64,000 nt of DNA from NCBI RefSeq assembly GCF_003990725.2, contig NZ_CP030064.1, positions 2,542,001 to 2,606,000 of the forward strand, in the 5' to 3' direction. The stretch is from Halorubrum sp. PV6 (lineage in GTDB: Archaea > Halobacteriota > Halobacteria > Halobacteriales > Haloferacaceae). The stretch's first letter is position 1; each line of letters begins with the position of its first letter. The notes under the pieces are model-generated. The model was not told where the DNA came from. It saw only the letters and a list, made by a program, of their open reading frames with translations, and did no database searches. This document shows, piece after piece, positions 1 through 64,000 of this stretch. A program made the position numbers and the translations under genes.

Positions 1-781
1 TCGCGGCCTGTACCGTGTCCTGTCGCGAGGAGACGAACACGAGCGCCTGCCCGTCCTCGCGGACGTGCGGCTCGGCCAGATCCAGCGCGCGGTAGAGTCG
101 GCGGTACTTGTCCGCGAAGGCGTTCGAGCCGTGCGAGTACGTCTTCACGCCCGTTTCGAGGTCGACCGGGCGGTAGTCGTCGCCGAACTCGTAGGTCGTC
201 TCCGCGGGGGCGTCAAGCCACTCCGCGACGTCGCCGACGTTCGGCATCGTCGCGGACAGCGCGACGACGCGGGGGTCCTGAAGCCGGCGCAGTCGGGAGA
301 CGGTGACTTCGAGGACGGCGCCGCGCTTCTCGCTGTCGAGTAAGTGGACCTCGTCGATGACGACGCAGTCCACGTCGGTGATAAACGAGTACCGGCCGGA
401 GTCGTGTTTGCGCGTCGCGCTGTCCGCCTTCTCCGGCGTCGTCACGAGCACGTCCGCGCGCTCGGCGCGGCGGGGATTTAAGTCGCGCTCGCCGGAGACG
501 ACGTAGACCGAGTAGCCGAGGTCCTCGAATCGCTCCCACTCGCTTTCCTTCTCGTTGGTGAGCGCGCGGAGGGGCGCGACGAAGAGGGCCGTGCCGCCCT
601 CCGAGAGCGTCTTGCAGATCGCCAGTTCGGCGAGCGCGGTCTTCCCCGAGGCCGTCGGCGCCGAGGCGACCACGTTGTGGTCGGTCTCTAAGAGCCCCGG
701 AAGCGCCTCGCGTTGCATCCGATTGAACTCCTCGAACCCGAAGGCGTCGGCGAACGCCGGCACCGCGTCGGCGACCTTCAC
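1..781 (-). CDS. Ski2-like DEAD/DEAH-box helicase, C-terminal part missing (window edge)
   Basis: ATP-dependent superfamily 2 helicase, of which about the first 260 residues are present; the rest lies left of the window. Visible motifs in order: Walker A in APTASGKTALAELAI near residue 40, motif II VVIDEVHLLD (DEVH box), and motif III ALSATMPN. The start is a GTG giving VKVADAVPAF: the upstream frame has a stop 51 nt earlier and no ATG. The arrangement resembles the Ski2/Hel308 group, which remodels stalled forks or processes RNA. Hel308 itself usually has a longer N-terminus before Walker A, so this may be one of the other haloarchaeal Ski2 paralogues. It is divergent from the TRAM gene that follows. 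Confidence 0.85.
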   Translation of the reverse strand, partial: MKVADAVPAFADAFGFEEFNRMQREALPGLLETDHNVVASAPTASGKTALAELAICKTLSEGGTALFVAPLRALTNEKESEWERFEDLGYSVYVVSGERDLNPRRAERADVLVTTPEKADSATRKHDSGRYSFITDVDCVVIDEVHLLDSEKRGAVLEVTVSRLRRLQDPRVVALSATMPNVGDVAEWLDAPAETTYEFGDDYRPVDLETGVKTYSHGSNAFADKYRRLYRALDLAEPHVREDGQALVFVSSRQDTVQAA

Positions 782-953
782 GCCGGACCACGCCCGCGGG
801 AGAGTCGACGGCGACCGAGAGTCGTTCGCATCACGTCAAGACGGGGGCTTCCAGAGCAAAGGCGTTTCTCATGTGGTCGCCCGCGACCGCGGAGAGCCGA
901 GAGCGTCGCCACCGAACCCGGACGTTTACGTCACCGCGGATCGACCGCCCCGT

Positions 954-1316
954 ATGCTCCCGTCGTCACCGGTCGTCGTCGGTGCTGCCGCCGTGATCGC
1001 CCTGCTCGTCGTCGCGGTGGTGATACGTCGGCTGCGCGGCCCGTCCGCCGAGGCGCGAAAATCGAAGCGCGCACACGAGGCGGCCCAAAAGCGCGACCCG
1101 CCCGTCGATATCGGCGAGACCTACGAGTTCGGCGTCACCGAACTCACGGACCACCACTCGGGCGAGGAGGTCGCCGTCGGGAAAGTCGAGGGGTTCGTCC
1201 TCTTCACCGAGGACGTGCCGGGTGGCCTCGAACCGGGCGACGTGATCCGCGCGAAGGTGCTCTCGTTCAACGAGGGGCGCACCTCCGCCGACGCGACGTT
1301 CGTGGGACGCGCGTGA
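954..1316 (+). CDS. Membrane-anchored TRAM-domain protein
   Basis: A 120-residue protein. An N-terminal transmembrane segment (residues about 5-24, rich in V, A, I and L) is followed by a short basic stretch and then a C-terminal TRAM-like beta-barrel (about residues 50-120, pattern VGETYEF..GEEVAVGKVEGFVLFTEDV..GDVIRAKV, partly shown). TRAM domains bind RNA, and small TRAM proteins act as RNA chaperones in archaea. Attachment to the membrane is inferred from the single hydrophobic segment. The ATG was chosen because it directly precedes the hydrophobic segment; the longer open frame upstream overlaps the divergent helicase promoter. Confidence 0.75.
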   Translation: MLPSSPVVVGAAAVIALLVVAVVIRRLRGPSAEARKSKRAHEAAQKRDPPVDIGETYEFGVTELTDHHSGEEVAVGKVEGFVLFTEDVPGGLEPGDVIRAKVLSFNEGRTSADATFVGRA

Positions 1317-1405
1317 GAGCGCCGGAACGGATCTGAGCGCTCGGGGTTGTCCACCTCCGCCCCGAGCATGAAGTTCATACGTGGTGGCGTCGAAGTGGTT
1401 TCGTA

Positions 1406-4400
1406 ATGGCTCAGGCCGGGAATCAGGACCTCACGGAGCGGTTCATTCAGTTCTACCGCAACTACTACCGCGAGGCGATCGGCACCCTCGCACAGCGATA
1501 CCCGAACGAGCAGCGCTCGCTGTACATCGACTACGACGATCTGTTCCAGTTCGACCGCGACCTCGCAGAGGACTTTCGGACGAAGCCGGACCAGATGCGC
1601 GAGTACGCCGAGGAGGCGCTGCGGCTCTACGACCTCCCCGCCGACGTGAGCCTCGGACGCGCACACGTTCGGATCGAAAACCTCCCCGAGGGGATCGACA
1701 TCCGCGGTATTCGGGTCCACGACGACCACATCGGGCGACTCGTCTCGATCAAGGGAATCGTTCGCAAGGCGACCGACGTGCGACCGAAGGTGACCGAAGC
1801 CGCCTTCGAGTGTCAGCGCTGCGGGACGATGACGTACATTCCCCAGAGCGACGGCGGGTTTCAGGAGCCCCACGAGTGTCAGGGGTGTGAACGACAAGGA
1901 CCCTTCCGGGTGAACTTCGATCAGTCCGAGTTCGTCGACTCACAGAAGCTCCGCATCCAGGAGTCGCCCGAGGGGCTCCGCGGCGGCGAGACGCCTCAGA
2001 ACATCGACGTGGATATCGTCGACGACATCACGGGCAAAGTGAGTCCCGGCGACCACGTCACCTGCGTCGGGGTCCTCCACATCGAGCAGGTCGAGCAGGG
2101 CAACGAGAAGTCCGCCATCTTCGATTTGTACATGGACGGCGTCTCCATCGCCATCGAGGACGAGGAGTTCGAGGACATGGACATCACCGAGGCGGACAAA
2201 CGCGAAATCATCGAGCTCTCCAACCGCGAGGATATCTACGAGGCGATGGTCGGCTCCATCGCGCCCGCCATCTACGGCTACGAGGAGGAGAAGCTTGCGA
2301 TGATCCTCCAGCTGTTCTCCGGCGTCACCAAACACCTCCCCGACGGGTCGCGGATCCGGGGCGACCTGCACATGCTTCTCATCGGTGATCCGGGTACGGG
2401 TAAGTGTCTCAGTGGCGACACAAAGGTCGTCCTCAACGATGGCCGAGAGGTTCCGATACGCGAACTAGTTGAGCGGAACCTCGACGATCCGAAGCCAGTC
2501 GACGACGGCGTCTGGGACAGTGTTGACTTCGAAGTCCCCGCACTTCAGGCGGACGGCACTGTCGGGGCCTCCCGCGCGACGAAAGTCTGGAAGAGAGAGG
2601 CGCCAGCAGAGATGTATCGGGTCGAGACGGCGTCGGGCCGTGAACTCGACGTGACGCCTTCCCACCCGCTGTTCACCCAGCGGGACGGACAGTTCGCTCC
2701 GGTCCGCGCCGAGGAGCTGGAAGCAGGCGAGTTCGTAGCGACACCCACCCGGCTTGAGGTAGACGCCAACGACGCGCTCGACATCGATTTCCGAAGGGCG
2801 CAGTCGCACAACGCCGTCCGTCTCGACGCTCCCGAACGCTGGACACCAGCGTGCTCCCGGCTCGTCGGATACATCGTTGCCGAGGGCTACGTCGAGCAAC
2901 GCGACGATCACTCGGGATTCGTTTCGATCACGAACAACGACGAGGGGGTCCTCGATGACGCCCGCAGCACGCTCCAGGACCTCAACCTCGAAACGACTAC
3001 CCGAGAGCCGCACGACAGGAAGAGTGCGCGAGAGTTGCTGTGTTCCGCGGGCGAGTTTGTCAGTTTCCTCGACGAGATCGATGAAGCACTACTGAAAAGC
3101 TCCGCGGAGCAGCGGGTCCCGTCGAGCATCGCAGGCGCATCTGACGAAATCACCGCGGCTTTCGTTAAGGGATTCATCGAGGGAGAAGGGCACGTCTCTG
3201 CGTCGGAAGGCGAGATAACCGTCGCGTCGATGAGCGAGGTGCTCTTGGAAGGAGTTCGGTCACTCCTGCTTCAACACGGCATTACGTCCCAGTTGCACGA
3301 GCGGCACGACGGAAGCTACCGGCTCCGTATCAGCGGCGCACAGTTCGACCGCTACGTGACCAAAATCGGGTTCGTTACTGACCGAAAACAGTCCGCAGCG
3401 GAGGAGCATCTCGAAACCGATCAGAACACGAACGTAGACGTGATCCCGAACGTCGGTCCGACGCTTCGTCGATTGCGTGACTCCCTCGGACTAACGCAGT
3501 ACGAGTGCGGTGTCCCGCGGAACACGTACCGACACTACGAGGCCGGGAACCGTAATCCGAGCCGAGACGCACTCGGTCGGATCATCGACGCGTTTGAGGA
3601 CGCGTGCCACTCTCCGGTCAACTCTCAAAGCGACGCTCTCGCGAAGACAGACGGCGGCTCCACCGTGAGCGATATTGCCGCACTCCGTCGACTCGCCGAG
3701 GGAGATATTCGGTGGGATCAGATCGAATCCATCGAGCAGGTTGAGCCCGAAGACGATTGGGTGTACGATCTCGAAGTCGAGGGAACACACAACTACGTCT
3801 CGAACGGGGTCATCTCACACAACTCACAGATGATCTCGTACGTCGAGAACATCGCCCCCAGATCGGTTTACACGTCCGGGAAAGGCAGCAGCGCGGCGGG
3901 GTTAACTGCGGCGGCCGTCCGCGACGACTTCGGCGACGGCCAGCAGTGGTCGCTCGAAGCCGGCGCGCTCGTCTTAGCTGATAAAGGGATCGCGGCAGTC
4001 GACGAGCTGGACAAGATGGACTGCGTCACCGGTGACTCCCTGGTCTCGCTCGCGGACGGACGCGTCGAGCGCATCGACGAACTGGCGAGAGAGGCCGCCC
4101 AAAGTGGCGATATCGAAGATCTCTCGAACGGCCGGAAGATCCGCGACGTCGACCTCGACGTCTGGTCGATGGACGAGGACGGGCGGCTGGTCGAACGTCC
4201 CGTGCGTTCGGTCCACGAGTACGACGCGCCCTCGAAGCTGACCCGAGTGACGATGGAGACCGGCGAGTCGCTGACCGCGACGGCCGACCACCCGTTCTTC
4301 GTCCTTGACGGCGGAGAGCGCGCCGAGTGCGAGGCGGCCGCGCTCGACGAGGGCGATTGGGTGTACGTCCCCAGAGAGATTCCGACGAAGGCGGCGGACG

Positions 4401-6871
4401 GCGCGGGAGCGGTGGCGGCGACGGGAGGTACCGCCGACGCCGCCGAGGTCGTCGGTGACGACGGGGAGGTCAGCGCCGCGATGGCGAGCGTCCTCGGGTA
4501 CCTCTCCGGCGACGGGAACGTCTACTACGACCGCGACGAGGGCGTCTACGGCGTCCGGTTCACCAACACCGACGAGGAACTATTAGACGACTTCGAACGC
4601 ACGGCGCGCGAGGCGTTCGACGCGGCTCCGGTCCGTCCGCCGAGCGAGAAGCGCGAGGGCGGCGCCGAAACGGTCCGCGTCACCGGAAAGGAACACGCCG
4701 ACGCCGTTCTCGACGCGGGAATGAACCTCGGTCGGTACGACGAGAAGTGCTTCCCGGCTCCCGTTTCGGCCGGGGGGCGTGCGGCGAAGGCCGCGTTCGT
4801 CCGAGCGCTCGCCGACAGCGAGGGACACGTCGACGAGTCGGCCGGCAACGTTCGGATAGCGTCCGCGAGCCGAGACCTGCTCCGCGGCACGCGGACCCTC
4901 CTCTTACAGTTCGGCGTGTCGAGTCAGCTCCAGCGGAGCGAGCGAAACGGCGGTCGCGACGTGTACTACCTCACGGTGACCGACGCCGACTCGCTCGCGG
5001 CGTTCCGGCGCTTCGTCGGATTCACGGCCACACGAAAGGCCGAGGCGCTCGACCGCGTCGTCGATTCGGCCGATGGGGATCGCACGATTCTCGACGTGAT
5101 CCCGGCGATCGACGGCGTGCTCGCACGGTGTCGCGAGTCGCTCCGGCTTCACCAGCGCGAGTGCGGCCTCAACGCGGTCACGTACCACGACTTCGAGCGC
5201 GGGGACGCGAACGTCTCGCTTGACCGCGCCGGCCGGGTCCTCACAGCGTTCGAGGAGCGACGAGAGAGGGCCGACGAGGACCGGCGTCGGCTGAACGAGG
5301 AGTTGACGTGGGAGACGCTCTCGGAGCTTCGGCACCGATACCACGTCTCGCAGTCCGATCTTGCCGAGGGGACGGCGCTGTCACAACAGCGGATTTCTCG
5401 CAACTGGGGCGACAGCGACGAGGTCCGTCGGGCGGTGACCGAGCGGCTCCGAGAGATTCTCACCAGAGTCGCGGAGACCGACCTCGACGACCTTCGCGAG
5501 TTCGTCCGTGGCGACGTGAAGTGGCGACGGGTCGAGTCGGTCGAGACGGTGCCACCGGAGTCGACTGAACACCGCGGCGAGGTGCTCCGGCAACGTCTCG
5601 CAGACGTCATCGGGGGGCCGGTGGAGACGGCCGAAGAGCGGGCTCGCGAACTACTTGATCGCGATCCAGTCGGCGAAACGCGGACGGAACTGTCGGCGGC
5701 GCTCGACGCATACTGCGTCAGTCAGGCGGCCGTGACGCCGAGACTCGACGTGAGCCAAGCGACCGTGTCGCGATGGCTGTCCGGTACCGTCGAAACGGAC
5801 CGTCTCGACGACCTGCGCGAGGCCGTCGCGGCGGAGGTCGACGCGGTGAAGGCGGAACTGCGGTCGATACTGGCGCGGATCGAGGACGGGGAGCGACCGA
5901 AGGTGTACGACCTGACGGTCGAGGAGACGCACAATTTCGTTGCGAACGGGCTCGTCGTGCACAACTCCTCCGACCGCTCCGCGATGCACGAGGGGCTCGA
6001 ACAGCAGAAGATCTCGGTCTCGAAGGCGGGGATAAACGCCACCCTCAAGGCGCGGTGTTCGCTCCTCGGCGCCGCGAACCCGAAGTACGGCCGGTTCGAT
6101 CAGTACGAGCCGATCGGCGAGCAGATCGACTTAGAGCCCGCGCTCATCTCCCGGTTCGACCTGATCTTCACGGTGACGGACAGTCCGGACCCGGAACACG
6201 ACTCCCGGCTGGCGAAACACATCATCAAGACGAACTACGCCGGCGAGTTGAACACCCAACGCGAGGAGTTGGCGACCTCGGAGTTCACCTCCGAGCAGGT
6301 TGCGGAGGTGACCGAGGAGGTCGCCCCGGAGATCGACGCCGAACTGCTCAGAAAGTACATCGCCCACGCGAAACGCTCCTGTTACCCGACGATGACGGAG
6401 GAGGCGAAAGAGCTGATAGAGGAGTTCTACGTCGACTTGCGCTCGAAGGGGGCCGACGAGGACGCCCCGGTGCCAGTCACCGCCCGGAAACTCGAAGCGA
6501 TGGTCCGACTCTCGGAGGCGAGCGCGCGGGTCCGGCTCTCGGACACCGTCGAGCGCGAGGACGCCGACCGCGCGACCGACATCGTCGAGTCGTGTCTCAA
6601 AGACATCGGCGTCGACCCGGAGACGGGGCAGTTCGACGCCGACGTCGTCGAGACGGGCACCTCGAAGAGCCAGCGCGACCGCATCAAGAACATCAAGACG
6701 CTGATCGCGGACATCGAGTCGGAGTTCGAGGAGGGTGCGCCGATAGAGGAGGTGCTCGACCGCGCCGACGAGATCGGGATGGACTCGTCGAAAGCCGAAC
6801 AGGAGATCGAAAAACTCCGCACGAAAGGCGAGGTGTACGAGCCCAAGCAGGGCCACCTCCGGACGACGTAG
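1406..6871 (+). CDS. mcm: Replicative DNA helicase MCM with two inteins
   Basis: The 1821-residue precursor of the minichromosome maintenance helicase, the hexameric replicative helicase. Removing residues 334-806 and 873-1520 leaves 333+66+301 = 700 residues, the usual haloarchaeal MCM size. The first extein holds the N-terminal domain with a CxxC...CxxC zinc ribbon (residues about 136-162) and ends in Walker A GDPGTGK. The middle extein carries the region up to Walker B (DELDKMD). The last holds the arginine-finger stretch SRFDLIFT and a C-terminal winged helix. Each junction is Cys...His-Asn followed by Ser, as needed for splicing. The next gene starts directly after the stop codon. No helicase can form without both splicing events. 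Confidence 0.97.
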   Translation: MAQAGNQDLTERFIQFYRNYYREAIGTLAQRYPNEQRSLYIDYDDLFQFDRDLAEDFRTKPDQMREYAEEALRLYDLPADVSLGRAHVRIENLPEGIDIRGIRVHDDHIGRLVSIKGIVRKATDVRPKVTEAAFECQRCGTMTYIPQSDGGFQEPHECQGCERQGPFRVNFDQSEFVDSQKLRIQESPEGLRGGETPQNIDVDIVDDITGKVSPGDHVTCVGVLHIEQVEQGNEKSAIFDLYMDGVSIAIEDEEFEDMDITEADKREIIELSNREDIYEAMVGSIAPAIYGYEEEKLAMILQLFSGVTKHLPDGSRIRGDLHMLLIGDPGTGKCLSGDTKVVLNDGREVPIRELVERNLDDPKPVDDGVWDSVDFEVPALQADGTVGASRATKVWKREAPAEMYRVETASGRELDVTPSHPLFTQRDGQFAPVRAEELEAGEFVATPTRLEVDANDALDIDFRRAQSHNAVRLDAPERWTPACSRLVGYIVAEGYVEQRDDHSGFVSITNNDEGVLDDARSTLQDLNLETTTREPHDRKSARELLCSAGEFVSFLDEIDEALLKSSAEQRVPSSIAGASDEITAAFVKGFIEGEGHVSASEGEITVASMSEVLLEGVRSLLLQHGITSQLHERHDGSYRLRISGAQFDRYVTKIGFVTDRKQSAAEEHLETDQNTNVDVIPNVGPTLRRLRDSLGLTQYECGVPRNTYRHYEAGNRNPSRDALGRIIDAFEDACHSPVNSQSDALAKTDGGSTVSDIAALRRLAEGDIRWDQIESIEQVEPEDDWVYDLEVEGTHNYVSNGVISHNSQMISYVENIAPRSVYTSGKGSSAAGLTAAAVRDDFGDGQQWSLEAGALVLADKGIAAVDELDKMDCVTGDSLVSLADGRVERIDELAREAAQSGDIEDLSNGRKIRDVDLDVWSMDEDGRLVERPVRSVHEYDAPSKLTRVTMETGESLTATADHPFFVLDGGERAECEAAALDEGDWVYVPREIPTKAADGAGAVAATGGTADAAEVVGDDGEVSAAMASVLGYLSGDGNVYYDRDEGVYGVRFTNTDEELLDDFERTAREAFDAAPVRPPSEKREGGAETVRVTGKEHADAVLDAGMNLGRYDEKCFPAPVSAGGRAAKAAFVRALADSEGHVDESAGNVRIASASRDLLRGTRTLLLQFGVSSQLQRSERNGGRDVYYLTVTDADSLAAFRRFVGFTATRKAEALDRVVDSADGDRTILDVIPAIDGVLARCRESLRLHQRECGLNAVTYHDFERGDANVSLDRAGRVLTAFEERRERADEDRRRLNEELTWETLSELRHRYHVSQSDLAEGTALSQQRISRNWGDSDEVRRAVTERLREILTRVAETDLDDLREFVRGDVKWRRVESVETVPPESTEHRGEVLRQRLADVIGGPVETAEERARELLDRDPVGETRTELSAALDAYCVSQAAVTPRLDVSQATVSRWLSGTVETDRLDDLREAVAAEVDAVKAELRSILARIEDGERPKVYDLTVEETHNFVANGLVVHNSSDRSAMHEGLEQQKISVSKAGINATLKARCSLLGAANPKYGRFDQYEPIGEQIDLEPALISRFDLIFTVTDSPDPEHDSRLAKHIIKTNYAGELNTQREELATSEFTSEQVAEVTEEVAPEIDAELLRKYIAHAKRSCYPTMTEEAKELIEEFYVDLRSKGADEDAPVPVTARKLEAMVRLSEASARVRLSDTVEREDADRATDIVESCLKDIGVDPETGQFDADVVETGTSKSQRDRIKNIKTLIADIESEFEEGAPIEEVLDRADEIGMDSSKAEQEIEKLRTKGEVYEPKQGHLRTT
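2405..3823 (+). mobile_element. MCM intein 1 (Walker A site), with LAGLIDADG endonuclease
   Basis: In-frame intein of 473 residues (MCM residues 334-806), inserted between Lys and Ser of GDPGTGK/S. Splicing blocks: N-terminal CLSGDTKVVL (block A), TPSHPLF (block B, Thr-His), and C-terminal VYDLEVEGTHNYVSNG then ISHN/S (blocks F and G). The two LAGLIDADG dodecapeptides are LVGYIVAEG (about nt 2861-2889) and FVKGFIEGEG (about 3161-3190), with acidic catalytic residues present, so the homing endonuclease may be active. One XRE-type helix-turn-helix (LRDSLGLTQYECGVP region) precedes the C-terminal splicing block. The base composition looks lower in GC than the flanking exteins, consistent with horizontal spread. 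Confidence 0.95.
4022..5965 (+). mobile_element. MCM intein 2 (Walker B site), large, with three HTH motifs
   Basis: In-frame intein of 648 residues (MCM residues 873-1520), inserted after DELDKMD and before SSDRSAMHEG. Block A is CVTGDSLVSL, block B is TADHPFF, and the C-terminus is VYDLTVEETHNFVANG then VVHN/S. The LAGLIDADG motifs are SVLGYLSGDG (near nt 4496-4520) and FVRALADSEG (near 4796-4830), both with acidic residues. Downstream lie three helix-turn-helix-like segments (about 5120-5250, 5320-5460 and 5690-5810). The third lies between the VESVETVPPES strand (ends about 5563) and KVYDL (from 5900), two pieces that are contiguous in intein 1. The GC content matches the host better than that of intein 1. 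Confidence 0.94.
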
Positions 6872-7159
6872 ATGGACCGGATCTCAGCGATACGGAACGT
6901 CGAGGACGCGCTCCGCGCGTTCGAGGCCGGCGACGCCGACCTCGCCGACACCGAGCGACGGGTGGCGGCGGTCCTCCGGACGTACGCGACCGAGTTCGAC
7001 GGCGACGACGACGTGTTCCGCGCGGTCGGCGAGGAGCCGGTCGACGGGACGGTCGTCGTCGCGCCCTCGACGCCGGCGGCCCGCGAGCGCCTCCTCGCGG
7101 TGAACGGCCTCGATCCGGAGGGTGACGACGGGCCGACCTTCGAGGTCGAGCGCGTCTGA
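6872..7159 (+). CDS. Small conserved haloarchaeal protein downstream of mcm (DUF7854-like)
   Basis: A 95-residue acidic soluble protein starting at the base after the mcm stop codon, so almost certainly co-transcribed and translationally coupled. The N-terminal half is predicted helical (NVEDALRAFEAGDADLADTE) and the C-terminal half contains a strand-like VVVAPSTPAARERLLAVNG segment. There are no cysteines, membrane segment or signal peptide. I recognise it only as a conserved mcm neighbour in haloarchaea; the DUF number is from memory and the function is unknown. Confidence 0.7.
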   Translation: MDRISAIRNVEDALRAFEAGDADLADTERRVAAVLRTYATEFDGDDDVFRAVGEEPVDGTVVVAPSTPAARERLLAVNGLDPEGDDGPTFEVERV

Positions 7160-7251
7160 ACCGCCCCGCGGACGCGGCCACGGACGACCGACTGCGACGC
7201 CGAGGTTCGTCGAGACCGACTGAGGCGGCTTTGCTACACGCGACTGAAACG

Positions 7252-7264
7252 TTCCGGTCCGGAA
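7252..7264. promoter_or_regulatory. 13-bp perfect palindrome upstream of the 7297 gene
   Basis: TTCCGG-T-CCGGAA lies 33-45 nt before the GTG start of the next gene, where a regulator could overlap the TATA region. This is a sequence observation only; GC-rich palindromes of this size can occur by chance. Confidence 0.25.
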
Positions 7265-7296
7265 CCGGTAAGTGGCGAAACCGATCAGCCGCGTCC

Positions 7297-7635
7297 GTGC
7301 TGCTGGTCGTGACGTACTCGGCGGTGGCCCGCACCGCGCTCCGGAACCTGTGTCGCCGCCACGAGGGAGTCGTCGTGCGACGGTTCGGACGGGCGGCACT
7401 TCTCGACGCCACGGTGTACGCCGCGTTTCTCGCGCTCCGACTGCGAGCGTCGCACGGCGGAGACGTACAGATAGAGCGGACCGAGCCGTTCAACGAGTTC
7501 GCCACGCTCGACGAGCCGGTCCGTGAGGCGGCGAGCGCGTACGCGAACCGCGACGCGAAGTCGACGCCGTACGCCGCTTTCGCCGCCGGGACCGACCACC
7601 CGGACCCGGAGACGATGCGAGGCGAAGATCTGTGA
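7297..7635 (+). CDS. Conserved haloarchaeal protein (DUF7855-like)
   Basis: A 112-residue protein beginning VLLVVTYSAVARTALRN from a GTG. This start is preferred over the upstream ATG at 7231 because recalled family members begin MLLVVTYS. It is soluble, mixed alpha/beta and acidic toward the C-terminus (RTEPFNEFATLDEPVREAA). The stop codon overlaps the start of the next gene, indicating an operon with the DUF7856-like gene. Function unknown. The recurrence of this gene trio beside mcm suggests a link to replication or simply conserved order; I cannot tell which. Confidence 0.7.
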   Translation: MLLVVTYSAVARTALRNLCRRHEGVVVRRFGRAALLDATVYAAFLALRLRASHGGDVQIERTEPFNEFATLDEPVREAASAYANRDAKSTPYAAFAAGTDHPDPETMRGEDL

Positions 7636-8447
7636 GCGGGCAGCGCGAACGGCCCGGCGAGAGCGTCGCGAGCGAAGCGCCAGACTGCGGCGGCGCCGCC
7701 ACCGAGACCGAACCGGCAGTCCCCGATCCGGCCGCCGTGCTCGGTCGCGTTCCGACCCGCACGAGCCTCGGACGCGAACTCGCCGCGGCGGCTCGGACGC
7801 GCGGGCTGTCGTCGTCAGTGAGGGACGAACTCGTCGATATCAGCGACGCCATCGCGGCGATCGAGATCGAAGCCGTCGACCTCGACGCGGCCAGACGCCG
7901 GGTCGCGGCCGCGAGCGGCGAGGAAGAGCGGTTGAAAGAACGAGTCGCCGCGCTGCGCGGACGGGTGCAGGCGCGCCGCGAGACCGGAGCGGAGACGGAC
8001 GACGCCCTCGGCGAGTTGGAGTCGGCGGCCGCGGAGCTGTCGGTCGCACAGAGCGAGCGCGTCGCCGCCGAGCAGGCGCTTCGGCGCGCCCGCGAACGGG
8101 CCGCCGACGCCCGCGACGCCCGCGAGCGACGCCTCGAACTCCGAGACCGCCTCCGGAATCGCCGCCGGGACGCCCGCCGAGAGCTCGCTCGGGAGGTCTA
8201 CCCGGCCTTTCGCGAGGCGCTGGGGGCGGTTCCGGGCGGCGACCCCGAGGACGCCGGCGAGCGGCTCGGGGGGTACGCCGGGCCGGCGCTCGCGGGGTCG
8301 CTGGCGGCGGTTCGACTCGCGAGGGTCGAGCGGCCGGTCGTGCTCGGCACGGAGGCGGTCGCGTGGATCGCCGATCGCGGGGGGACGGCGCCGGAGTCGG
8401 TGGTCGACGCGGCGGTACTCCGTCCGTGCCGGAAGCCTGGGCGCTGA
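7632..8447 (+). CDS. Coiled-coil protein (DUF7856-like)
   Basis: A 271-residue protein with a long central coiled coil (residues about 75-190, rich in Arg, Glu and Ala with heptad-like repeats such as ERLKERVAALRGRVQARRE) and a compact C-terminal segment ending AWIADRGGTAPESVVDAAVL. The GTG start overlaps the stop of the preceding gene by 4 nt. The Arg-rich coil is less acidic than most neighbours. Function unknown. Coding-like sequence continues after the stop in another frame (8448-8530), so a frameshift at the C-terminus is possible but not needed, because VVDAAVLRP looks like a natural end. Confidence 0.65.
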   Translation: MSGQRERPGESVASEAPDCGGAATETEPAVPDPAAVLGRVPTRTSLGRELAAAARTRGLSSSVRDELVDISDAIAAIEIEAVDLDAARRRVAAASGEEERLKERVAALRGRVQARRETGAETDDALGELESAAAELSVAQSERVAAEQALRRARERAADARDARERRLELRDRLRNRRRDARRELAREVYPAFREALGAVPGGDPEDAGERLGGYAGPALAGSLAAVRLARVERPVVLGTEAVAWIADRGGTAPESVVDAAVLRPCRKPGR

Positions 8448-8530
8448 CGGAGCGCGTTCGGCGGGCGGTCGGGGAAGAGCGCGTCGTCCCGTTCGACGGG
8501 GTTTATCCGGACGTGCCGCGTGATTCCGGT

Positions 8531-9499
8531 GTGAGTCAGTTCGATCGGACCGCCGGCGCGGAGGCGGAGAGCGAGGCCGACGCGGGAGCGGAGACCGAGG
8601 CAGAACCCGAAACCAACGGTGACCTGACGGCCGCTCTCCGAACGGAGTCGCAGGTGTTGCCGGCGGAGGTGTTCGCCACCCTCGGCAACGACACCCGTGT
8701 CGACATCCTTCGGGCCCTCCTCGAACTCGGCGCCGACGAGGCCCCGGTGAGTTTCACCGACCTCTTCGAACGGGTCGACATCGGCGACAGCGCCAACTTC
8801 AACTACCACCTCCGGCAGCTCACCGGCCACTTCGTCAAGCGGAGCGACGACGGCTACGAGTTCCGGTACCCCGGCCGGAAGGTCGTCAGCGCCATCTTCA
8901 CCGGGACGCTCACCGAGCGCACGCAGGTCGGGTTCTTCCCGGTCGAGGGCGCGTGTTACGACTGCGACGGCGACCTCCACGGCTGGTACGTCGACGACAC
9001 CCTCACCGTGGGGTGTGCCGACTGCGGCACGATCCAGGTGAGCTACCCCTTCCCCTCCGGTGGGCTGGACGACCGCACGACCGACGAACTGCTGCAGGCG
9101 TTCCACCACTACGTCCGCCACCACTACTGTCTGGCCGCCGACGGGGTCTGTCCCGAGTGTACCGGCGCGGTCGAGACGACGCTCGTCCGCGACCCCGACG
9201 AGGAGGACCTCGACGTCGCCGTCGAACACGTCTGCGGGCGGTGTAACTACCGGCTGCGGTCGACGGTGGGCGTCACGCTGCTCGACCACGCGGAGACGCT
9301 GCTGTTCTTCTCCGAGCGCGGCGTTGACCTGAACACCGAGCCGTTCTGGGGGTTCGACTGGTGTGTGAGCGACGAGCGGACCGCGGTCGTCTCCGAGGAC
9401 CCGCTTCGGGTTCGGCTCTCGCTTCCCCGCGACGGCGACGAACTCCGCGTGGTCGTCGACGAGTCGGTGGACGTGATCGAGACGACGCTGGTGGAGTAA
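8531..9499 (+). CDS. ArsR-type winged-helix regulator with zinc ribbons (DUF7351-like)
   Basis: A 322-residue predicted transcription regulator. After an acidic low-complexity N-terminus (residues 1-35) comes an ArsR-like winged helix (about 40-125) with ATLGNDTRVDILRALLELG and the recognition segment SANFNYHLRQLTGHFVK. The C-terminal part has two treble-clef or zinc-ribbon motifs: CYDCDG...CADCG (about 140-170) and CPEC...CGRCN (about 205-240). GTG 8531 (VSQFD) is the first plausible start; a later GTG at 8651 would remove only the acidic leader. It probably binds DNA and may sense through the C-terminal domain; the ligand is unknown. Confidence 0.75.
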   Translation: MSQFDRTAGAEAESEADAGAETEAEPETNGDLTAALRTESQVLPAEVFATLGNDTRVDILRALLELGADEAPVSFTDLFERVDIGDSANFNYHLRQLTGHFVKRSDDGYEFRYPGRKVVSAIFTGTLTERTQVGFFPVEGACYDCDGDLHGWYVDDTLTVGCADCGTIQVSYPFPSGGLDDRTTDELLQAFHHYVRHHYCLAADGVCPECTGAVETTLVRDPDEEDLDVAVEHVCGRCNYRLRSTVGVTLLDHAETLLFFSERGVDLNTEPFWGFDWCVSDERTAVVSEDPLRVRLSLPRDGDELRVVVDESVDVIETTLVE

Positions 9500-9616
9500 A
9501 TGGGGAGCGGCGTCGCTCGCGCGACGAGAGCGACCGCCGGGCGGGCCGAGCGACCCGGCGGACAGTAGAATACCTCGGGGAAGTCGGTCAGCGTCGGGCC
9601 GACGCGGGCTGAGTCG

Positions 9617-10216
9617 CTACTCGAAGCGTTCGACGGCCTGTTCGTAGCGGGTCGCGGGCTCGTTCCAGTCGACGACTTCGAAGAAGTTGTCGACGAACTC
9701 GCCGCGGGCCGGGCCGTAGTCGTGGTAGTAGGAGTGTTCCCACACGTCCAGCGCGAGGATCGGGTGGCCGCCCCAGATCGCGCCCTGGTCGTGTTTGTCG
9801 ACCACGACGTTGCGCAGTTGGTTCGAGAACGTGTCGTACACGAGCAGCGCCCAGCCGCTCGCCGCGGAGGCCGCCGCTTCGAACTCGCCTTTCCACGCCT
9901 CGTAGGAGCCGAAGTCCTCCTCGATTCGGTCGGCGAGGTCACCGGAGGGTTCGTCGCCGCCCTCCGGGCTCATGTTCTGCCAGAACAGGTCGTGGAGGAT
10001 GTGCCCCGACGAGTTGTGGGTCACGTTCCGGATCGCACCGCTCGACGAGGAGAAGTCGTGTTCCTCGCGGTTCGCTTCGAGCGTCTCCTCGGCCGCGTTC
10101 CAGCCGTTTACGTACCCCTGATGATGGGTGTCGTGGTGCCATTCGAGCACCTGCTCGGAGATATGCGGTTCCAGCGCGTCGTACTCGTACGGGAGCGGAT
10201 CGAGTTCGTAACTCAT
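9617..10216 (-). CDS. sod: Superoxide dismutase (Mn/Fe family)
   Basis: A 199-residue cytoplasmic enzyme that dismutates superoxide to peroxide and oxygen. It has the family metal ligands: His in EWHHDTHHQGYVNGW, His in SSGHILHDLFW, and Asp and His in ALDVWEHSYYHDYG (DxWEHxYY signature). The length matches haloarchaeal Mn-SOD. The start is MSYELDPLPYEYDALEP: the 11-residue upstream extension in the same frame has no family character, and the TATA box at 10288-10298 fits this start with a leader of about 50 nt. It is divergent from the pirin gene, another protein linked to oxidative stress and metals. Confidence 0.95.
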   Translation of the reverse strand: MSYELDPLPYEYDALEPHISEQVLEWHHDTHHQGYVNGWNAAEETLEANREEHDFSSSSGAIRNVTHNSSGHILHDLFWQNMSPEGGDEPSGDLADRIEEDFGSYEAWKGEFEAAASAASGWALLVYDTFSNQLRNVVVDKHDQGAIWGGHPILALDVWEHSYYHDYGPARGEFVDNFFEVVDWNEPATRYEQAVERFE

Positions 10217-10287
10217 GTCTACACTCCACCTCACGCACGGGACGGTCAAGAGCGTTCTCTGTAGCGTTTTTCAGTAAGCATTCTGTG

Positions 10288-10298
10288 ATATTTATAAA
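10288..10298 (-). promoter_or_regulatory. TATA box of sod
   Basis: On the minus strand this reads TTTATAAATAT, a near-consensus archaeal box A about 77 nt before the sod ATG. It implies a transcript start near 10265-10270 and a short untranslated leader. Confidence 0.6.
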
Positions 10299-10418
10299 CG
10301 ACACGGAGCGCCCGAAACACTCGTAAAGTCTTTTTAAACAATACGAACATACTCACGCTGTCAGGTCTCGGCTACCGCCGACGCGACGCTTATCAGTGCC
10401 AGACACAGCAGATCGGTT

Positions 10419-11201
10419 ATGACACCAGACGAGCGCGCCGCGGGCGGCGTCGAGCCGCGCTCCGGCGAGGCGGTCCGGCACGGAACGGGCGTGAACTCCG
10501 ACCGAGCGTTCCCGACGAACGCCTACCCCGACAACCTCGACCCGTTCGTGCTGTTCGAGCGGTTCTACATCGACCCGGATCGGGGGTTCCCGATGCACCC
10601 CCACAAGGGGTTCGAGATCGTCTCGTACATGATCGAGGGGGGTATGGACCACGCGGACTCGCTCGGGGTCGAACACACGGCCCGCGAGGGCGAGGCGATG
10701 CGGATCACGACCGGAAGCGGGATCCGACACTCCGAGTTCCCCGCCGACGGGACGGCGTGCAACGGACTCCAACTCTGGGTGAACCTACCCCGCGAGGAGA
10801 AGGAGGCGGACCCGGATTACGTCGACGCGAGCGCCGACGAACTCCCCACGGCCGACCTCGACGGGGCGACCCTCACGACCGTCGTCGGCGAAGGGTCGCC
10901 GATCGAACTGCACACGCCGATGGAGTACCTCGACGTCCGGGTCGCCGACGCGTGGACGTGGTCGGTCCCCGACGGGTGGTCCGGGTTCCTCTACGGCGTC
11001 GAGGGGAGCGGCGCAGTGAGCGGCGCCGACGCCGGTGGTGACGCGAACGCGACCCGCGAGTTCGGCGCGGGCGACGTACTTCCGAACGCGGACGCGCGAG
11101 ACGTGACGGTCGAGAGCGACGGGGGGCAGTTCCAGTTCGTCGCCGTCTCCGGGCGGCCACACGGGGAGCCGATCCGACAGCAGGGACCGTTCGTGCTGTA
11201 G
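10419..11201 (+). CDS. Pirin-family cupin protein
   Basis: A 260-residue bicupin of the pirin family. The N-terminal cupin (residues about 25-130) has the metal-binding pattern FPMHPHKGFEIVSYMIEGG followed by GIRHSEFP, giving His, His, His and Glu ligands, and NGLQLWVNLP. The C-terminal cupin (about 165-250) is the degenerate pirin half. Pirins have quercetinase-like or regulatory roles; the substrate here cannot be read from sequence. A CTTATC box about 27 nt upstream of the ATG suggests a leaderless transcript. Placement opposite sod is consistent with a stress role (inference). Confidence 0.9.
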   Translation: MTPDERAAGGVEPRSGEAVRHGTGVNSDRAFPTNAYPDNLDPFVLFERFYIDPDRGFPMHPHKGFEIVSYMIEGGMDHADSLGVEHTAREGEAMRITTGSGIRHSEFPADGTACNGLQLWVNLPREEKEADPDYVDASADELPTADLDGATLTTVVGEGSPIELHTPMEYLDVRVADAWTWSVPDGWSGFLYGVEGSGAVSGADAGGDANATREFGAGDVLPNADARDVTVESDGGQFQFVAVSGRPHGEPIRQQGPFVL

Positions 11202-11293
11202 CGCCCGCCGATTCGCGCTGTAGCGCCCGCCGAGGTGCGACGGTCGGCCGCGAGCGAGGGATGATAACGCGGGCCGCCAAAGGGGAGGACGGA

Positions 11294-11977
11294 ATGCCAC
11301 TCGATCCGGACCGCGTTCGGACCGTGACGTTCGACTCGTACAGCACGCTCGTCGACGTGGAGGCGGCCGAGGCGGCGCTCGCCGACCGCGTCGCCGACCC
11401 CGGACCGGTGTCGCGGCTCTGGCGGTCGCGGTCGCTGGCCTACACGTTCGTCGCGAACGCGGTCGACGCCTACCAGCCCTTCTACGAGATGAACCGCGAC
11501 GCGCTGACGTACGCGTTGGCGGCTCACGACGTCGACCTGTCGGCCGCCGAGCGCGACGAGATCCTCGCGGTGTACCACGAACTGGAGGTGTTCGACGACG
11601 TGCGGTCGGGGGTCGAGCGCCTGCGCGACGGGGGGTACGAGCCGTACGTGCTCTCGAACGGGAACCCCGAGATGCTCGACTCGATGGTCGAACACGCGGG
11701 GATCGGAGACCTCGTCGCCGACACGATAAGCGCCGACGAGGTGGAGACGTTCAAGCCGGCGGCGGCGCTGTACCGCCACGGCGCCGCCAGAACCGGGACG
11801 CCGATCGACGAGGTCGTCCACGTCACCGCGGGGTGGTTCGACGTGCTGGGCGCGTCGAACGCGGGGATGCAGGCGGTGCGCGTCGACAGAAAGGGAACGC
11901 CGTGGGAGCCGTTCGCGGGGGAGCCGGACCGCACGGTCGCGTCGATCCACGAGCTGGCCGACGCGCTCGGTGTCTGA
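11294..11977 (+). CDS. Haloacid dehalogenase type II-like HAD hydrolase
   Basis: A 227-residue HAD-superfamily hydrolase. Motif I is VTFDSYSTLVD (nucleophile Asp), motif II is YVLSNGNPEML (Ser/Asn), and motif III/IV contains the Lys of VETFKPAAALY and HVTAGWFDVLGASNAG. The last lacks the usual double acidic DD and has Ala-Gly-Trp-Phe-Asp, as in L-2-haloacid dehalogenases. Helical cap residues lie between motifs I and II. The start MPLDPDRVRTV is chosen over an ATG 33 nt upstream that adds an atypical extension. The physiological substrate may be a phosphate ester rather than a haloacid. Confidence 0.85.
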   Translation: MPLDPDRVRTVTFDSYSTLVDVEAAEAALADRVADPGPVSRLWRSRSLAYTFVANAVDAYQPFYEMNRDALTYALAAHDVDLSAAERDEILAVYHELEVFDDVRSGVERLRDGGYEPYVLSNGNPEMLDSMVEHAGIGDLVADTISADEVETFKPAAALYRHGAARTGTPIDEVVHVTAGWFDVLGASNAGMQAVRVDRKGTPWEPFAGEPDRTVASIHELADALGV

Positions 11978-12026
11978 GTCGGGCGTCTCGACCTCCGAAG
12001 TGGTCGTCTACGCGCCGCCGCCGGGC

Positions 12027-12659
12027 TCAGTCGCGCTCGGCGATGATCGTCTCGCCGGCGCGCGTCGAGTCGCCCTCGCTCACGAGGAGGTCGTCCGCGT
12101 CGACGTCCGCGGGGAGGACGACGTCCGCCCGCGACCCGAACGACACGTGGCCGACGCGGTCGCCGCGGTCGACGGTGTCGCCGGGTTCGACCGAGGGGTG
12201 AATCCGCCGGGCGAACCAGCCGGCGATGACCAGCAGCTCGTACGCCCCGAAGTCGATCACGACCTGTTCGTTCCGGTCGGACTCCTTGTCGAACGCGGGG
12301 CGGTTCGCGCCGGGCCGGTGTCGAACCTCGCGGACGGTGCCCGCGAGGGGCGCGCGGTTCACGTGCACGTCGGTGACGTTCATGAATATCCCGACGCGAA
12401 GCCGCTCGCCCTCCTCGCGCACGACGCTCACGGTCCCGTCCGCGGGCGCGACGACGGTTCCCTCGGCGTCTGGCGTGGAGCGGTCGGGGTCGCGGTGGAA
12501 CCAGAGCACGCCGAACGCGAGCGCCAGCAGGCCGATCCCGACCGGCGGGAGGAGGGGTAGCGTCGCGCCGGCGGCGAGTGCGGGCACGAGCGCCAGCCGC
12601 CACGCGTCGTCGACGACGTCGAACGGGAGGACCGCCGCGAGCGGTGGGTTTCGAGCCAT
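12027..12659 (-). CDS. pssD: Archaetidylserine decarboxylase (protein sorting system PssD)
   Basis: A 210-residue pyruvoyl-dependent decarboxylase converting archaetidylserine to archaetidylethanolamine. It has an N-terminal pair of hydrophobic segments (residues about 18-48) for membrane attachment, then the soluble domain with VAPADGTV, MNVTDVHVNRAP and the self-cleavage site VSFGSRADV near the C-terminus, where Ser becomes the pyruvoyl group. In Haloferax the homologue is needed for archaeosortase-dependent anchoring of surface proteins (established family knowledge). It starts 2 nt after the rfcC stop; this pairing is conserved in haloarchaea. The longer upstream ATG overlaps rfcC and was rejected. 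Confidence 0.9.
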   Translation of the reverse strand: MARNPPLAAVLPFDVVDDAWRLALVPALAAGATLPLLPPVGIGLLALAFGVLWFHRDPDRSTPDAEGTVVAPADGTVSVVREEGERLRVGIFMNVTDVHVNRAPLAGTVREVRHRPGANRPAFDKESDRNEQVVIDFGAYELLVIAGWFARRIHPSVEPGDTVDRGDRVGHVSFGSRADVVLPADVDADDLLVSEGDSTRAGETIIAERD

Positions 12660-12661
12660 CG

Positions 12662-13708
12662 TTACGCCCCCGCCTCGCGGAGCGGCGGTCGGAGATCGGT
12701 GCGGCCCGCGGCCCACGACGCGAGCAGGTGGACCAGATGGGTTCGGTCGTCGAGGCCGTCGACGAGGTCGAGGCTGGCCTCGCCGGCGAGGACGTGGAGC
12801 CGTGCGAGGTCGTCACCCCCGTACTCGGAGCCCGAGCGAGCGACCCGGAGGATCTCACGGAGCAGCTCCTCGCCGTCGTACCCCCCCTCGTCGAGCAGGT
12901 CGTCGAGGGTCCCCCGCGCGTCGGCGAAGTCGCCCGCACGCGCGTCGACGAGCACCGAGCGGATCGCGTCGTCGTCGCCGACCTCGCCGAGGGTCTCGTA
13001 GGCGGTCGACATCGTTATCTCGTCGCCCTCGACGGCGGTGGCCTGCGCCGAGAGGATCGCGGCTCGGAGGTCGCCCGCGGCGGCGCTGGCGACGAACTCC
13101 AGTCCGTCGGCGTCGTAGTCGACGCCCTCGCGCTCGCAGATCGTTTCGAGGACGTCGATCGTCTCGTCGGTGGTCGGCGCGCGGACGCGAACCGGAAAAC
13201 ACCGGGACCGGATCGGCGCGATGAGCTTCGAGGGCTGCCGGGTGGCGATCACGAACTGCGTGGTCCGGTGGTGCTGTTCCATCACGCGGCGGAGCGCCTG
13301 CTGGAAGTCCTCGCGGATCGACTCGGCGTTGTCCAAGAGCACCGTCTTGTACTCGCCCGACATCGGCGCGTACGACGCAGACTCTTTTAAAACGCGATTT
13401 ATCATGTCGCGTTTGGCCATGCGACTGCGGCCCTGGAGAAAGCCCTCGAAGCGGGGGTCCGTCCGGATCTCTTTTTTCGTTCGTCCGAAGAAGTCGGCGA
13501 CGTTGATCTCGATCAGGTCGCTCTCGGGATCCGCGTGGGCGGCCCGCGTGAGCGCCCGCGTCGCCGCCGTCTTCCCGACGCCGGACGGGCCCTGGACGAC
13601 GATGTTCATCGGCTCGTCGACCGCGCGCTCTAACCGCTCGCGCGCCTCGTCTTGCCGAATCTCGGCGAGCGTCGGCGCGTGCGCGTCGGTCCACAGTGGT
13701 CCCTCCAT
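12662..13708 (-). CDS. rfcC: Replication factor C subunit, RfcC-type
   Basis: A 348-residue AAA+ subunit of the clamp loader that places PCNA on primed DNA. Motifs: Walker A VQGPSGVGKTAATRAL (residues about 36-50), Walker B-like KTVLLDNAESI (the Asp-Glu pair is degenerate to DN), sensor 1 TQFVIATRQPSKLI, and the SRC motif IRSRCFPV. The degenerate Walker B matches the third haloarchaeal RFC paralogue rather than the catalytic small subunit. MEGPLWTDAHAP is used as start; an ATG 27 nt upstream is possible. It forms a tight operon with pssD downstream. Confidence 0.9.
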   Translation of the reverse strand: MEGPLWTDAHAPTLAEIRQDEARERLERAVDEPMNIVVQGPSGVGKTAATRALTRAAHADPESDLIEINVADFFGRTKKEIRTDPRFEGFLQGRSRMAKRDMINRVLKESASYAPMSGEYKTVLLDNAESIREDFQQALRRVMEQHHRTTQFVIATRQPSKLIAPIRSRCFPVRVRAPTTDETIDVLETICEREGVDYDADGLEFVASAAAGDLRAAILSAQATAVEGDEITMSTAYETLGEVGDDDAIRSVLVDARAGDFADARGTLDDLLDEGGYDGEELLREILRVARSGSEYGGDDLARLHVLAGEASLDLVDGLDDRTHLVHLLASWAAGRTDLRPPLREAGA

Positions 13709-13905
13709 ACCGAATTTGCGGGCCCACGCGGTCAAGAATCGGTCGGTTCGGTCACCGCCTGTACGGTCGGGTTGGCTCCGTCGCTGGAGGGTCCCGGAGC
13801 GGAAACCGCGAGCCGCGCCGATCCGGTCGCCATAAAGGAATTATTAACAATCGAAGTAAAAGAACACCAACTGTTAAATACCGGGAGAATAGATCACCAT
13901 TGTAC

Positions 13906-15270
13906 ATGGCAAACGACAATCGATCCGACGACAGCCGCTTGACGCGCCGCCACTACGTGGCCGGCACCGGCGCGCTCGCAACCGTGGGGATCGCCGGATG
14001 TTCCGGCGGTGGCGACGGCGGCGACGGGAGCGACGGTGGCGACGGAAGTGACGGTGGCGACGGCGGCGACGGGAGCGACGGAAGCGGCGGCGGGAGTTCC
14101 GCGCCGGTCGAAGTGCTCCACGGATGGACCGGTGGCGACGGCGCCGCCGCGGCCGACGCGCTAGAGGAGGCGTTCAACGAGGCGTACCCGGACACCGGCC
14201 TCGAAATGAATCCGATCGGCGGCGGCGGGAACGCGAACCTCGACGCGGTCGTCGCGAACCGGCTGCAGAGCAACGACGCGCCCGGTTCGTTCGCCAACTG
14301 GCCGGGCCCGAACCTCGAACGGTACGAGGGGGCCCTCGGGACGGTCGACGACGTCTGGGAGGAGAACGGCTTCGAGGACGTGATGGTCCAGGAGGCCGTC
14401 GACCTCCACAAGCAGGGCGGGAGCTATCGCGCCGTGCCGCTCGGCTCGCACCGCCTGAACTGCCTCTTTTATAACGTCTCCGTCGTCGAGGACGCCGGCA
14501 TCGACGTGGACTCGCTGGACAGTCCCTCCGCGCTCATCGGCGCCTTCGAGACCGTCGCGAGCGAGACCGACGCCGTGCCGATGACGCACGCGATGTCCGG
14601 CACTTGGACGACCACCCAGCTGTGGGCCGCCGTGATGCTCGGCGTGAACGGCTACCAGCCGTACATGGACTTCCTCGCGGGCGACGGCGACGAGAGCGCG
14701 GTCCGGTCGGCCTTCGAGACGACGGCCGAGATGCTGGAAAACCACATCAGCGACGACGCCGCCTCGCTGAACCTCACGCAGTCGAACCAGAAGATCATCA
14801 ACGGCGACGCCGCCTTCATCCACCAAGGCAACTGGGCGGCCGGTGCCTTCCGGAACGCCGAGGACTTCAACTACGAGGACGACTGGGGCTTCAAGACGTT
14901 CCCCGGCACCGAGGGGATGTACACCCTCCACTTCGACTCGTTCCTCTACCCCAGCAACAACCCGACGCCGGAGGCGTCGAAGACCTGGTTAGAGTTCGTC
15001 GGCAGCGCAGAGGCACAGATCGCGTTCAACCAGTTCAAGGGGTCGATCCCGACCCGGACCGACGTGAGCATGGACGAGTTCGGTCCGTACCTGCAGGAGA
15101 CGGCAGAGGACTTCGCGAACGCGGAGTACCGCCCGCCGAACCTCCAGCACGGACTCGGCGCCACCTCACAGACGATGACGGCGCTCAACGAAGTCATCTC
15201 GTCGGAGTTCACCGGACCCTACAACGTCGGCGCGGCGACGCAGGGGTTCCTGGACGCGATGTCGAACTGA
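13906..15270 (+). CDS. Sugar ABC transporter substrate-binding lipoprotein
   Basis: A 454-residue solute-binding protein of a carbohydrate importer. The N-terminus has a Tat signal (TRRHYVAGTGALATVG) and lipobox GIAGC, so it is exported folded and lipid-anchored at Cys. A Gly/Asp/Ser linker (residues about 27-62) leads to the binding domain, starting VEVLHGWTGGDGAAAADALEEA cut here at its first half (VEVLHGWTGG), which resembles glucose/mannose-type binding proteins. It is first gene of the transporter operon. An AT-rich region just upstream (13836-13900) contains TTAAATA about 30 nt before the ATG. The substrate is probably a monosaccharide such as glucose, by resemblance only. Confidence 0.9.
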   Translation: MANDNRSDDSRLTRRHYVAGTGALATVGIAGCSGGGDGGDGSDGGDGSDGGDGGDGSDGSGGGSSAPVEVLHGWTGGDGAAAADALEEAFNEAYPDTGLEMNPIGGGGNANLDAVVANRLQSNDAPGSFANWPGPNLERYEGALGTVDDVWEENGFEDVMVQEAVDLHKQGGSYRAVPLGSHRLNCLFYNVSVVEDAGIDVDSLDSPSALIGAFETVASETDAVPMTHAMSGTWTTTQLWAAVMLGVNGYQPYMDFLAGDGDESAVRSAFETTAEMLENHISDDAASLNLTQSNQKIINGDAAFIHQGNWAAGAFRNAEDFNYEDDWGFKTFPGTEGMYTLHFDSFLYPSNNPTPEASKTWLEFVGSAEAQIAFNQFKGSIPTRTDVSMDEFGPYLQETAEDFANAEYRPPNLQHGLGATSQTMTALNEVISSEFTGPYNVGAATQGFLDAMSN

Positions 15271-15279
15271 GACTCGCAG

Positions 15280-16320
15280 ATGTTCAATTTTTACCGTCGA
15301 TTGCACCGTGCGATCAGCCCGTCCGCAGGCGACGAGGACGCCCGAACCGACGGCGGCGTCGTGAGCGAGGACGCTCCTGCAGCGTCGGATCCGGGAGCGG
15401 ACTCGGGGGTCGTCGACCGGATCGGAAGCGAGATCGATCGCCGCTTCGGCAGCGACTTCGTCGAGTCGTCGATCTTCTGGCTCCCGCCGTTCCTGCTGAT
15501 GGCGCTTTTCGTGTACGGCGCGGTCATCTGGAACCTGTTCATCTCGCTCACCGACTACCAGGGATTCGCGAACGCGCCCGACTACTCAAATCTCGACTTC
15601 GGGATGTACACTCGCGCGCTCGCGGACTCCGGGTTCATCGACGCCGCGATCAACACGCTCATCCTGCTGATCGCGTTCACCGTGGGAACGCTCACGATCG
15701 GCCTCATCCTCGCAATCTTGATAGACAGGGGGATCCGGTTCGAGAACACGTTCCGGACGATCTACCTCCTGCCGATGAGCCTCTCGTTCGTCGTGACCGC
15801 ACAGTTCTGGCTGTGGATATACAACTTCAACAACGGGATCGCGAACGGCGTCATCGGGGTCTTCGGACTCGGACCGGTGAGCTGGCTCGGCAATCAGGCG
15901 ATCGTGTTGTACGCCGTCATCTTCGCGTTGATGTGGCAGTTCTCGGGGTACGCGATGGTCGTGTACCTGGCCGGACTCCGCGCGATTCCGGACGAACACT
16001 ACGAGGCGGCCAAAGTCGACGGCGCGTCGACGCTGAAGATGTACTGGCGAGTGATCATCCCGCAGTTAAAAGGCGCGACCATCAGCGCCGCCGTCGTGCT
16101 CATGGTGTTCGGCATGAAGGCCTTCGACTTCCTCTACTCGCTCGTCGGCGGGTATCGGCCGCCGAACGGCGCCGACATCCTCGCGACGAAGATGGTGCGG
16201 GAGGCGTACGCGAACCTCGAGTGGGCGTACGGCGCGGCCATCGCCATCGTCCTCTTCGGGATGGCGCTGGCGGTCATCGGCCCGTACCTCGTGTATGAGT
16301 ACCGGAGGGACAACCTATGA
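15280..16320 (+). CDS. Sugar ABC transporter permease (MalF-like)
   Basis: A 346-residue inner-membrane permease with an N-terminal acidic cytoplasmic extension (about 60 residues) and six or more predicted membrane segments, starting at SSIFWLPPFLLMALFVYGAV. The coupling EAA loop is seen as YEAAKVDGASTLKMYWRVII, which contacts the ATPase. It begins 9 nt after the binding-protein stop and overlaps the next permease by 4 nt (ATGA), so the genes are translationally coupled. It forms a heterodimer with the downstream permease. Confidence 0.93.
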   Translation: MFNFYRRLHRAISPSAGDEDARTDGGVVSEDAPAASDPGADSGVVDRIGSEIDRRFGSDFVESSIFWLPPFLLMALFVYGAVIWNLFISLTDYQGFANAPDYSNLDFGMYTRALADSGFIDAAINTLILLIAFTVGTLTIGLILAILIDRGIRFENTFRTIYLLPMSLSFVVTAQFWLWIYNFNNGIANGVIGVFGLGPVSWLGNQAIVLYAVIFALMWQFSGYAMVVYLAGLRAIPDEHYEAAKVDGASTLKMYWRVIIPQLKGATISAAVVLMVFGMKAFDFLYSLVGGYRPPNGADILATKMVREAYANLEWAYGAAIAIVLFGMALAVIGPYLVYEYRRDNL

Positions 16321-17258
16321 GCGACGACGCACTTCGAACTGACGGCGGGACAGCGGCGGTGAGCAGAGCGCGCCGGACGCTCGGCGAGATGACGGCCGGA
16401 GAAGCCTCGCTGTACGGCGTGTTGACGCTTGCGGCGGCGTTCTACCTCGTTCCCATCGAGTCCGGACTTGTCACCTCGTTTAAGACCGGGACGGCGATAA
16501 TCGAGACGGCCCCGTTCGCGCCGCCGGGCGGGTCCGGCTTCACGCTCGAAAAGTGGCAGACCGCGATCGACGCCCTGCTGCGCGGGATGGGGAACAGCCT
16601 CTTGTACGCCGTTCCGGCCACGATCATCTCGGCGCTCGTCGGGAGCATCACGGCGTACGGACTGACGATTCCGAACTGGAAGCCGTCGTACAAGGCGTTG
16701 GTCCTCGCGATCATCATCGCGGGGATCTTCATCCCGTACCAGGCGGTGTTGGTTCCGCTGACGCAGTTCTGGTCGCAGTGGGTCCAACTCGGAGAGATAC
16801 TGTCGTTCGTCTGGGCGCTCGGCATCCCCGACGACTATGTCGGGATAGTCGAGCTCGTGATCACCCACGTCGCGTACGGGATCCCGATCTGTACGCTCCT
16901 GTTCCGGACGTACTACAAGACGATGAGCGACGAGATGATGGAGTCGGCCCGCCTCGACGGCGCGTCGCTCCGCCGCGTCTACCGGCGGATCGTCTTGCCG
17001 CTCTCGGGTCCGATGTTCGCCGTGGTGCTCATCTACCAGTTCACCCAGATCTGGAACGACCTGCTGTTCACGCTGGTTCTCGTCTCGACGGAGTCGAGCG
17101 CCGCGGCTCCGGTCGTGTTGATCCTCGCGGGACTCGGGACCTCGATGGAGGGCCAAGACTTCGCGCTCCGGATGGCCGGGGCGTTCTTCGCGGCGCTCCC
17201 GACGCTCGCGGTGTACATTCTCTTCGGCGACGAGTTCGCCGAGGGGGTGGCGGCGTGA
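16317..17258 (+). CDS. Sugar ABC transporter permease (MalG-like)
   Basis: A 313-residue second permease subunit with six predicted membrane segments. Visible elements: GMGNSLLYAVPATIISALVG in the core, GIFIPYQAVLVPLTQ, and the EAA coupling motif ESARLDGASLRRVYRRIVLP near residue 220. It begins within the stop of the upstream permease (ATGA overlap). The C-terminus LFGDEFAEGVAA is typical of MalG-type subunits. A gap of 159 nt separates it from the ATPase gene. Confidence 0.93.
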   Translation: MSDDALRTDGGTAAVSRARRTLGEMTAGEASLYGVLTLAAAFYLVPIESGLVTSFKTGTAIIETAPFAPPGGSGFTLEKWQTAIDALLRGMGNSLLYAVPATIISALVGSITAYGLTIPNWKPSYKALVLAIIIAGIFIPYQAVLVPLTQFWSQWVQLGEILSFVWALGIPDDYVGIVELVITHVAYGIPICTLLFRTYYKTMSDEMMESARLDGASLRRVYRRIVLPLSGPMFAVVLIYQFTQIWNDLLFTLVLVSTESSAAAPVVLILAGLGTSMEGQDFALRMAGAFFAALPTLAVYILFGDEFAEGVAA

Positions 17259-17431
17259 CGCGCGTGACACGGCCCGAAGCCGGCGCGAGCCGCGTGCGAA
17301 CGCCCGGCAGCGACGAACAGAACCCCGTGCAGGCGCCGGGCGTCTTCGACACGGAACAGAGCAAACGGTCGGTGCGGCGCGGAATCCACGATTCGACAGC
17401 GATCACAACTCACAGATATGGCAACGCTTGA
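17255..17431 (+). CDS. Possible 58-aa small ORF between permease and ATPase
   Basis: A GTG-initiated frame overlapping the permease stop (GTGA) and ending 14 nt inside the ATPase gene. Codon-position GC looks coding-like (high at third positions), and the frame fills the only sizeable gap in the operon. Against it: the product is Arg-rich rather than acidic, has no recognisable domain, and GC-rich DNA gives many false frames. Treat as tentative. Confidence 0.2.
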   Translation: MTRVTRPEAGASRVRTPGSDEQNPVQAPGVFDTEQSKRSVRRGIHDSTAITTHRYGNA

Positions 17432-18569
17432 ACTCGATTCGATAACGAAGACGTTTCAGGACGGCAACGAGGAGGTCGTCGCCGTCGACGACATCTCGAT
17501 GTCGATCGACGACGGGGAGTTCCTCGTCGTCGTCGGCCCGTCAGGGTGTGGCAAGTCCACGACGCTGCGGATGATAGCCGGGCTCGAAACGATCACGTCC
17601 GGAACGATCGCGCTCGGCGACCGCGTCATCAACGACGTGAAATCGCAGGACCGGGACATCGCGATGGTGTTCCAGTCGTACGCGCTCTACCCGCATATGA
17701 GCGTCCAAGAGAACATGTCGTTCGGACTGGAGGAGTCGACCGATCTGCCGGACGACGAGATCGCCCGGATGGTGACGGAGACCGGCGAGATGCTCGGTAT
17801 TTCGCCGCTGCTCGACCGCAAGCCGAGCGACCTGTCCGGAGGCCAACAGCAGCGCGTCGCCCTCGGTCGGGCGATCGTCCGCGACCCCGAGGTGTTCCTG
17901 ATGGACGAGCCGCTCAGCAACCTCGACGCGAAGCTCCGCGCGGAGATGCGGACGGAGCTCCAGCGGCTCCAGAACGACCTCGGCGTGACGACGGTGTACG
18001 TCACCCACGACCAGACCGAGGCGATGACGATGGGCGACCGGATCGCCATCCTCGACGGCGGGGAGCTCCAGCAGATCGCGTCGCCGCTGAAGTGTTACCA
18101 CGAGCCGGCGAACCAGTTCGTCGCGAGCTTCCTCGGAGAGCCCTCGATGAACTTCTTCGACGTGTCGCTCGACGGCGACCGCCTGCACGCCGACGCCTTC
18201 GAGTACCCGCTCAGCGACGAGGTACGGGCGAGCCTCGGCGAGACGACCGACCTCGTCATGGGGGTCCGGCCGGAGGCGATCGAACTCGTCGAGACGCAGA
18301 CCGACGCGCACGAGTTCGAGATGACGGTCGACGTCGTCGAGCCGATGGGCGACGAGAACACGGTGTACCTCCACTTCGACCCCGACGCAACCCCCGAAGG
18401 CGCCGAACCGCTCGTCGCGACCATCGACGGGTTCACGCGGGTCAGCGAGGGCGACACGGTGATCGCACACGTGCCGGAGGACGCGATCCACCTCTTCGAC
18501 CGGATCACCGGTGAAGCGCTCCACAATCGGTCGATGGAAGACGCCGCAGACCAGGTCGACCTCGGCTGA
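17418..18569 (+). CDS. Sugar ABC transporter ATP-binding protein (UgpC/MalK family)
   Basis: A 383-residue ATPase that powers the importer. Walker A is VGPSGCGKSTTL (residues about 36-47), Q-loop MVFQSYALYPH, signature LSGGQQQRVALGRA, Walker B VFLMDEPLSNLDAK and H-loop VYVTHDQTEAMTM. The C-terminal third (from about 240) is an OB/TOBE regulatory domain with GVRPEAIEL. This is the complete MalK-type layout. It closes the four-gene transporter cluster. One such ATPase often serves several sugar systems, so specificity is set by the binding protein. Confidence 0.95.
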   Translation: MATLELDSITKTFQDGNEEVVAVDDISMSIDDGEFLVVVGPSGCGKSTTLRMIAGLETITSGTIALGDRVINDVKSQDRDIAMVFQSYALYPHMSVQENMSFGLEESTDLPDDEIARMVTETGEMLGISPLLDRKPSDLSGGQQQRVALGRAIVRDPEVFLMDEPLSNLDAKLRAEMRTELQRLQNDLGVTTVYVTHDQTEAMTMGDRIAILDGGELQQIASPLKCYHEPANQFVASFLGEPSMNFFDVSLDGDRLHADAFEYPLSDEVRASLGETTDLVMGVRPEAIELVETQTDAHEFEMTVDVVEPMGDENTVYLHFDPDATPEGAEPLVATIDGFTRVSEGDTVIAHVPEDAIHLFDRITGEALHNRSMEDAADQVDLG

Positions 18570-18597
18570 GCGGCGCGCGCTGATTTTTTCCGAGCGG

Positions 18598-19278
18598 TCA
18601 CCAGTAGGCGGTCCGATCGACGCCGTCGGCGAGCAGCGCCGCGGCCGCGACGTGCGCGTAGGCGCACCAGCTCAGCGCGAGCAGGGCGGCGACGCTTCGC
18701 GTGGCCGTCGCCGCGAGCGCGCTCCAGGCGACGACGACGAGGACGGTCGCGCCGACCCACGCGAGAAAGTACGTGCTCGACGCCGTCCCGCGGAGCGCGT
18801 CGCGGCTGAGGCCCGCTCGGAGTCCGTCTCGGACGCTCACGACGGCCGCCGCCGGAAAGAGGTAGCCGCAGGCGACGGTGACGAGGAGGGCGGCGGTCGC
18901 GAGCGTCGCGAGAGTGACGCCGCCGAGCGCGTTCGGAACCGACCCGCTCGCGACCACGTAGCCGGCGCCGACCACGGTGACGACTGCGGGGAGCAGGTAG
19001 ACGACGGCGACGCCGGCGACGCGAGCGGCGAGCCGAAGCGTGGCGCGCCGTCGCACGCGAGGGAAGCCGCGACCGGCGAGGACGCCCCCGAGGAGCCCGA
19101 GCCACGCGAACAGCGGGCCGACGGCGACGACGAGCGGCCCGACGAGCGACCAGTCGGGCCAGAGGCGGGCCGCGAACCGGACGAGCGTCCCGCAAAACAG
19201 CAGCGCCGCGAGGCATTTCACGGTGCCGTCCAGTCGCGTTCGGTCGGCGAACGGGTACCGGAGCGCGTCGATGAACAC
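18598..19278 (-). CDS. DUF4013-type membrane protein
   Basis: A 226-residue integral membrane protein with about five or six hydrophobic segments. The N-terminus MFIDALRYPFADRTRLDG resembles archaeal DUF4013 proteins, which begin with a short amphipathic stretch before several membrane helices. Charged loops include FPRVRRRATLRLAARV and SVRDGLRAGLSRDALRG. The function of the family is unknown. It lies convergent to the transporter ATPase and 57 nt beyond the SHOCT gene's stop, on the same strand as that gene and the DUF192 gene. Confidence 0.7.
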   Translation of the reverse strand: MFIDALRYPFADRTRLDGTVKCLAALLFCGTLVRFAARLWPDWSLVGPLVVAVGPLFAWLGLLGGVLAGRGFPRVRRRATLRLAARVAGVAVVYLLPAVVTVVGAGYVVASGSVPNALGGVTLATLATAALLVTVACGYLFPAAAVVSVRDGLRAGLSRDALRGTASSTYFLAWVGATVLVVVAWSALAATATRSVAALLALSWCAYAHVAAAALLADGVDRTAYW

Positions 19279-19335
19279 GTCAGCAACTCTCGCCAGCGCG
19301 GCGTAAAACGGCGCCGGTCGAGTCTGAACGCAGCG

Positions 19336-19749
19336 TCACTCTCGGACGCGCTCGACTTCGCGCCGGAGGCCGTCGCGGACGCGCTCGGCGAGGACGTCGC
19401 TGCTGCTGCGGTCGACCGTCTCCGCGTCTTCGGTCGCCAGGAGCCGGTCGAGTTTGCGCTCGAACTCCGCGTCGTCTATCTCGCCGCGAGCGTAGCGCTC
19501 GCGGAGCGCGCGGAGGGCGGGGTCGGCTGGCGCGTCGGCGTCGTCGCCGTCAGCGTCAGGAACCGGCTTCGTCAGCGTGTGGAAGACGGGCAACAGGACG
19601 AACAGCCCGAAGAACCAGACGAGCGGCAGCGACCACCAGAGGCCGGTTACCAAGGGGGCGGCGACGCCGGCGCCGACGACGAGGACCACGAAGATCCGCC
19701 GCCAGCGGTGGCGAACGTTCCACGCGACCCGGCGGAGCAGACCGGTCAT
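19336..19749 (-). CDS. Membrane protein with C-terminal SHOCT domain
   Basis: A 137-residue protein with two N-terminal membrane helices (residues about 17-57, including LVTGLWWSLPLVWFFGLFVL), an acidic linker DADGDDADAPADP, then a SHOCT motif LRERYARGEIDDAEFERKLD followed by a helical tail. SHOCT domains are short C-terminal oligomerisation-type modules. The first four bases overlap the end of the DUF192 gene upstream, so the two are co-translated. Specific role unknown. Confidence 0.8.
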   Translation of the reverse strand: MTGLLRRVAWNVRHRWRRIFVVLVVGAGVAAPLVTGLWWSLPLVWFFGLFVLLPVFHTLTKPVPDADGDDADAPADPALRALRERYARGEIDDAEFERKLDRLLATEDAETVDRSSSDVLAERVRDGLRREVERVRE

Positions 19750-20291
19750 GTCTGAGTCGACGCCTGCGAAGGTGAAATCGGTTTCGTCGCGGCCGACGCG
19801 CGGGTCGCAGCGGCGATTCGGTCGAATCGGAGCCGGTCGCCGGGGGTGACGCCGTGTCGCTCGGTCCAGCCGCGGGGCACTTCGAGGACGTACCGGCCGG
19901 TGCCCGTGTACCGGGTGTACGGGCGCCGTTCGGGCGTCGCCTCGTGGATTCGGGTGACGGTGCCGTTGGGCGCGACGAAGAGGATATCGAGTCCGAACGA
20001 CATCCCGCGCATGACGTAGGCGCGCTCGGCGGACCGGTCGTGGACGAACAGCATCCCCTCGTCGTCGGCCAACTCGTCGGTCGCGGAGAGGCCGACGTAC
20101 TGCTTGCGGAACCCGTCTGCGACCCGTGCCTCGACCGTCGCGAGCGAGGCGCCCGTCTCGCCGTCGACGACCTCGACCGTCGTCGTCTCGTAGTCAGCGA
20201 CGAGCAGGGCCGGGTTCGCCGCGAGCGCGGCGACAGACAGGAGGGAGACACCGGCGAGTGTGCCGACGATGACGAGCAAGCGGCGGTTCAC
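19746..20291 (-). CDS. Exported DUF192 protein
   Basis: A 181-residue protein with an N-terminal signal or anchor (LLVIVGTLAGVSLLSVAALA) followed by a DUF192 domain (residues about 40-160). Typical DUF192 features are QYVGLSATDEL, GMLFVHDRSAERAYVMRGM, DILFVAPNGTVTRIHEA and the end segment GRYVLEVPRGWTERHGV...GDRL. The domain faces outside. It is known structurally but has no assigned activity. It precedes the SHOCT gene with a 4-nt overlap. Confidence 0.85.
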   Translation of the reverse strand: MNRRLLVIVGTLAGVSLLSVAALAANPALLVADYETTTVEVVDGETGASLATVEARVADGFRKQYVGLSATDELADDEGMLFVHDRSAERAYVMRGMSFGLDILFVAPNGTVTRIHEATPERRPYTRYTGTGRYVLEVPRGWTERHGVTPGDRLRFDRIAAATRASAATKPISPSQASTQT

Positions 20292-20352
20292 AGTCGACTC
20301 TGGCGGGCCAGAAAGAAACCGTTTTCCGCTCCCGGCGGGTTTGAAATCGTGA

Positions 20353-20426
20353 GGGCTCGTGGTCTAGCTGGTCATGACGCGGCCTTTACAAGGCTGAGGT
20401 CGGCGGTTCGAACCCGCCCGAGCCCA
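20353..20426 (+). tRNA. tRNA-Val (anticodon TAC)
   Basis: A 74-nt cloverleaf without intron or encoded CCA. Acceptor GGGCTCG pairs with CGAGCCC. The anticodon stem CGGCC/GGCTG (one G-T pair) encloses loop TTTACAA with anticodon TAC. The T arm is GGCGG-TTCGAAC-CCGCC, and the discriminator base is A at 20426. The D stem has one mismatch (T-T). The anticodon assigns valine. Confidence 0.93.
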
Positions 20427-20431
20427 CTTGT

Positions 20432-20462
20432 CGGCGCCGCGAACAATTCGTGAGCGGCGCCG
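20432..20462 (+). terminator. Hairpin just downstream of tRNA-Val
   Basis: CGGCGCCGC and GCGGCGCCG form a perfect 9-bp stem around a 13-nt loop, 5 nt after the tRNA end. There is no T run after it, so it may be a processing signal or antiterminator rather than a terminator. Confidence 0.35.
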
Positions 20463-20476
20463 CTGTGACTGTTTGA

Positions 20477-20494
20477 GGGCGGGTTCGAACCGCC
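20477..20494 (-). repeat. Inverted copy of the tRNA-Val T arm
   Basis: On the minus strand this 18-nt stretch reads GGCGGTTCGAACCCGCCC, identical to 20402-20419 of the tRNA-Val gene. The flanks do not form a second tRNA on either strand. Confidence 0.6.
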
Positions 20495-20578
20495 TGTCGG
20501 ACTGCTGCGCCCGAAGCGCGTCCGATCTGTCCGAAATCGGCCACAGCGTTTTGTACACTCGCCGTGACGGTGCTGCGT

Positions 20579-21247
20579 ATGGTCGATGAAACCGTCCACG
20601 AATCGCGGGAATCACGGAGCCGACAGGCGCTCGCGACCTACTTTCGGCGCATCGCAGCGGCGCTCGGCCGAGGGGAACCGGTTCCCGTCGACGACGCCGG
20701 CACGGTGACCGTCGATCCGCCGGCGGAGCAGGCGGTCGAAGTCGAACTCGAACGCGAAGACGACGCGGTACGCTTCGAACTCGAGATGGAGTGGCCGGAG
20801 GCGGAGGGGGAAATCGACGCCGACGCCGACGCGAGCAAGGCGGACTTCGAACTGTACGAGGACACCGCCGGCAAGTGGCGGTGGCGGCTCACCCACGTCA
20901 ACGGGAACATCATCGCCGACGGCGGCGAGGGGTACTCCGACAAGCGCGACGCCAAGGCTGGAATCGAGAGCGTCCAGCGAAACGCGGCGGGCGCCCACGT
21001 GGTCGACGCCGACGCCGACGAGGAGGCGCCGGACGACGGGGGGAGCAACGCGACGTTCGAGCTGTTCCGTGATGCGGCGGAGAAACACCGCTGGCGGCTC
21101 ACCCACGACAACGGGAACATCATCGCCGACAGCGGGCAGGGGTACGCCTCCAAACAGAAGGCGGAACAGGGGCTCGAAAGCGTGAAATCGAACGCGGTCG
21201 GCGCTGCCGTCAACGAGTCGTCCCCGGACGACGCGACGACGGAGTAA
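20579..21247 (+). CDS. amphi-Trp domain protein with two DUF1508 (YegP-like) repeats
   Basis: A 222-residue soluble acidic protein. Residues about 1-80 form an amphi-Trp-type domain (VDETVHESRESRSRQALATY start; VRFELEMEW end). Two DUF1508 units follow: FELYEDTAGKWRWRLTH..NGNIIADGGEGYSDK (about 92-145) and FELFRDAAEKHRWRLTH..NGNIIADSGQGYASK (about 160-212). These form pseudo-dimeric YegP folds. The repeats are also close at the DNA level, suggesting an internal duplication. Function is unknown. MVDETV is chosen over an ATG 15 nt upstream. Confidence 0.85.
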   Translation: MVDETVHESRESRSRQALATYFRRIAAALGRGEPVPVDDAGTVTVDPPAEQAVEVELEREDDAVRFELEMEWPEAEGEIDADADASKADFELYEDTAGKWRWRLTHVNGNIIADGGEGYSDKRDAKAGIESVQRNAAGAHVVDADADEEAPDDGGSNATFELFRDAAEKHRWRLTHDNGNIIADSGQGYASKQKAEQGLESVKSNAVGAAVNESSPDDATTE

Positions 21248-21366
21248 GCGGCGGGCGCGTCGACGCCGCGTCAAAGCCGGCGGCGATCGGGCGCCGAGCA
21301 GCGCGGCGGGAACCTCGCCGCGGACCGCACCGCTTATTCGCCGCCCGTTGCTACCTCGGGCCGGAC

Positions 21367-22527
21367 ATGGACGCGCTCGACGCCAAGTACCCGTTCTTCG
21401 CGACCGCCCGAGAGGCGGTCGCGGACGCCGCGGTGTCGCTGCCGGAGCTCGTCGCGGCCGACGCGCCGGCGGTCAAGCGCGCACGCGAACGCGTCGAACG
21501 CGCCTTACTCGACGGGACTATCGTCTCCGAGAGCGGCGCCTTCCCCGCCGAGTCGGCGTACGACGTGCAGGCCGAGCTGCTCTCGTACCCGATCGCGCGG
21601 ATCCTGGTCTCGCTTTTGGACTCACAGCCCGCCATCGAGAAGTACGCCGCGGCGGAGGCGTCGACGGCGATACATCGGATCCGCGAGGACCTCGCGACGG
21701 ACGGCGAACTGCGATCGATGTCGACGCCGACCGTCGACCTCGACGACGTGCTCGCCGAGTTCGACCTCGCTGACGCGGTGCGGGCGGAGCCGGTTCGACC
21801 GAGCGCGGGAGCCGGCGGTCCGGCCGGGGCGGGAGCCGGATCACAGAGCGGGCGCGACCCGGATCAGTACTGGATCGGCGTGGGGCCGTACCTCCGGCTC
21901 ACGTCGCCGTCGTGGGGGCCGTCGTGGCGGCTCGTCAACCGCGCGCTCGCCGACGGGGAGGTCCGGGTGTCGCGCGAGGAGCTGTTAGACGCGCTCGAGG
22001 CCGCGATCGAAGACCGAGTCGGGGAGGGGCTCCCGTTCGAACTGGCGGCCGGCGAGGGTATCGCGGCCGAGCTGGAGTCCGGCGTCGCGGATCTCAAGCG
22101 ACTGCTCTCCGAGCGGACGTACTCGGGCCCCGTCGACGTGGTCGCGCCGGACCTGTTCCCGCCCTGTATGCAGAACCTGATCGCGAAGACGGAGCGCGGG
22201 ACGGATCTGACCCCGCCGGAGTCGTTCGCGCTGATGGCGTTTCTCGTCGGGATCGGGATGTCGCCCGACGAAGTGGTCGCGTTCTGTGCCGACACGAGCC
22301 TCGACGCCGAAGGAATTCGCTACCAGACCGAGTACTTAAGCGACGACCGAGGCAGCCAGTACCCACCGCCGACCTGCGAGACGCTCGCGAACTACGGTAT
22401 CTGTCACAACGAAGACGACCACATGCAGGTCGCCGCCGACCCGCTCGCCTACTACGAGACGCGCGTGGAGGAGGCCGAGAGCGTGACTGACTGGCGGGAA
22501 CAGCACGCGGCGGCGGACGGCAAGTGA
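21367..22527 (+). CDS. priL: DNA primase large subunit PriL
   Basis: A 386-residue regulatory subunit of archaeal/eukaryotic primase, which with PriS makes primers. The N-terminal helical part begins MDALDAKYPFFATAREAV. The C-terminal domain holds the four cysteines of the Fe-S cluster: FPPCMQN, VAFCADT, PPTCETLANYGIC (two cysteines). A low-complexity Gly/Ala linker (residues about 145-165) separates the domains. The length is normal for haloarchaea. It is followed closely by a small convergent membrane gene; the primase small subunit is not in the window. Confidence 0.95.
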   Translation: MDALDAKYPFFATAREAVADAAVSLPELVAADAPAVKRARERVERALLDGTIVSESGAFPAESAYDVQAELLSYPIARILVSLLDSQPAIEKYAAAEASTAIHRIREDLATDGELRSMSTPTVDLDDVLAEFDLADAVRAEPVRPSAGAGGPAGAGAGSQSGRDPDQYWIGVGPYLRLTSPSWGPSWRLVNRALADGEVRVSREELLDALEAAIEDRVGEGLPFELAAGEGIAAELESGVADLKRLLSERTYSGPVDVVAPDLFPPCMQNLIAKTERGTDLTPPESFALMAFLVGIGMSPDEVVAFCADTSLDAEGIRYQTEYLSDDRGSQYPPPTCETLANYGICHNEDDHMQVAADPLAYYETRVEEAESVTDWREQHAAADGK

Positions 22528-22557
22528 CAGGACGGAAAAAGGACCGCAGGCGGGTCG

Positions 22558-22791
22558 TTACGCGTCGTCGCCTTTGCGGATCAGGTACGCGCCGACGAGC
22601 GCCATCAACAGCACGAATCCGGTGAGCAGTCCGACCAGCGCGATGGCGCCGGTGCTCGTCAGTTCGATCGCGTCGGCGCTCGGCAGTTCGCGACCGAACG
22701 CGGTCCCGACGCCGACCAACCCAACGACGAAGACAGCGGCCGCCGACAGCGAGACCAGAATCTGTCGGCGGAGTTCCGCGTCGATTTCCAT
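22558..22791 (-). CDS. Small two-helix membrane protein next to priL
   Basis: A 77-residue protein with an acidic N-terminus (MEIDAELRRQ) and two hydrophobic segments (about 11-31 and 49-70), ending YLIRKGDDA. It is convergent with priL (30 nt between stops). An A/T run near 22812-22820 sits about 25 nt upstream of the ATG and could be the TATA element of a leaderless gene. The family is unknown to me beyond haloarchaeal conservation beside priL, which I recall but cannot verify. Confidence 0.6.
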   Translation of the reverse strand: MEIDAELRRQILVSLSAAAVFVVGLVGVGTAFGRELPSADAIELTSTGAIALVGLLTGFVLLMALVGAYLIRKGDDA

Positions 22792-23060
22792 GCCAGCGAG
22801 TTCCCGTCGCCGCTAAAAAAGGACTTCGATGAGGGCGGCAGCGGCGGTGAGCCGTGCGCGAGCGAGACGAGCCGTGTCGAGAGTCGATCACGCAGACGGC
22901 GGAAAGTGGCCCACCCGGAGGGCAAAAGAGCGTCGCGCGGGCCCCGCACGCGAGGCGGACGGCGCCGCGGTCGGGAGACGGTCGGGGAGAGTTCGGGTGA
23001 CAAATGGGGACTATCCCTCGACCGGAGAGAGCGTGTTAGAGTACCGCACGACCGACCGGC

Positions 23061-23252
23061 TCACCCGGCGAGGTGAGTGATGTCCCGGCGGAGCGTGTAC
23101 CCTTTCGGCACCCCGACGGCGCCGAGGCAGTCGTCGCACAGGGCTCGCTCGTAGTCTCGGTTCGTCTCTTTTTCGAGCAGCGAGACGTTCTCGATGGGGA
23201 ACACCGACTCGCACCGATCGCACTCGACTTTGTCGCCGTCGACAATCTTCAT
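23061..23252 (-). CDS. Small zinc-ribbon protein
   Basis: A 63-residue protein with two CxxC motifs, VECDRCESVFP and ALCDDCLGAVG, spaced for one zinc site, typical of small haloarchaeal zinc-finger proteins. The ATG follows a TATA box at 23275-23284 by about 27 nt, so the mRNA is leaderless; the GTG one codon upstream is unlikely. Function not known. Confidence 0.75.
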   Translation of the reverse strand: MKIVDGDKVECDRCESVFPIENVSLLEKETNRDYERALCDDCLGAVGVPKGYTLRRDITHLAG

Positions 23253-23274
23253 CACGGTTCAGTTCCCGAGATCC

Positions 23275-23284
23275 GTATATAAAT
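23275..23284 (-). promoter_or_regulatory. TATA box of the small zinc-ribbon gene
   Basis: On the minus strand it reads ATTTATATAC, centred 27 nt before the ATG at 23252, the standard spacing for leaderless haloarchaeal transcripts. Confidence 0.6.
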
Positions 23285-23368
23285 TCGCGGACGGCGTTAT
23301 CACTCCGGATAGCGAGTTCATAAAGAGAGGGTCGGTTAACGCGGTCGGAGCGTCGGGAGTTCCCGGCG

Positions 23369-23707
23369 TTAGCCGAAGAGCTCGCCGAGGCCCTCGCCGC
23401 CGTCGTCTTCGTCTTCGTCGTCGTCGTCGTCCGCCTCGTCGGCGGCTTCCTCGGCCTCGTCGGCCTCGTCGGCCTCGTCTGCCTCGTCGGCGTCAGCGGA
23501 GCCGCCCGCGGCGGCGCCGGCGGCGGGAGCCGCGGCGGCCGTCTGGATGGCCTCTTCGATGTCGACGTCTTCCAGCGCGGCGACGAGCGCCTTGACGCGG
23601 GATTCCTCGACGTCGACGCCGGCGGCTTCGAGCACGCCGGTGACGTTTTCTTCGTTGATCTCTTCGCCAGTCTCGTTCAGGATGAGCGCAGCGTAAACGT
23701 ATTCCAT
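23369..23707 (-). CDS. rpl12: Ribosomal stalk protein P1 (archaeal L12)
   Basis: A 112-residue P1/L12 stalk protein. The N-terminal dimerisation domain ([21 protein letters not shown] to about residue 65) is followed by an Ala-rich hinge, a highly acidic Glu/Asp tract (about 72-103) and the conserved C-terminus EGLGELFG, which contacts translation GTPases. It is last in the rpl1-rplP0-rpl12 operon, 18 nt after rplP0. The C-terminal tail is nearly the same as that of P0, as in all archaea. Confidence 0.97.
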
Positions 23708-23725
23708 TGGTGTATCCTCGTAGTG

Positions 23726-24769
23726 TTATCCGAACATCGCGCCGAGACCCTCGCCGCCGTCGTCGTCGCCATCGTCGTCGGCGTCGTCGGCGTCGGCTGC
23801 CTCAGCATCGTCCGTGTCGTCTTCTTCCTCCGCCTGTTCTGCTGTTTCGGTGTCGTCCGTCTCGGGAGCCGGGGCGGCTTCGACGCCCTGTAGCTCCTCG
23901 GGAAGCGCCTCGTCGTCGTCGATCTGCGCCGCGAGCGCGCGGAGCTGGGCGTCGGCCTTCCCGATGAGGTCGGGCACGACGTCCGGGCTCTCGATCTCCG
24001 CGAACAGGCCGACCGACTTGGCCTCGCCGGAGGCCTTCGCGAGAAGGGTCCCGGCGGTGGCGGCGGTCGGGTACGCGGCGTTGACGGAGAGGTTCCGCGC
24101 GGCGGCGGCCGCCGAGCGGAGGTCCGCCTCGTACTCCTCGACGTCGATTTCCAGCTCGTCCGGCTCGAACAGGACGCCCTCGGAGTAGACGCCCTTGAGG
24201 TCGAGCCCGACTTCCTTCGGCTCGATGCCGAGTTCGGTCAGGACGTTGGCGAGGTCGTCGTCGACGACTTCGCCCTCGTCGAGGACCTGTGAGTCCTCGG
24301 TGACCATGATCGAGCCGTCCTGGATGCGCGCGGCGGCTCCGACGGTCTGGAGCTCGCCGACGAACGGGCCGGGGTCGACGCCCGTGTCACCCTCGGGGAT
24401 GACGACGGCGTTGGGGGCGACCTCGCCCGCGTTGATCGGGGCGGGCGTCTTCGAGGCCTCCAACTGCTTGAAGAGGCCGAAGGGGTTGTCGTTCGTGCCG
24501 ATGAGCGCGACCTGTCCAGAGACGTACTGGGTCAGGTCCTCGACGCCGTCGTTGACGGCTTCGAGCGCGCGAACGGTGAGCGTGTTGCGGCTCATCCGAA
24601 CGTCGGCGGAGCCGTGCAGCTCGCGGCGCATGGCCTGAAGCTGACGGCTCGGGATGCCGGCGACGCCGACGATCCCGACGGAGTTGAACGACTCGATGAA
24701 ATCGACGAGCTCGTCGACTTCCTCCTGTTTCCACTCCGGAATCGTCTCGGTTTGACGAACCGAGCTCAT
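23726..24769 (-). CDS. rplP0: Ribosomal protein P0 (uL10)
   Basis: A 347-residue stalk base protein that binds 23S rRNA and carries P1 dimers. The N-terminal rRNA-binding domain starts [20 protein letters not shown], with [19 protein letters not shown]. Spine helices for P1 docking lie near residues 215-290. An acidic tail ends EGLGAMFG. Its ATG overlaps the rpl1 stop (ATGA), giving translational coupling and stoichiometric synthesis. Confidence 0.97.
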
Positions 24770-25404
24770 ACGGGCACCTCCTTCGCGGGACCCATCGTGG
24801 TCTTCACGTAGATCCCGTCGATGTTGAGCGGCCCCTTCTCGAGGCTCGCTTCGAGTCGGCGGATGATGACGTCGATGTTGTCCGAGATCGCGTCGGGGCC
24901 CATATCCTCGGCACCGACACGAGTGTGGAACGTGCGCCGGTCACGCGACCGGAGCTGCACCGTGTTTTTCATCCGATTGACTGTGTCGACGATGTCGTCG
25001 TCCGGCTGCAGTGGGGTAGGCATCTTCCCGCGCGGACCGAGGACGGTACCGAGGTACCGACCGATGTCCTGCATCAGGTTGGCCTCTGCGACGAAGAAGT
25101 CGGTCTCGCCGGCCAGATCCTTAGCGCGGTCGTCGTCGTCTCCGAGGTCCTCGAGGTCGTCGCTGTCAAGCACTTGATCAGCAACTTCCTGAGCGCGGAC
25201 GGCGGTTTCGCCCTCCGCGAAGACGACAATCTGTGTCTCCTGCCCCGTTCCAGCCGGCAGCACGACGGACTCGTCGATGCGGTTCGACGGATCGTTGAGG
25301 TCGAGATCTCGCAGGTTGATAGCGATGTCCACGGTCTCGCGGAAGTTCCGCTCGGGCGCATCGTCGAGTGCGAGGGTTACGGCCTCTTGTATTGTGTCTG
25401 CCAT
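24766..25404 (-). CDS. rpl1: Ribosomal protein L1 (uL1)
   Basis: A 212-residue L1 protein of the 50S L1 stalk. The start is [20 protein letters not shown]; the much longer open frame upstream runs through the leader and was rejected. The family signature is seen near residues 115-130 ([20 protein letters not shown]) and the rRNA-binding C-terminus [19 protein letters not shown]. It is the first gene of the stalk operon. In haloarchaea and methanogens L1 represses its own mRNA by binding a leader structure that imitates its rRNA site; a candidate hairpin lies at 25443-25467. Confidence 0.97.
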
Positions 25405-25442
25405 TTTCACCTCCGTAGTACGCAGGTCGCTCCTACGGGTCA

Positions 25443-25467
25443 GTGAAACAGGCGAAGCCTGTCTCAC
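25443..25467 (-). promoter_or_regulatory. Leader hairpin of the rpl1 operon, candidate L1 autoregulatory site
   Basis: In the rpl1 transcript this region can form an 11-bp stem (one G-U pair) closed by a 3-nt loop, about 40-60 nt before the rpl1 ATG. Known haloarchaeal L1 operons have a leader structure resembling the L1 site of 23S rRNA. I did not confirm the internal-loop consensus here. Confidence 0.45.
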
Positions 25468-25486
25468 CGGAGAGTGGTCCATCGGA

Positions 25487-25497
25487 GGTTTAAAAGC
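25487..25497 (-). promoter_or_regulatory. TATA box of the rpl1-rplP0-rpl12 operon
   Basis: GCTTTTAAACC on the minus strand, about 85-90 nt upstream of the rpl1 ATG, placing the transcript start near 25465 and giving a leader of about 60 nt. This is long for a haloarchaeal gene and consistent with leader regulation. Confidence 0.5.
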
Positions 25498-25693
25498 GTC
25501 GAACCGCCGTTCGGCGTGTGAACCGGCGACAGGGCGCGTACGGGCGGTCGAGCGGGGGCCGCGCCGGGCGCCGACGGCGACCCGAACCGCGCGGTATCGA
25601 CACGCGTCGAAGGCGAAAACGTCGCATAGGGGAACCCTTTTGATGCCACTCTCCGACCGACGAGGTAATGACTCAGGGTGGTCCGGCGTGACG

Positions 25694-27238
25694 ATGGACG
25701 ACCGTATCGAGAATCTCCGCGAGCGCCGCGAGGAGGCAGCGCTCGGCGGCGGCGAAGAGCGGATCGAGTCCCAACACGACAAGGGGAAGATGACGGCGCG
25801 CGAGCGCATCGACTACTTCCTCGACGACGGGACGTTCCACGAGTTCGACCGGTTCCGCACCCACCGGAACCACAAGTTCGGAACCGAGGAACAGCAGATA
25901 CCGGGCGACGGGGTCGTCACCGGCTACGGCGAGGTGAACGGCCGGAAGACGTTCGTCTTCGCGCACGACTTCACCGTCTTCGGCGGGTCGCTCGGCGAGG
26001 TGTTCGCGGAGAAGGTGTGTAAGGTGATGGACAAAGCGATGGACGTGGGCGCGCCCGTCGTCGGGCTGAACGACTCCGCGGGCGCTCGGATTCAGGAGGG
26101 CGTCGCCTCCCTCGGCGGGTTCGCGGAAATCTTCCGGCGAAACACCGAGGCGTCCGGCGTGGTTCCCCAGATATCGGCGATCATGGGCCCGTGTGCCGGC
26201 GGTGCCGTCTACTCCCCGGCGATTACGGATTTCACGTTCATGGTCAAGGACACCTCGCACATGTTCATCACCGGCCCGGACGTCATCGAGACCGTCACGG
26301 GCGAGGAGGTGAGTTTCGAAGAACTCGGCGGGGCGGTCACGCACTCGTCGACCTCGGGTGTCGCGCACTTCGCGGAGGAGAGCGAGGAGGACGCGTTAGA
26401 CGACATCGCGCGGCTGCTCTCGTATCTCCCCGCCAACAACGTGGAGGACCCGCCGCGCGTCGAGCCGTGGGACGACCCGGAGCGGGCCGACGAGGACCTC
26501 GGCGACATCGTCCCCGACGCCCCGCGGAAGCCGTACGACATGAAAGACGTGATCGGCAGCGTCGTCGACGAGGGGTCCTTTTTCGAGGTCCAGGAGGACT
26601 TCGCGAAGAACATCGTCGTCGGGTTCGGCCGCCTCGACGGCCACTCGGTCGGTATCGTCGCCAACAACCCCCGCGTGAACGCCGGCACGCTCGACATCGA
26701 GTCGAGCCAGAAGGGCGCGCGGTTCGTCCGCTTCTGTGACGCGTTCAACATCCCCATCGTCACCTTCGAGGACGTACCCGGCTTCATGCCCGGCACCGAC
26801 CAGGAGCACAACGGGATCATCCGCCACGGCGCGAAGCTGCTGTACGCGTTCTCGGAGGCGACGGTGCCGCTCTTGACCGTCATCACCCGGAAGGCGTACG
26901 GCGGCGCCTACTGCGTGATGTCCTCGAAGCACATCGGCGGCGACGTGAACTACGCGTGGCCGACCGCCGAGATCGCCGTGATGGGGCCGAAAGGCGCGGT
27001 CAACGTCCTCTACCGCGAGGAACTGGCCGAGGCCGACGACCCCGACGCGCGCCGGCAGGAGCTCATCGACGAGTACCGCGAGGAGTTCGCGAACCCGTAC
27101 AGCGCCGCCGACCGCGGCTTCGTCGACGACGTCATCGAGCCCGCGGAGACCCGCGCGCGGCTGATCGACGACCTGACGATGCTCAAAGGGAAGCGCTCGG
27201 ACGCGCCCGAGAAGAAGCACGGAAACATCCCGATCTGA
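25694..27238 (+). CDS. pccB: Propionyl/acetyl-CoA carboxylase carboxyltransferase subunit
   Basis: A 514-residue biotin-dependent carboxyltransferase (crotonase-like fold, two halves) that moves the carboxyl group from biotin to propionyl- or acetyl-CoA. Typical segments: [18 protein letters not shown] near residue 30, [16 protein letters not shown] and [12 protein letters not shown] in the first half, and [20 protein letters not shown] and [19 protein letters not shown] in the second. The start [13 protein letters not shown] matches family N-termini; in-frame GTG 25688 and ATG 25643 are alternatives. The stop overlaps the ATG of pccX. Likely roles are 3-hydroxypropionate/methylmalonyl-CoA metabolism or odd-chain catabolism. 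Confidence 0.95.
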
Positions 27239-27558
27239 TGGCGATGGAGGCACCCGAGCGAGCAGCCGGAACGGCGGACGACGAAGGAGCCGACGGCGTC
27301 GCCGTAGACGGGCTCTCGATCCCGGACGACGCGGACGACGCGGAGGCGGCCGCCATCGCGGCCGCGGTGGCGGCGCACCTCCGAGACGGCGAGCGCGCGG
27401 CGGCCGCGGCGGCGGCAGAAGGCGACGAACCGGCGTGGGAGGGCGAGCGCTGGGCGTTCGCCGGTCGAGTGGATCGGCTGCAGAATCGGTCGGTTCGGGT
27501 CCCGGTCAACGCGCCGACCGACCCGTGGACCGCGGCCGGTCGCGCCGACCGGTTCTGA
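27238..27558 (+). CDS. pccX: Small third subunit of the acyl-CoA carboxylase (PccX/epsilon-like)
   Basis: A 106-residue protein starting in the TGATG overlap with pccB. The centre has the epsilon-like Ala-rich helix [20 protein letters not shown], then [16 protein letters not shown], and the C-terminus ends in [19 protein letters not shown]. In Haloferax mediterranei a small third subunit (PccX) between carboxylase genes is essential for activity; the pattern and position here match. The N-terminus is acidic and disordered. ATG 27244 is an alternative start. Confidence 0.8.
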
Positions 27559-27700
27559 ACCGGACGCGCGCATTCCCCCGGAGTCCGTGCGCCGCGGCCG
27601 CCGGCGCGCCAGTCTCCATCGTACCCCCGTAGGGTGTACCCGAAGTATTCGGGCAGTTACGCATAAATCTGTTGGCGAACTGATGGAACGCCGGCCGCGA

Positions 27701-27970
27701 TCACGCGCCGCGTGATTCGTTGGTGTCTCCGCCGTCCGCCGTCTCGTCTCCGTCTTCCGCGGCCGACTCTTGGAGCGGCTCCTCGTACCCGTCCTCGGCC
27801 GAACCGCCGCCGAGAAGCAGGCTGAGCATAACCGGGAGGACGCCGGCGAGGAGGACGAGGATCCCGATCCGGACGAGCAGCGAGGCGTCGGTGAGAAGCG
27901 TCACGGCGAGATACGCGACGGCGGCGACCAACACCGACGGCAGCATGTATGGGTTCTCGGGCGATATCAT
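27701..27970 (-). CDS. Small membrane protein, antisense between pccX and pccA
   Basis: An 89-residue protein with two hydrophobic segments (about residues 8-28 and 31-54, including VRIGILVLLAGVLPVMLSLLLGG cut to LLAGVLPVMLSLLLGG) and a long acidic cytoplasmic tail ending SAAEDGDETADGGDTNESRGA, i.e. TNESRGA. It lies in opposite orientation to the carboxylase genes on either side and has no recognisable domain. It resembles many small haloarchaeal two-helix proteins of unknown function. Confidence 0.6.
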   Translation of the reverse strand: MISPENPYMLPSVLVAAVAYLAVTLLTDASLLVRIGILVLLAGVLPVMLSLLLGGGSAEDGYEEPLQESAAEDGDETADGGDTNESRGA

Positions 27971-28110
27971 GTGCGAACGTGGCGGTCGGCAGGCTCTTAA
28001 TCGTCTCGGGACCTCGCGATCGGCAGCGACGGAGTACGACGATCGTCGTTACCGATCGTCGTCGCGGACCGATAGAATGAGGTAGGTTATGGTGGAAGGA
28101 ACGTGCAGGA

Positions 28111-29973
28111 ATGTTCGACAAGGTTCTGGTCGCGAACCGCGGGGAGATAGCGGTTCGGGTGATGCGCGCCTGTGCGGAGCTGGGTGTCGACACCGTCGCC
28201 GTGTACAGCGACGCGGACAAACACGCGGGTCACGTCCGACACGCGGACGAGGCCTACAACGTGGGACCGGCCCGCGCGGCCGACTCGTATCTCGACGGGG
28301 AGGCGGTCGTCGAGGCCGCGCAGGCGGCCGGCGCCGACGCGATCCACCCCGGATACGGGTTCCTCGCCGAGAACGCCGACTTCGCCGCCCGCGTCGAGTC
28401 GACGGACGGGATCACCTGGGTCGGCCCGTCGAGCGACGCGATGGAGCGACTCGGCGAGAAGACGCACGCGCGGCGCGTGATGGACGACGCCGACGTCCCC
28501 ATCGTTCCGGGGACGACGGAGCCGGTCACAGAGGTCGGCGCGGTGACCGAGTTCGGCGACGAGCACGGCTACCCCGTCGCCATCAAGGCAGAGGGCGGCG
28601 GCGGCGGTCGCGGCATGAAGGTCGTCGAGAGCGCCGACGAGGCCGAGGAAGCGCTCGAATCCGCGAGACGCGAGGGCGAGGCGTACTTCTCGAACGACTC
28701 CGTCTACCTCGAACGCTACCTGCAGAACCCGCGCCACATCGAAGTCCAGATCGTCGCGGACGACCCCGAAGGCGACGGCTCGCTCGACGAGAGCGACGTA
28801 GTCCACCTCGGCGAGCGCGACTGCTCGCTCCAGCGCCGCCACCAGAAGGTGATAGAGGAGGGGCCCTCGCCCGCGCTCTCCGACGAACTGCGCGAGAAGA
28901 TCGGCGAGGCCGCCCGTCGGGGCGTCGCGGCCGCCGACTACACCAACGCCGGCACGGTGGAGTTCCTCGTCGAAGAGAACGTCGAACGCGACCCCGCGGA
29001 GCCGCTCGGTCCCGACACGCCGTTCTACTTCCTCGAAGTCAACACCCGAATTCAGGTCGAACACACCGTCACGGAGGAGCTGACGGGGATCGACATCGTA
29101 AAAGAGCAGCTTCGAGTCGCCGCCGGGGAGGGGCTCTCGGTCGCGCAGAACGACGTCGAACTCGACGGCCACGCGATCGAGTTCCGGATCAACGCCGAGA
29201 ACGCGGCCGCCGACTTCCAGCCTGCCAACGAGGGGCGGCTAGAGACCTACGACCCGCCGGGCGGGATCGGCGTTCGCGTCGACGACGCGCTCCGGCAGGG
29301 CGACGAACTCGTGACGGACTACGACTCGATGATCGCGAAGCTGATCGTGTGGGGCAGTGATCGCGAGGAGTGTCTCGCACGCTCGAAGCGCGCGCTCGCG
29401 GAGTACGAACTCGACGGCGTCGTCACCATCGTCCCGTTCCACCGGCTGATGCTCGACGACGAGCGATTCGTCGCCGGCACGCACACGACGAACTACCTGG
29501 ACGAGGAGTTAGACGAGGCGAAGATTACGGAGGCCCAAGAGAAGTGGGGCACCGAGTCGACGAGCGGGAGCGACGACGAGGAGGTGTCGGAACGCGAGTT
29601 CACCGTCGAGGTGAACGGCAAGCGCTTCGAGGTGGAGCTCGAAGAGCGCGGCGCGCCGGCGATCCAAGTGCCGGAGGCCGGCGGCGACGGCGGCGGCCAG
29701 CGCCCCCCGCAGGCGACCGACGACGGCGATGCCGACGACGGCGTCGACATCGCCGAGGGCGGCGAGGCGGTGACCGCGGAGATGCAGGGAACGATCCTCT
29801 CGGTCGACGTCGACGAGGGCGACGAGGTCGCCGCCGGCGACGTGGTCTGCGTCCTCGAAGCGATGAAGATGGAAAACGACGTGGTCGCCGAGCGCGGCGG
29901 GACCGTCGAGAGCGTCCACGTCGGCGAGGGCGACAGCGTCGACATGGGCGACCCGCTGGTCGTCCTCGAGTAG
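28111..29973 (+). CDS. pccA: Biotin carboxylase fused to biotin carboxyl carrier domain
   Basis: A 620-residue alpha subunit of the acyl-CoA carboxylase. The N-terminal biotin carboxylase domain (1-450) begins [20 protein letters not shown], has the glycine-rich ATP lid [14 protein letters not shown], the HIEVQIVAD strand and [16 protein letters not shown]. After a linker comes the C-terminal biotinyl domain with the lysine in [13 protein letters not shown] (about residues 575-587). It carboxylates its own biotin with ATP and bicarbonate; PccB completes the transfer. It is separated from pccB-pccX by about 550 nt containing an antisense membrane gene. Confidence 0.95.
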
Positions 29974-30047
29974 CGGCGCCCGAGAGCGTTTATAATCCCA
30001 CCCGTCTGACCGACGGTGTTTAACCGACCGCCGAAGAACAGGACGGC

Positions 30048-30395
30048 ATGGAGTCGGTCGACGACTGGCAGGCGGCGATAGAGGCGGCCGGAGAGTTGAC
30101 CGGCCCCATCGCCACCGCCCTCGTCGACGAACACGGCGACCGCGGGACGCGCGCCATCGAGGCGGTCGGCGAAGGCCGGGTGAAACGCTACCGCGACTTC
30201 ACGGTCGTCGTCGGTCACGACGACGAGTACGTCGTCGAAGACGGCGAGTGCACCTGCGCGGACGCGACCTACAACCTCAACGCCGACAACCCCTCGGAGC
30301 GGTGCTGGCACGCGATCGCGGTCGACGTGGCGGACGCGGTCGGCGCGGTCGACCACCACGACATGTGGTACTCGGAGGTCAGGGAGTTTCTCTAA
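30048..30395 (+). CDS. SWIM zinc-finger protein
   Basis: A 115-residue protein whose C-terminal half has the SWIM pattern CxC...CxH: ECTCADATYN then SERCWHAIAVDV. SWIM domains bind DNA or proteins and in archaea often occur near RadA-related factors. The N-terminal half is helical (WQAAIEAAGELTGPIATALV). A GTTTAAC box about 27 nt before the ATG suggests leaderless expression. The partner is unknown. Confidence 0.8.
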   Translation: MESVDDWQAAIEAAGELTGPIATALVDEHGDRGTRAIEAVGEGRVKRYRDFTVVVGHDDEYVVEDGECTCADATYNLNADNPSERCWHAIAVDVADAVGAVDHHDMWYSEVREFL

Positions 30396-30519
30396 TCGGG
30401 CGGCCGCGACCGGCGGGGAACCGGGTAGCCGCCGCTCACCCGGATGAATCGCCCAAACTCCGGGGTTTCCTCCCGACCAGTCGAAAACGTTTACAACGGC
30501 GGCCGGTCTCCCCTACGGT

Positions 30520-31002
30520 ATGGCGGACTGTCCACTCGCCGACGACTGCCCGAGTTTCGACGAGCGAATCCAGGGGATGGGGTGTCAACACTACGGCAAC
30601 AAAGGCGGTGCCGAGTGGTGTAACCACTACGACATGCCCATCTACGAACTGAAACAGCAGCCGGTCCAGCCCGGCGAGCAGGTCGTCGTCGAGGTCGACG
30701 ACATCCACGAGAGCGGGGCCGGCGTGGGGCGCACCGACGACGGCTTCATCGTCCTCGTCGACGGCCTGCTTCCCCCGGCCCGCGCCGAGGTCCGGATCCA
30801 CCGCGTGAAGTCGAGCCACGCGACCGCCCAGGAAGTCGTCGAGCGGCTCCCCGAGGACCCTGAGGACGCGGACGACGCGGACGGCGACGTCGATGGGGAC
30901 GCCGACGGCGACGACGCAGACGAGGACGACGAGGGCGGCCGGCGCCGCGACCGTCCAGACCGCGAACGGCTCGGAAGCCGAGAGAACTTCTGGGGCAAGT
31001 AG
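30520..31002 (+). CDS. TRAM-domain RNA-binding protein with N-terminal Cys motifs
   Basis: A 160-residue protein. Residues 1-40 contain Cys and His pairs (ADCPLADDCPSF, GMGCQHYGNKGGAEWCNHYD) that could hold a metal. A TRAM domain follows (about 50-112: GEQVVVEVDDIHESGAGVGR, then LVDGLLPPARAEVRIHRVK). The C-terminus is an Asp/Glu tract ending in a basic patch and SRENFWGK. Haloarchaea encode many TRAM proteins as RNA chaperones. A GTTTACAA box about 27 nt upstream supports this start. Confidence 0.85.
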   Translation: MADCPLADDCPSFDERIQGMGCQHYGNKGGAEWCNHYDMPIYELKQQPVQPGEQVVVEVDDIHESGAGVGRTDDGFIVLVDGLLPPARAEVRIHRVKSSHATAQEVVERLPEDPEDADDADGDVDGDADGDDADEDDEGGRRRDRPDRERLGSRENFWGK

Positions 31003-31064
31003 CGCCGCGGCGACTCGGACCCCACCCCACGGACAGTCCAAACGCTACCGATCCGCCGCGGCTC

Positions 31065-31136
31065 CGCCTTCGTACGCCGTCGTGCCCCCGCCTTGTACGC
31101 CGTCGCGTCTCCGCTTTTCTGCGCCGTCGCGTCCCA
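31065..31136 (+). repeat. Degenerate tandem repeat of about 24 bp, three units
   Basis: Three imperfect units share the core TACGCCGTCG (third copy TGCGCCGTCG) with CCGC spacers. The repeat fills most of the gap between the TRAM gene and the Tfx-like gene. No function is evident. Confidence 0.4.
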
Positions 31137-31181
31137 CACCGAAACCGCCGTTTTTTGAGCGCGCGTCCCCAGAGGTGGTGT

Positions 31182-31685
31182 ATGGTCGCAGACGACGGAG
31201 CCACCGGCGCCGATGCGGCTCCCGATCCCGACGGCGTCGACGCCGCGACGCTGTTGGAGCGTGCGGGGTTCGATGCCGACGAGAGCGTGCTCACCCGCCG
31301 ACAGGCCGAAGTGCTGGCGCTCCGCGAGCGGGGGCTCAGGCAGTCGGACATCGCGGACCGACTCGGCACGTCGCGCGCGAACGTCTCCAGCGTCGAGGCC
31401 AGCGCCCGCAGCAACGTGGCGAACGCCCGCGAGACGGTGGCGTTCGCGGAGGCGCTCGCCGCCCCGGTCCGGGTGGAGATCGAGGCGGGAACCGACCTCT
31501 ACGACGCCCCGAAGCGCGTGTACGACGCCTGTGACGAGGCCGGCGTGAAGGTGAACCAGACGGCGCCGGACCTGATGAAGACGATCGGCGAGCGCGCCGG
31601 CGACGCGGTTCACGGTCGCGAGGTCCGGGACCGGCTGTTCGTGACCGTCGACGCCGCGGGGACGATTCGGGTGCGGCGGCCCTGA
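31182..31685 (+). CDS. Tfx-family DNA-binding protein
   Basis: A 167-residue predicted transcription factor. An HTH of the LuxR/sigma-like type (residues about 38-85: LTRRQAEVLALRERGLRQSD, IADRLGTSRANVSSVEASA) is followed by the characteristic Tfx C-terminal domain (DLYDAPKRVYDACDEAGVKV). The family was described from a methanogen factor binding near a molybdenum formylmethanofuran dehydrogenase promoter. A molybdenum link here is possible, because a molybdopterin oxidoreductase lies two genes downstream (inference only). Confidence 0.85.
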   Translation: MVADDGATGADAAPDPDGVDAATLLERAGFDADESVLTRRQAEVLALRERGLRQSDIADRLGTSRANVSSVEASARSNVANARETVAFAEALAAPVRVEIEAGTDLYDAPKRVYDACDEAGVKVNQTAPDLMKTIGERAGDAVHGREVRDRLFVTVDAAGTIRVRRP

Positions 31686-31748
31686 GACCGGGAGGCCGGT
31701 GTCCCGACCACGGACGCTAAGTCGATGGGCGGTCGAGTGCGAACAGAG

Positions 31749-32576
31749 ATGCGGGTCACCCTGCTCGGCACCGGCGACACGACCGGGACGCCGACGGTCG
31801 GCTGCGACTGCGACACCTGCGCCGCGGCGCGCGAGCGAGACGTGTCGCGCTCGCGGTTCTCCGTCCACGTGGCCAACGAGCGCACCGGCGAGTCGCTGCT
31901 CGTCGATTTCAGCCCCGACTTCCGGAGCCAGTTCCTCGACAACGACGTTCCGCTGCCCGACGCGGGCCTCGTGACGCACATCCACTTCGATCACCTCGAC
32001 GGCCTCGGCAACGTCTACCGGCTCGTCGACGGGCTCCCGGTCCACGCGCCGTCGGAGACGGATCCGGCAACCGACGAGAGCGTCGCGGAGACGATCCGCG
32101 CCAAGTACGACTACCTCGAAGACCGGATCGGCGTCCACGCCCGCGCCCCGTTCGAGCCGTTCGAGACGTGCGGGTTCAAGGTACGATTCGTCCCCGTCGA
32201 CCACCCGCCGCTTCTGTGTTACGGCGTCGTCATCGAAGACCCCGAGACGGGCGGGACGCTCGCGCTCACCGGCGACACGAGCTACGACGTTCCGGAGCGG
32301 TCCCGCGAGGCGCTCGCCGGCGCCGACCTGTTGCTCGCCGACGCCATCGTGCCGGCGGCGCTCTGTGAACACCACCCGATCGGCGGGCGCCACGAGGGGC
32401 CGGACGGCGTCCCGCGCACCTTTGGCACGAAGCACATGACCCGAGAAGGGGCGCTCGCGCTCGCCGACGAGCTCGACGCCGACCGAACCCGACTCGTCCA
32501 CCTCGCGCACTACTACCCGCCCGAGGAGGCGTTCGAAGAGCCGCTCGCGGTCGACGGCGAGACGTACGAGCTGTAG
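31749..32576 (+). CDS. Metallo-beta-lactamase-fold hydrolase (PhnP-like)
   Basis: A 275-residue MBL-fold hydrolase. It starts MRVTLLGTGDTTGTP. A Cys-containing loop GCDCDTC is typical of PhnP/Lipoyltransferase-like members. The metal motif is THIHFDHLDGLGNV (HxHxDH), with later ligands at VDHPP, GDTSYD and HLAHYYP. Substrates in this group are cyclic phosphodiesters or related compounds. ATG 31749 is preferred over one 24 nt upstream by the family N-terminus. Located just upstream of the molybdopterin oxidoreductase. Confidence 0.85.
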   Translation: MRVTLLGTGDTTGTPTVGCDCDTCAAARERDVSRSRFSVHVANERTGESLLVDFSPDFRSQFLDNDVPLPDAGLVTHIHFDHLDGLGNVYRLVDGLPVHAPSETDPATDESVAETIRAKYDYLEDRIGVHARAPFEPFETCGFKVRFVPVDHPPLLCYGVVIEDPETGGTLALTGDTSYDVPERSREALAGADLLLADAIVPAALCEHHPIGGRHEGPDGVPRTFGTKHMTREGALALADELDADRTRLVHLAHYYPPEEAFEEPLAVDGETYEL

Positions 32577-32609
32577 CCTTAAGCCTCGGTAGCACGTATC
32601 ACGTTCGAG

Positions 32610-33722
32610 ATGAGGACTCGGCGCGTGTTCGGCGCGCTCCGCGATTGGTTCGACCGCGCAGCGCCGCCGCCGCGCGCCGTCGACTGGTCGCTGTTCGCGT
32701 TCGTCCTCGCCGAGGCCGTGACGGGGTTGGTCTCGTTTACCGTGGGCGTCCCCGAGGGCTGGCCGGTGTTCTGGCTCCACCGCGCGCTCGGCGTCGGAAT
32801 CGTCGTCCTGCTCGCGTGGAAACTCATGCGCGTCCGGCGCCGGCTCACCGATCCCGGTCTGTGGCGGCGGTCGACCGCGCTGTCCGTCCTGACGCTCGTC
32901 GCCGCGGTCGGCGCGCTCGCGACCGGCGTCGCGTGGGTGTTCGGGCTCGACGTGCGGGTGTCCTACTGGACGCTCCTCTCCGTCCACGTGGGGTTCGGCC
33001 TCGCGTTGGTCCCGCTCATGGCCGCCCACGCGGCGACCCGATTTCGGCTCCCGCGGCGGGTCGACTTCGAGCGCCGGCGGACCGCGCTCCGGTACACCGT
33101 CCTGCTCGCCGCCGGCGGCGCGACCTATCGGCTCCAGCAGGCGATCAACGGCGCGCTCGACACGCCCGGCGCCGACCGGCGCTTCACCGGGTCACAGCCG
33201 CGCGAGGGGACGGGTAACGGCTCCTTCCCGATCACCTCGTGGGTCGCCGACGACCCCGACCCGATCGACCGAGACGAGTACCGGCTGGCGGTCGACGGCC
33301 TCGTGAGCGACCCCCTCGAACTCGACGCCGACGAACTCGCGGCCGGCCACGAGACGGAGGCGCTGCTCGACTGCACGAGCGGCTGGTACACGGTCCAAGA
33401 GTGGAGCGGCGTCCGCGTCGGTGACCTGTTGGCGGCGGCCGGCGGGGCGACCGCCGATGATCCCGATCAAGAGCCCGCCTACGTCCGGTTCACCTCCGTC
33501 ACCGGCTACCGCTGGAGCCTCCCGATCGAGGAGGCCGAAGACGCCCTACTTGCGACCCACGTCGGCGGCGAGCGGCTGGCCCACGGGCACGGCGCGCCCG
33601 CCCGGTTGGTCGCTCCCGACCGCCGCGGGTTTCAGTGGGTGAAGTGGGTGACTCGCGTCGAGGTCAGGTCGGAGTACGACCTCGGTCAGTGGGTCGTCAC
33701 GCTGGTAAGCGGGTTCGACTGA
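32610..33722 (+). CDS. Membrane-anchored molybdopterin-dependent oxidoreductase (sulfite oxidase fold)
   Basis: A 370-residue protein. The N-terminal half has four or five membrane helices with histidines suitable for haem (VFWLHRALGVG, LLSVHVGFGLALVPLMAAHA), like a cytochrome b561-type anchor. The C-terminal half is a SUOX/MsrP-type molybdopterin domain with the Mo-binding cysteine in LLDCTSGWYTVQEWSGV and the end segment RLVAPDRRGFQWVKWVTRVE. The catalytic domain has no separate Tat signal; the topology suggests it sits outside, tethered by the helices. The substrate is unknown. Confidence 0.88.
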   Translation: MRTRRVFGALRDWFDRAAPPPRAVDWSLFAFVLAEAVTGLVSFTVGVPEGWPVFWLHRALGVGIVVLLAWKLMRVRRRLTDPGLWRRSTALSVLTLVAAVGALATGVAWVFGLDVRVSYWTLLSVHVGFGLALVPLMAAHAATRFRLPRRVDFERRRTALRYTVLLAAGGATYRLQQAINGALDTPGADRRFTGSQPREGTGNGSFPITSWVADDPDPIDRDEYRLAVDGLVSDPLELDADELAAGHETEALLDCTSGWYTVQEWSGVRVGDLLAAAGGATADDPDQEPAYVRFTSVTGYRWSLPIEEAEDALLATHVGGERLAHGHGAPARLVAPDRRGFQWVKWVTRVEVRSEYDLGQWVVTLVSGFD

Positions 33723-33753
33723 CCGGGGAGCGCGGGTCGAGTCCTGCGGGGGA

Positions 33754-36201
33754 TCACTCGTACTCGCTGCCGACGACCTCGCGGATGCGCTCGGCGGTCA
33801 CCGGGCCGACGCCGTCGACCTCCAAGAGGTCGTCTTCCGGCGCGGTCATCACGGCCTCGACGGTGCCGAAGTGTTCGAGCAGCGTGCGCGACGTGACGGG
33901 ACCGATGTCGGCGATGGCGGAGACGACGTACTCCTGCTGTTCCGCGCGGGTCTTCGTCGTCTTCTCGCCGTGGACGCTCACCTCGCGGTCGCGCGTCTCC
34001 TGTTCGCGCTTGGCGATCGTCGCGAGCAGTTCAGTGGTGTCGTCCTCGTCTTCGGTGCGGAGGATGCTCACGTCGAAATCGACCGCGAGCGACGCGAGCG
34101 CGCCCCGAATAGCGTTGGGGGCGATGTCGCGCTGGCCGTAGAGGTTCGTCCCCTCGACGACCATCACGGGGCGGGCGTACGCTCGCGAGAGTTCGCCGAC
34201 CTGCTCGAACATCGATCGGTCGGCGTCGAGCATCGAGTCGACGAAGTCCGCCGCGGACTTACGCTCGACGGCGACCCGGTCAGAGAGGACGTAGTCGCCG
34301 ACGGCGAGCGTCTCCAGCCGGGTGACGAGCCCCTCTCGCGTCGAGAGGCTCTTGGCGATCGACGAGTCGAGTTCGCGCTGGTCGACGACGATCTCGACGC
34401 CGTCGTCGACGCCGGCGGTCGCGACGACGCCGTCGTCGTCAGATTCGGTGTCGTCGTCTTCCTCGCTGTCGGCGTCGTTCTCACCTGTGGCATCCGCAGC
34501 GAAGTCGGTGAGTCCGTCGTCGGTGTTGTCGTCGGTCGCACCGTCGTCACTCGCGCCGACCGCGGTCACACTGCTCTCGTCGCCTTCCGAACCGTCGTCG
34601 CCATCGGAGCCTCCGCCGAACGCGTCGAGTCCGGCCTGCCCGTCGTCGCCGACGGTCTCTTCGATGTCGTCGGTGGCCTCCTTCAGTTCGGTGAGCTGGC
34701 TGGCCATCTTCTTCTCGCGGCGCCGCGAGATCCAGAAGAACGCCTCGTCGCGGGTGTCTTCGGCCATCAGGACGACGACTTTCCCCTCGGCCTGCCGGCC
34801 GGTCCGCCCCTTGCGCTGGATCGAGCGGATCGCGGTGGGGACCGGCTCGTAAAAACAGACGAGGTCGACTTCGGGGACGTCGAGCCCCTCCTCGGCGACG
34901 CTCGTGGAGACGAGCACCTCGAACGCGCCGGCTTTGAACTCCTCTAATGTCTCCTGTTGCTGTTTCTGGCTCATCCCGTCGGAGCCCTCCTTGTCGCCCT
35001 GGCCGACGAACTTCCGCACGTCGAAACTGGCGGAGAGGAACTCCACGAGCGCCTCGGCGGTGTCGCGGGACTCGGTGAACAGGATCGCGCGCTCGCCGTC
35101 GTTGATCCCGAGCGTCTCCGCGAGGAGGATTCGGGCCTTCGAGAACTTCGGGTGGAGCCCGTCGAACGACTCCGCCTTCCGCATCGCCTCGCGGACCTTC
35201 GGGTCGGCGACCATGCGCTGGCTCGCCTTCGACGCCCCCGACGACCGGGCCGCCTCGCGCTGGCGCTCGAAGTAGCGCCGGACCGACTCGACCGACTGGG
35301 TCTCGACCAGTTCGGTCGCGCGCCGGAGCTTCATCACCTCGGCGTGGGTGCTCATCCCCTTGTACCCCTCCGACTGGTCGTTGTCCATCATCTTCTTCAG
35401 CTGCCCGCGCATCTTGTTGAGGTCCTTCTGTGAGAGGTCGGGGTTCGTCGTGTTCGTCACGCCCAACTGCTTGAGTTTCTCTAACCGATCGGTTATCACC
35501 TCGTTGAGCGCGTCGCGGATGTCGAGCACCTCGTCCGGGAGCGTGACCTGCTCCCACTGGACCTCGGTGTCGTGGGTGTACTCGTCGACGTCGGCGTCCG
35601 CCTCCGTCATCACCTCCACGTTGACGAGCCCGAGGTTCTCACAGACCGTTTCGATCTCCTCGGTGTCGCCGCCGGGCGAGGCCGACATCCCGGTGACGAG
35701 CGGGTCGGCCGCGTCGGCGTGGTATCGCTCGGCGATGTAGACGTACGCGTAGTCGCCGGTCGCGCGGTGACACTCGTCGAAGGTGCAGTGGGTCACGTCG
35801 CGAAGCGAGATCCGGTTGCCGACCAGGTCGTTCTCGACGACCTGCGGGGTCGCGATCACGATCCGGGCGTCCTGCCAGAGCGCGGCGCGGTCGTCGGGCT
35901 TCACGTCGCCGGTGAACACGACGATGTCGTCGTCCGGTATCGAGAGCGCCTCGCGGTAGAAGTCGGCGTGCTGCTGGACGAGGGGTTTGGTGGGGGCTAA
36001 GAAGAGCGCCTTGCCGCCGGCCTCGTGGAGCCGTTCGGCGGTAACGAGCAGGCTGACCGTCGTCTTGCCGAGGCCGGTCGGCAGACAGACAAGGGTGTGT
36101 TCGTCGACGGCGGCGTCCGCCAGTTGGAGTTGGTAGCGGCGTCGCTGAAGGAAGTCGTCGACGAGCAGGGGTTGGTCGATTCCGGCGGCCTCGGTCGCCA
36201 T
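33754..36201 (-). CDS. hef: Hef helicase/nuclease (XPF/FANCM family)
   Basis: An 815-residue fork-processing enzyme. The N-terminal SF2 helicase has Walker A CLPTGLGKTTVSLLV, motif II TFDECHRATGDYAY, motif III GMSASPGG and motif VI SIQRKGRTGRQAEG. An acidic, low-complexity linker (about residues 520-600) leads to the XPF-type nuclease with VDQRELDSS and the catalytic VAVERKSAADFVDSML. Two helix-hairpin-helix motifs end the protein (SRTLLEHFGTVEAVM, VDGVGPVTAERIREVV). All nuclease residues are present. In Haloferax, Hef is involved in restart or repair of stalled forks. Confidence 0.95.
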   Translation of the reverse strand: MATEAAGIDQPLLVDDFLQRRRYQLQLADAAVDEHTLVCLPTGLGKTTVSLLVTAERLHEAGGKALFLAPTKPLVQQHADFYREALSIPDDDIVVFTGDVKPDDRAALWQDARIVIATPQVVENDLVGNRISLRDVTHCTFDECHRATGDYAYVYIAERYHADAADPLVTGMSASPGGDTEEIETVCENLGLVNVEVMTEADADVDEYTHDTEVQWEQVTLPDEVLDIRDALNEVITDRLEKLKQLGVTNTTNPDLSQKDLNKMRGQLKKMMDNDQSEGYKGMSTHAEVMKLRRATELVETQSVESVRRYFERQREAARSSGASKASQRMVADPKVREAMRKAESFDGLHPKFSKARILLAETLGINDGERAILFTESRDTAEALVEFLSASFDVRKFVGQGDKEGSDGMSQKQQQETLEEFKAGAFEVLVSTSVAEEGLDVPEVDLVCFYEPVPTAIRSIQRKGRTGRQAEGKVVVLMAEDTRDEAFFWISRRREKKMASQLTELKEATDDIEETVGDDGQAGLDAFGGGSDGDDGSEGDESSVTAVGASDDGATDDNTDDGLTDFAADATGENDADSEEDDDTESDDDGVVATAGVDDGVEIVVDQRELDSSIAKSLSTREGLVTRLETLAVGDYVLSDRVAVERKSAADFVDSMLDADRSMFEQVGELSRAYARPVMVVEGTNLYGQRDIAPNAIRGALASLAVDFDVSILRTEDEDDTTELLATIAKREQETRDREVSVHGEKTTKTRAEQQEYVVSAIADIGPVTSRTLLEHFGTVEAVMTAPEDDLLEVDGVGPVTAERIREVVGSEYE

Positions 36202-36253
36202 CGGCGGGCCTACGCCGCCGCCGGCCTAAAGGCTTCGCGAAGCGGGGTGAAAG

Positions 36254-36358
36254 TTATCGATCGGCGGAGCGCTCCTCTCGGAGCTCTTCCGGAACGTCTT
36301 CGTCGACCAGCTTCGCCCACTCGGCGAGGCGGTCTCCGGATGGTGTTTGGGCGCTCAT
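36254..36358 (-). CDS. 34-residue small protein upstream of hef
   Basis: A complete small frame, MSAQTPSGDRLAEWAKLVDE then DVPEELREERSADR, acidic and helical in character with normal haloarchaeal codon use. A CTTAAG box at 36383-36391 lies about 28 nt before the ATG, the right spacing for a leaderless transcript. It runs in the same direction as hef, 52 nt upstream. No known family; coding status rests on codon bias, acidity and promoter spacing. Confidence 0.5.
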   Translation of the reverse strand: MSAQTPSGDRLAEWAKLVDEDVPEELREERSADR

Positions 36359-36382
36359 CAGCAGACGGATCTCAGTAATCCC

Positions 36383-36391
36383 TCTTAAGCG
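36383..36391 (-). promoter_or_regulatory. TATA-like box of the 34-aa gene (possibly also hef)
   Basis: CGCTTAAGA on the minus strand, about 28 nt upstream of ATG 36358. No better box lies between the small gene and hef, so hef may be co-transcribed. Confidence 0.4.
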
Positions 36392-36510
36392 TTACCCCGA
36401 TTCTACACGAATTAGGATGGGTCACCCCGCTCCGGGCCGTAAGCGCGGCTCCCGAAACCGCGGCGACTCCGACTCGTACGCCTTTTACCGCTCACGCGCG
36501 TCGGGCCGCC

Positions 36511-36951
36511 ATGAGCAACCTCGACGAGTTCCTCGCCGGCGAGCGGCTCGAGGACGTGGTCTTCTACCTGAGCGACGCGTACCTCGACGACGACTCTCGG
36601 CTCCGCACGGTCGGGACCCAGACCGACGATGGCGTCCGACTGATCCTCGACGGCGAGACCGGGCGGTCCGCGTTCGAGGCCGGCACCGGCATGGGCGCGA
36701 TGGAGTTCGCGAAGACGGCGATGGGCGCCGAAGGCGACATCGCTCGCTCGCTCGACGCCGGGGCGTGCCCGTTCACGGAGGACGATCCCGACGACGACCA
36801 CGACGTTCGGTTCGTCTTCGCGTTCGCGGAGGCACAAAACGAGGAGGTCGGCGGCCTCTACGCCGAGGGCGACGTGGTTCACGCGTACGCGCACTGCACG
36901 TGCGGGGAGAGCTACTCGCACAAGTGGGTCGTCGGCGACCGCGACGACTGA
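36511..36951 (+). CDS. DUF5807 family protein
   Basis: A 146-residue acidic soluble protein restricted to haloarchaea. Conserved stretches: LDEFLAGERLEDVVFYLSDA, AGTGMGAMEFAKTAMGAEGD and, at the C-terminus, a possible metal site HAYAHCTCGESYSHKW (His, Cys, Cys, His). CTTTTACC about 27 nt upstream of the ATG fits a leaderless start. Function unknown. A short direct repeat (CGACCGCGACGACTGA) lies over and just after its stop codon. Confidence 0.8.
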   Translation: MSNLDEFLAGERLEDVVFYLSDAYLDDDSRLRTVGTQTDDGVRLILDGETGRSAFEAGTGMGAMEFAKTAMGAEGDIARSLDAGACPFTEDDPDDDHDVRFVFAFAEAQNEEVGGLYAEGDVVHAYAHCTCGESYSHKWVVGDRDD

Positions 36952-36998
36952 AAAACGACCGCGACGACTGAGTCCGCCGAATCCGGGCTACGCCGCCG

Positions 36999-38651
36999 TT
37001 ACTCCGCGTCTGGCGCGTCGTCTTCCGGCACGGCGCCCTCGACGAGCGACTGGTCGCCGTACTGCTCTCGGAGGTCCTTCTTCGAGAACTTCCCGGTGGC
37101 GGTCTTCGGTACCTCGTCGATGAACTCCACCGCGTCGGGCACCCACCACTTCGGGTAGTCGTCGCGGAGGCCGGTCTCGATCTGCTCGACGAGGTCGTCG
37201 CGGTCGACGCCCTCGGCCACGACGACGAACGCCACGGGGCGCTCCTGCCAGCGCTCGTGGGGGACGCCGACCACGGCCGCCTCGCTGACGCCGTCGTAGG
37301 CCATGATCGCGTTCTCCAACTCGACGCTGGAGATCCACTCGCCGCCCGACTTGATCACGTCTTTCGTCCGGTCGACGAGCTGCATGTAGCCGTCCTCGTC
37401 GACGGTGACCACGTCGCCGGTCTTCAGCCAGCCGTCGACGAACTCCTCCTCGTTGGCCTCCGGGCGCTTGAAGTACTCCTTCGTGACCCACGGGCCGCGG
37501 ACGCGGAGTTCGCCGAACGCCTCGCCGTCCCACGGGATCTCCTCGCCGTCCTCGTCGATGACCTCGAACTCCAGTCCGGGGGCGACGAGCCCCTGCTTCG
37601 AGCGCTTGTTCACCTGCGTCTCGTAGTCGGCGTCGCGCAGGTCGCTCTTGAGGTGCGAGACGGTGCCGATCGGCGAGAGTTCGGTCATCCCCCACGCGTG
37701 GAGCACCTCGACGCCCCGGTCGTCGTACCACTCGATCATCGCCTGCGGGGCGGCCGCACCGCCGACGATCACGGTGTCGAGCGACGAGAGGTCGACGTCG
37801 TTGCCCGCGGAGATGTACTCGCGAAGGCCGAGCCAGACGGTCGGGACGCCCGCGGAGATCGTCACGCCCTCCTCTTCGATCAGGGCCGCAAGATCTTCGG
37901 GGCCCGGCGACGGGCCGGGGTAGACGTGTTTCGCGCCCGCGGCGGTCGCGGTGAATGGCATCCCCCACGCGTTGACGTGGAACATGGGGACGACCGGCAT
38001 GACCACGTCGGAGTCCTCCATCGGGATCCCCTGTGGCGTCTGTGAGGCCATCGTGTGGCTCCACAGCATCGATTGGGTGTACTCGACGCCCTTCGGCTTC
38101 CCCGTCGTGCCGGAGGTGTAACAGAGGCCGGCGGGCTGGTCGCTGTCGAGGTCGGGCCAGTCGTAGTCGGTCGAGTGGCCCTCGATGAACTCCTCGTAGG
38201 CGGGGGCGTCGAGCGCGTCGATCCCCTCGGAGCCCATGGCGACGAAGTCGACGCCGTCGAACTCCGCGGCGCCCTCGGCCGCGCCGGCGATCTTCTCTGC
38301 CAGCGACGGGTCGACGAAGATGATCTCGTCTTGCGCGTCGTCGACGATGTACCGGATGTGCTCGTCGGGCAGGAGCGGGTTGATCGTGTGCAGTTGTGCG
38401 CCGGTGTTCGGGACGCCGAAGTACGTCTCGAAGTGACGGGTGTGATTCCAGCAGAACGTCGCTACCCTGTCGCCGCGCTCGATGCCGTACGCGTCGAGCG
38501 CGTTCGCGAGCTGGGCGGTCCGGTCGCCGTACTCGGCGTACGTGTGCCGGGTGCGTCCCTCGTGGGTCCGGGAGACGATTTCGGTGTCGGGGTACAGTCG
38601 TTTCGCGCGCCACAAGAACGGCTTGAGCGTCTGGGAGTGTCCGCCGGGCAT
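36999..38651 (-). CDS. Long-chain fatty-acid-CoA ligase (AMP-forming)
   Basis: A 550-residue adenylate-forming enzyme activating a carboxylic acid with ATP and CoA. The P-loop-like motif is LCYTSGTTGKPKGVEYT (residues about 180-196), with VVPMFHVNAWGMPFTATAAG, A5 WGMTELSPIGTVS, A7 WLKTGDVVTVDEDGYMQLVDR (cut: TGDVVTVDEDGYMQLVDR), A8 KSGGEWISSVELENAI, and A10 lysine in KTATGKFSKKDLREQY. The layout matches medium/long-chain acyl-CoA synthetases. It may feed beta-oxidation; substrate length cannot be read. The promoter region 38652-38808 holds a TTATAAG box near 38742. Confidence 0.93.
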   Translation of the reverse strand: MPGGHSQTLKPFLWRAKRLYPDTEIVSRTHEGRTRHTYAEYGDRTAQLANALDAYGIERGDRVATFCWNHTRHFETYFGVPNTGAQLHTINPLLPDEHIRYIVDDAQDEIIFVDPSLAEKIAGAAEGAAEFDGVDFVAMGSEGIDALDAPAYEEFIEGHSTDYDWPDLDSDQPAGLCYTSGTTGKPKGVEYTQSMLWSHTMASQTPQGIPMEDSDVVMPVVPMFHVNAWGMPFTATAAGAKHVYPGPSPGPEDLAALIEEEGVTISAGVPTVWLGLREYISAGNDVDLSSLDTVIVGGAAAPQAMIEWYDDRGVEVLHAWGMTELSPIGTVSHLKSDLRDADYETQVNKRSKQGLVAPGLEFEVIDEDGEEIPWDGEAFGELRVRGPWVTKEYFKRPEANEEEFVDGWLKTGDVVTVDEDGYMQLVDRTKDVIKSGGEWISSVELENAIMAYDGVSEAAVVGVPHERWQERPVAFVVVAEGVDRDDLVEQIETGLRDDYPKWWVPDAVEFIDEVPKTATGKFSKKDLREQYGDQSLVEGAVPEDDAPDAE

Positions 38652-38808
38652 ACCTCACAGACCACGGCGTCGAGAACTATGAACGTTATCATGGTTGATC
38701 GTGATGTTCGGTCGCAATCGCTCCGGACGTGAGGCGACCGCTTATAAGTAGACCGCCCGAATCGCGCGCCGACAGCGTTTCCCTGATAAACGGCGGTGCC
38801 GCGAGCGG

Positions 38809-40107
38809 CTATCCCTTAAAAAGGCTCGCGTGGACGGGCGCGTGGTCGGGCTCCGGCCGCGCGGAGTCGTCCCCGTCGCCGCCGTCGTCCGAGACGGCGC
38901 GACCCGAGGTCCCCTCGGCGAGGAAGTCACGAAGCGGCGGCCCGACGTGTTCGGGTTCGACGAGGAACGCGTCGTGGCCGTGGTCGGAGTCTATCACGTG
39001 GTGTGCGACCGGGATGTCGCCGACGCGGAACGCGTCGGCCAGCGACGCCGACTGCTCGACCGTGAAGTGCCAGTCGGCCGTGAAACTCATCAACAGCGCC
39101 TCGCCCTCGAACGCGGCGAGCGCGTCGGCGTCGCTCCCGTGGCCCGCGGCGAGGTCGTACTCGTCCATCGCCCGCGTGAGGTAGAGGTAGCTGTTGGCGT
39201 CGAACCGGTCGCTGAACCCCTCGGCCTGGTAGTCGAGGTACGACTCGACCTCGCGGTACGGGAAAAAGCCCGCCGTCGGCTCCGGCGGGAGCCCGAGGTC
39301 GCCCTCCTCGCGGGTCAGCGAGTCGCGGCCCGCCGAGCGCCGCCCGAACTTCCGCTCCATCGACGCCTTCGAGAGGTACATGATGTGCCCGATCTGGCGG
39401 GCCAAGGCGAGCCCTTCGTCGGGCGACGGCTTCCCCTCGCCGTAGTAGTGGCCCTCGTTCCAGTTGGCGTCCGCACGGATCGCCCGTCGAGCGACGGCGT
39501 CGAGCGCGAGACACTGCGCGTCGAGCCGCCCCGCGGTCGCGATGGCGACCACGCGGTCGACGTCGTCCGGGTAGCGTTTCGCCCACTCGACGGCGTTCAT
39601 CCCCCCGACGCTGCCGCCGACGACGGCGCGGAGCCGCCCCACGCCGAGGTGGTCCAAGAGGCGGCGCTGTGCGCGCGCCCAGTCTTCGACCTGCACCGGC
39701 GGGAACGCGGTCCCCCAGCGGTCGTGGTCGGGCTCGGACGGGAGGTCGAGGTCGGCGGGCCGCTCGCTCGCCGGACCCGTCGTGCCGTAACAGGAGCCGG
39801 GGACGTTCGCGCAGACGACGTAGTACTCGGTCGTGTCTATCGCCTTCCCCGGCCCCACGATGTCGTCCCACCACGCGCGGGCCTGCCCGGCCTGCCCGGC
39901 GCCGCGGGTGGCGTCGTCGCGCTCGGGCGCGGGAGAGCGGGCCACGTTCTGGCTGCCGGTGAGCGCGTGACAGACCAAGACGACGTTGTCGCCGTCGAAC
40001 TCGCCGTGGGTCTCGTAGGCGACCTCGAGATCCGGGACCGACTGCCCGCACTCGAAGGTGAACTCCCCGAGCGAGGCGACGCCGTGGTCGGTTTCGACGG
40101 CGCTCAT
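38809..40107 (-). CDS. metX: Homoserine O-acetyltransferase
   Basis: A 432-residue alpha/beta-hydrolase acyltransferase that makes O-acetylhomoserine from homoserine and acetyl-CoA. Visible: [14 protein letters not shown] near residue 42, the nucleophile elbow [19 protein letters not shown], catalytic Asp region [10 protein letters not shown] and His in [13 protein letters not shown] MetX-typical [11 protein letters not shown] loop is present. The last 40 residues are an acidic tail. It follows metY by 4 nt in the same transcript, so the two steps of O-acetylhomoserine-based sulfur assimilation are coupled. Confidence 0.95.
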
Positions 40108-40111
40108 GCGG

Positions 40112-41410
40112 TCACACCTCCCCGCCGACCGCGGTGTGCTCGCCCGCCGCCAGCCCGCGGTCGAGGTCGGCTATCACGTCGTCGGGGTCTTCGATCCCGA
40201 CCGAGAGGCGGAGCATCTCCGGGTGGACCCCGGCGGAGCGCTGTTGGGCTTCGTCCAACTGCGCGTGGGTCGTCGACGCCGGGTGGATGACGAGCGTCTT
40301 CGCGTCGCCGATGTTCGCGAGGAAACTGGTGAGGTCGACGGTCTCGCAGAACGTCTTGGCGACCTCGTAGCCCCCCTCGACGCCGAAGGTGACCATCCCG
40401 CCGAACGCTTCGAGGTACGCGGACGCGTTGTCGTGGCTGCGATGGTCTGTGAATCCGGGGTACGCCACCCAGTCGACGCGGTCGTCGTCGCGGAGGAACT
40501 CGGCGACAAGTCGGGCGTTCTCGCAGTGGCGGTCCATCCGGAGCGGGAGGGTGTTGAGCCCCTGGAGCGTCTGCCAGGCGTCGAACGGCGACTGCTGCCC
40601 GCCGGTCGGCCGCACCCCGCGATGACGGGCAACGTTGGCGAACGCGGCGTCGCCGAACTGCTCCACGAAGTCGATCGGATACGCGGGCGACTGCCCGTCG
40701 AGTTCGTCGTAGTCGGCGTCCGGGTGGTCCCACGGGAACTGGCCCCCGTCGACGACGACGCCGCCGACGGTCGTCCCGTTGCCCGTGATCCACTTCGTCG
40801 TCGACTCCCAGACGATGTCGGCGCCGTGTTCGAACGGCCGACAGAGCGCCGGGGTGGCGAAGGTGTTGTCGACGACGAGCGGGACGGCGCGGTCGTGCGC
40901 GATGTCGGCGAGCCGCTCGAAGTCGGGCGTGACGAGCGAAGGATTCGCGAGCGTCTCGGCGTGGACGAAGGCGGTGTCGTCGTCTATGGCGTCCGCGTAC
41001 GCCTCGGTGTCGAGCGTGTCGACGAGACGGGTCTCGATCCCGCGGCGGGACGCGATGCTCGTGAGGTAGCCGGCGGTGCCCCCGTACATCTCGGCGCTGG
41101 CGACGATGTTGTCGCCCGCGCTCGCGAGGACGGTGACGATGGCGTCGAACGCGGCCATGCCGGAGCCGGTCGCGACCGCGTCGGCGCCCCCCGAGAGGTC
41201 GGCGAGCCGGTCTTCGAGGACGCTCACGGTCGGGTTCGAGATCCGCGAGTAGACGTGGCCGTCCGTCCGGAGCGCGTACATCTCCGCCGCCGTGTCCGCG
41301 TCGTCGAAGGTGAACGAGGTCGTCTGGTGGATCGGGGTCGCGCGCGACCCGGTCGCCGGGTCGGCGGCGGCGCCGGCGTGGAGACTCCGGGTGTTGAACC
41401 CACGTGTCAT
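40112..41410 (-). CDS. metY: O-acetylhomoserine sulfhydrylase
   Basis: A 432-residue PLP enzyme of the Cys/Met metabolism family, converting O-acetylhomoserine and sulfide to homocysteine. It starts [20 protein letters not shown]. The PLP lysine is in [17 protein letters not shown] (about residues 203-219), with [17 protein letters not shown] and [11 protein letters not shown]. The family end [20 protein letters not shown], then [15 protein letters not shown], is intact. It is first gene of the metY-metX operon. A GGTTATAGACG box about 30 nt upstream on the minus strand gives a nearly leaderless transcript. Confidence 0.95.
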
Positions 41411-41435
41411 GTGTGTAGTGCATATATCTACAAAC

Positions 41436-41446
41436 GTCTATAACCC
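41436..41446 (-). promoter_or_regulatory. TATA box of metY-metX
   Basis: GGTTATAGACG on the minus strand, centred about 30 nt before the metY ATG at 41410. Confidence 0.5.
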
Positions 41447-41533
41447 TCAGTTACGGCAAGTGATGCCTCAGTCTGCGGCGGTAGCACGCGACGCGCAGCG
41501 AGGAAACCGCCTCGCGAACCGGCCGAAGCGTGA

Positions 41534-41541
41534 GTTTATCC
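41534..41541 (+). promoter_or_regulatory. TATA-like box of the DHH nuclease gene
   Basis: GTTTATCC centred about 27 nt before ATG 41565, the standard leaderless spacing. Confidence 0.5.
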
Positions 41542-41564
41542 CCGGTCGCAAGCCAACGACCCGT

Positions 41565-42986
41565 ATGGCAGTCGCCGACTCTCCCGTGCCCGAACTCGAT
41601 GCGCGCGCGAGCGCCTGCGCCGAGCGGCTCCGCGCCGCGGACCGCGTGTTGCTCGCGTCCCACATCGACGCCGACGGGCTCACAAGCGGCGCAATCGCTT
41701 CGACGGCGCTCGCGCGCGCCGGAATCGACCACGAGGTGGTCTTCGAGAAACAGCTCGACGCCGAGTCGATCGCGGGCATCGCCGCCCGCGAGTTCGACGT
41801 GGTGCTGTTCACCGACTTCGGCTCCGGACAGTTGGACGTGATCGCCGACCACGAAGCCGACGGCGACTTCGTCCCCGTGATCGCCGACCACCACCAGCCG
41901 GCGGACCGCGACACGGAGTTCCACCTCAACCCCTTGCTGGAGGGGGTAAACGGGGCCAGCGAGCTGTCCGGTGCGGGCGCGAGCTACGTCCTCGCCCGCG
42001 CGCTGGAGGGCCCAGACAGAGACAACCGCGACCTCGCCGCGCTCGCGGTCGTCGGCGCGGTCGGGGACATGCAGGATACAGATGGCGGGCTCGTCGGCGC
42101 CAACGAGGCGATCGTCGCCGACGGCGTCGACGCGGGGGTACTGGAGACGCGCACCGACCTCAACCTGTACGGCCGGCAGACGCGCCCGCTCCCGAAGCTG
42201 TTAGAGTACGCCTCCGACGTGAAGATTCCCGGAATCTCGAACGACGAGGCGGGTGCGATCGCGTTTCTCGCAGACCTCGATGTCACCGTGAAACGCGACG
42301 GCGAGTGGCGGCGGTGGGTCGACCTCGACGACGAGGAGCGGCAGGTGCTCGCCTCGGGGCTGATGCGCCGCGCCGTCGCCTCCGGCGTCCCGGCGGACCG
42401 GATCGAGGCGCTCGTCGGCACCGCTTACACCCTCGTCGACGAAGAGCCCGGCACCGAGTTACGGGACGTGAGCGAGTTCTCCACGCTGCTCAACGCCACC
42501 GCCAGATACGAGCGCGCCGACGTGGGGCTGGCGGTGTGCCTCGGCGACCGCGGCGACGCCTTGGCCGAGGCGCGCCGCCTCCTCCGGAACCACCGAAAGA
42601 ACCTCTCCGAGGGGTTACAGTGGGTGAAAAACGAGGGCGTCACGCACGAGCAACACCTCCAGTGGTTCGACGCCGGCTCGCGGATCCGCGAGACGATCGT
42701 CGGCATCGTCGCCGGGATGGCGGTCGGCTCGCCGGCGGTCGACCGCTCGAAGCCCGTGATCGCGTTCGCAGAGGAGAGCGCCGAGGCGCTCAAAGTCTCT
42801 TCGAGGGGTTCTCACACTCTCGTCCGACAGGGACTCGACCTCTCGGGGGTGATGCGCGAGGCGAGTCAAGCGGTCGGCGGCGACGGCGGCGGCCACGACG
42901 TGGCGGCGGGCGCGACCATCCCGAGCGACCAGCGCGACGCGTTCCTCGAAGCAGCCGACCGGATCGTCGGCGAACAGCTCTCGTGA
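41565..42986 (+). CDS. DHH/DHHA1 family phosphoesterase, RecJ/GAN-like
   Basis: A 473-residue single-strand nuclease-type protein. The DHH domain has LLASHIDADGLTSGAI (motif I), VLFTDFGSGQ (II) and IADHHQPAD (III, the DHH signature), then VVGAVGDMQD (IV). A central helical linker leads to the C-terminal DHHA1 domain ending GGDGGGHDVAAGATIPSDQR, with the GGGH motif. This is the archaeal RecJ/GAN class, some members of which bind GINS. Haloarchaea have several paralogues, so I give no number. ATG 41565 fits the promoter spacing. Confidence 0.9.
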   Translation: MAVADSPVPELDARASACAERLRAADRVLLASHIDADGLTSGAIASTALARAGIDHEVVFEKQLDAESIAGIAAREFDVVLFTDFGSGQLDVIADHEADGDFVPVIADHHQPADRDTEFHLNPLLEGVNGASELSGAGASYVLARALEGPDRDNRDLAALAVVGAVGDMQDTDGGLVGANEAIVADGVDAGVLETRTDLNLYGRQTRPLPKLLEYASDVKIPGISNDEAGAIAFLADLDVTVKRDGEWRRWVDLDDEERQVLASGLMRRAVASGVPADRIEALVGTAYTLVDEEPGTELRDVSEFSTLLNATARYERADVGLAVCLGDRGDALAEARRLLRNHRKNLSEGLQWVKNEGVTHEQHLQWFDAGSRIRETIVGIVAGMAVGSPAVDRSKPVIAFAEESAEALKVSSRGSHTLVRQGLDLSGVMREASQAVGGDGGGHDVAAGATIPSDQRDAFLEAADRIVGEQLS

Positions 42987-43006
42987 CCGGGCGGCCGACG
43001 CCTAAC

Positions 43007-43570
43007 TCAGGCTTCGCCCAGATCGCGGAACATCGCGCGGTAGTCGTCGGAGGAGAGCGTCTCGCCGAGCTCGTCGATGTCGGCGTCGAGGCGTTCGAGG
43101 CGGTCGACGAGTTCGGTGTACGCCTCGTTGCCCTCGCGTTGCGCGGCCGGTTTCTGCGCGTTCAACACGGCGCGCTTGCTCGCTAACGCCGCGGCCTCCT
43201 GGATGAGGTCGTCGTACTCCGTGCGGGTCAACAGCGTCTCGATCGCCGCCAGCAGCTTCGAGCGGCTGACAGGCTTCGTGAGGTACAGGTCGAACCCCAT
43301 GTGGATGATGTCGAAGTCGGGCTCGACCGCCGTCACCATCGCGACGCGGCAGTCGTGGCCGGCCTCGCGGATGTGTTCGAGGACTTCGTCGCCGCTCCCG
43401 TCGGGGAGTCGCCGGTCGAGCAGCACGACGTCGACCGAGCCGTCGACGCGTTCGATCGCGTCGGCCGCGGTCTTGGCCAGATCCACGTCGTAGTCCGCTT
43501 CGAGGAAGCCGGCGTACAGGGCGGCGATGTCTGGCTCGTCTTCGACGACGAGGACGGAGGGATCGCTCAC
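43007..43570 (-). CDS. HalX-domain response regulator
   Basis: A 187-residue receiver plus HalX protein. The receiver (1-118) has the acidic pocket VVEDEPD, phospho-acceptor Asp in VVLLDRRLPDGSG, Thr/Ser in AMVTAVEPDFD and Lys in YLTKPVSRSKL. The C-terminal HalX domain (about 120-185) is a helical coil with LASKRAVLNAQKPAAQREGN, a haloarchaeal output module of unknown action. It is divergent from the KaiC-like gene with a shared 144-bp promoter region, suggesting a signalling pair (inference). Confidence 0.93.
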   Translation of the reverse strand: MSDPSVLVVEDEPDIAALYAGFLEADYDVDLAKTAADAIERVDGSVDVVLLDRRLPDGSGDEVLEHIREAGHDCRVAMVTAVEPDFDIIHMGFDLYLTKPVSRSKLLAAIETLLTRTEYDDLIQEAAALASKRAVLNAQKPAAQREGNEAYTELVDRLERLDADIDELGETLSSDDYRAMFRDLGEA

Positions 43571-43680
43571 CGCCGATCACCGTCGAAGTCGACGGGACAC
43601 GCTTCACCGGGCATACACGAAGGGGGGATGTATCGACCAATAAACCTGTCGCCGTTCGCGCGGTGGATCTATCGGGTCGT

Positions 43681-43690
43681 CTTTTATATA
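43681..43690 (+). promoter_or_regulatory. TATA box of the KaiC-like gene
   Basis: CTTTTATATA centred about 28 nt before ATG 43715; strong match to archaeal box A. Confidence 0.65.
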
Positions 43691-43714
43691 CTCCGGCTGC
43701 CAACAACGGCACGA

Positions 43715-44443
43715 ATGTCAGAACTCGTCTCCACGGGGGTCGCGGGGCTCGACTCGATCCTCACCGGCGGCATCACGGAGCGATCGACGGTCCTCGTCTC
43801 CGGTAACCCCGGTACCGGTAAGAGTATTTTCGGGATCCAGTATCTCTACCACGGCGTCACCGAACACGACGAACGCGGCGTGTACGTCTCCTTCGAGGAG
43901 GACGAAGCGGACATCCGGGGCGCGGCAGACTCGATCGGCTTCGAGGGGTTCGGCGAACTCGTCGACGACGGCGACATCGTGATCCTCGACAAACGCGAGA
44001 TGCTGCGAGAGACCGACTTCTCGACGGCGGTCGACAAGCTCCTCGACACCATCGAGGACGGCGACTTCGACAGGCTCGTGCTCGACTCGCTTTCGATGTT
44101 CCAGCTCTTTTTCGACGCCGAACAGGAGAAGCGAACGTACCTCCTGAAGTTCTCGGACATCCTCAAGGCAAACGGGTTGACCTCGCTGCTCATCAACGAG
44201 CAGGGCGCCGTCTTCCCCGACACCGAGGTCGGCTTGGAGAACTTCCTCACCGACGGGAACATCTACTTCATCCAGACGCCCACCGACTCCGGCGTCAACC
44301 GCTACGTCTGGGTGGCGAAGATGCGGAAACAGGACATCGACACCGACATCTTCCCGATGGAGATCGGCGAGGGCGGCATTACGGTCCACGAACGGGCCGG
44401 CGGCTTCTCGATGATGGGTCGGTCCGACGAGCCGTCGTTCTGA
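43715..44443 (+). CDS. KaiC-like RecA-fold ATPase
   Basis: A 242-residue single-domain KaiC/RadA-like protein. The N-terminus is VSTGVAGLDSILTGGITERS, Walker A VSGNPGTGKSIFGIQYLY, an acidic Walker-B-like FDRLVLDSLSMFQLFF, and the basic patch MRKQDIDTDIFPMEI near the C-terminus. Members often act with histidine kinases or response regulators; this one lies opposite a HalX regulator and close to the motility genes. It is related in fold to ArlH but lacks its features. The start follows the strong TATA box; the longer frame upstream is antisense to HalX. Confidence 0.9.
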   Translation: MSELVSTGVAGLDSILTGGITERSTVLVSGNPGTGKSIFGIQYLYHGVTEHDERGVYVSFEEDEADIRGAADSIGFEGFGELVDDGDIVILDKREMLRETDFSTAVDKLLDTIEDGDFDRLVLDSLSMFQLFFDAEQEKRTYLLKFSDILKANGLTSLLINEQGAVFPDTEVGLENFLTDGNIYFIQTPTDSGVNRYVWVAKMRKQDIDTDIFPMEIGEGGITVHERAGGFSMMGRSDEPSF

Positions 44444-44482
44444 ATTGAGAGCGGGGGACGGTCCCGCAGGCAGGGGGAGTGG

Positions 44483-44821
44483 TTATTTGCTCGACGAGAG
44501 GTCGCGCCACACGTCGTCGAGGCGGTTCTTTACCGCGGAGCGCTCTTCGACTTCGACGGTGAGCCCGTCACGGAAGTCGACTTCGACGCCGTCGACTTTC
44601 CGGCAGTACACCTTCACGCGGCGGTGTTCATCCGAGAGCGGCCGGTCGTGAAGCTCCAGCAGCTCCGCGTCCTCAAGTTCGTTGATCCGGCGATAACACG
44701 TCGCGATCGGGACGTCGAGCTCGTCGCTGATGTCTTGTGCGGACATCGGGTCGCCGGTCGCCGTCAGGATGTCCGTGTTGTACTTGTTCCCGAGTACGGT
44801 TATCAGATCGTCCCCCACCAT
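44483..44821 (-). CDS. Winged-helix transcription regulator
   Basis: A 112-residue DNA-binding protein. Residues 1-65 form a winged helix (ITVLGNKYNTDILTATGDP, MSAQDISDELDVPIATCYRR), with the recognition helix at IATCYRRINELEDAELL. The C-terminal half has beta strands (RRVKVYCRKVDGVEVDF) for dimerisation or sensing. It is divergently paired with a DUF7521 membrane gene, a recurring haloarchaeal arrangement, and lies 0.9 kb from the archaellins. It could regulate either. GTCTTAAAAG at 44847-44856 may be its promoter. Confidence 0.85.
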   Translation of the reverse strand: MVGDDLITVLGNKYNTDILTATGDPMSAQDISDELDVPIATCYRRINELEDAELLELHDRPLSDEHRRVKVYCRKVDGVEVDFRDGLTVEVEERSAVKNRLDDVWRDLSSSK

Positions 44822-44974
44822 TCACATTATCGCTATTGATTATTGCGTCTTAAAAGGGTACCGGTGGCCGGCGTCGCGAGTGACGCCGCGTGAAACGCCG
44901 TCGCCGAGCGTCTGTGGAGGCCAGACGCCGACGAGAGCGGAGGTGTGTTATCGGCGGTGATACCCACCACCGTA

Positions 44975-44984
44975 GGTTTATACC
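44975..44984 (+). promoter_or_regulatory. TATA box of the DUF7521 gene
   Basis: GGTTTATACC centred about 26 nt before ATG 45006; leaderless spacing. Confidence 0.55.
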
Positions 44985-45005
44985 GCAACTCATGTCACAG
45001 AGCGT

Positions 45006-45344
45006 ATGGAGCTTATCGAGGCGTTGTATCTCGTGACGACCACCGTGTTGGCGGGCGCGAGCGCGACGCTGCTCGCGTTTGCGATCTCGGCGTACCGGTC
45101 GTCGGGGCGGACAGCGATGGTGTATCTCGCGGCCGGGTTCGCGCTGGTCGTCCTCGCCGCGGTGGCGACGCCCGTCGCGGCCTTCCGGACGTCGTTCGCG
45201 AACCCGGAGGCGCTGCTGCTCGTCAACACCGGCCTGCTGGCGACGTCGATGGCGCTCATCGCCGGGAGCCTCGCCGTGTACGAACCGGGGACGAAGGAGT
45301 TCGTGATCCCCGAATCGGAGCTGTCGCGCATCCAAGACCGCTGA
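45006..45344 (+). CDS. DUF7521-like membrane protein
   Basis: A 112-residue protein with three hydrophobic segments (about residues 5-28, 37-60 and 71-90) and a short polar C-terminus (FVIPESELSRIQDR). Haloarchaeal genes of this kind lie next to winged-helix regulators, suggesting a membrane sensor or anti-regulator pair. The family number is from memory. It is the last gene before the archaellin promoter region. Confidence 0.7.
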   Translation: MELIEALYLVTTTVLAGASATLLAFAISAYRSSGRTAMVYLAAGFALVVLAAVATPVAAFRTSFANPEALLLVNTGLLATSMALIAGSLAVYEPGTKEFVIPESELSRIQDR

Positions 45345-45712
45345 GGGAACCGGGCGGCGTCTATCGGGAAACGTCGGGTACGGAACGCGGTGCGTTGTAT
45401 TGGCTGTGACTGGAAGGGGTTGTTCTGTGACTGGGAGGGATTGTTTAGTCATCGCACGCGAGAGCGGCGCGACTGTCTCACCAAAACGCGTCTATTCCGA
45501 CGCGATAGACGGGGTACCGTAAGATCCAGACGTGATAACCTGATCCGCCCGTCGTTAATAGTTCCAGAAACTACTAATCAAAAAATAACCGCAAAATCGC
45601 TAGACAGCGGCAGTTTATCAGTTCGAATAATCGGCACGGAGTCTTTAATAGGGAAATCCCACTCCCTAGCGATAACGCCCGCCGGGCAGGCCGGGGGCCA
45701 ACGCAACACACA
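45345..45712 (+). promoter_or_regulatory. AT-richer intergenic region upstream of the archaellins (368 bp)
   Basis: No convincing gene. It contains a 21-bp tandem repeat (45405-45446), a palindrome TAGTT-N5-AACTA (45559-45573), an A run near 45579-45586, and a TATA-like GTCTTTAATA at 45641-45650 that would start transcription about 40 nt before the first archaellin. The base composition is clearly lower in GC than the rest of the window. This looks like the control region for archaellin expression. Confidence 0.6.
45405..45446 (+). repeat. 21-bp tandem repeat, two units
   Basis: Units 45405-45425 and 45426-45446 (TGTGACTGG.AGGG.TTGTT) differ at three positions. The period equals two DNA helical turns. 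Confidence 0.7.
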
Positions 45713-46309
45713 ATGTTCGAAACAATACTGGACGAGGAAGAGCGCGGGCAAGTGGGGATCGGGACCCTCATCGTGTTCATCGCGATGGTGCTGGTGGCGG
45801 CGATCGCCGCCGGCGTCCTGATCAACACCGCCGGGTTCCTTCAGACGCAGGCGGAGGCAACGGGCGAAGAGAGTACAAGTCAGGTCAGTGACCGGCTGCA
45901 GATCGTGAGTCAGTCTGGTAACGTATCGGACGATTCCAGTGGCACTCGAGTTGTCGACCAGCTGAATATTACGGTGGCGCAGTCACCGGGAGCAGGTAAC
46001 ATCGATCTTAACGAGACGACCGTTGAGCTCATCGGTACGCAAGGACAAGAGAACTTCCAGCTTGACGCTCCAAACGCGACAATCGACATCTACACTGGGA
46101 GTCCGGGAGATGTCGTTCTGACAGACGCCAGCGATCGCGCTGATGTCGGCATAAACCTCAATACGAGTACGACAACTGGTGTCTACGGAAATCTTGAGGG
46201 AGGTGACCGGCTCCAGATAACATTCACGACGGCGTCAGGCGCTACCACGACCGCGGAACTACGTGTCCCGACCACGCTGACGGATGAACAGACTTCGGTG
46301 AGGCTGTAA
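45713..46309 (+). CDS. flaB: Archaellin, first of tandem pair
   Basis: A 198-residue structural protein of the archaellum filament. The class III signal peptide [12 protein letters not shown] is cut before [20 protein letters not shown] by prepilin peptidase (site G/Q), leaving the hydrophobic assembly helix. The outer domain is Asn/Thr-rich with N-glycosylation sequons NVS, NIT, NET, NAT and NTS. The N-terminal third is nearly identical in DNA to the next gene; the outer-domain part is lower in GC and diverged. It is 2 nt from the second archaellin and transcribed with it. Confidence 0.95.
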
Positions 46310-46311
46310 CA

Positions 46312-47013
46312 ATGTTCGAGTTTATCAACAACCACGACGACCGCGGTCAGGTGGGTATCGGCACGCTCATCGTGTTCATCGCGATGGTGCTGGTGGCGGC
46401 GATTGCCGCCGGCGTCCTGATCAACACCGCCGGGTTCCTCCAGTCGCAGGCGGAGGCAACCGGTCAAGAGAGTACGGACCTCGTGTCCGAACGCATTGAC
46501 GTGACGAGCGAGGTCGGTATCGTCGGCAACAACTCCACGGGTGAACTGAAGGCTATCAAGATTAGTGTATCCGGCGCTGCCGGTGCTTCTCAGATCGACC
46601 TGTCAGAGACCACACTCCAAGCAGTTGGGCCGAACGGACAAGCAAATCTTGTCTTTACCGATACGAATGCTAATGGTGGAGGATCGATCGCGAACGCGAG
46701 TCAAATTAACGCGAGCGAGTTCGCCGTCCAAGATCCGGAAGGTAATTTCGTTGATTCCGGCAATGCCGTGCTCAGCGACGATACGGACTACACGATCGTC
46801 TTGAACCCCGGTGCGGAGCCGTTCGGGAGCATCGCAGAGGGTAGCGTCTATGAAGGTGGTTCGTACAACTACGCACACTTGCAAACCGACGACGCGTTCG
46901 GAGAGGGTCAGACCTCGTCACTCGAGATTGTCTCGCCGTCGTCGGCGACGACATCCGTCGAACTGAACGCACCTGACCTCTTCACCACCGACGGCGAAGC
47001 GGTCCGGCTCTAA
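46312..47013 (+). CDS. flaB: Archaellin, second of tandem pair
   Basis: A 233-residue archaellin. The signal peptide [11 protein letters not shown] precedes [20 protein letters not shown], with the same helix as in the first archaellin. The outer domain is longer (sequons NNS, NST, NAS twice) and differs almost completely. In Halorubrum, two archaellins can form one heteropolymeric filament (family knowledge). The low GC of the outer domain against a high-GC core suggests diversification or recombination of the exposed part. Confidence 0.95.
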
Positions 47014-47098
47014 CGAGCCTCGAACAGCCCCCCAACCACTTCCCCGGCGGACTCGGCCGCCCGGAACACCTATTTTATCGCGCCACCACAATCACGGC

Positions 47099-47758
47099 AT
47101 GAGTGACCACGACGCACCGCCGGCCGACCCGAAAGAGCTCGATTTCACCGACGACGAGAATGTCGTCGAGATCGGGGAGGGCCGCTACGTCGTCGGAACG
47201 AACGGCCGGCCGAAGGTCCCCCGGTCACAGCCGGACCCCGCGCCCGACGACGGGGGCGGATTCGCCCCGGCCGACCCGACGAATCCAGGCGAGCAACGCC
47301 CACCGGGGCCGGGCGGCGGGCAGCCGCAGGCCGGCGGGTCCACGCAGCCCGCGGGCGCTCAGCCCGTCAGCCCCCAAGCGCAGGGCGGGCAGGCGGCGCC
47401 CGCAGTCGACCGGCAGTCGGTGAGTCGCTGGCTGGCCTCCTCCTTCGACGGCGACGGGTTCGCGTACGGCATCGACGCGACGCTCCACGCCAACGGGGAC
47501 ACCACCCGCCAGCGGATGGTGTCGAACGACGTGACGGCGACGTTCGACTCGCTCGTGACGTGGTTCGCGTCGAACGCCGGCCCGAATTCGCCGACGCCCG
47601 AGGCGCTCGGCCTCCTGCTCGTCGCGGCAGAGATGACCGTCGACGTGCCGCCGGTGGCGATAAAGCGGTTCGCGGCGAGCCAGGGGCTCACGGCGAGCGA
47701 CAGCATCGGCGACCTCGTACGCGCGGCCGAGGACGCCGGCGGCTTCCGGATCGAATAA
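47099..47758 (+). CDS. Conserved protein of haloarchaeal archaellum loci (DUF7500-like)
   Basis: A 219-residue cytoplasmic protein. The N-terminus (PKELDFTDDENVVEIGEGRY, then VVGTNGRPKVP) is followed by a Pro/Gly/Gln-rich disordered linker (about residues 45-105) and a compact helical C-terminal domain (about 108-219: SRWLASSFDGDGFAYGIDAT, LLLVAAEMTVDVPPVAIKRF). A TATTTTATC box about 27 nt upstream gives its own promoter. I associate it with motility loci by recollection and position; biochemical role unknown. Confidence 0.65.
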   Translation: MSDHDAPPADPKELDFTDDENVVEIGEGRYVVGTNGRPKVPRSQPDPAPDDGGGFAPADPTNPGEQRPPGPGGGQPQAGGSTQPAGAQPVSPQAQGGQAAPAVDRQSVSRWLASSFDGDGFAYGIDATLHANGDTTRQRMVSNDVTATFDSLVTWFASNAGPNSPTPEALGLLLVAAEMTVDVPPVAIKRFAASQGLTASDSIGDLVRAAEDAGGFRIE

Positions 47759-47834
47759 CGGCTCTTTTTAAATCGATTGGCGGGCGCCGAGAGCGCCGAG
47801 AAAAGCGATGCGTTCGGAGTTCGTCGAGCGGCCC

Positions 47835-48302
47835 TTATAAGAGTACGAGCAGCACGACCCCGATCAGCACGAAGACCGCGTACAGACCGGCCATCACCTC
47901 GCGTTTCAACGGGCTCCCGAGCGGCTCCGCGGTGAGCCGGCGGATCGGCGGTAAGATCGCGATCCCGCCGAGAATCAGGGGAAACGCGCCGATCTGCGGG
48001 ACCAGCGTGAGCGCGACGACGATGGTCCCGTATCCGGCGACGTAACAGCCGCGTCGCCAGAGCTGTTCGCGGTCGGAGAGTTGTGCGGTCGGAACGAAGC
48101 CGGACTCGTCCTCGCTGCCGGACTCGCCGCCGCCCATTCCGCCTCCGACTCCGCCGCCCGACTCCGCGGCCACCTGCTGTGCCTGTCGCTGCACGTACTC
48201 GTCCAGTTCTTCGGCCGCATCCTCCGTCTGGGGGGCACCGCACTCGACGCAGAAGCGATCCTCGTCGTCGAGCGACGAGTCGCAGCGGGGACAGGTCTTC
48301 AT
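47835..48302 (-). CDS. Zinc-ribbon membrane protein
   Basis: A 155-residue protein. The N-terminal zinc ribbon MKTCPRCDSSLDDEDRFCVE has CxxC pairs (second CVECG), followed by a Gly/Ser-rich linker (about 45-65) and two C-terminal membrane segments (about 87-115 and 132-155), ending VLLVLL. Double-zinc-ribbon/membrane proteins are common in haloarchaea with no known role. It is the only minus-strand gene inside the motility island. A GAGTTAAGTT box about 32 nt upstream supports ATG 48302 over the Met two codons earlier. Confidence 0.75.
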   Translation of the reverse strand: MKTCPRCDSSLDDEDRFCVECGAPQTEDAAEELDEYVQRQAQQVAAESGGGVGGGMGGGESGSEDESGFVPTAQLSDREQLWRRGCYVAGYGTIVVALTLVPQIGAFPLILGGIAILPPIRRLTAEPLGSPLKREVMAGLYAVFVLIGVVLLVLL

Positions 48303-48526
48303 CCTCATCGAAACGGCACCGCGACCGAACTTAACTCTTCGGAGCCGTGCCGACGGTTCGACCCGCGTTCGGTCTGCCGATTCGCTCGGTCACGGGTCGC
48401 GGCGTCCGGTTGGCGTTCTCCGCTGCGATAATTGGGAGGGTACGCTTTAGTCGGTGAGATCCGGACTATCGACAACGACGGGCCGTCCGCGGTGTGGGGC
48501 CTCGTTACGACGACTCCGATACCACG

Positions 48527-50860
48527 ATGACCTCCAGAGATTCACCGGACGGCACAGCGCGGCCCCCCCGAACGACGACCGATGCGCCCTCCAGCGGACG
48601 CGGTGCTTCGCGTCGCGAGTCCACGCTTCGCTCGCGGCTGGCCGCCCTTCGCGTCGTGTTGGTCGCACTCGCCGTGGTGCTGTCGCTCTTCGGCGGAGCG
48701 GTCGCAGGCCCGGCCGCGGCCGCGGTCGCCGACGACGACGGCGCAGCGGCCGGCGGGGAGGCGACCGCCGGCGACATTGTGACCCCCGCATTGGAATCCG
48801 GTGCGAGCGAGGCGGTCAGTCGAGAGATTAGCGGTGGGTTCAGCAGGGACATGTTTACCGGGACCGCGGGGGATCCGGTAGAGATCAGACACGTTGCCGA
48901 CGCCTCCGGGGACGACACGGCCTACATGCTGGTCGGCGGCAACCGCCTCACCGACTCGGGCGGAACGGTTGGGTTCGTCGACGTGCTGAAGGTGACCGGC
49001 TCGTCGACGGTGATCAACACCCGGCTTATGGGCACGGACGAGAGCAACGTCGACAGCTGTGCCAACGTGACCTGCGATCTCACATTTAAAAACAACGACG
49101 GTGAGGTGATCGCCGAGAACCTCTCGGCCCTTCACAACGAGCGGTCGATAGCGACCGGCGCTGCGGGCCTCGCTCGACCGCTCGCTCCCGAGCGGTACCG
49201 GCTCGCCGTCACCAACGGCACGTTCATCGTCCGGGACAACGGCGCCGTCGACCCCGTCAAGGTGGCCGCCGAGTCCGACCTCGTCTTACGGAGCCCGACC
49301 TTCCACGACGAGGTCGAGGTGTTCACGACCGCCGACGGCGACGTGATCGCCGACGGCGAGGGAGACGACACGGAGACCCTCGCGGACCTCAGGACGTACG
49401 GGACCGACCGGACGGCGGTGACGAAGGGCGACCGCGTCGTCCTCGGCTTCGAGTCGACGGGCATCTGGGGTGCGCTGTCACACTTCGCGGCGTCGGAGGG
49501 GCCCCTCGAATCGGATACGAGCATGAACCACACCGCCCTGGAGAGGCTTCTTACCGCCGAAGAGGGCGTCTCGCTTGAGATCCGTCAGACGAATCCGGGG
49601 CGGAACGATCGGGCGGCGACGTTCGACCTGTCGGACGCCGACGCAGACGACGTGAGGGTCTTCCTCGCGGACGGAACCGAACTCGAACGCGGCGAGGTCG
49701 ACCGGGCGCCGAGCCGGTTCTACCTCGCCATCGACACGAGCGACGGCGGGCCGTTCACCGACGACCCCGAGCCGGGCGACGAGTACGCGGTCGAGTTCGC
49801 GCTGGAGGGAACCGAAGGCGAGCGATACGCGTTCGACGGCGGCGGGCCGCCGGCCGCGTTCGACCCGGCACCCGCGTCGGACGACCGAGTCGGGGAGCAG
49901 TACCCGTACCACGGCATAGACGACGGACGGGTCAGCGCCGAGGCGACGTTCAGTATCAAAGAGCGGTTCCTCCGGTACGACCACGTGACAGACGACCGCA
50001 CGATCCTCGTCGAGGCGGGCAACGGGACCATTACGGGGACGACCTCCATCCTCCCTTCGGCAGAGCTGTCGGCGACGGTCGTTCGCGACACCGACGACGC
50101 CCCGAATCGGACAGAGTCCGAACTGACGGTGGCCAACGAGAGCTTCTCAGTTGACAGCGGTCTCGCCGGCGTCGCGCCGGGAACCAGAGCAAGCTACCGG
50201 CTGTATCGCGGGCAGTCGCTACAGGACAGTCGGCCGGTCCTCGTCGTGGAAAACGCCACGAGCCCCGCGAAACTCTGGTTCCGAAACGAGACGACGACGA
50301 CGAACCTGACGGTGACGCGGGGCGAGTCGCTCGCGAACCTCTCCGCGGCGATCCAGAACGTCGGACAGCTAGAGAACCGAGAGCAGCTGACCCTCGACGT
50401 CGACGACGGGGAGATAGTCGAGGAGCGGTACGTCACGGTCGGTCCGCAGCGGACGAAAAACGAGACGTTCGCGGAGACGGCAGTCGATCTGGAGCCGGGC
50501 GAGTACGAGTACACGCTCGCAATCGACGGGGACAGCGTGAACGGGACCCTGAACGTGAGAGCCGATCCGGCGGTGACACGGCTCGACGAGAGCGGCTCGT
50601 CCGGCGAGAGTGACTCGTCCGGCGACGTGTCGACCGACGAGAGTGGTGAGAGCGACGCCGACACGGGCGAGGAGACGGGAGAGGCCGCGGACGACGGCGG
50701 CGAGGAGACGGGTGCGACCTCGGGTGCTCCCGGAGACGGCGGAGAGACGCCGGACGAGGAGGGGCCGGCGACGTTCCTCCCCTTCGGTATCGGAACTCGC
50801 GAGACGTTCGGGGGGACGGTCCTCGTCGGCGCGACGTACCTCCTCGGTCACTGGGTCTGA
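48527..50860 (+). CDS. Large secreted N-glycosylated surface protein in the motility locus
   Basis: A 777-residue extracytoplasmic protein. A basic N-terminus and Sec-type signal (LRVVLVALAVVLSLFGGAVA) are followed by a long beta-rich acidic ectodomain with 13 Asn-X-Ser/Thr sequons, a stalk rich in Ser, Asp, Glu and Gly (about residues 690-745), and a C-terminal hydrophobic segment (ETFGGTVLVGATYLLGHWV) that ends the protein without the PGF motif and basic tail of archaeosortase substrates. I recognise no enzyme domain. It lies between the archaellins and cheY, in the same direction. Possible roles are adhesion, filament sheath or surface sensing. GTG 48494 is an alternative start. Confidence 0.75.
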   Translation: MTSRDSPDGTARPPRTTTDAPSSGRGASRRESTLRSRLAALRVVLVALAVVLSLFGGAVAGPAAAAVADDDGAAAGGEATAGDIVTPALESGASEAVSREISGGFSRDMFTGTAGDPVEIRHVADASGDDTAYMLVGGNRLTDSGGTVGFVDVLKVTGSSTVINTRLMGTDESNVDSCANVTCDLTFKNNDGEVIAENLSALHNERSIATGAAGLARPLAPERYRLAVTNGTFIVRDNGAVDPVKVAAESDLVLRSPTFHDEVEVFTTADGDVIADGEGDDTETLADLRTYGTDRTAVTKGDRVVLGFESTGIWGALSHFAASEGPLESDTSMNHTALERLLTAEEGVSLEIRQTNPGRNDRAATFDLSDADADDVRVFLADGTELERGEVDRAPSRFYLAIDTSDGGPFTDDPEPGDEYAVEFALEGTEGERYAFDGGGPPAAFDPAPASDDRVGEQYPYHGIDDGRVSAEATFSIKERFLRYDHVTDDRTILVEAGNGTITGTTSILPSAELSATVVRDTDDAPNRTESELTVANESFSVDSGLAGVAPGTRASYRLYRGQSLQDSRPVLVVENATSPAKLWFRNETTTTNLTVTRGESLANLSAAIQNVGQLENREQLTLDVDDGEIVEERYVTVGPQRTKNETFAETAVDLEPGEYEYTLAIDGDSVNGTLNVRADPAVTRLDESGSSGESDSSGDVSTDESGESDADTGEETGEAADDGGEETGATSGAPGDGGETPDEEGPATFLPFGIGTRETFGGTVLVGATYLLGHWV

Positions 50861-50922
50861 CGCCCGGTCCGATGGCTCCGCGGGCGTCAGCCGCCCGGTC
50901 CGGTGGCTCCGCGGGCGTCGGC
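50861..50922 (+). repeat. 31-bp tandem duplication before cheY
   Basis: Units 50861-50891 and 50892-50922 differ at only two positions. They start at the base after the stop codon of the surface-protein gene. Confidence 0.75.
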
Positions 50923-51025
50923 CCCGGTCGCGTCGTGAGCCGAACGCGGCGCCCGCCGTCGGTTCTCAGCCGTGAGAACCGCGGGGGAGTGATTAAGTGA
51001 ACGCTGTCCCGCCTTTCAGGTAACT

Positions 51026-51382
51026 ATGGCAACGCGCGTGCTTATTGCAGACGACTCAGAGTTCATGCGGAACCTGCTCCGTGAGATCCTCGAAGGGGAG
51101 TTCGAGATCGTCGGAGAGGCCGAAAACGGCGTGGAGGCGGTGAACATGTACGACGAACACGGCCCCGACCTCGTGATGATGGACATCGTGATGCCGATCC
51201 GAGACGGCATCGAGGCCACGACGGAGATCCTCGAAGAGAACCCGGAGGCGACGGTGATCATGTGTACCAGCGTCGGACAAGAAGAGAAGATGAAGGCGGC
51301 CATCAAGGCCGGTGCTGAGGGGTACATCACCAAGCCGTTCCAGAAGCCGAACGTGCTCGACGCCATCGGATCGGCGGTATAA
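51026..51382 (+). CDS. cheY: Chemotaxis response regulator CheY
   Basis: A 118-residue single receiver domain. Acidic pocket LIADDSEFMRN, phospho-acceptor Asp in LVMMDIVMPIRDG, Thr/Ser in VIMCTSVGQEEKM and Lys in YITKPFQKP. Phospho-CheY signals to the archaellum through adaptor proteins and switches rotation. The stop overlaps the cheC ATG (TAATG). GATTAAG near 50991 is a likely TATA element about 30 nt upstream. Confidence 0.96.
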   Translation: MATRVLIADDSEFMRNLLREILEGEFEIVGEAENGVEAVNMYDEHGPDLVMMDIVMPIRDGIEATTEILEENPEATVIMCTSVGQEEKMKAAIKAGAEGYITKPFQKPNVLDAIGSAV

Positions 51383-52581
51383 TGCGGGTCGACGTCCGGG
51401 CGCTCGGCGCCTGTAATCGGCTGGCCGAGCGAGGGGCCGCGCAGGCCGCCGGCGCGCTCACCGACCTGACGGGGACGGACCTCTCGGTGGAGGTCACGGG
51501 CGCCAGCGTCGCGAGCGGCGAGGACCTCGCCGAGGCGTTCGCCGGCCGGGAGTCGATCGGCGTGAGCATCGGCCTCCGCGGCGGGCTGGAAGGCGAGGCA
51601 GTCCTCGCGTTCGACGCCGCCAACGTCGAGGCGCTGCTCTCGCTGCTTCCGGGCGGGGCGTCGATGGGGCGGAGCGCGGTGACGGAGGTCGGCAACATCG
51701 CGCTGGGCGGCTTCCTCGACGGGTGGGCGAACTACCTCGGGAAGGGGATCGACATGACGCCGCCGCGCTACTTTGAGGCCGATGGCGCCGCCGTCCTCCC
51801 GGACGGGGCGCTCGCTGGCGACGGCGTGTTCCTCTTCGAGAGCCGGCTCGACGCGACGACGACGGATCTCGACTTCTCCATTTATATGCTCCCGGACTCC
51901 GGGCAGTTCCGCGACCTCGTCGTGGGCAAGACCGCACCGGCCGCGGCGCCGGGCGCAGACGGGGGCGCGAGGAAGAGCGGCGCGGACAGCACGGCGGTCC
52001 CGTACGAGTCGCTGTCGACGTTCGCGTCGCTGGCGAAGCGCGGGTCCGCGAACGCCGCGGACAACATCGCGATGATGACCGGCCTCGAGACGACCGTCGA
52101 CGTGAGTCGGCTCCGGTTCGTGCCCCTCGCGGACGTGCCGGCCGAGGTGGGCGTCGAGCCGTACGCGGGGACCGTCTTCGAACTCCAAGGGGAGCCGAGC
52201 GGCTACCTGGCGATCCTGTTCGAAGAGGAGTCAGCGGCGAAGATCGCAGCTTCGATGCTGCCGACCGAGCCGGACGAGCCGCTCGGCGGGATGGCGGAGA
52301 ACGCGCTCTGTGAGCTCGGCAACGTGATGACGAGCGGGTTCATCGACGGGTGGGCGAACGTGCTAGGCACGTCGATCAGCCACTCGCCCCCGGAGTTCGT
52401 CCACGACATCGGGTCGGCGACGATCAGCCCGCTGGTCGCCAAGCTGAGCCAGCGGCAGGACTACGGGTTCGTCATCGACGCCGCGATCCAGACGGAAGGC
52501 GTCGAGACCCGGTGTGACGTGTACGCGCTCCCTGACGAGCGCGAGTTAGCGAGGGCCCTCGACCGCCTCTCGGAGTCGTGA
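51382..52581 (+). CDS. cheC: CheC-type CheY phosphatase, two CheC domains
   Basis: A 399-residue protein with tandem CheC domains (about 20-180 and 210-395). Each keeps the phosphatase consensus of Glu and Asn three residues apart on a helix: TEVGNIALGGFLDGWANYL and CELGNVMTSGFIDGWANVL. It dephosphorylates CheY-P and works with CheD. The double-length form occurs in several haloarchaea. It overlaps cheY at the start and cheD at the end by 1-4 nt. Confidence 0.93.
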   Translation: MRVDVRALGACNRLAERGAAQAAGALTDLTGTDLSVEVTGASVASGEDLAEAFAGRESIGVSIGLRGGLEGEAVLAFDAANVEALLSLLPGGASMGRSAVTEVGNIALGGFLDGWANYLGKGIDMTPPRYFEADGAAVLPDGALAGDGVFLFESRLDATTTDLDFSIYMLPDSGQFRDLVVGKTAPAAAPGADGGARKSGADSTAVPYESLSTFASLAKRGSANAADNIAMMTGLETTVDVSRLRFVPLADVPAEVGVEPYAGTVFELQGEPSGYLAILFEEESAAKIAASMLPTEPDEPLGGMAENALCELGNVMTSGFIDGWANVLGTSISHSPPEFVHDIGSATISPLVAKLSQRQDYGFVIDAAIQTEGVETRCDVYALPDERELARALDRLSES

Positions 52582-53096
52582 CCCATCGTCCGTCGTCCCG
52601 CGGAGGAGCGCTCGGCGGCGACCTCGACGGGGGTCGGATCAAGGTTGGCGTCAGCGATCTGGCGGTCGCGACCGACGGCGAGACGCTGACGACGAGCGGG
52701 CTCGGCTCCTGCGTCGCCGTCGCGCTCGCCGACCAGACGACGGGCGTCCGCGGACTGGTCCACGCAATGTTGCCGACCAGCGCCGAGACGGACACCGGCA
52801 TCGAACGGCCGGGGAAGTACGTCGACACCGGCATCGAGACGCTCATCGCCGAACTCGAGACGGCGGGCGCGGACCCCGGCCGGCTCGAAGCGCGCGTCGC
52901 CGGGGGCGCGGAGATGCTCGACATCACGGACGCGATCGGGCCGCGAAACGTCGAGCGCACCGAGGAGTACCTCGAAGCGGCGGGGATCCCGGTCGTCGAG
53001 CGAGCCGTCGGAGACGGCGTGGGCCGAACCGTCCGGTTCCGGGCGGACGGTCGCTTGGTCGTGCGGGCGGCGGACGGGTTCGAACGCGTTCTGTGA
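52578..53096 (+). CDS. cheD: Chemoreceptor glutamine deamidase CheD
   Basis: A 172-residue CheD. The catalytic Cys is in TSGLGSCVAVALAD, His in GLVHAMLP, and Ala-Gly-Gly in RVAGGAEMLDI where many homologues carry a catalytic Ser/Thr nearby. The start is a GTG in the GTGA overlap with cheC. It deamidates receptor glutamines and stimulates CheC. No cheA, cheB, cheR or cheW gene is in the window. Confidence 0.93.
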   Translation: MTHRPSSRGGALGGDLDGGRIKVGVSDLAVATDGETLTTSGLGSCVAVALADQTTGVRGLVHAMLPTSAETDTGIERPGKYVDTGIETLIAELETAGADPGRLEARVAGGAEMLDITDAIGPRNVERTEEYLEAAGIPVVERAVGDGVGRTVRFRADGRLVVRAADGFERVL

Positions 53097-53211
53097 GACC
53101 GGACGCGGGGCGGAGCGACGCGCCGTCGCCGCCGACGCACCACGGGTTACCTTCTCACGACTGATATTTTGAGGGGTGAATTGAAGTGTGTTCTGCGGGT
53201 CGTACACGATA

Positions 53212-55014
53212 ATGGGCCTCGAACTACCGGTGTGGGGAGCTCCAACGGCCGCATGGATAGTCGCCACACTGGGGCTCGTCGGTGCGAGCGTCCTCGACAG
53301 GTTCCTCGACGATGGCGACTCCGACGACGACTCCGGAGGCATGGACGGCGACGACGACCCATTCGGCGGTGGGATGGGAGGCGGCGGCGGTGGCGGTGGG
53401 ATGGGAGGCGGCGGCGGCGGTGGCGACGGCTTCGACGACTTCGACGGAATGGACGAGTGGGACGACGAGTTCGACGACGGCGGTGGCGGCGGCGGGTCCG
53501 ACACCGACGAGTTAGAGAAGCGACTCGACGACTTAGAAAACGAGGTCGCGTCGCTCTCGTCGACGGTCTCGACGGTCCGGTCGGAAAACGAGGAGATCTC
53601 GGCCGCCGTCGACGACATCGAGGAGGACGTGCGGAACTTACTCGACATCTACGAGATGGTCACCCGCGGAATCAACCCGTTCGTCGACGACTCCAGCGGT
53701 TTCGACGGGGTCGACGGCGGCGGCGAGGGGTCGTTCGGCCTCTTCGACGACGAGGAGGGCGACGCGGACGCGGACGACGACCTCGACGAAGACGTCGCGA
53801 ACGCGGACGCAGACGGGTTCTTCGACGACGACCTGCTCGACGACGACTTCGAGGACGACGACGAGTTCGGCGAGCTGGACGAGGAACCGGGCGACGACCA
53901 CACGGACGACGGCGACCCCGCCGACGCCGCGTCCGAAACCGCGGCGGCGGACGACGGAGACGACATGAACGACGATGGAAAGAGCTTCAGCGAGCTGAAA
54001 GAGGAGTACGACGCCGGGGAGGCCGACTGGGCCGACGAAGACGGCGCCGAAACGGAGGCGACCCAAGACGAGGACCCGTTCGACGACGGAGACGACTCGT
54101 TCGACGAGGACCTCGGCGGCGAATCGGACCCGTTCGACGACGAGCCGGCCGACGCCGGCGACTCGTTCGACGACGAGATGGGGTTCGACGACGAACCGGT
54201 CGACGAGCCGGCGGCGAACGGCCACGAGCCGGAGCCGGAGCCGGAGCCGGAACCCGAGCCCGACCGCTCGCGCGGCCAGCAGCCCGGCGGCGACCCGGCA
54301 GAGGCGAACGCCGGCGGCTTCGAGTACGTCCGCGAAGACGACCTGTCGGGCACGCGGGGGAAGCCGTACCTCACGGAGCTGCCCGGCGACTACGTCGGGG
54401 ACCTCCTCGTGATGGAGTGGCTGGAGTTCCTCGTCTCCGAGAGTGACGTCACCGACGCGGTGCGCGCCATCAACTACTACGAGCGCATCGAGTGGGTCGG
54501 CGCCGACGCGGCCGCGCGGCTCCGGGACTTCCTCTCCGGGTTCGGCACGATCGACCGCAACCTCGTCGACCGGCCGGGGACCGACCACCTGGTCCGCGAA
54601 CACCACACGCGCAGCCTCCGATACGTGACCCAGCTGAACGGGACGAGCGGCCACCTCCTGCTCCTCGACCGGTGGGACGACCTCGCCGGGGGGTCGCTGG
54701 TCGGCGGCGGCCCGCCGCCGGTCAACGCTGGCGGCCGCGGCAGACACGGTGGACGCGACCGCCGCCAGGCTGACCGCCGCGGCGGTCACGCCCCGCGCGA
54801 AGAGCGGAACGACCGCGACGGGCGGCGCCCGGGCGAGAACGGGCACGGCGAGACAGAGCGACGGGACGGGCGCGGGGAACGGCGGGACGGCCGCGCGGAC
54901 GCCGGCGCCGAAGGCCGCGAGCGCAACGGCGGCTCCTCACGACCGATGAACGACCCGAACCCGCGTTCCGACCGCGCCGACCCGGCCGACGGAGGGTGGG
55001 GCGATGGGCGTTAG
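53212..55014 (+). CDS. arlCE: Fused archaellum motor-scaffold protein ArlCE
   Basis: A 600-residue archaellum accessory protein linking CheY adaptors to the motor. A short hydrophobic N-terminus (WIVATLGLVGASVLDRF) is followed by Gly/Asp-rich low complexity, a coiled coil (about residues 95-130), the ArlC motif LLDIYEMVTRGINPFVDD, a 200-residue Asp/Glu linker, and the ArlD/E domain (about 383-490: PYLTELPGDYVGDLLVMEWL; LLLLDRWDDLAGG). The last 100 residues are Arg/Gly-rich and disordered, unusual for a haloarchaeon. ATG 53212 is preferred over one 24 nt upstream. The stop lies 11 nt inside arlF. Confidence 0.92.
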   Translation: MGLELPVWGAPTAAWIVATLGLVGASVLDRFLDDGDSDDDSGGMDGDDDPFGGGMGGGGGGGGMGGGGGGGDGFDDFDGMDEWDDEFDDGGGGGGSDTDELEKRLDDLENEVASLSSTVSTVRSENEEISAAVDDIEEDVRNLLDIYEMVTRGINPFVDDSSGFDGVDGGGEGSFGLFDDEEGDADADDDLDEDVANADADGFFDDDLLDDDFEDDDEFGELDEEPGDDHTDDGDPADAASETAAADDGDDMNDDGKSFSELKEEYDAGEADWADEDGAETEATQDEDPFDDGDDSFDEDLGGESDPFDDEPADAGDSFDDEMGFDDEPVDEPAANGHEPEPEPEPEPEPDRSRGQQPGGDPAEANAGGFEYVREDDLSGTRGKPYLTELPGDYVGDLLVMEWLEFLVSESDVTDAVRAINYYERIEWVGADAAARLRDFLSGFGTIDRNLVDRPGTDHLVREHHTRSLRYVTQLNGTSGHLLLLDRWDDLAGGSLVGGGPPPVNAGGRGRHGGRDRRQADRRGGHAPREERNDRDGRRPGENGHGETERRDGRGERRDGRADAGAEGRERNGGSSRPMNDPNPRSDRADPADGGWGDGR

Positions 55015-55477
55015 CGTTTCGGCGTCGACGGCCATCATCGTCGCGGGGATGTTCTTCGCGTTTACGACGTTTTACCCCGTCGCGGCGAACAGTTTCGACC
55101 GCGTCGGCGACGCGCAACACAGCATGGGCGAGCGCGCGCTCGAACGCCAGAACACGGCGTTCGCGGTTTCGAACGCGACGTACGACACGACGAATGATGT
55201 GCTCACCGTCACCGCCACCAACGACGGCTCGCTGGGGCTCGTCGCGGACGACGCGACGCTCGTCGTGGGCAACGAGTACGTCGACGTGGGCGGTTCGAAC
55301 GCCATCACGACCGTCGACGGCAACGGCGACACCGCGCTGTGGCTCGGCGGGGAGACCCTCGAGGTGACGGTCGCCCAGGGCGACACGGCGACGACCATCG
55401 GGGACGGCACGCGTGTCGTCCTCGTCGTCGAGTCCGGCGTTCGCGACGCGGCGACGGTGACGGAGGTGACCACGTAA
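55004..55477 (+). CDS. arlF: Archaellum stator-type protein ArlF
   Basis: A 157-residue protein with an N-terminal membrane helix (ASTAIIVAGMFFAFTTFYPVA) and an extracellular beta-sandwich that in homologues binds the S-layer and anchors the motor. The pattern SNATYDTTNDVLTVTATNDGS is typical (shown to SNATYDTTNDVLTVTATNDG). It overlaps arlCE by 11 nt and abuts arlG with no gap. Confidence 0.9.
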   Translation: MGVSVSASTAIIVAGMFFAFTTFYPVAANSFDRVGDAQHSMGERALERQNTAFAVSNATYDTTNDVLTVTATNDGSLGLVADDATLVVGNEYVDVGGSNAITTVDGNGDTALWLGGETLEVTVAQGDTATTIGDGTRVVLVVESGVRDAATVTEVTT

Positions 55478-55969
55478 ATGGCCAGCGTCCCGATCTCACA
55501 CCTGATCCTGTTCATCGCGAGTCTCGTGATAGCCGCCGGCGTTGTCGGCACGATAACCACGGGCGTCGACCGCGTGAGCGCCGCCGTCGACGACGCCGGG
55601 TTGGACGCGACCGAGCAGCTCCGGACCGACGTGACGATCATCTCCGACGCGAGCGCGGGGGTGTACAACGCGAGCGAGGAGAACGTGACGCTCCTGATCA
55701 AAAACACCGGCACCTACCGGCTCGCGCCCGACGGCTCGGATCTCGACATCGTCTTCGACGGCCGGTACGTCCGGCCGAGCGCGACCACCGGCGAACTCGT
55801 CTCCGTGGACGACGGCGCGGCGTGGAGCCGCGGCGACGTGTTGCGGCTCACGATCGACGTGACCGCCCTCGACGGGACGAGCGGCGGGCTCGAAAACGGC
55901 GATCACCGCGTGTACGTCACCGCCAACGGCGACGAGGAGCTGTTCCAGTTCCGCGTGGAGGGCGCCTGA
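55478..55969 (+). CDS. arlG: Archaellum stator-type protein ArlG
   Basis: A 163-residue partner of ArlF with the N-terminal helix ISHLILFIASLVIAAGVVGT and a beta-rich exported domain (VTLLIKNTGTYRLAPDGSDL; TANGDEELFQFRVEG). ArlF and ArlG together form a filament-like connection between motor and S-layer. It begins directly after the arlF stop; arlH follows after 1 nt. Confidence 0.9.
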   Translation: MASVPISHLILFIASLVIAAGVVGTITTGVDRVSAAVDDAGLDATEQLRTDVTIISDASAGVYNASEENVTLLIKNTGTYRLAPDGSDLDIVFDGRYVRPSATTGELVSVDDGAAWSRGDVLRLTIDVTALDGTSGGLENGDHRVYVTANGDEELFQFRVEGA

Positions 55970-55970
55970 G

Positions 55971-56719
55971 ATGCCACACGACAACCTCCTCTCGCTCGGG
56001 TTGGGCGAGCGCGACCGGCTGAACAAAGAGCTCGGCGGGGGATCCCCCGCGGGAGCATCGTGCTCATGGAAGGCGACTACGGGGCCGGGAAAAGCGCCAT
56101 CTCCCAGCGGTTCGCCTACGGGCTGGTCGAGGAGGGCGCGTCGGTGACGATGATGTCGACCGAGCTCACCGTCCGCGGGTTCATCGACCAGATGCACTCG
56201 CTCGAGTACGACATCGTGAAGCCGCTGTTAAAAGAGAAGCTGCTCTTCCTCCACGCCGACTTCGACTCGGGCGGGGCCTTCTCCGACACCGACGGGGAGC
56301 GCAAGGAGCTTCTCAAACGGCTGATGAACGCGGAGGCGATGTGGAACTCCGACGTCGTCTTCCTCGACACCTTCGACGCCATCTTCCGGAACGACCCGAC
56401 GTTCGAGGCGCTGGTCCGGAAAAACGAGGAGCGACAGGCCGCCCTCGAGATCATCTCGTTTTTCCGCGAGATCATCTCGCAGGGGAAGGTCGTGGTGTTG
56501 ACCGTCGACCCCTCGGCGGTCGACGACGACGCCATCGGGCCGTTCCGCTCCATCGCGGACGTCTTCCTCGAACTGGAGATGATCGAGGTCGGCAACGACA
56601 TCCGCCGCCAGGTCAACGTGAAGCGGTTCGCGGGGATGGGCGAGCAGGTCGGCGACACGATCGGGTTCTCGGTCCGTTCCGGAACCGGAATTGTCATCGA
56701 GAGCCGTAGCGTAGCCTAA
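55971..56719 (+). pseudogene. arlH: arlH with a one-base frameshift (archaellum ATPase-fold regulator)
   Basis: ArlH is a RecA-fold protein that binds ATP and controls the ArlI motor. The frame starts correctly at 55971 (MPHDNLLSLGLGERDRLNKE) and reaches LGGG, but the conserved continuation IPRGSIVLMEGDYGAGKSAI lies in another frame. One G is missing in the run 56037-56041 (five G, six needed). As read, translation stops after 58 codons at 56145. With one base restored the product would be 249 residues, the normal length, and all later motifs are intact, including VVFLDTFDAIF (Walker B). Recent event or sequence error. Confidence 0.88.
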
Positions 56720-56722
56720 CCC

Positions 56723-56794
56723 ATGAGCCGACGTACAGTCGTCCCGACGGTCGGGACGCGACCGATCCGACAGGAGGGACGGCCAGACAGATGA
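56723..56794 (+). CDS. Possible 23-aa ORF between arlH and arlI
   Basis: MSRRTVVPTVGTRPIRQEGR then PDR, with its stop overlapping the arlI ATG (ATGA). It is basic, has no known family, and may simply be a frame created by the hairpin sequence it contains. Translational coupling to arlI is conceivable. Confidence 0.2.
   Translation: MSRRTVVPTVGTRPIRQEGRPDR
56741..56759 (+). other. Intercistronic hairpin between arlH and arlI
   Basis: CGTCCCGAC-G-GTCGGGACG is a perfect inverted repeat (8-bp stem, 3-nt loop in practice). It may be an RNA-processing or stabilising element in the arl operon, or a weak attenuator. Confidence 0.45.
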
Positions 56795-58464
56795 CCGAAC
56801 ACGGAACCGCCAAACCGTCGGACGAACTCCGCAAGGCGGCGATGCGCCGGCCGCACCTCCGGGAACACCTGCGGGAGTTCAAACAGATCACCGGGGAGTT
56901 CCCGCTCTTCATCGAAGAGCCGAAAGGCGAGTACGAGTCGAACCGGCCGAACGTCATCTACCCGGTCGGCGGGCCGATTTACAGCCACATCTACGGCGAC
57001 CTCGGCCAGGACACCAAGTACTACGCCATCGAACCGGAGGTGTCGGGCCCGCAGGCGGAGATCCTCAACGAGGTCAAAAACCGGCTGCTCAGGGTGAGCG
57101 GCCAACACAGCGCGCCCGACAGCGAGGCGGAGTACGACGACCTCATCGAGGAGCTGTTAGAGGAGGTCACCCACATCGACGGGCAAAACCAGGGGTTCCG
57201 CGGCAACGTCTCGAAGCTGCTCAACATGGGGAAGCTGTCGGTCACCGAGGAGACCTACGAGAACATCCGCTACCGGCTCAATCGGGACATCGTCGGGCTC
57301 GGTCCCTTAGAGCCGGTGATGCGTGACCCGGCCAACGAGGACATTCACGTCATCGGCCCCAAGGAGTGCCACGTCGATCACGGCACCTACGGCATGCTGG
57401 AGACGACCGTCGACTTCGGGACGCCGAAGGAGTTCGACAACTGGCTGCGCAACATGGGCGAGCGGATCGGCGACCCCCTCTCCGACTCCGACCCCATCGT
57501 CGACTCCACGCTGCCCGACGGGTCGCGTATCAACATCATCTACTCCGACGACGTGTCGCTGAAGGGCTCCTCGCTCACGATCCGGCAGGGCGAGGAGGTG
57601 CCGCTGTCGATCAACCAGATCACCAACTGGGGGACGCTCTCACCGGAGTTGGCGGCGTACCTCTGGCTCTGTCTGGAGAACGAACAGACGGTGTTCGTCG
57701 TCGGGGAGACGGCGTCAGGGAAGACGACGACGCTGAACGCCATCCTGTCGTACATCCCGGACGACTCGAAGATATACACCGCGGAGGACACCGCGGAGGT
57801 CATCCCGCCCCACAGCACCTGGCAGCAGCTGTTGACCCGCGAGGGCGGCGGCGAGGGCTCCTCGGACGTCGACATGTTCGACCTCGTCGCCGCCGCGCTT
57901 CGGTCGCGTCCCGACTACATCATCGTGGGTGAGGTTCGTGGCGCCGAGGGGCGCATGGCGTTCCAGGCGGCCCAGACGGGGCACCCGGTCATGCTGACGT
58001 TCCACGCGTCCGACATCGTCTCGATGATCCAGCGGTTCACCTCCGAGCCGATCAACGTCCCGGAGACGTTCATGGACAACGCCGACGTGGCACTGTTCCA
58101 GAACCGGGTGAAACAGGGCGATAACGTGTTGCGTCGGGTGACGAGCGTCCAGGAGATCGAGGGGTACTCGAAGGAGATGGAGGGGGTCGTCACCCGCGAG
58201 GTGTTCAGCTGGGACCCCGTCGAAGACGAGATCGTCTTCCAGGGGATGAACAACTCCTACGTGTTGGAAGAACAGATCGCGACGCTGTTGGGATACGCGG
58301 ACACCCGCGACATCTACGACGACCTCAAGTTCCGCGCGGAGCTGATCGAACGGATGATCCAGGAGGGCATCCTGGGCTACCACGAGGTCAACGACGCGAT
58401 CAACTCCTTCCAGCGCGACGGCGTCGAGGGACTGCCCTTCGATATGCACCGGAACGTCAGATAG
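56791..58464 (+). CDS. arlI: Archaellum motor ATPase ArlI
   Basis: A 557-residue hexameric ATPase of the type II/IV secretion family that drives assembly and rotation. The N-terminal domain (1-250) is followed by Walker A VVGETASGKTTTLNAIL, the Asp box YTAEDTAEVIPPHSTW, Walker B YIIVGEVRGAEGRM and the His box GHPVMLTFHASD. All catalytic residues are present. The start follows a 71-nt gap after arlH that holds a hairpin. It is intact even though arlH is frameshifted. Confidence 0.95.
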   Translation: MTEHGTAKPSDELRKAAMRRPHLREHLREFKQITGEFPLFIEEPKGEYESNRPNVIYPVGGPIYSHIYGDLGQDTKYYAIEPEVSGPQAEILNEVKNRLLRVSGQHSAPDSEAEYDDLIEELLEEVTHIDGQNQGFRGNVSKLLNMGKLSVTEETYENIRYRLNRDIVGLGPLEPVMRDPANEDIHVIGPKECHVDHGTYGMLETTVDFGTPKEFDNWLRNMGERIGDPLSDSDPIVDSTLPDGSRINIIYSDDVSLKGSSLTIRQGEEVPLSINQITNWGTLSPELAAYLWLCLENEQTVFVVGETASGKTTTLNAILSYIPDDSKIYTAEDTAEVIPPHSTWQQLLTREGGGEGSSDVDMFDLVAAALRSRPDYIIVGEVRGAEGRMAFQAAQTGHPVMLTFHASDIVSMIQRFTSEPINVPETFMDNADVALFQNRVKQGDNVLRRVTSVQEIEGYSKEMEGVVTREVFSWDPVEDEIVFQGMNNSYVLEEQIATLLGYADTRDIYDDLKFRAELIERMIQEGILGYHEVNDAINSFQRDGVEGLPFDMHRNVR

Positions 58465-58465
58465 C

Positions 58466-60202
58466 ATGGCGGTAAAGGAGGTCGGGAACGGGCTGGCGAC
58501 CGCGGCCGAATTGACTTCGGAGATCCTCGCGTCCTACGAGAAGCTCGACATCTCGAAGACGAAGTACATCGGGCTCGTGTTGATCCCGTCGGTCCTGATC
58601 TTCGCCGCGAGCGTCGTCGGCCTGTTCGTCCTTCCGCTGCCGTTCGCGGCGCGGGTTCCCGTCCCGATGTTCGGCGGGCTCGTGTTGGTCTCTGCGGTCA
58701 TCTACCCGAAGATCTATCTCTCCAGTTTAGAGACCAAGATCGACAACCAGCTGCACCTGGTCATGACGCACATGACGGTGTTGTCGACGACGAACATCGA
58801 CCGCATGGAGGTGTTCCGGACGCTGGCGAAAGAAGAGGAGTACGGCGTCGCCGCCGAAGAGATCGGGCGCGTCGTCCACCTCGTCGACACCTGGAACCAG
58901 AGCCTCGACGACGCGTGTCGCCGGCGCGCCGAGGAGGTCCCCTCCGACGCCATGGCCGACTTCTTCGACCGGCTCGGCTACACGATGGGGGCGGGACAGT
59001 CCTTAGAGGAGTTCCTCGTCTCCGAACAGGACGTCATGCTGGCCAAGTACGAGACGCTGTACGAGTCCTCGCTGTCGAACCTGGAGGTCATGAAGGACCT
59101 GTACATGTCGATGATCCTCTCGATGACGTTCGCGCTGGTGTTCGCCATCGTCCTCCCGATCTTGACGGGGAACGACCCGACCGCGACGGTGGCGGCCGTC
59201 ATCGTCCTCTTCGTGTTCGTCCAGCTCGGGTTCTACGCGATGATACGGGCGACCTCGCCGTACGACCCGATCTGGTTTCACCCGGACGAGCGCGCTCCGG
59301 GCGACCTGAAACTGTGGGCGTCGCTCGGGATCGGCGGCGGGCTCTCGTTTCTCATCATCGGGATCACGGCCGCCGGCATGTTCGGGTACGGACCGGGGCT
59401 GCCGGGGCTCCTGTTTTTCATCGACGACGTGCGGCTGCCCCTGTACCTCGCGGTCCCGATCTCGCCGCTTTTCATCACGGGGGTGGTCCTCCGCAACGCA
59501 GAGCAGGCCATCACCTCCCGCGACAACGAGTTCCCCTCGTTTATCCGTGCGCTCGGCGCGACGGAGAGCGCGAAGCAGTCGACGACGACCGACGTGTTGA
59601 CCACCCTGCGGGACAAGAACTTCGGCGCCCTCTCGCCGTCGATAGAGCGGCTCTACCGGCGGCTCAACATGCGAATCAGCACCGAGGGGGCGTGGGAGCA
59701 GTTCACGTACGACACGCGGTCGTACCTCATCCAGAAGTTCTCCGAGATGTACCTCGTGGGGCGGCAGATGGGCGGCGACCCCAAGATGCTCGGCGAGCTG
59801 ATCTCGAAGAACATGAACGCCGTCAACCAGCTCCGCGAACAGCGCCGCCAGGCGGCGATGACCTTCGTGGGGCTCCTCTACGGGATCACGGCGGCGGCGA
59901 CGTTCGCCTTCTTCATCGGGCTGGAGATCGTCGCCATCCTCGCGGAGCTGACCGCCGACTTCCAACTCGACGAGATGGATATCGGACAGATCGTCTACCC
60001 CGGCGCGTACGACATCCCGCTCATCGAGTACCTCCTTCTGACGGTGGTGCTTTTCAACGCCGCGCTCTCCTCGCAGATGATCCGGCGGATCGACGGCGGT
60101 AACCCCGCGAACGGGTACATTCACTTCGTGCTGTTGACGTGGCTGGGCGCGGCGACGGCCGTCGCGACGCGGACGCTCGTCAACGCCATCCTGTCGATTT
60201 GA
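58466..60202 (+). CDS. arlJ: Archaellum membrane platform protein ArlJ
   Basis: A 578-residue polytopic membrane protein forming the motor platform for ArlI. There are about nine hydrophobic segments, the first at LVLIPSVLIFAASVVGLFVL, with two large cytoplasmic loops (EEEYGVAAEEIGRVVHLVDT; ESAKQSTTTDVLTTLRDKNF) typical of GspF/TadC-type proteins. It starts 1 nt after arlI and is the last gene of the operon. It is followed by a 447-bp non-coding repeat region. Confidence 0.95.
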   Translation: MAVKEVGNGLATAAELTSEILASYEKLDISKTKYIGLVLIPSVLIFAASVVGLFVLPLPFAARVPVPMFGGLVLVSAVIYPKIYLSSLETKIDNQLHLVMTHMTVLSTTNIDRMEVFRTLAKEEEYGVAAEEIGRVVHLVDTWNQSLDDACRRRAEEVPSDAMADFFDRLGYTMGAGQSLEEFLVSEQDVMLAKYETLYESSLSNLEVMKDLYMSMILSMTFALVFAIVLPILTGNDPTATVAAVIVLFVFVQLGFYAMIRATSPYDPIWFHPDERAPGDLKLWASLGIGGGLSFLIIGITAAGMFGYGPGLPGLLFFIDDVRLPLYLAVPISPLFITGVVLRNAEQAITSRDNEFPSFIRALGATESAKQSTTTDVLTTLRDKNFGALSPSIERLYRRLNMRISTEGAWEQFTYDTRSYLIQKFSEMYLVGRQMGGDPKMLGELISKNMNAVNQLREQRRQAAMTFVGLLYGITAAATFAFFIGLEIVAILAELTADFQLDEMDIGQIVYPGAYDIPLIEYLLLTVVLFNAALSSQMIRRIDGGNPANGYIHFVLLTWLGAATAVATRTLVNAILSI

Positions 60203-60649
60203 GCGTCGGGTCGAGATGTCGATCAGTTATACCTGATCGAGTTCGGAGCGGCGGGGGTGGCGCCGAAGCCCCAGCCGCTCGTTTATAAATCGTTGCTGGC
60301 AGATCGACCCTGAACACCGCCAAAGCCCCAGCCGCTCGTTTATAAATCGTTGTTGGCGGATCGACCCTGAACACCGCCAAAGCCCCAGCCGCGACGACTC
60401 GCGCACCTCGCTGCGGTCCGCAGTCGCTCACTACGTTCGCTCCTTGCGGTCCTTACGTCGGTGTGCTTCGTCCTCGCGGCTGCCCCTTTGAGTCCCGCCC
60501 GCCCCGCACAGCACCGCACCTCACGCCTCCCCAGCCTCGCGGCTCCCTCCGGTCGCCGCGTCCCTCGCGCGCGCTGTTCGCGCCCTTCGGGCCGCTCACA
60601 GGCGCGCGCCACCGCACTGTGATATATAATATAAATCGTCCCTCGCGGG
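60203..60649. repeat. Repeat-rich non-coding element between arlJ and the epimerase gene
   Basis: No acceptable gene on either strand in 447 bp. It holds a 57-bp tandem repeat (60261-60392), then GC-rich sequence with inverted repeats (e.g. CTGCGG-T-CCGCAG at 60411-60423) and motifs I recall as widespread in haloarchaeal intergenic DNA (CCCCTTTGAGTCCCGCCC near 60482), ending in an AT-only stretch ATATATAATATAAAT (60622-60636). It is likely a dispersed repetitive or non-autonomous element; it could also produce RNA. Confidence 0.6.
60261..60392. repeat. 57-bp tandem repeat, 2.3 units, with internal TATA-like box
   Basis: Units begin at 60261, 60318 and 60375; the third stops after 18 nt. Units 1 and 2 differ at about three positions. 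Each full unit contains GTTTATAAATCG, a near-consensus box A, flanked by GC-rich arms. Confidence 0.85.
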
Positions 60650-61588
60650 CTACCGATCGAACAGCGTCGGCTCGGAATCGTCCTCTTCGGCCGCCTCGCG
60701 CCACGAACGGGCGGGCGCCCAGTCGAACAGCCGCTCGGCTTTTCGCGTCGCGTAGGCGCTCCGGTCGTCGCCGTCCGCTATCGCCGCCTCATCGACCGCG
60801 CAGTCGTCCGGTATCAGGCCGTACGATTCGCGCAACAGGTCGAGGAGCGGCCGTCCGAGCGCGTTGTCGGCGGCGACGCAGTTGACGGCCTCGTGGGTAC
60901 CCGGAGCCACCGCCGGGGCAGTCCCCGTCGTGCCCGCGAGCGCGGCCGCGACGAGGTCCGCCACGTCGCGAGCGTCGACGTACGACCAGAAGTTGCCGGC
61001 GCCCGCGTCGAGGTCGCCGACGTAGTCGTCGCTCCGGCAGGCGTACGCGCCGGGATACTGGATCCACGACGGCCGGATCGACACCGCCGGGACGCCCTCG
61101 CGCCGGGCGACGGCCCCCGCCGCGGCCTCCGCCGTCACCTTCGAGAGCCCGTACGGGTCTTCGGGTTCGAGGGGGTGGGCTTCCGTGATCGGCAGTTCGT
61201 CGGGGAACGGCGTCGGATCGGCGAAGAAGAAGCCGTACGCGCCGTCGCTGGAGGCTTGGACGATCCGGGCATCAGCGCGTCCGGCGGCGTCGAGGACGTT
61301 CTTCGCGGCGTGGACGTTCGTCTCGAACACGCGACCGTCGGGGTGGGTGCCGGCGACGGGAATCGCCGCCCAGTGAACGACCGCGTCGGGGTCGACCGCG
61401 TGGACGACGTCAAGCGCCTCTCCGCGGTCGGCGAGGTCGGCCGCGCGGAACGAGACGTGTGGGGCCGGGTCGGCGTCCGGGCCGGGGTGGTCGTAGTCGA
61501 CGACGACGACCTCGTAGTCGCCCGCGAGCCGGTCGACGACCCAGCGCCCGGAGGCGCCGCGACCGCCGGTGACGAGGACAGTCTCCAT
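60650..61588 (-). CDS. NAD-dependent epimerase/dehydratase (extended SDR)
   Basis: A 312-residue extended short-chain dehydrogenase. The NAD motif is VLVTGGRGASGRWVVDRL at the N-terminus, then the acidic DYDHPG. Catalytic YGLSKVTAE supplies Tyr-x-x-x-Lys, with a Ser in IVQASSDGAYG. The start METVLVTGG is clear; the long frame upstream is antisense to htpX. The substrate may be a nucleotide sugar, possibly serving surface glycosylation, but no other sugar gene is adjacent. Confidence 0.9.
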   Translation of the reverse strand: METVLVTGGRGASGRWVVDRLAGDYEVVVVDYDHPGPDADPAPHVSFRAADLADRGEALDVVHAVDPDAVVHWAAIPVAGTHPDGRVFETNVHAAKNVLDAAGRADARIVQASSDGAYGFFFADPTPFPDELPITEAHPLEPEDPYGLSKVTAEAAAGAVARREGVPAVSIRPSWIQYPGAYACRSDDYVGDLDAGAGNFWSYVDARDVADLVAAALAGTTGTAPAVAPGTHEAVNCVAADNALGRPLLDLLRESYGLIPDDCAVDEAAIADGDDRSAYATRKAERLFDWAPARSWREAAEEDDSEPTLFDR

Positions 61589-61666
61589 GGGTGCGCGTGG
61601 CCGGGGCGAGTGAAAAGCGCTGCCGTCGCCGTCGGGCGACTCCGGGGCGTTCGGGGGTCCGGCAGG

Positions 61667-61673
61667 CTTTAAC
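61667..61673 (+). promoter_or_regulatory. TATA-like box of htpX
   Basis: CTTTAAC centred about 27 nt before ATG 61697, leaderless spacing. Confidence 0.45.
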
Positions 61674-61696
61674 GCGCCGAGGAGTAATTTACGGGT

Positions 61697-62566
61697 ATGG
61701 AATGGAAGACCGACTGGGGACTGCGTGGACGGATGGCGTTCACGATGTTCCTCCTCTTCGCCCTCTACGTCGTGTTCGTCGGCGTGCTGACCGTGTACTT
61801 CGGCGACTTCCTCTTCCCGCTGATCATGCTCGGCGGGTTCTCGATCGCCCAGTACTTCTTCAGCGATAAACTTGCCCTGCGAAGCATGGGCGCCCGCGAG
61901 GTGAGCCCCGAAGAGCACCCCGACCTCCACCGCCGGATCGAGCGGCTGAGCCAGCAGGCCGACCTGCCGAAACCGACCGTCGCCGTCGCGGACACGCAGG
62001 TGCCGAACGCGTTCGCGACCGGCCGGAACAAGAAGAACGCGACCGTCGCCGTCACCACCGGTCTGCTTCGGGCGCTGGACGACGACGAGCTCGACGGCGT
62101 GCTCGCCCACGAGCTCGCCCACGTCAAGAACCGCGACGTGATGGTGATGACCATCGCCTCGTTCCTCTCGACTATCGCCTTCTTCATCGTTCGGTGGGGC
62201 TGGCTGTTCAGCGGCGACAACCGTCAGGGCGCGCCAGTCATCGTCGCGATCGTCGTGTCGATACTCGTCTGGATCGTCTCGTTCCTGCTGATCCGGGCGC
62301 TCTCGCGGTACCGCGAGTACTCCGCCGACCGCGGGGCGGCGCTCATCACGGGGAAACCCGGCGCGCTCGCGTCCGCGCTCATGACGATCGACGGGCGGAT
62401 GGATCGGGTCCCGAAAGAGGATCTGCGCGAGGAAGCCGAGATGAACGCGTTCTTCATCATCCCGGTCAAGGCGGGCTTCGTCGGGCGAATCGCCTCGACG
62501 CACCCCTCGACGCAAAAGCGGATCGACCGGCTCCAAGAGCTCGAACGCGAGATGGAGACCGCCTAA
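61697..62566 (+). CDS. htpX: Membrane zinc metalloprotease HtpX
   Basis: A 289-residue M48 protease for membrane-protein quality control. Two membrane helices near the N-terminus (about residues 14-55), zinc motif VLAHELAHVKNRDVMVM (HExxH equivalent HELAH), two further helices after it (about 150-200), and the third ligand Glu in RYREYSADRGAALITGKP. The C-terminus THPSTQKRIDRLQELE is typical. It is divergent from the epimerase. Confidence 0.95.
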   Translation: MEWKTDWGLRGRMAFTMFLLFALYVVFVGVLTVYFGDFLFPLIMLGGFSIAQYFFSDKLALRSMGAREVSPEEHPDLHRRIERLSQQADLPKPTVAVADTQVPNAFATGRNKKNATVAVTTGLLRALDDDELDGVLAHELAHVKNRDVMVMTIASFLSTIAFFIVRWGWLFSGDNRQGAPVIVAIVVSILVWIVSFLLIRALSRYREYSADRGAALITGKPGALASALMTIDGRMDRVPKEDLREEAEMNAFFIIPVKAGFVGRIASTHPSTQKRIDRLQELEREMETA

Positions 62567-62587
62567 AAACTCGTCCCGTCGACGCCG

Positions 62588-62974
62588 CTATTCCGTCCGC
62601 TCGGCGTCGTCAGCAACCAACTCTTCTGCGACCGTCTCGGGCCCCATCAGCGCCGGGTCGATAGCGAGGTCGGCGACGCCGGCGACGAACTCCGGCAGCG
62701 ACCGGTCCGCGTACGTCACCGCGAGAACGTCCGGGTTCGCCTCCTTCGCGACCGGAATCCCGGTCGCCTCGTCGACGTCCGTGAGGACGAGGTACGTCGC
62801 CTCGTCGATCCCCGACTCGGAGAGCGTGTCGGCGGTGACGAGCCCCTCGATTCGGCGTATCTCGACGCCGAGCGCGGCGAGTTCCTCGCCGAGGCCGTGT
62901 TCGTCCGGTCCCGCGACGAGCGCGAGCCGCTCCTCAGTATGACCGCCGTCGGCGCGAGCAGAGCAGTCCGCCAT
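62588..62974 (-). CDS. Conserved small protein of the pyrG-guaAb operon (DUF7126-like)
   Basis: A 128-residue acidic protein. After a short Cys-containing N-terminus, the fold looks Rossmann/TrkA-N-like: LALVAGPDEHGLGEELAALG, VEIRRIEGLVTADTLSESGI, TYLVLTDVDEATGIPVAKEA. The ATG overlaps the guaAb stop (ATGA). In haloarchaea it follows guaAb, so a role tied to nucleotide synthesis is possible but not shown. DUF number from memory. Confidence 0.7.
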   Translation of the reverse strand: MADCSARADGGHTEERLALVAGPDEHGLGEELAALGVEIRRIEGLVTADTLSESGIDEATYLVLTDVDEATGIPVAKEANPDVLAVTYADRSLPEFVAGVADLAIDPALMGPETVAEELVADDAERTE

Positions 62975-63891
62975 CACTCGTACTCGATCGTCGCGGGCGG
63001 TTTGTGAGTCACGTCGTAGACGACGCGGGCGACGTTCTCGTTCTCGCCGGTGATCCGGCTCTGGATGCGCTGGAGCGTGCTCCAGTCGAGCTCCTGCGCT
63101 CTGGCGGTCATCCCGTCCCGGCTCTCGACCGAGCGGACAGCGACGACCCAGCCGTGGACGCGGTTGTCGCCTTTGACCCCGGTCGCCTTTCCGAGAACCG
63201 CGGCGAACGCCTGCCACGGGTCGTACTCCTCCAGTTCCTCCTCGACGACGTGCGTCGCCTCGCGGGCGACATCGGCCTTCTCGGGGGTCACCTCGCCGAC
63301 GATGCGGACGGCGAGACCGGGACCGGGGAACGGCATCCGCTCGGAGATGATCTCCTCCAAGCCGAGCGCGCGAGCGACCTCGCGAACTTCGTCTTTATAT
63401 AGGTCGCGGACGGGTTCGACGATCCCCTCGAAGTCGACCACGTCGGGGAGTCCGCCGACGTTGTGATGTGATTTGATGTTCCCCTCGGACTCGATGCGGT
63501 CGGGGTAGATCGTCCCCTGCACGAGGAAGTCGGCGCCGACGTCGCGCGCGACCGTCTCGAACTCGTCGATGAACCCCTCGCCGATGACGTGGCGCTTCTC
63601 CTCGGGGTCGGTGACGCCCGCGAGCCGGTCGAAGAAACGGTTCTGTGCTTCGATGACTCGCAGCGACTCCATGAAGTCGAACGTGTCGCGGATCTCTTCG
63701 GTCTCCCCTTTCCGCATCAGTCCCGTGTCCACGTAGACCGGAGTGAGCTGGTCGCCGACCGCCTCGTACGCGAGCGTCGCCGCGACCGAGGAGTCGACCC
63801 CGCCGGATAAGGCGATGACGGCGTTCGCGTCGCCGATCGCCTCCTGTATCTCCGCTTTCGCCTCCGCGATGAATTCGTCCGTCTCGACCAT
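62974..63891 (-). CDS. guaAb: GMP synthase ATP-pyrophosphatase subunit
   Basis: A 305-residue subunit of split archaeal GMP synthetase, which adenylates XMP and aminates it with ammonia from the separate amidotransferase subunit. The PP-loop is [20 protein letters not shown] near residue 25. Further landmarks are [33 protein letters not shown], and the dimerisation C-terminus [18 protein letters not shown]. It starts directly after the pyrG stop. The glutaminase subunit is not in the window. Confidence 0.96.
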
Positions 63892-64000
63892 CTATAGCCT
63901 CACATCTGCGTTCCGCTCGGTTGTGTCCGTCGATCCCAGCGCCGCCTCCACGAGGGCGACGAACGGCGGACTCGCGCGATCCGGCCGCGACCGGAACTCG
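63892..64000 (-). CDS. pyrG: CTP synthase, C-terminal end (window edge)
   Basis: Only the last 35 codons are present. They read EFRSRPDRASPPFVALVEAA then LGSTDTTERNADVRL before a TAG. The EFRSRP segment corresponds to the end of the glutamine amidotransferase domain of PyrG (the Glu of the Cys-His-Glu triad, in HPEF). The stop is immediately followed by the guaAb ATG, the usual haloarchaeal pyrG-guaAb order. Confidence 0.85.
   Translation of the reverse strand, partial: EFRSRPDRASPPFVALVEAALGSTDTTERNADVRL

Follow-up and report, generated by a model that had tools for sequence, protein, structure and literature searches.

A conserved C-terminal tail without a PGF motif on an S-layer-type glycoprotein of Halorubrum, and a zinc-ribbon membrane protein as its candidate partner

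The 64,000-nucleotide stretch of the Halorubrum sp. PV6 genome analysed in this study (the window) contains, inside its motility cluster, a gene for a 777-residue protein that ends in a conserved tail unlike the PGF-CTERM signal. The C-terminal helix of this focal protein, together with its conserved end, may constitute a module for anchoring or sorting that differs from PGF-CTERM, with a zinc-ribbon membrane protein encoded next to it (znTM) as the partner; judged from the genomes compared, this explanation has about an even chance of being right. The body of the protein is of the S-layer-glycoprotein type, and its position among the motility genes seems to be a relocation specific to the genus. 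The features of the locus are as follows.

45713..47013, + strand: two archaellin genes (PF01917)
47099..47758, + strand: DUF7500 gene; in most of the other genera inspected, cheY comes directly after it
47835..48308, - strand: znTM, zinc-ribbon membrane protein of 157 aa, divergent to the focal gene; candidate partner of the tail (Zn_ribbon_3 over cut-off; alignment; co-occurrence with the tail)
48309..48526, no strand: divergent intergenic region between znTM and the focal gene, 218 bp
48527..50860, + strand: focal gene, S-layer-like surface glycoprotein of 777 aa (open reading frame, sequons, BGTF domain, AlphaFold2 model)
48617..48691, + strand: hydrophobic helix near the N-terminus (aa 31-55), presumably the secretion signal (hydropathy of 2.55 across 19 aa; helix at 31-55 in the model)
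49991..50251, + strand: BGTF surface domain, NF045517 (46.9 bits against a cut-off of 40, E 2.3e-12)
50273..50560, + strand: final Ig-like domain ahead of the stalk, aa 583-678, resembling CARDB (modelled as beta strands, pLDDT about 90; CARDB match at the corresponding place in a relative)
50582..50785, + strand: acidic Ser/Asp/Glu stalk, disordered (pLDDT below 50 over 686-757; composition)
50786..50857, + strand: conserved C-terminal tail, GIGTRETFGGTVLVGATYLLGHWV, with a predicted helix at 758-776
51026..51382, + strand: cheY (Response_reg, E 4e-30; position)

The focal gene and the protein body

The reading frame is open from the ATG at 48527 to the stop at 50860 (777 codons), and it continues upstream as far as a GTG at 48494. 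The protein contains exactly 13 N-x-S/T sequons, compared with 4.2 +/- 1.9 expected from shuffles of the same composition, none of which (0/2000) reached 13 or more. Residues 690-752 comprise 20 D/E and 16 S/T residues and no K/R. The frame, sequon number and Ser/Asp/Glu stalk given by an earlier sequence-only reading were thus confirmed, as was the placement of the gene between archaellin and chemotaxis genes on the same strand; cheY, cheC and cheD lie downstream at 51026-53096, and znTM was additionally found on the minus strand between the DUF7500 gene and the focal gene. A TATA-like TTAAG, called by eye, lies some 26 nt upstream of the znTM start and is a putative promoter. Elsewhere in the archaellum cluster (53188-55014 of the window), a single 608-aa protein is a fusion of FlaC and FlaD/E domains.

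In the AlphaFold2 model (41 aligned sequences), residues 99-685 form mostly ordered beta domains, followed by a disordered stalk (686-757) and a final helix (758-776). Tandem Ig-like beta domains were recognized both in this model and by Foldseek, whose best PDB match was the S-layer protein of Haloferax volcanii (7ptp_A of 7ptp, E 2.9e-9; structure described in PMC8640222), with many generic Ig arrays ranking close behind at similar scores. The BGTF domain scored over its cut-off in the focal protein itself; its relatives match CARDB and S-layer glycoprotein models, and DUF7827 weakly, below the cut-off of that model. Taken together, the BGTF match, the model matches of the relatives and the fold match with 7ptp identify the body as an S-layer-type surface glycoprotein, an already known kind of protein. 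The focal protein is probably secreted and presumably N-glycosylated, which agrees with its earlier description as a heavily glycosylated secreted protein.

Other searches added little. The model of the main S-layer glycoprotein (csg, TIGR04216) did not match the focal protein and gave 570 bits with a control S-layer protein. Pfam and PHROGs returned nothing for the body, no significant match came from a profile search against PDB sequences, the viral structure library yielded generic Ig and phage-fibre arrays only, and no relatives were found on plasmids. Among the papers found by the literature search, which covered subscription journals in part, none discussed this gene and none named BGTF or DUF7827.

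Placement in the motility cluster

The close named relatives that were found all belong to Halorubrum, for example H. aidingense (66% identity), and in most genomes of this genus the gene order is archaellins, DUF7500, znTM (minus strand), focal gene and cheY. This conserved place was the main support for the earlier proposal that the protein is an archaellum-associated surface factor, which might act, for example, where the archaellum passes through the S-layer. A further point in favor is that G001, the sole Halorubrum genome without archaellins, also lacks the focal gene; however, DUF7500 and znTM are missing from it too. The linkage is not conserved across genera. All 20 arl loci retrieved from genera other than Halorubrum within the same family (L117-L136) lack both the focal gene and znTM, and cheY directly follows DUF7500 in 17 of them. 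Relatives in genera g32, g33, g48, g19 and g73 are located a long way from the archaellins or on different contigs, and in four g48 genomes the relative adjoins uvrA. The gene also occurs in a genome without archaellin: G353, which is 99% complete, carries the focal gene and znTM. Conversely, five Halorubrum genomes have lost or broken the focal gene and kept intact archaellin and che genes, which speaks indirectly against a requirement for it in swimming; in G010, G013, G018 and G032, znTM stands directly before cheY, and archaellins, DUF7500 and cheY are retained. In the fifth, G030 (L159, G030:C19), the focal gene is a pseudogene, disrupted at its place between znTM and cheY, and the cluster is otherwise intact.

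The place of the gene in the arl-che cluster is therefore best read as a genus-level relocation in Halorubrum, which takes away the chief argument for a motility role. Both kinds of observation that the sequence-only reading had named as counting against it were made, namely homologs unlinked to motility genes and a homolog in a species without arl; a role as an archaellum factor is now very improbable. As part of the explanation preferred here, and with the same even chance, the link to swimming would be incidental and the protein independent of motility. Its location among motility genes is not enough to call it a motility gene, and a likely misreading is thereby removed.

The conserved tail and its co-occurrence with znTM

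The C-terminus, GIGTRETFGGTVLVGATYLLGHWV-COOH, ends in LLGHWV-COOH and contains neither a PGF motif nor a basic tail, with no basic residues after the helix. None of the NCBIfam CTERM models, TIGR04126 included, matched it; the same library detected PGF-CTERM on a Halorubrum S-layer glycoprotein used as a control. The earlier observation that the PGF signal and basic tail of archaeosortase substrates are missing was therefore correct. The hydrophobicity of the tail is only moderate (mean 1.19 over 17 aa), and the end of the tail follows the conserved pattern G-x-R ... GG ... L-G-H-W-COOH. The last 24 residues are near-invariant across Halorubrum and come directly after the hypervariable stalk. 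With no CTERM model matching and no paper found in the literature searched (subscription journals again covered in part), the GHW-type tail appears to be previously undescribed.

The same tail ends a second surface protein, of 525-590 aa, whose body gave no BLAST match to that of the focal protein; the tail is thus carried by unrelated bodies. In the genome of the window, a second protein with a GHWV tail and an unrelated body is encoded at 7160-8755 of L069 (G000:C1, about 1021159-1022754 of the record), with a low GC3 (0.45). The second tail gene lies near an S-layer-type gene in L077, L079, L148 and L150 (family confirmed for L077). In G018 (L079, G018:C34:40000-58000) it directly follows DUF7500 in the archaellin cluster; an insertion or a contig break separates this cluster from znTM-cheY. 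Two further genomes, G003 and G031, show that the tail and the body can be separated. The bodies in their focal slot are 56% identical to a g33 relative and 29-30% to the focal protein of the window; their tails are 96-100% identical to the tail of the window and 33-38% to the g33 tail. The tree places the G003 body with g32/g33 (support 100/100), and the two genomes count as one shared event (94% identity). A crossover upstream of the tail would yield this combination without selection; body replacement at a fixed locus could also reflect diversifying selection, for instance by viruses. The replaced body (L033, L034, L084, L161) is a long g32/g33-type relative with an open frame of about 1230-1250 aa.

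In the alignment, znTM comprises a CxxC...CxxC zinc ribbon joined by a variable linker to two or three hydrophobic helices, with an invariant L-P-P. Only zinc-ribbon models matched, with no known sorting-protease type among the matches, and no catalytic residues were recognizable beyond the zinc-ligand cysteines; the structure model is weak (pTM 0.36). In one genome (L137, G197:C1:998000-1014000), a stretch of 16 kb holds a relative of the focal gene together with znTM, genes resembling FtsZ/CetZ and archaeosortase, and a PGF gene of the S-layer type.

A znTM profile built from five sequences was searched in 392 Halobacteriales genomes and gave strong matches in 45. The C-terminal motif search across haloarchaea that the sequence-only reading had proposed found the tail in exactly these 45 genomes, and in two more (G156 and G280) as marginal partial matches. 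The 45 genomes are related and do not count as 45 independent events; roughly six genera, and four or five absences within genera, can be distinguished. Because the tail profile (A4) itself derives from relatives of the focal protein in most of these genera, positives there arise partly by construction. At the genus level, tail and znTM agreed in 6/6 znTM genera; within genera, G312, G377, G210, G361 and G001 lack both. Part of this match reflects common descent, and neighboring genes are co-inherited. Adjacency alone fails to explain it because znTM and the focal gene, adjacent and divergent in most genomes, are far apart in five (G082, G098, G178, G252, G325).

Four g59 genomes have a relative of the focal protein (E below 1e-145) and no znTM; the two relatives whose ends were read (G128, G243) finish in an ordinary TM segment and basic residues. 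In the Halorubrum genomes with the focal gene lost or broken, znTM is kept in 5/5 and the second tail protein occurs in at least 4/5, its last motif being degenerate in G013 (LLGHRV) and G032 (VLGLRV). Thus, znTM tracks the tail rather than the body of the focal protein.

Proposed role, alternatives and known systems

In the proposed mechanism, the focal protein would be exported via its signal peptide and would carry Ig-like domains, including BGTF, on an acidic stalk, with the C-terminal helix probably remaining in the membrane. The zinc ribbon of znTM is presumably inside the cell, and znTM would most likely receive the tail in the membrane by binding the helix or the GHW end. It could then serve as a fixed anchor adaptor, or present the tail before a putative processing step; no catalytic signature backing znTM as a protease was found in its sequence. 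The genome comparison suggests that tail and znTM may form a pair. Thus, the earlier suggestion of a different anchor type gains a conserved non-PGF tail that is also present on an unrelated body and is co-distributed with znTM, and the anchoring role itself is putative. The broader proposal is tentative and falls somewhat short of an even chance: GHW-type tails would be a new class of C-terminal sorting signal in archaea, read by a dedicated zinc-ribbon membrane protein rather than an archaeosortase, carried by one or two S-layer-associated proteins per genome, and matched with their partner genus by genus.

The main rival of the pairing holds that an ordinary surface glycoprotein sits on a short C-terminal TM helix, and that znTM is a co-inherited neighbor only. 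The helix predicted at 758-776, the divergent adjacency in most genomes and the inflation of the co-occurrence by shared ancestry are all consistent with such a plain anchor. However, a plain anchor fits poorly with a tail that is near-invariant up to its last residues (HWV), that is found on an unrelated body and that was retained after body replacement; nor does it fit well with a znTM that persists where the focal gene was lost and is not adjacent to it in five genomes. We consider it unlikely, although a serious contender. Another possibility is that a general protease (rhomboid type or ArtA) cuts in or at the membrane, leaving the protein lipid-anchored or released, with znTM an accessory at most. 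The small GG/AA residues at the helix start may resemble intramembrane-protease substrates such as GlyGly-CTERM, and G197 has a relative of the focal gene, an S-layer gene and an archaeosortase-like gene together, but the tail has neither the basic cluster nor the PGF motif, and such processing seems improbable. The PF09721 (Exosortase_EpsH) search misses the Haloferax volcanii enzyme and therefore provides no count of ArtA.

Among known proteins, the haloarchaeal S-layer glycoprotein (HVO_2072/csg type, TIGR04216; PDB 7PTP/7PTR) is likewise secreted and sequon-rich, with Ig-like domains, a low-complexity stalk and a C-terminal helix, and it is distantly related to the focal protein via BGTF-type domains. 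In contrast, the focal protein is shorter, has no TIGR04216 match and has no PGF-CTERM; Halorubrum genomes carry csg-type genes separate from it, elsewhere in the genome. The BGTF surface domain-containing proteins (NF045517) share with it a domain that scores over the curated cut-off, but the model spans 88 residues only and is silent on the tail.

The prevailing view is that haloarchaeal surface proteins are attached largely through lipid anchors that depend on archaeosortase (PMC7157517). If the pairing is correct, the PGF-free tail and its specific membrane partner would add a second, new anchoring route in haloarchaea, and an unnamed zinc-ribbon protein would gain a function. Compared with PGF-CTERM/archaeosortase A, GlyGly-CTERM/rhombosortase and MYXO-CTERM/myxosortase, the tail has another motif and no basic cluster, each genome has no more than one or two substrates, and znTM is a small zinc-ribbon protein without a protease signature. 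As in those systems, a short conserved C-terminal signal occurs on different bodies, and a membrane protein has the same genome distribution as the signal; the GlyGly-CTERM/rhombosortase and MYXO-CTERM/myxosortase pairs were found by such distribution profiling (PMC3237569, PMC11980579).
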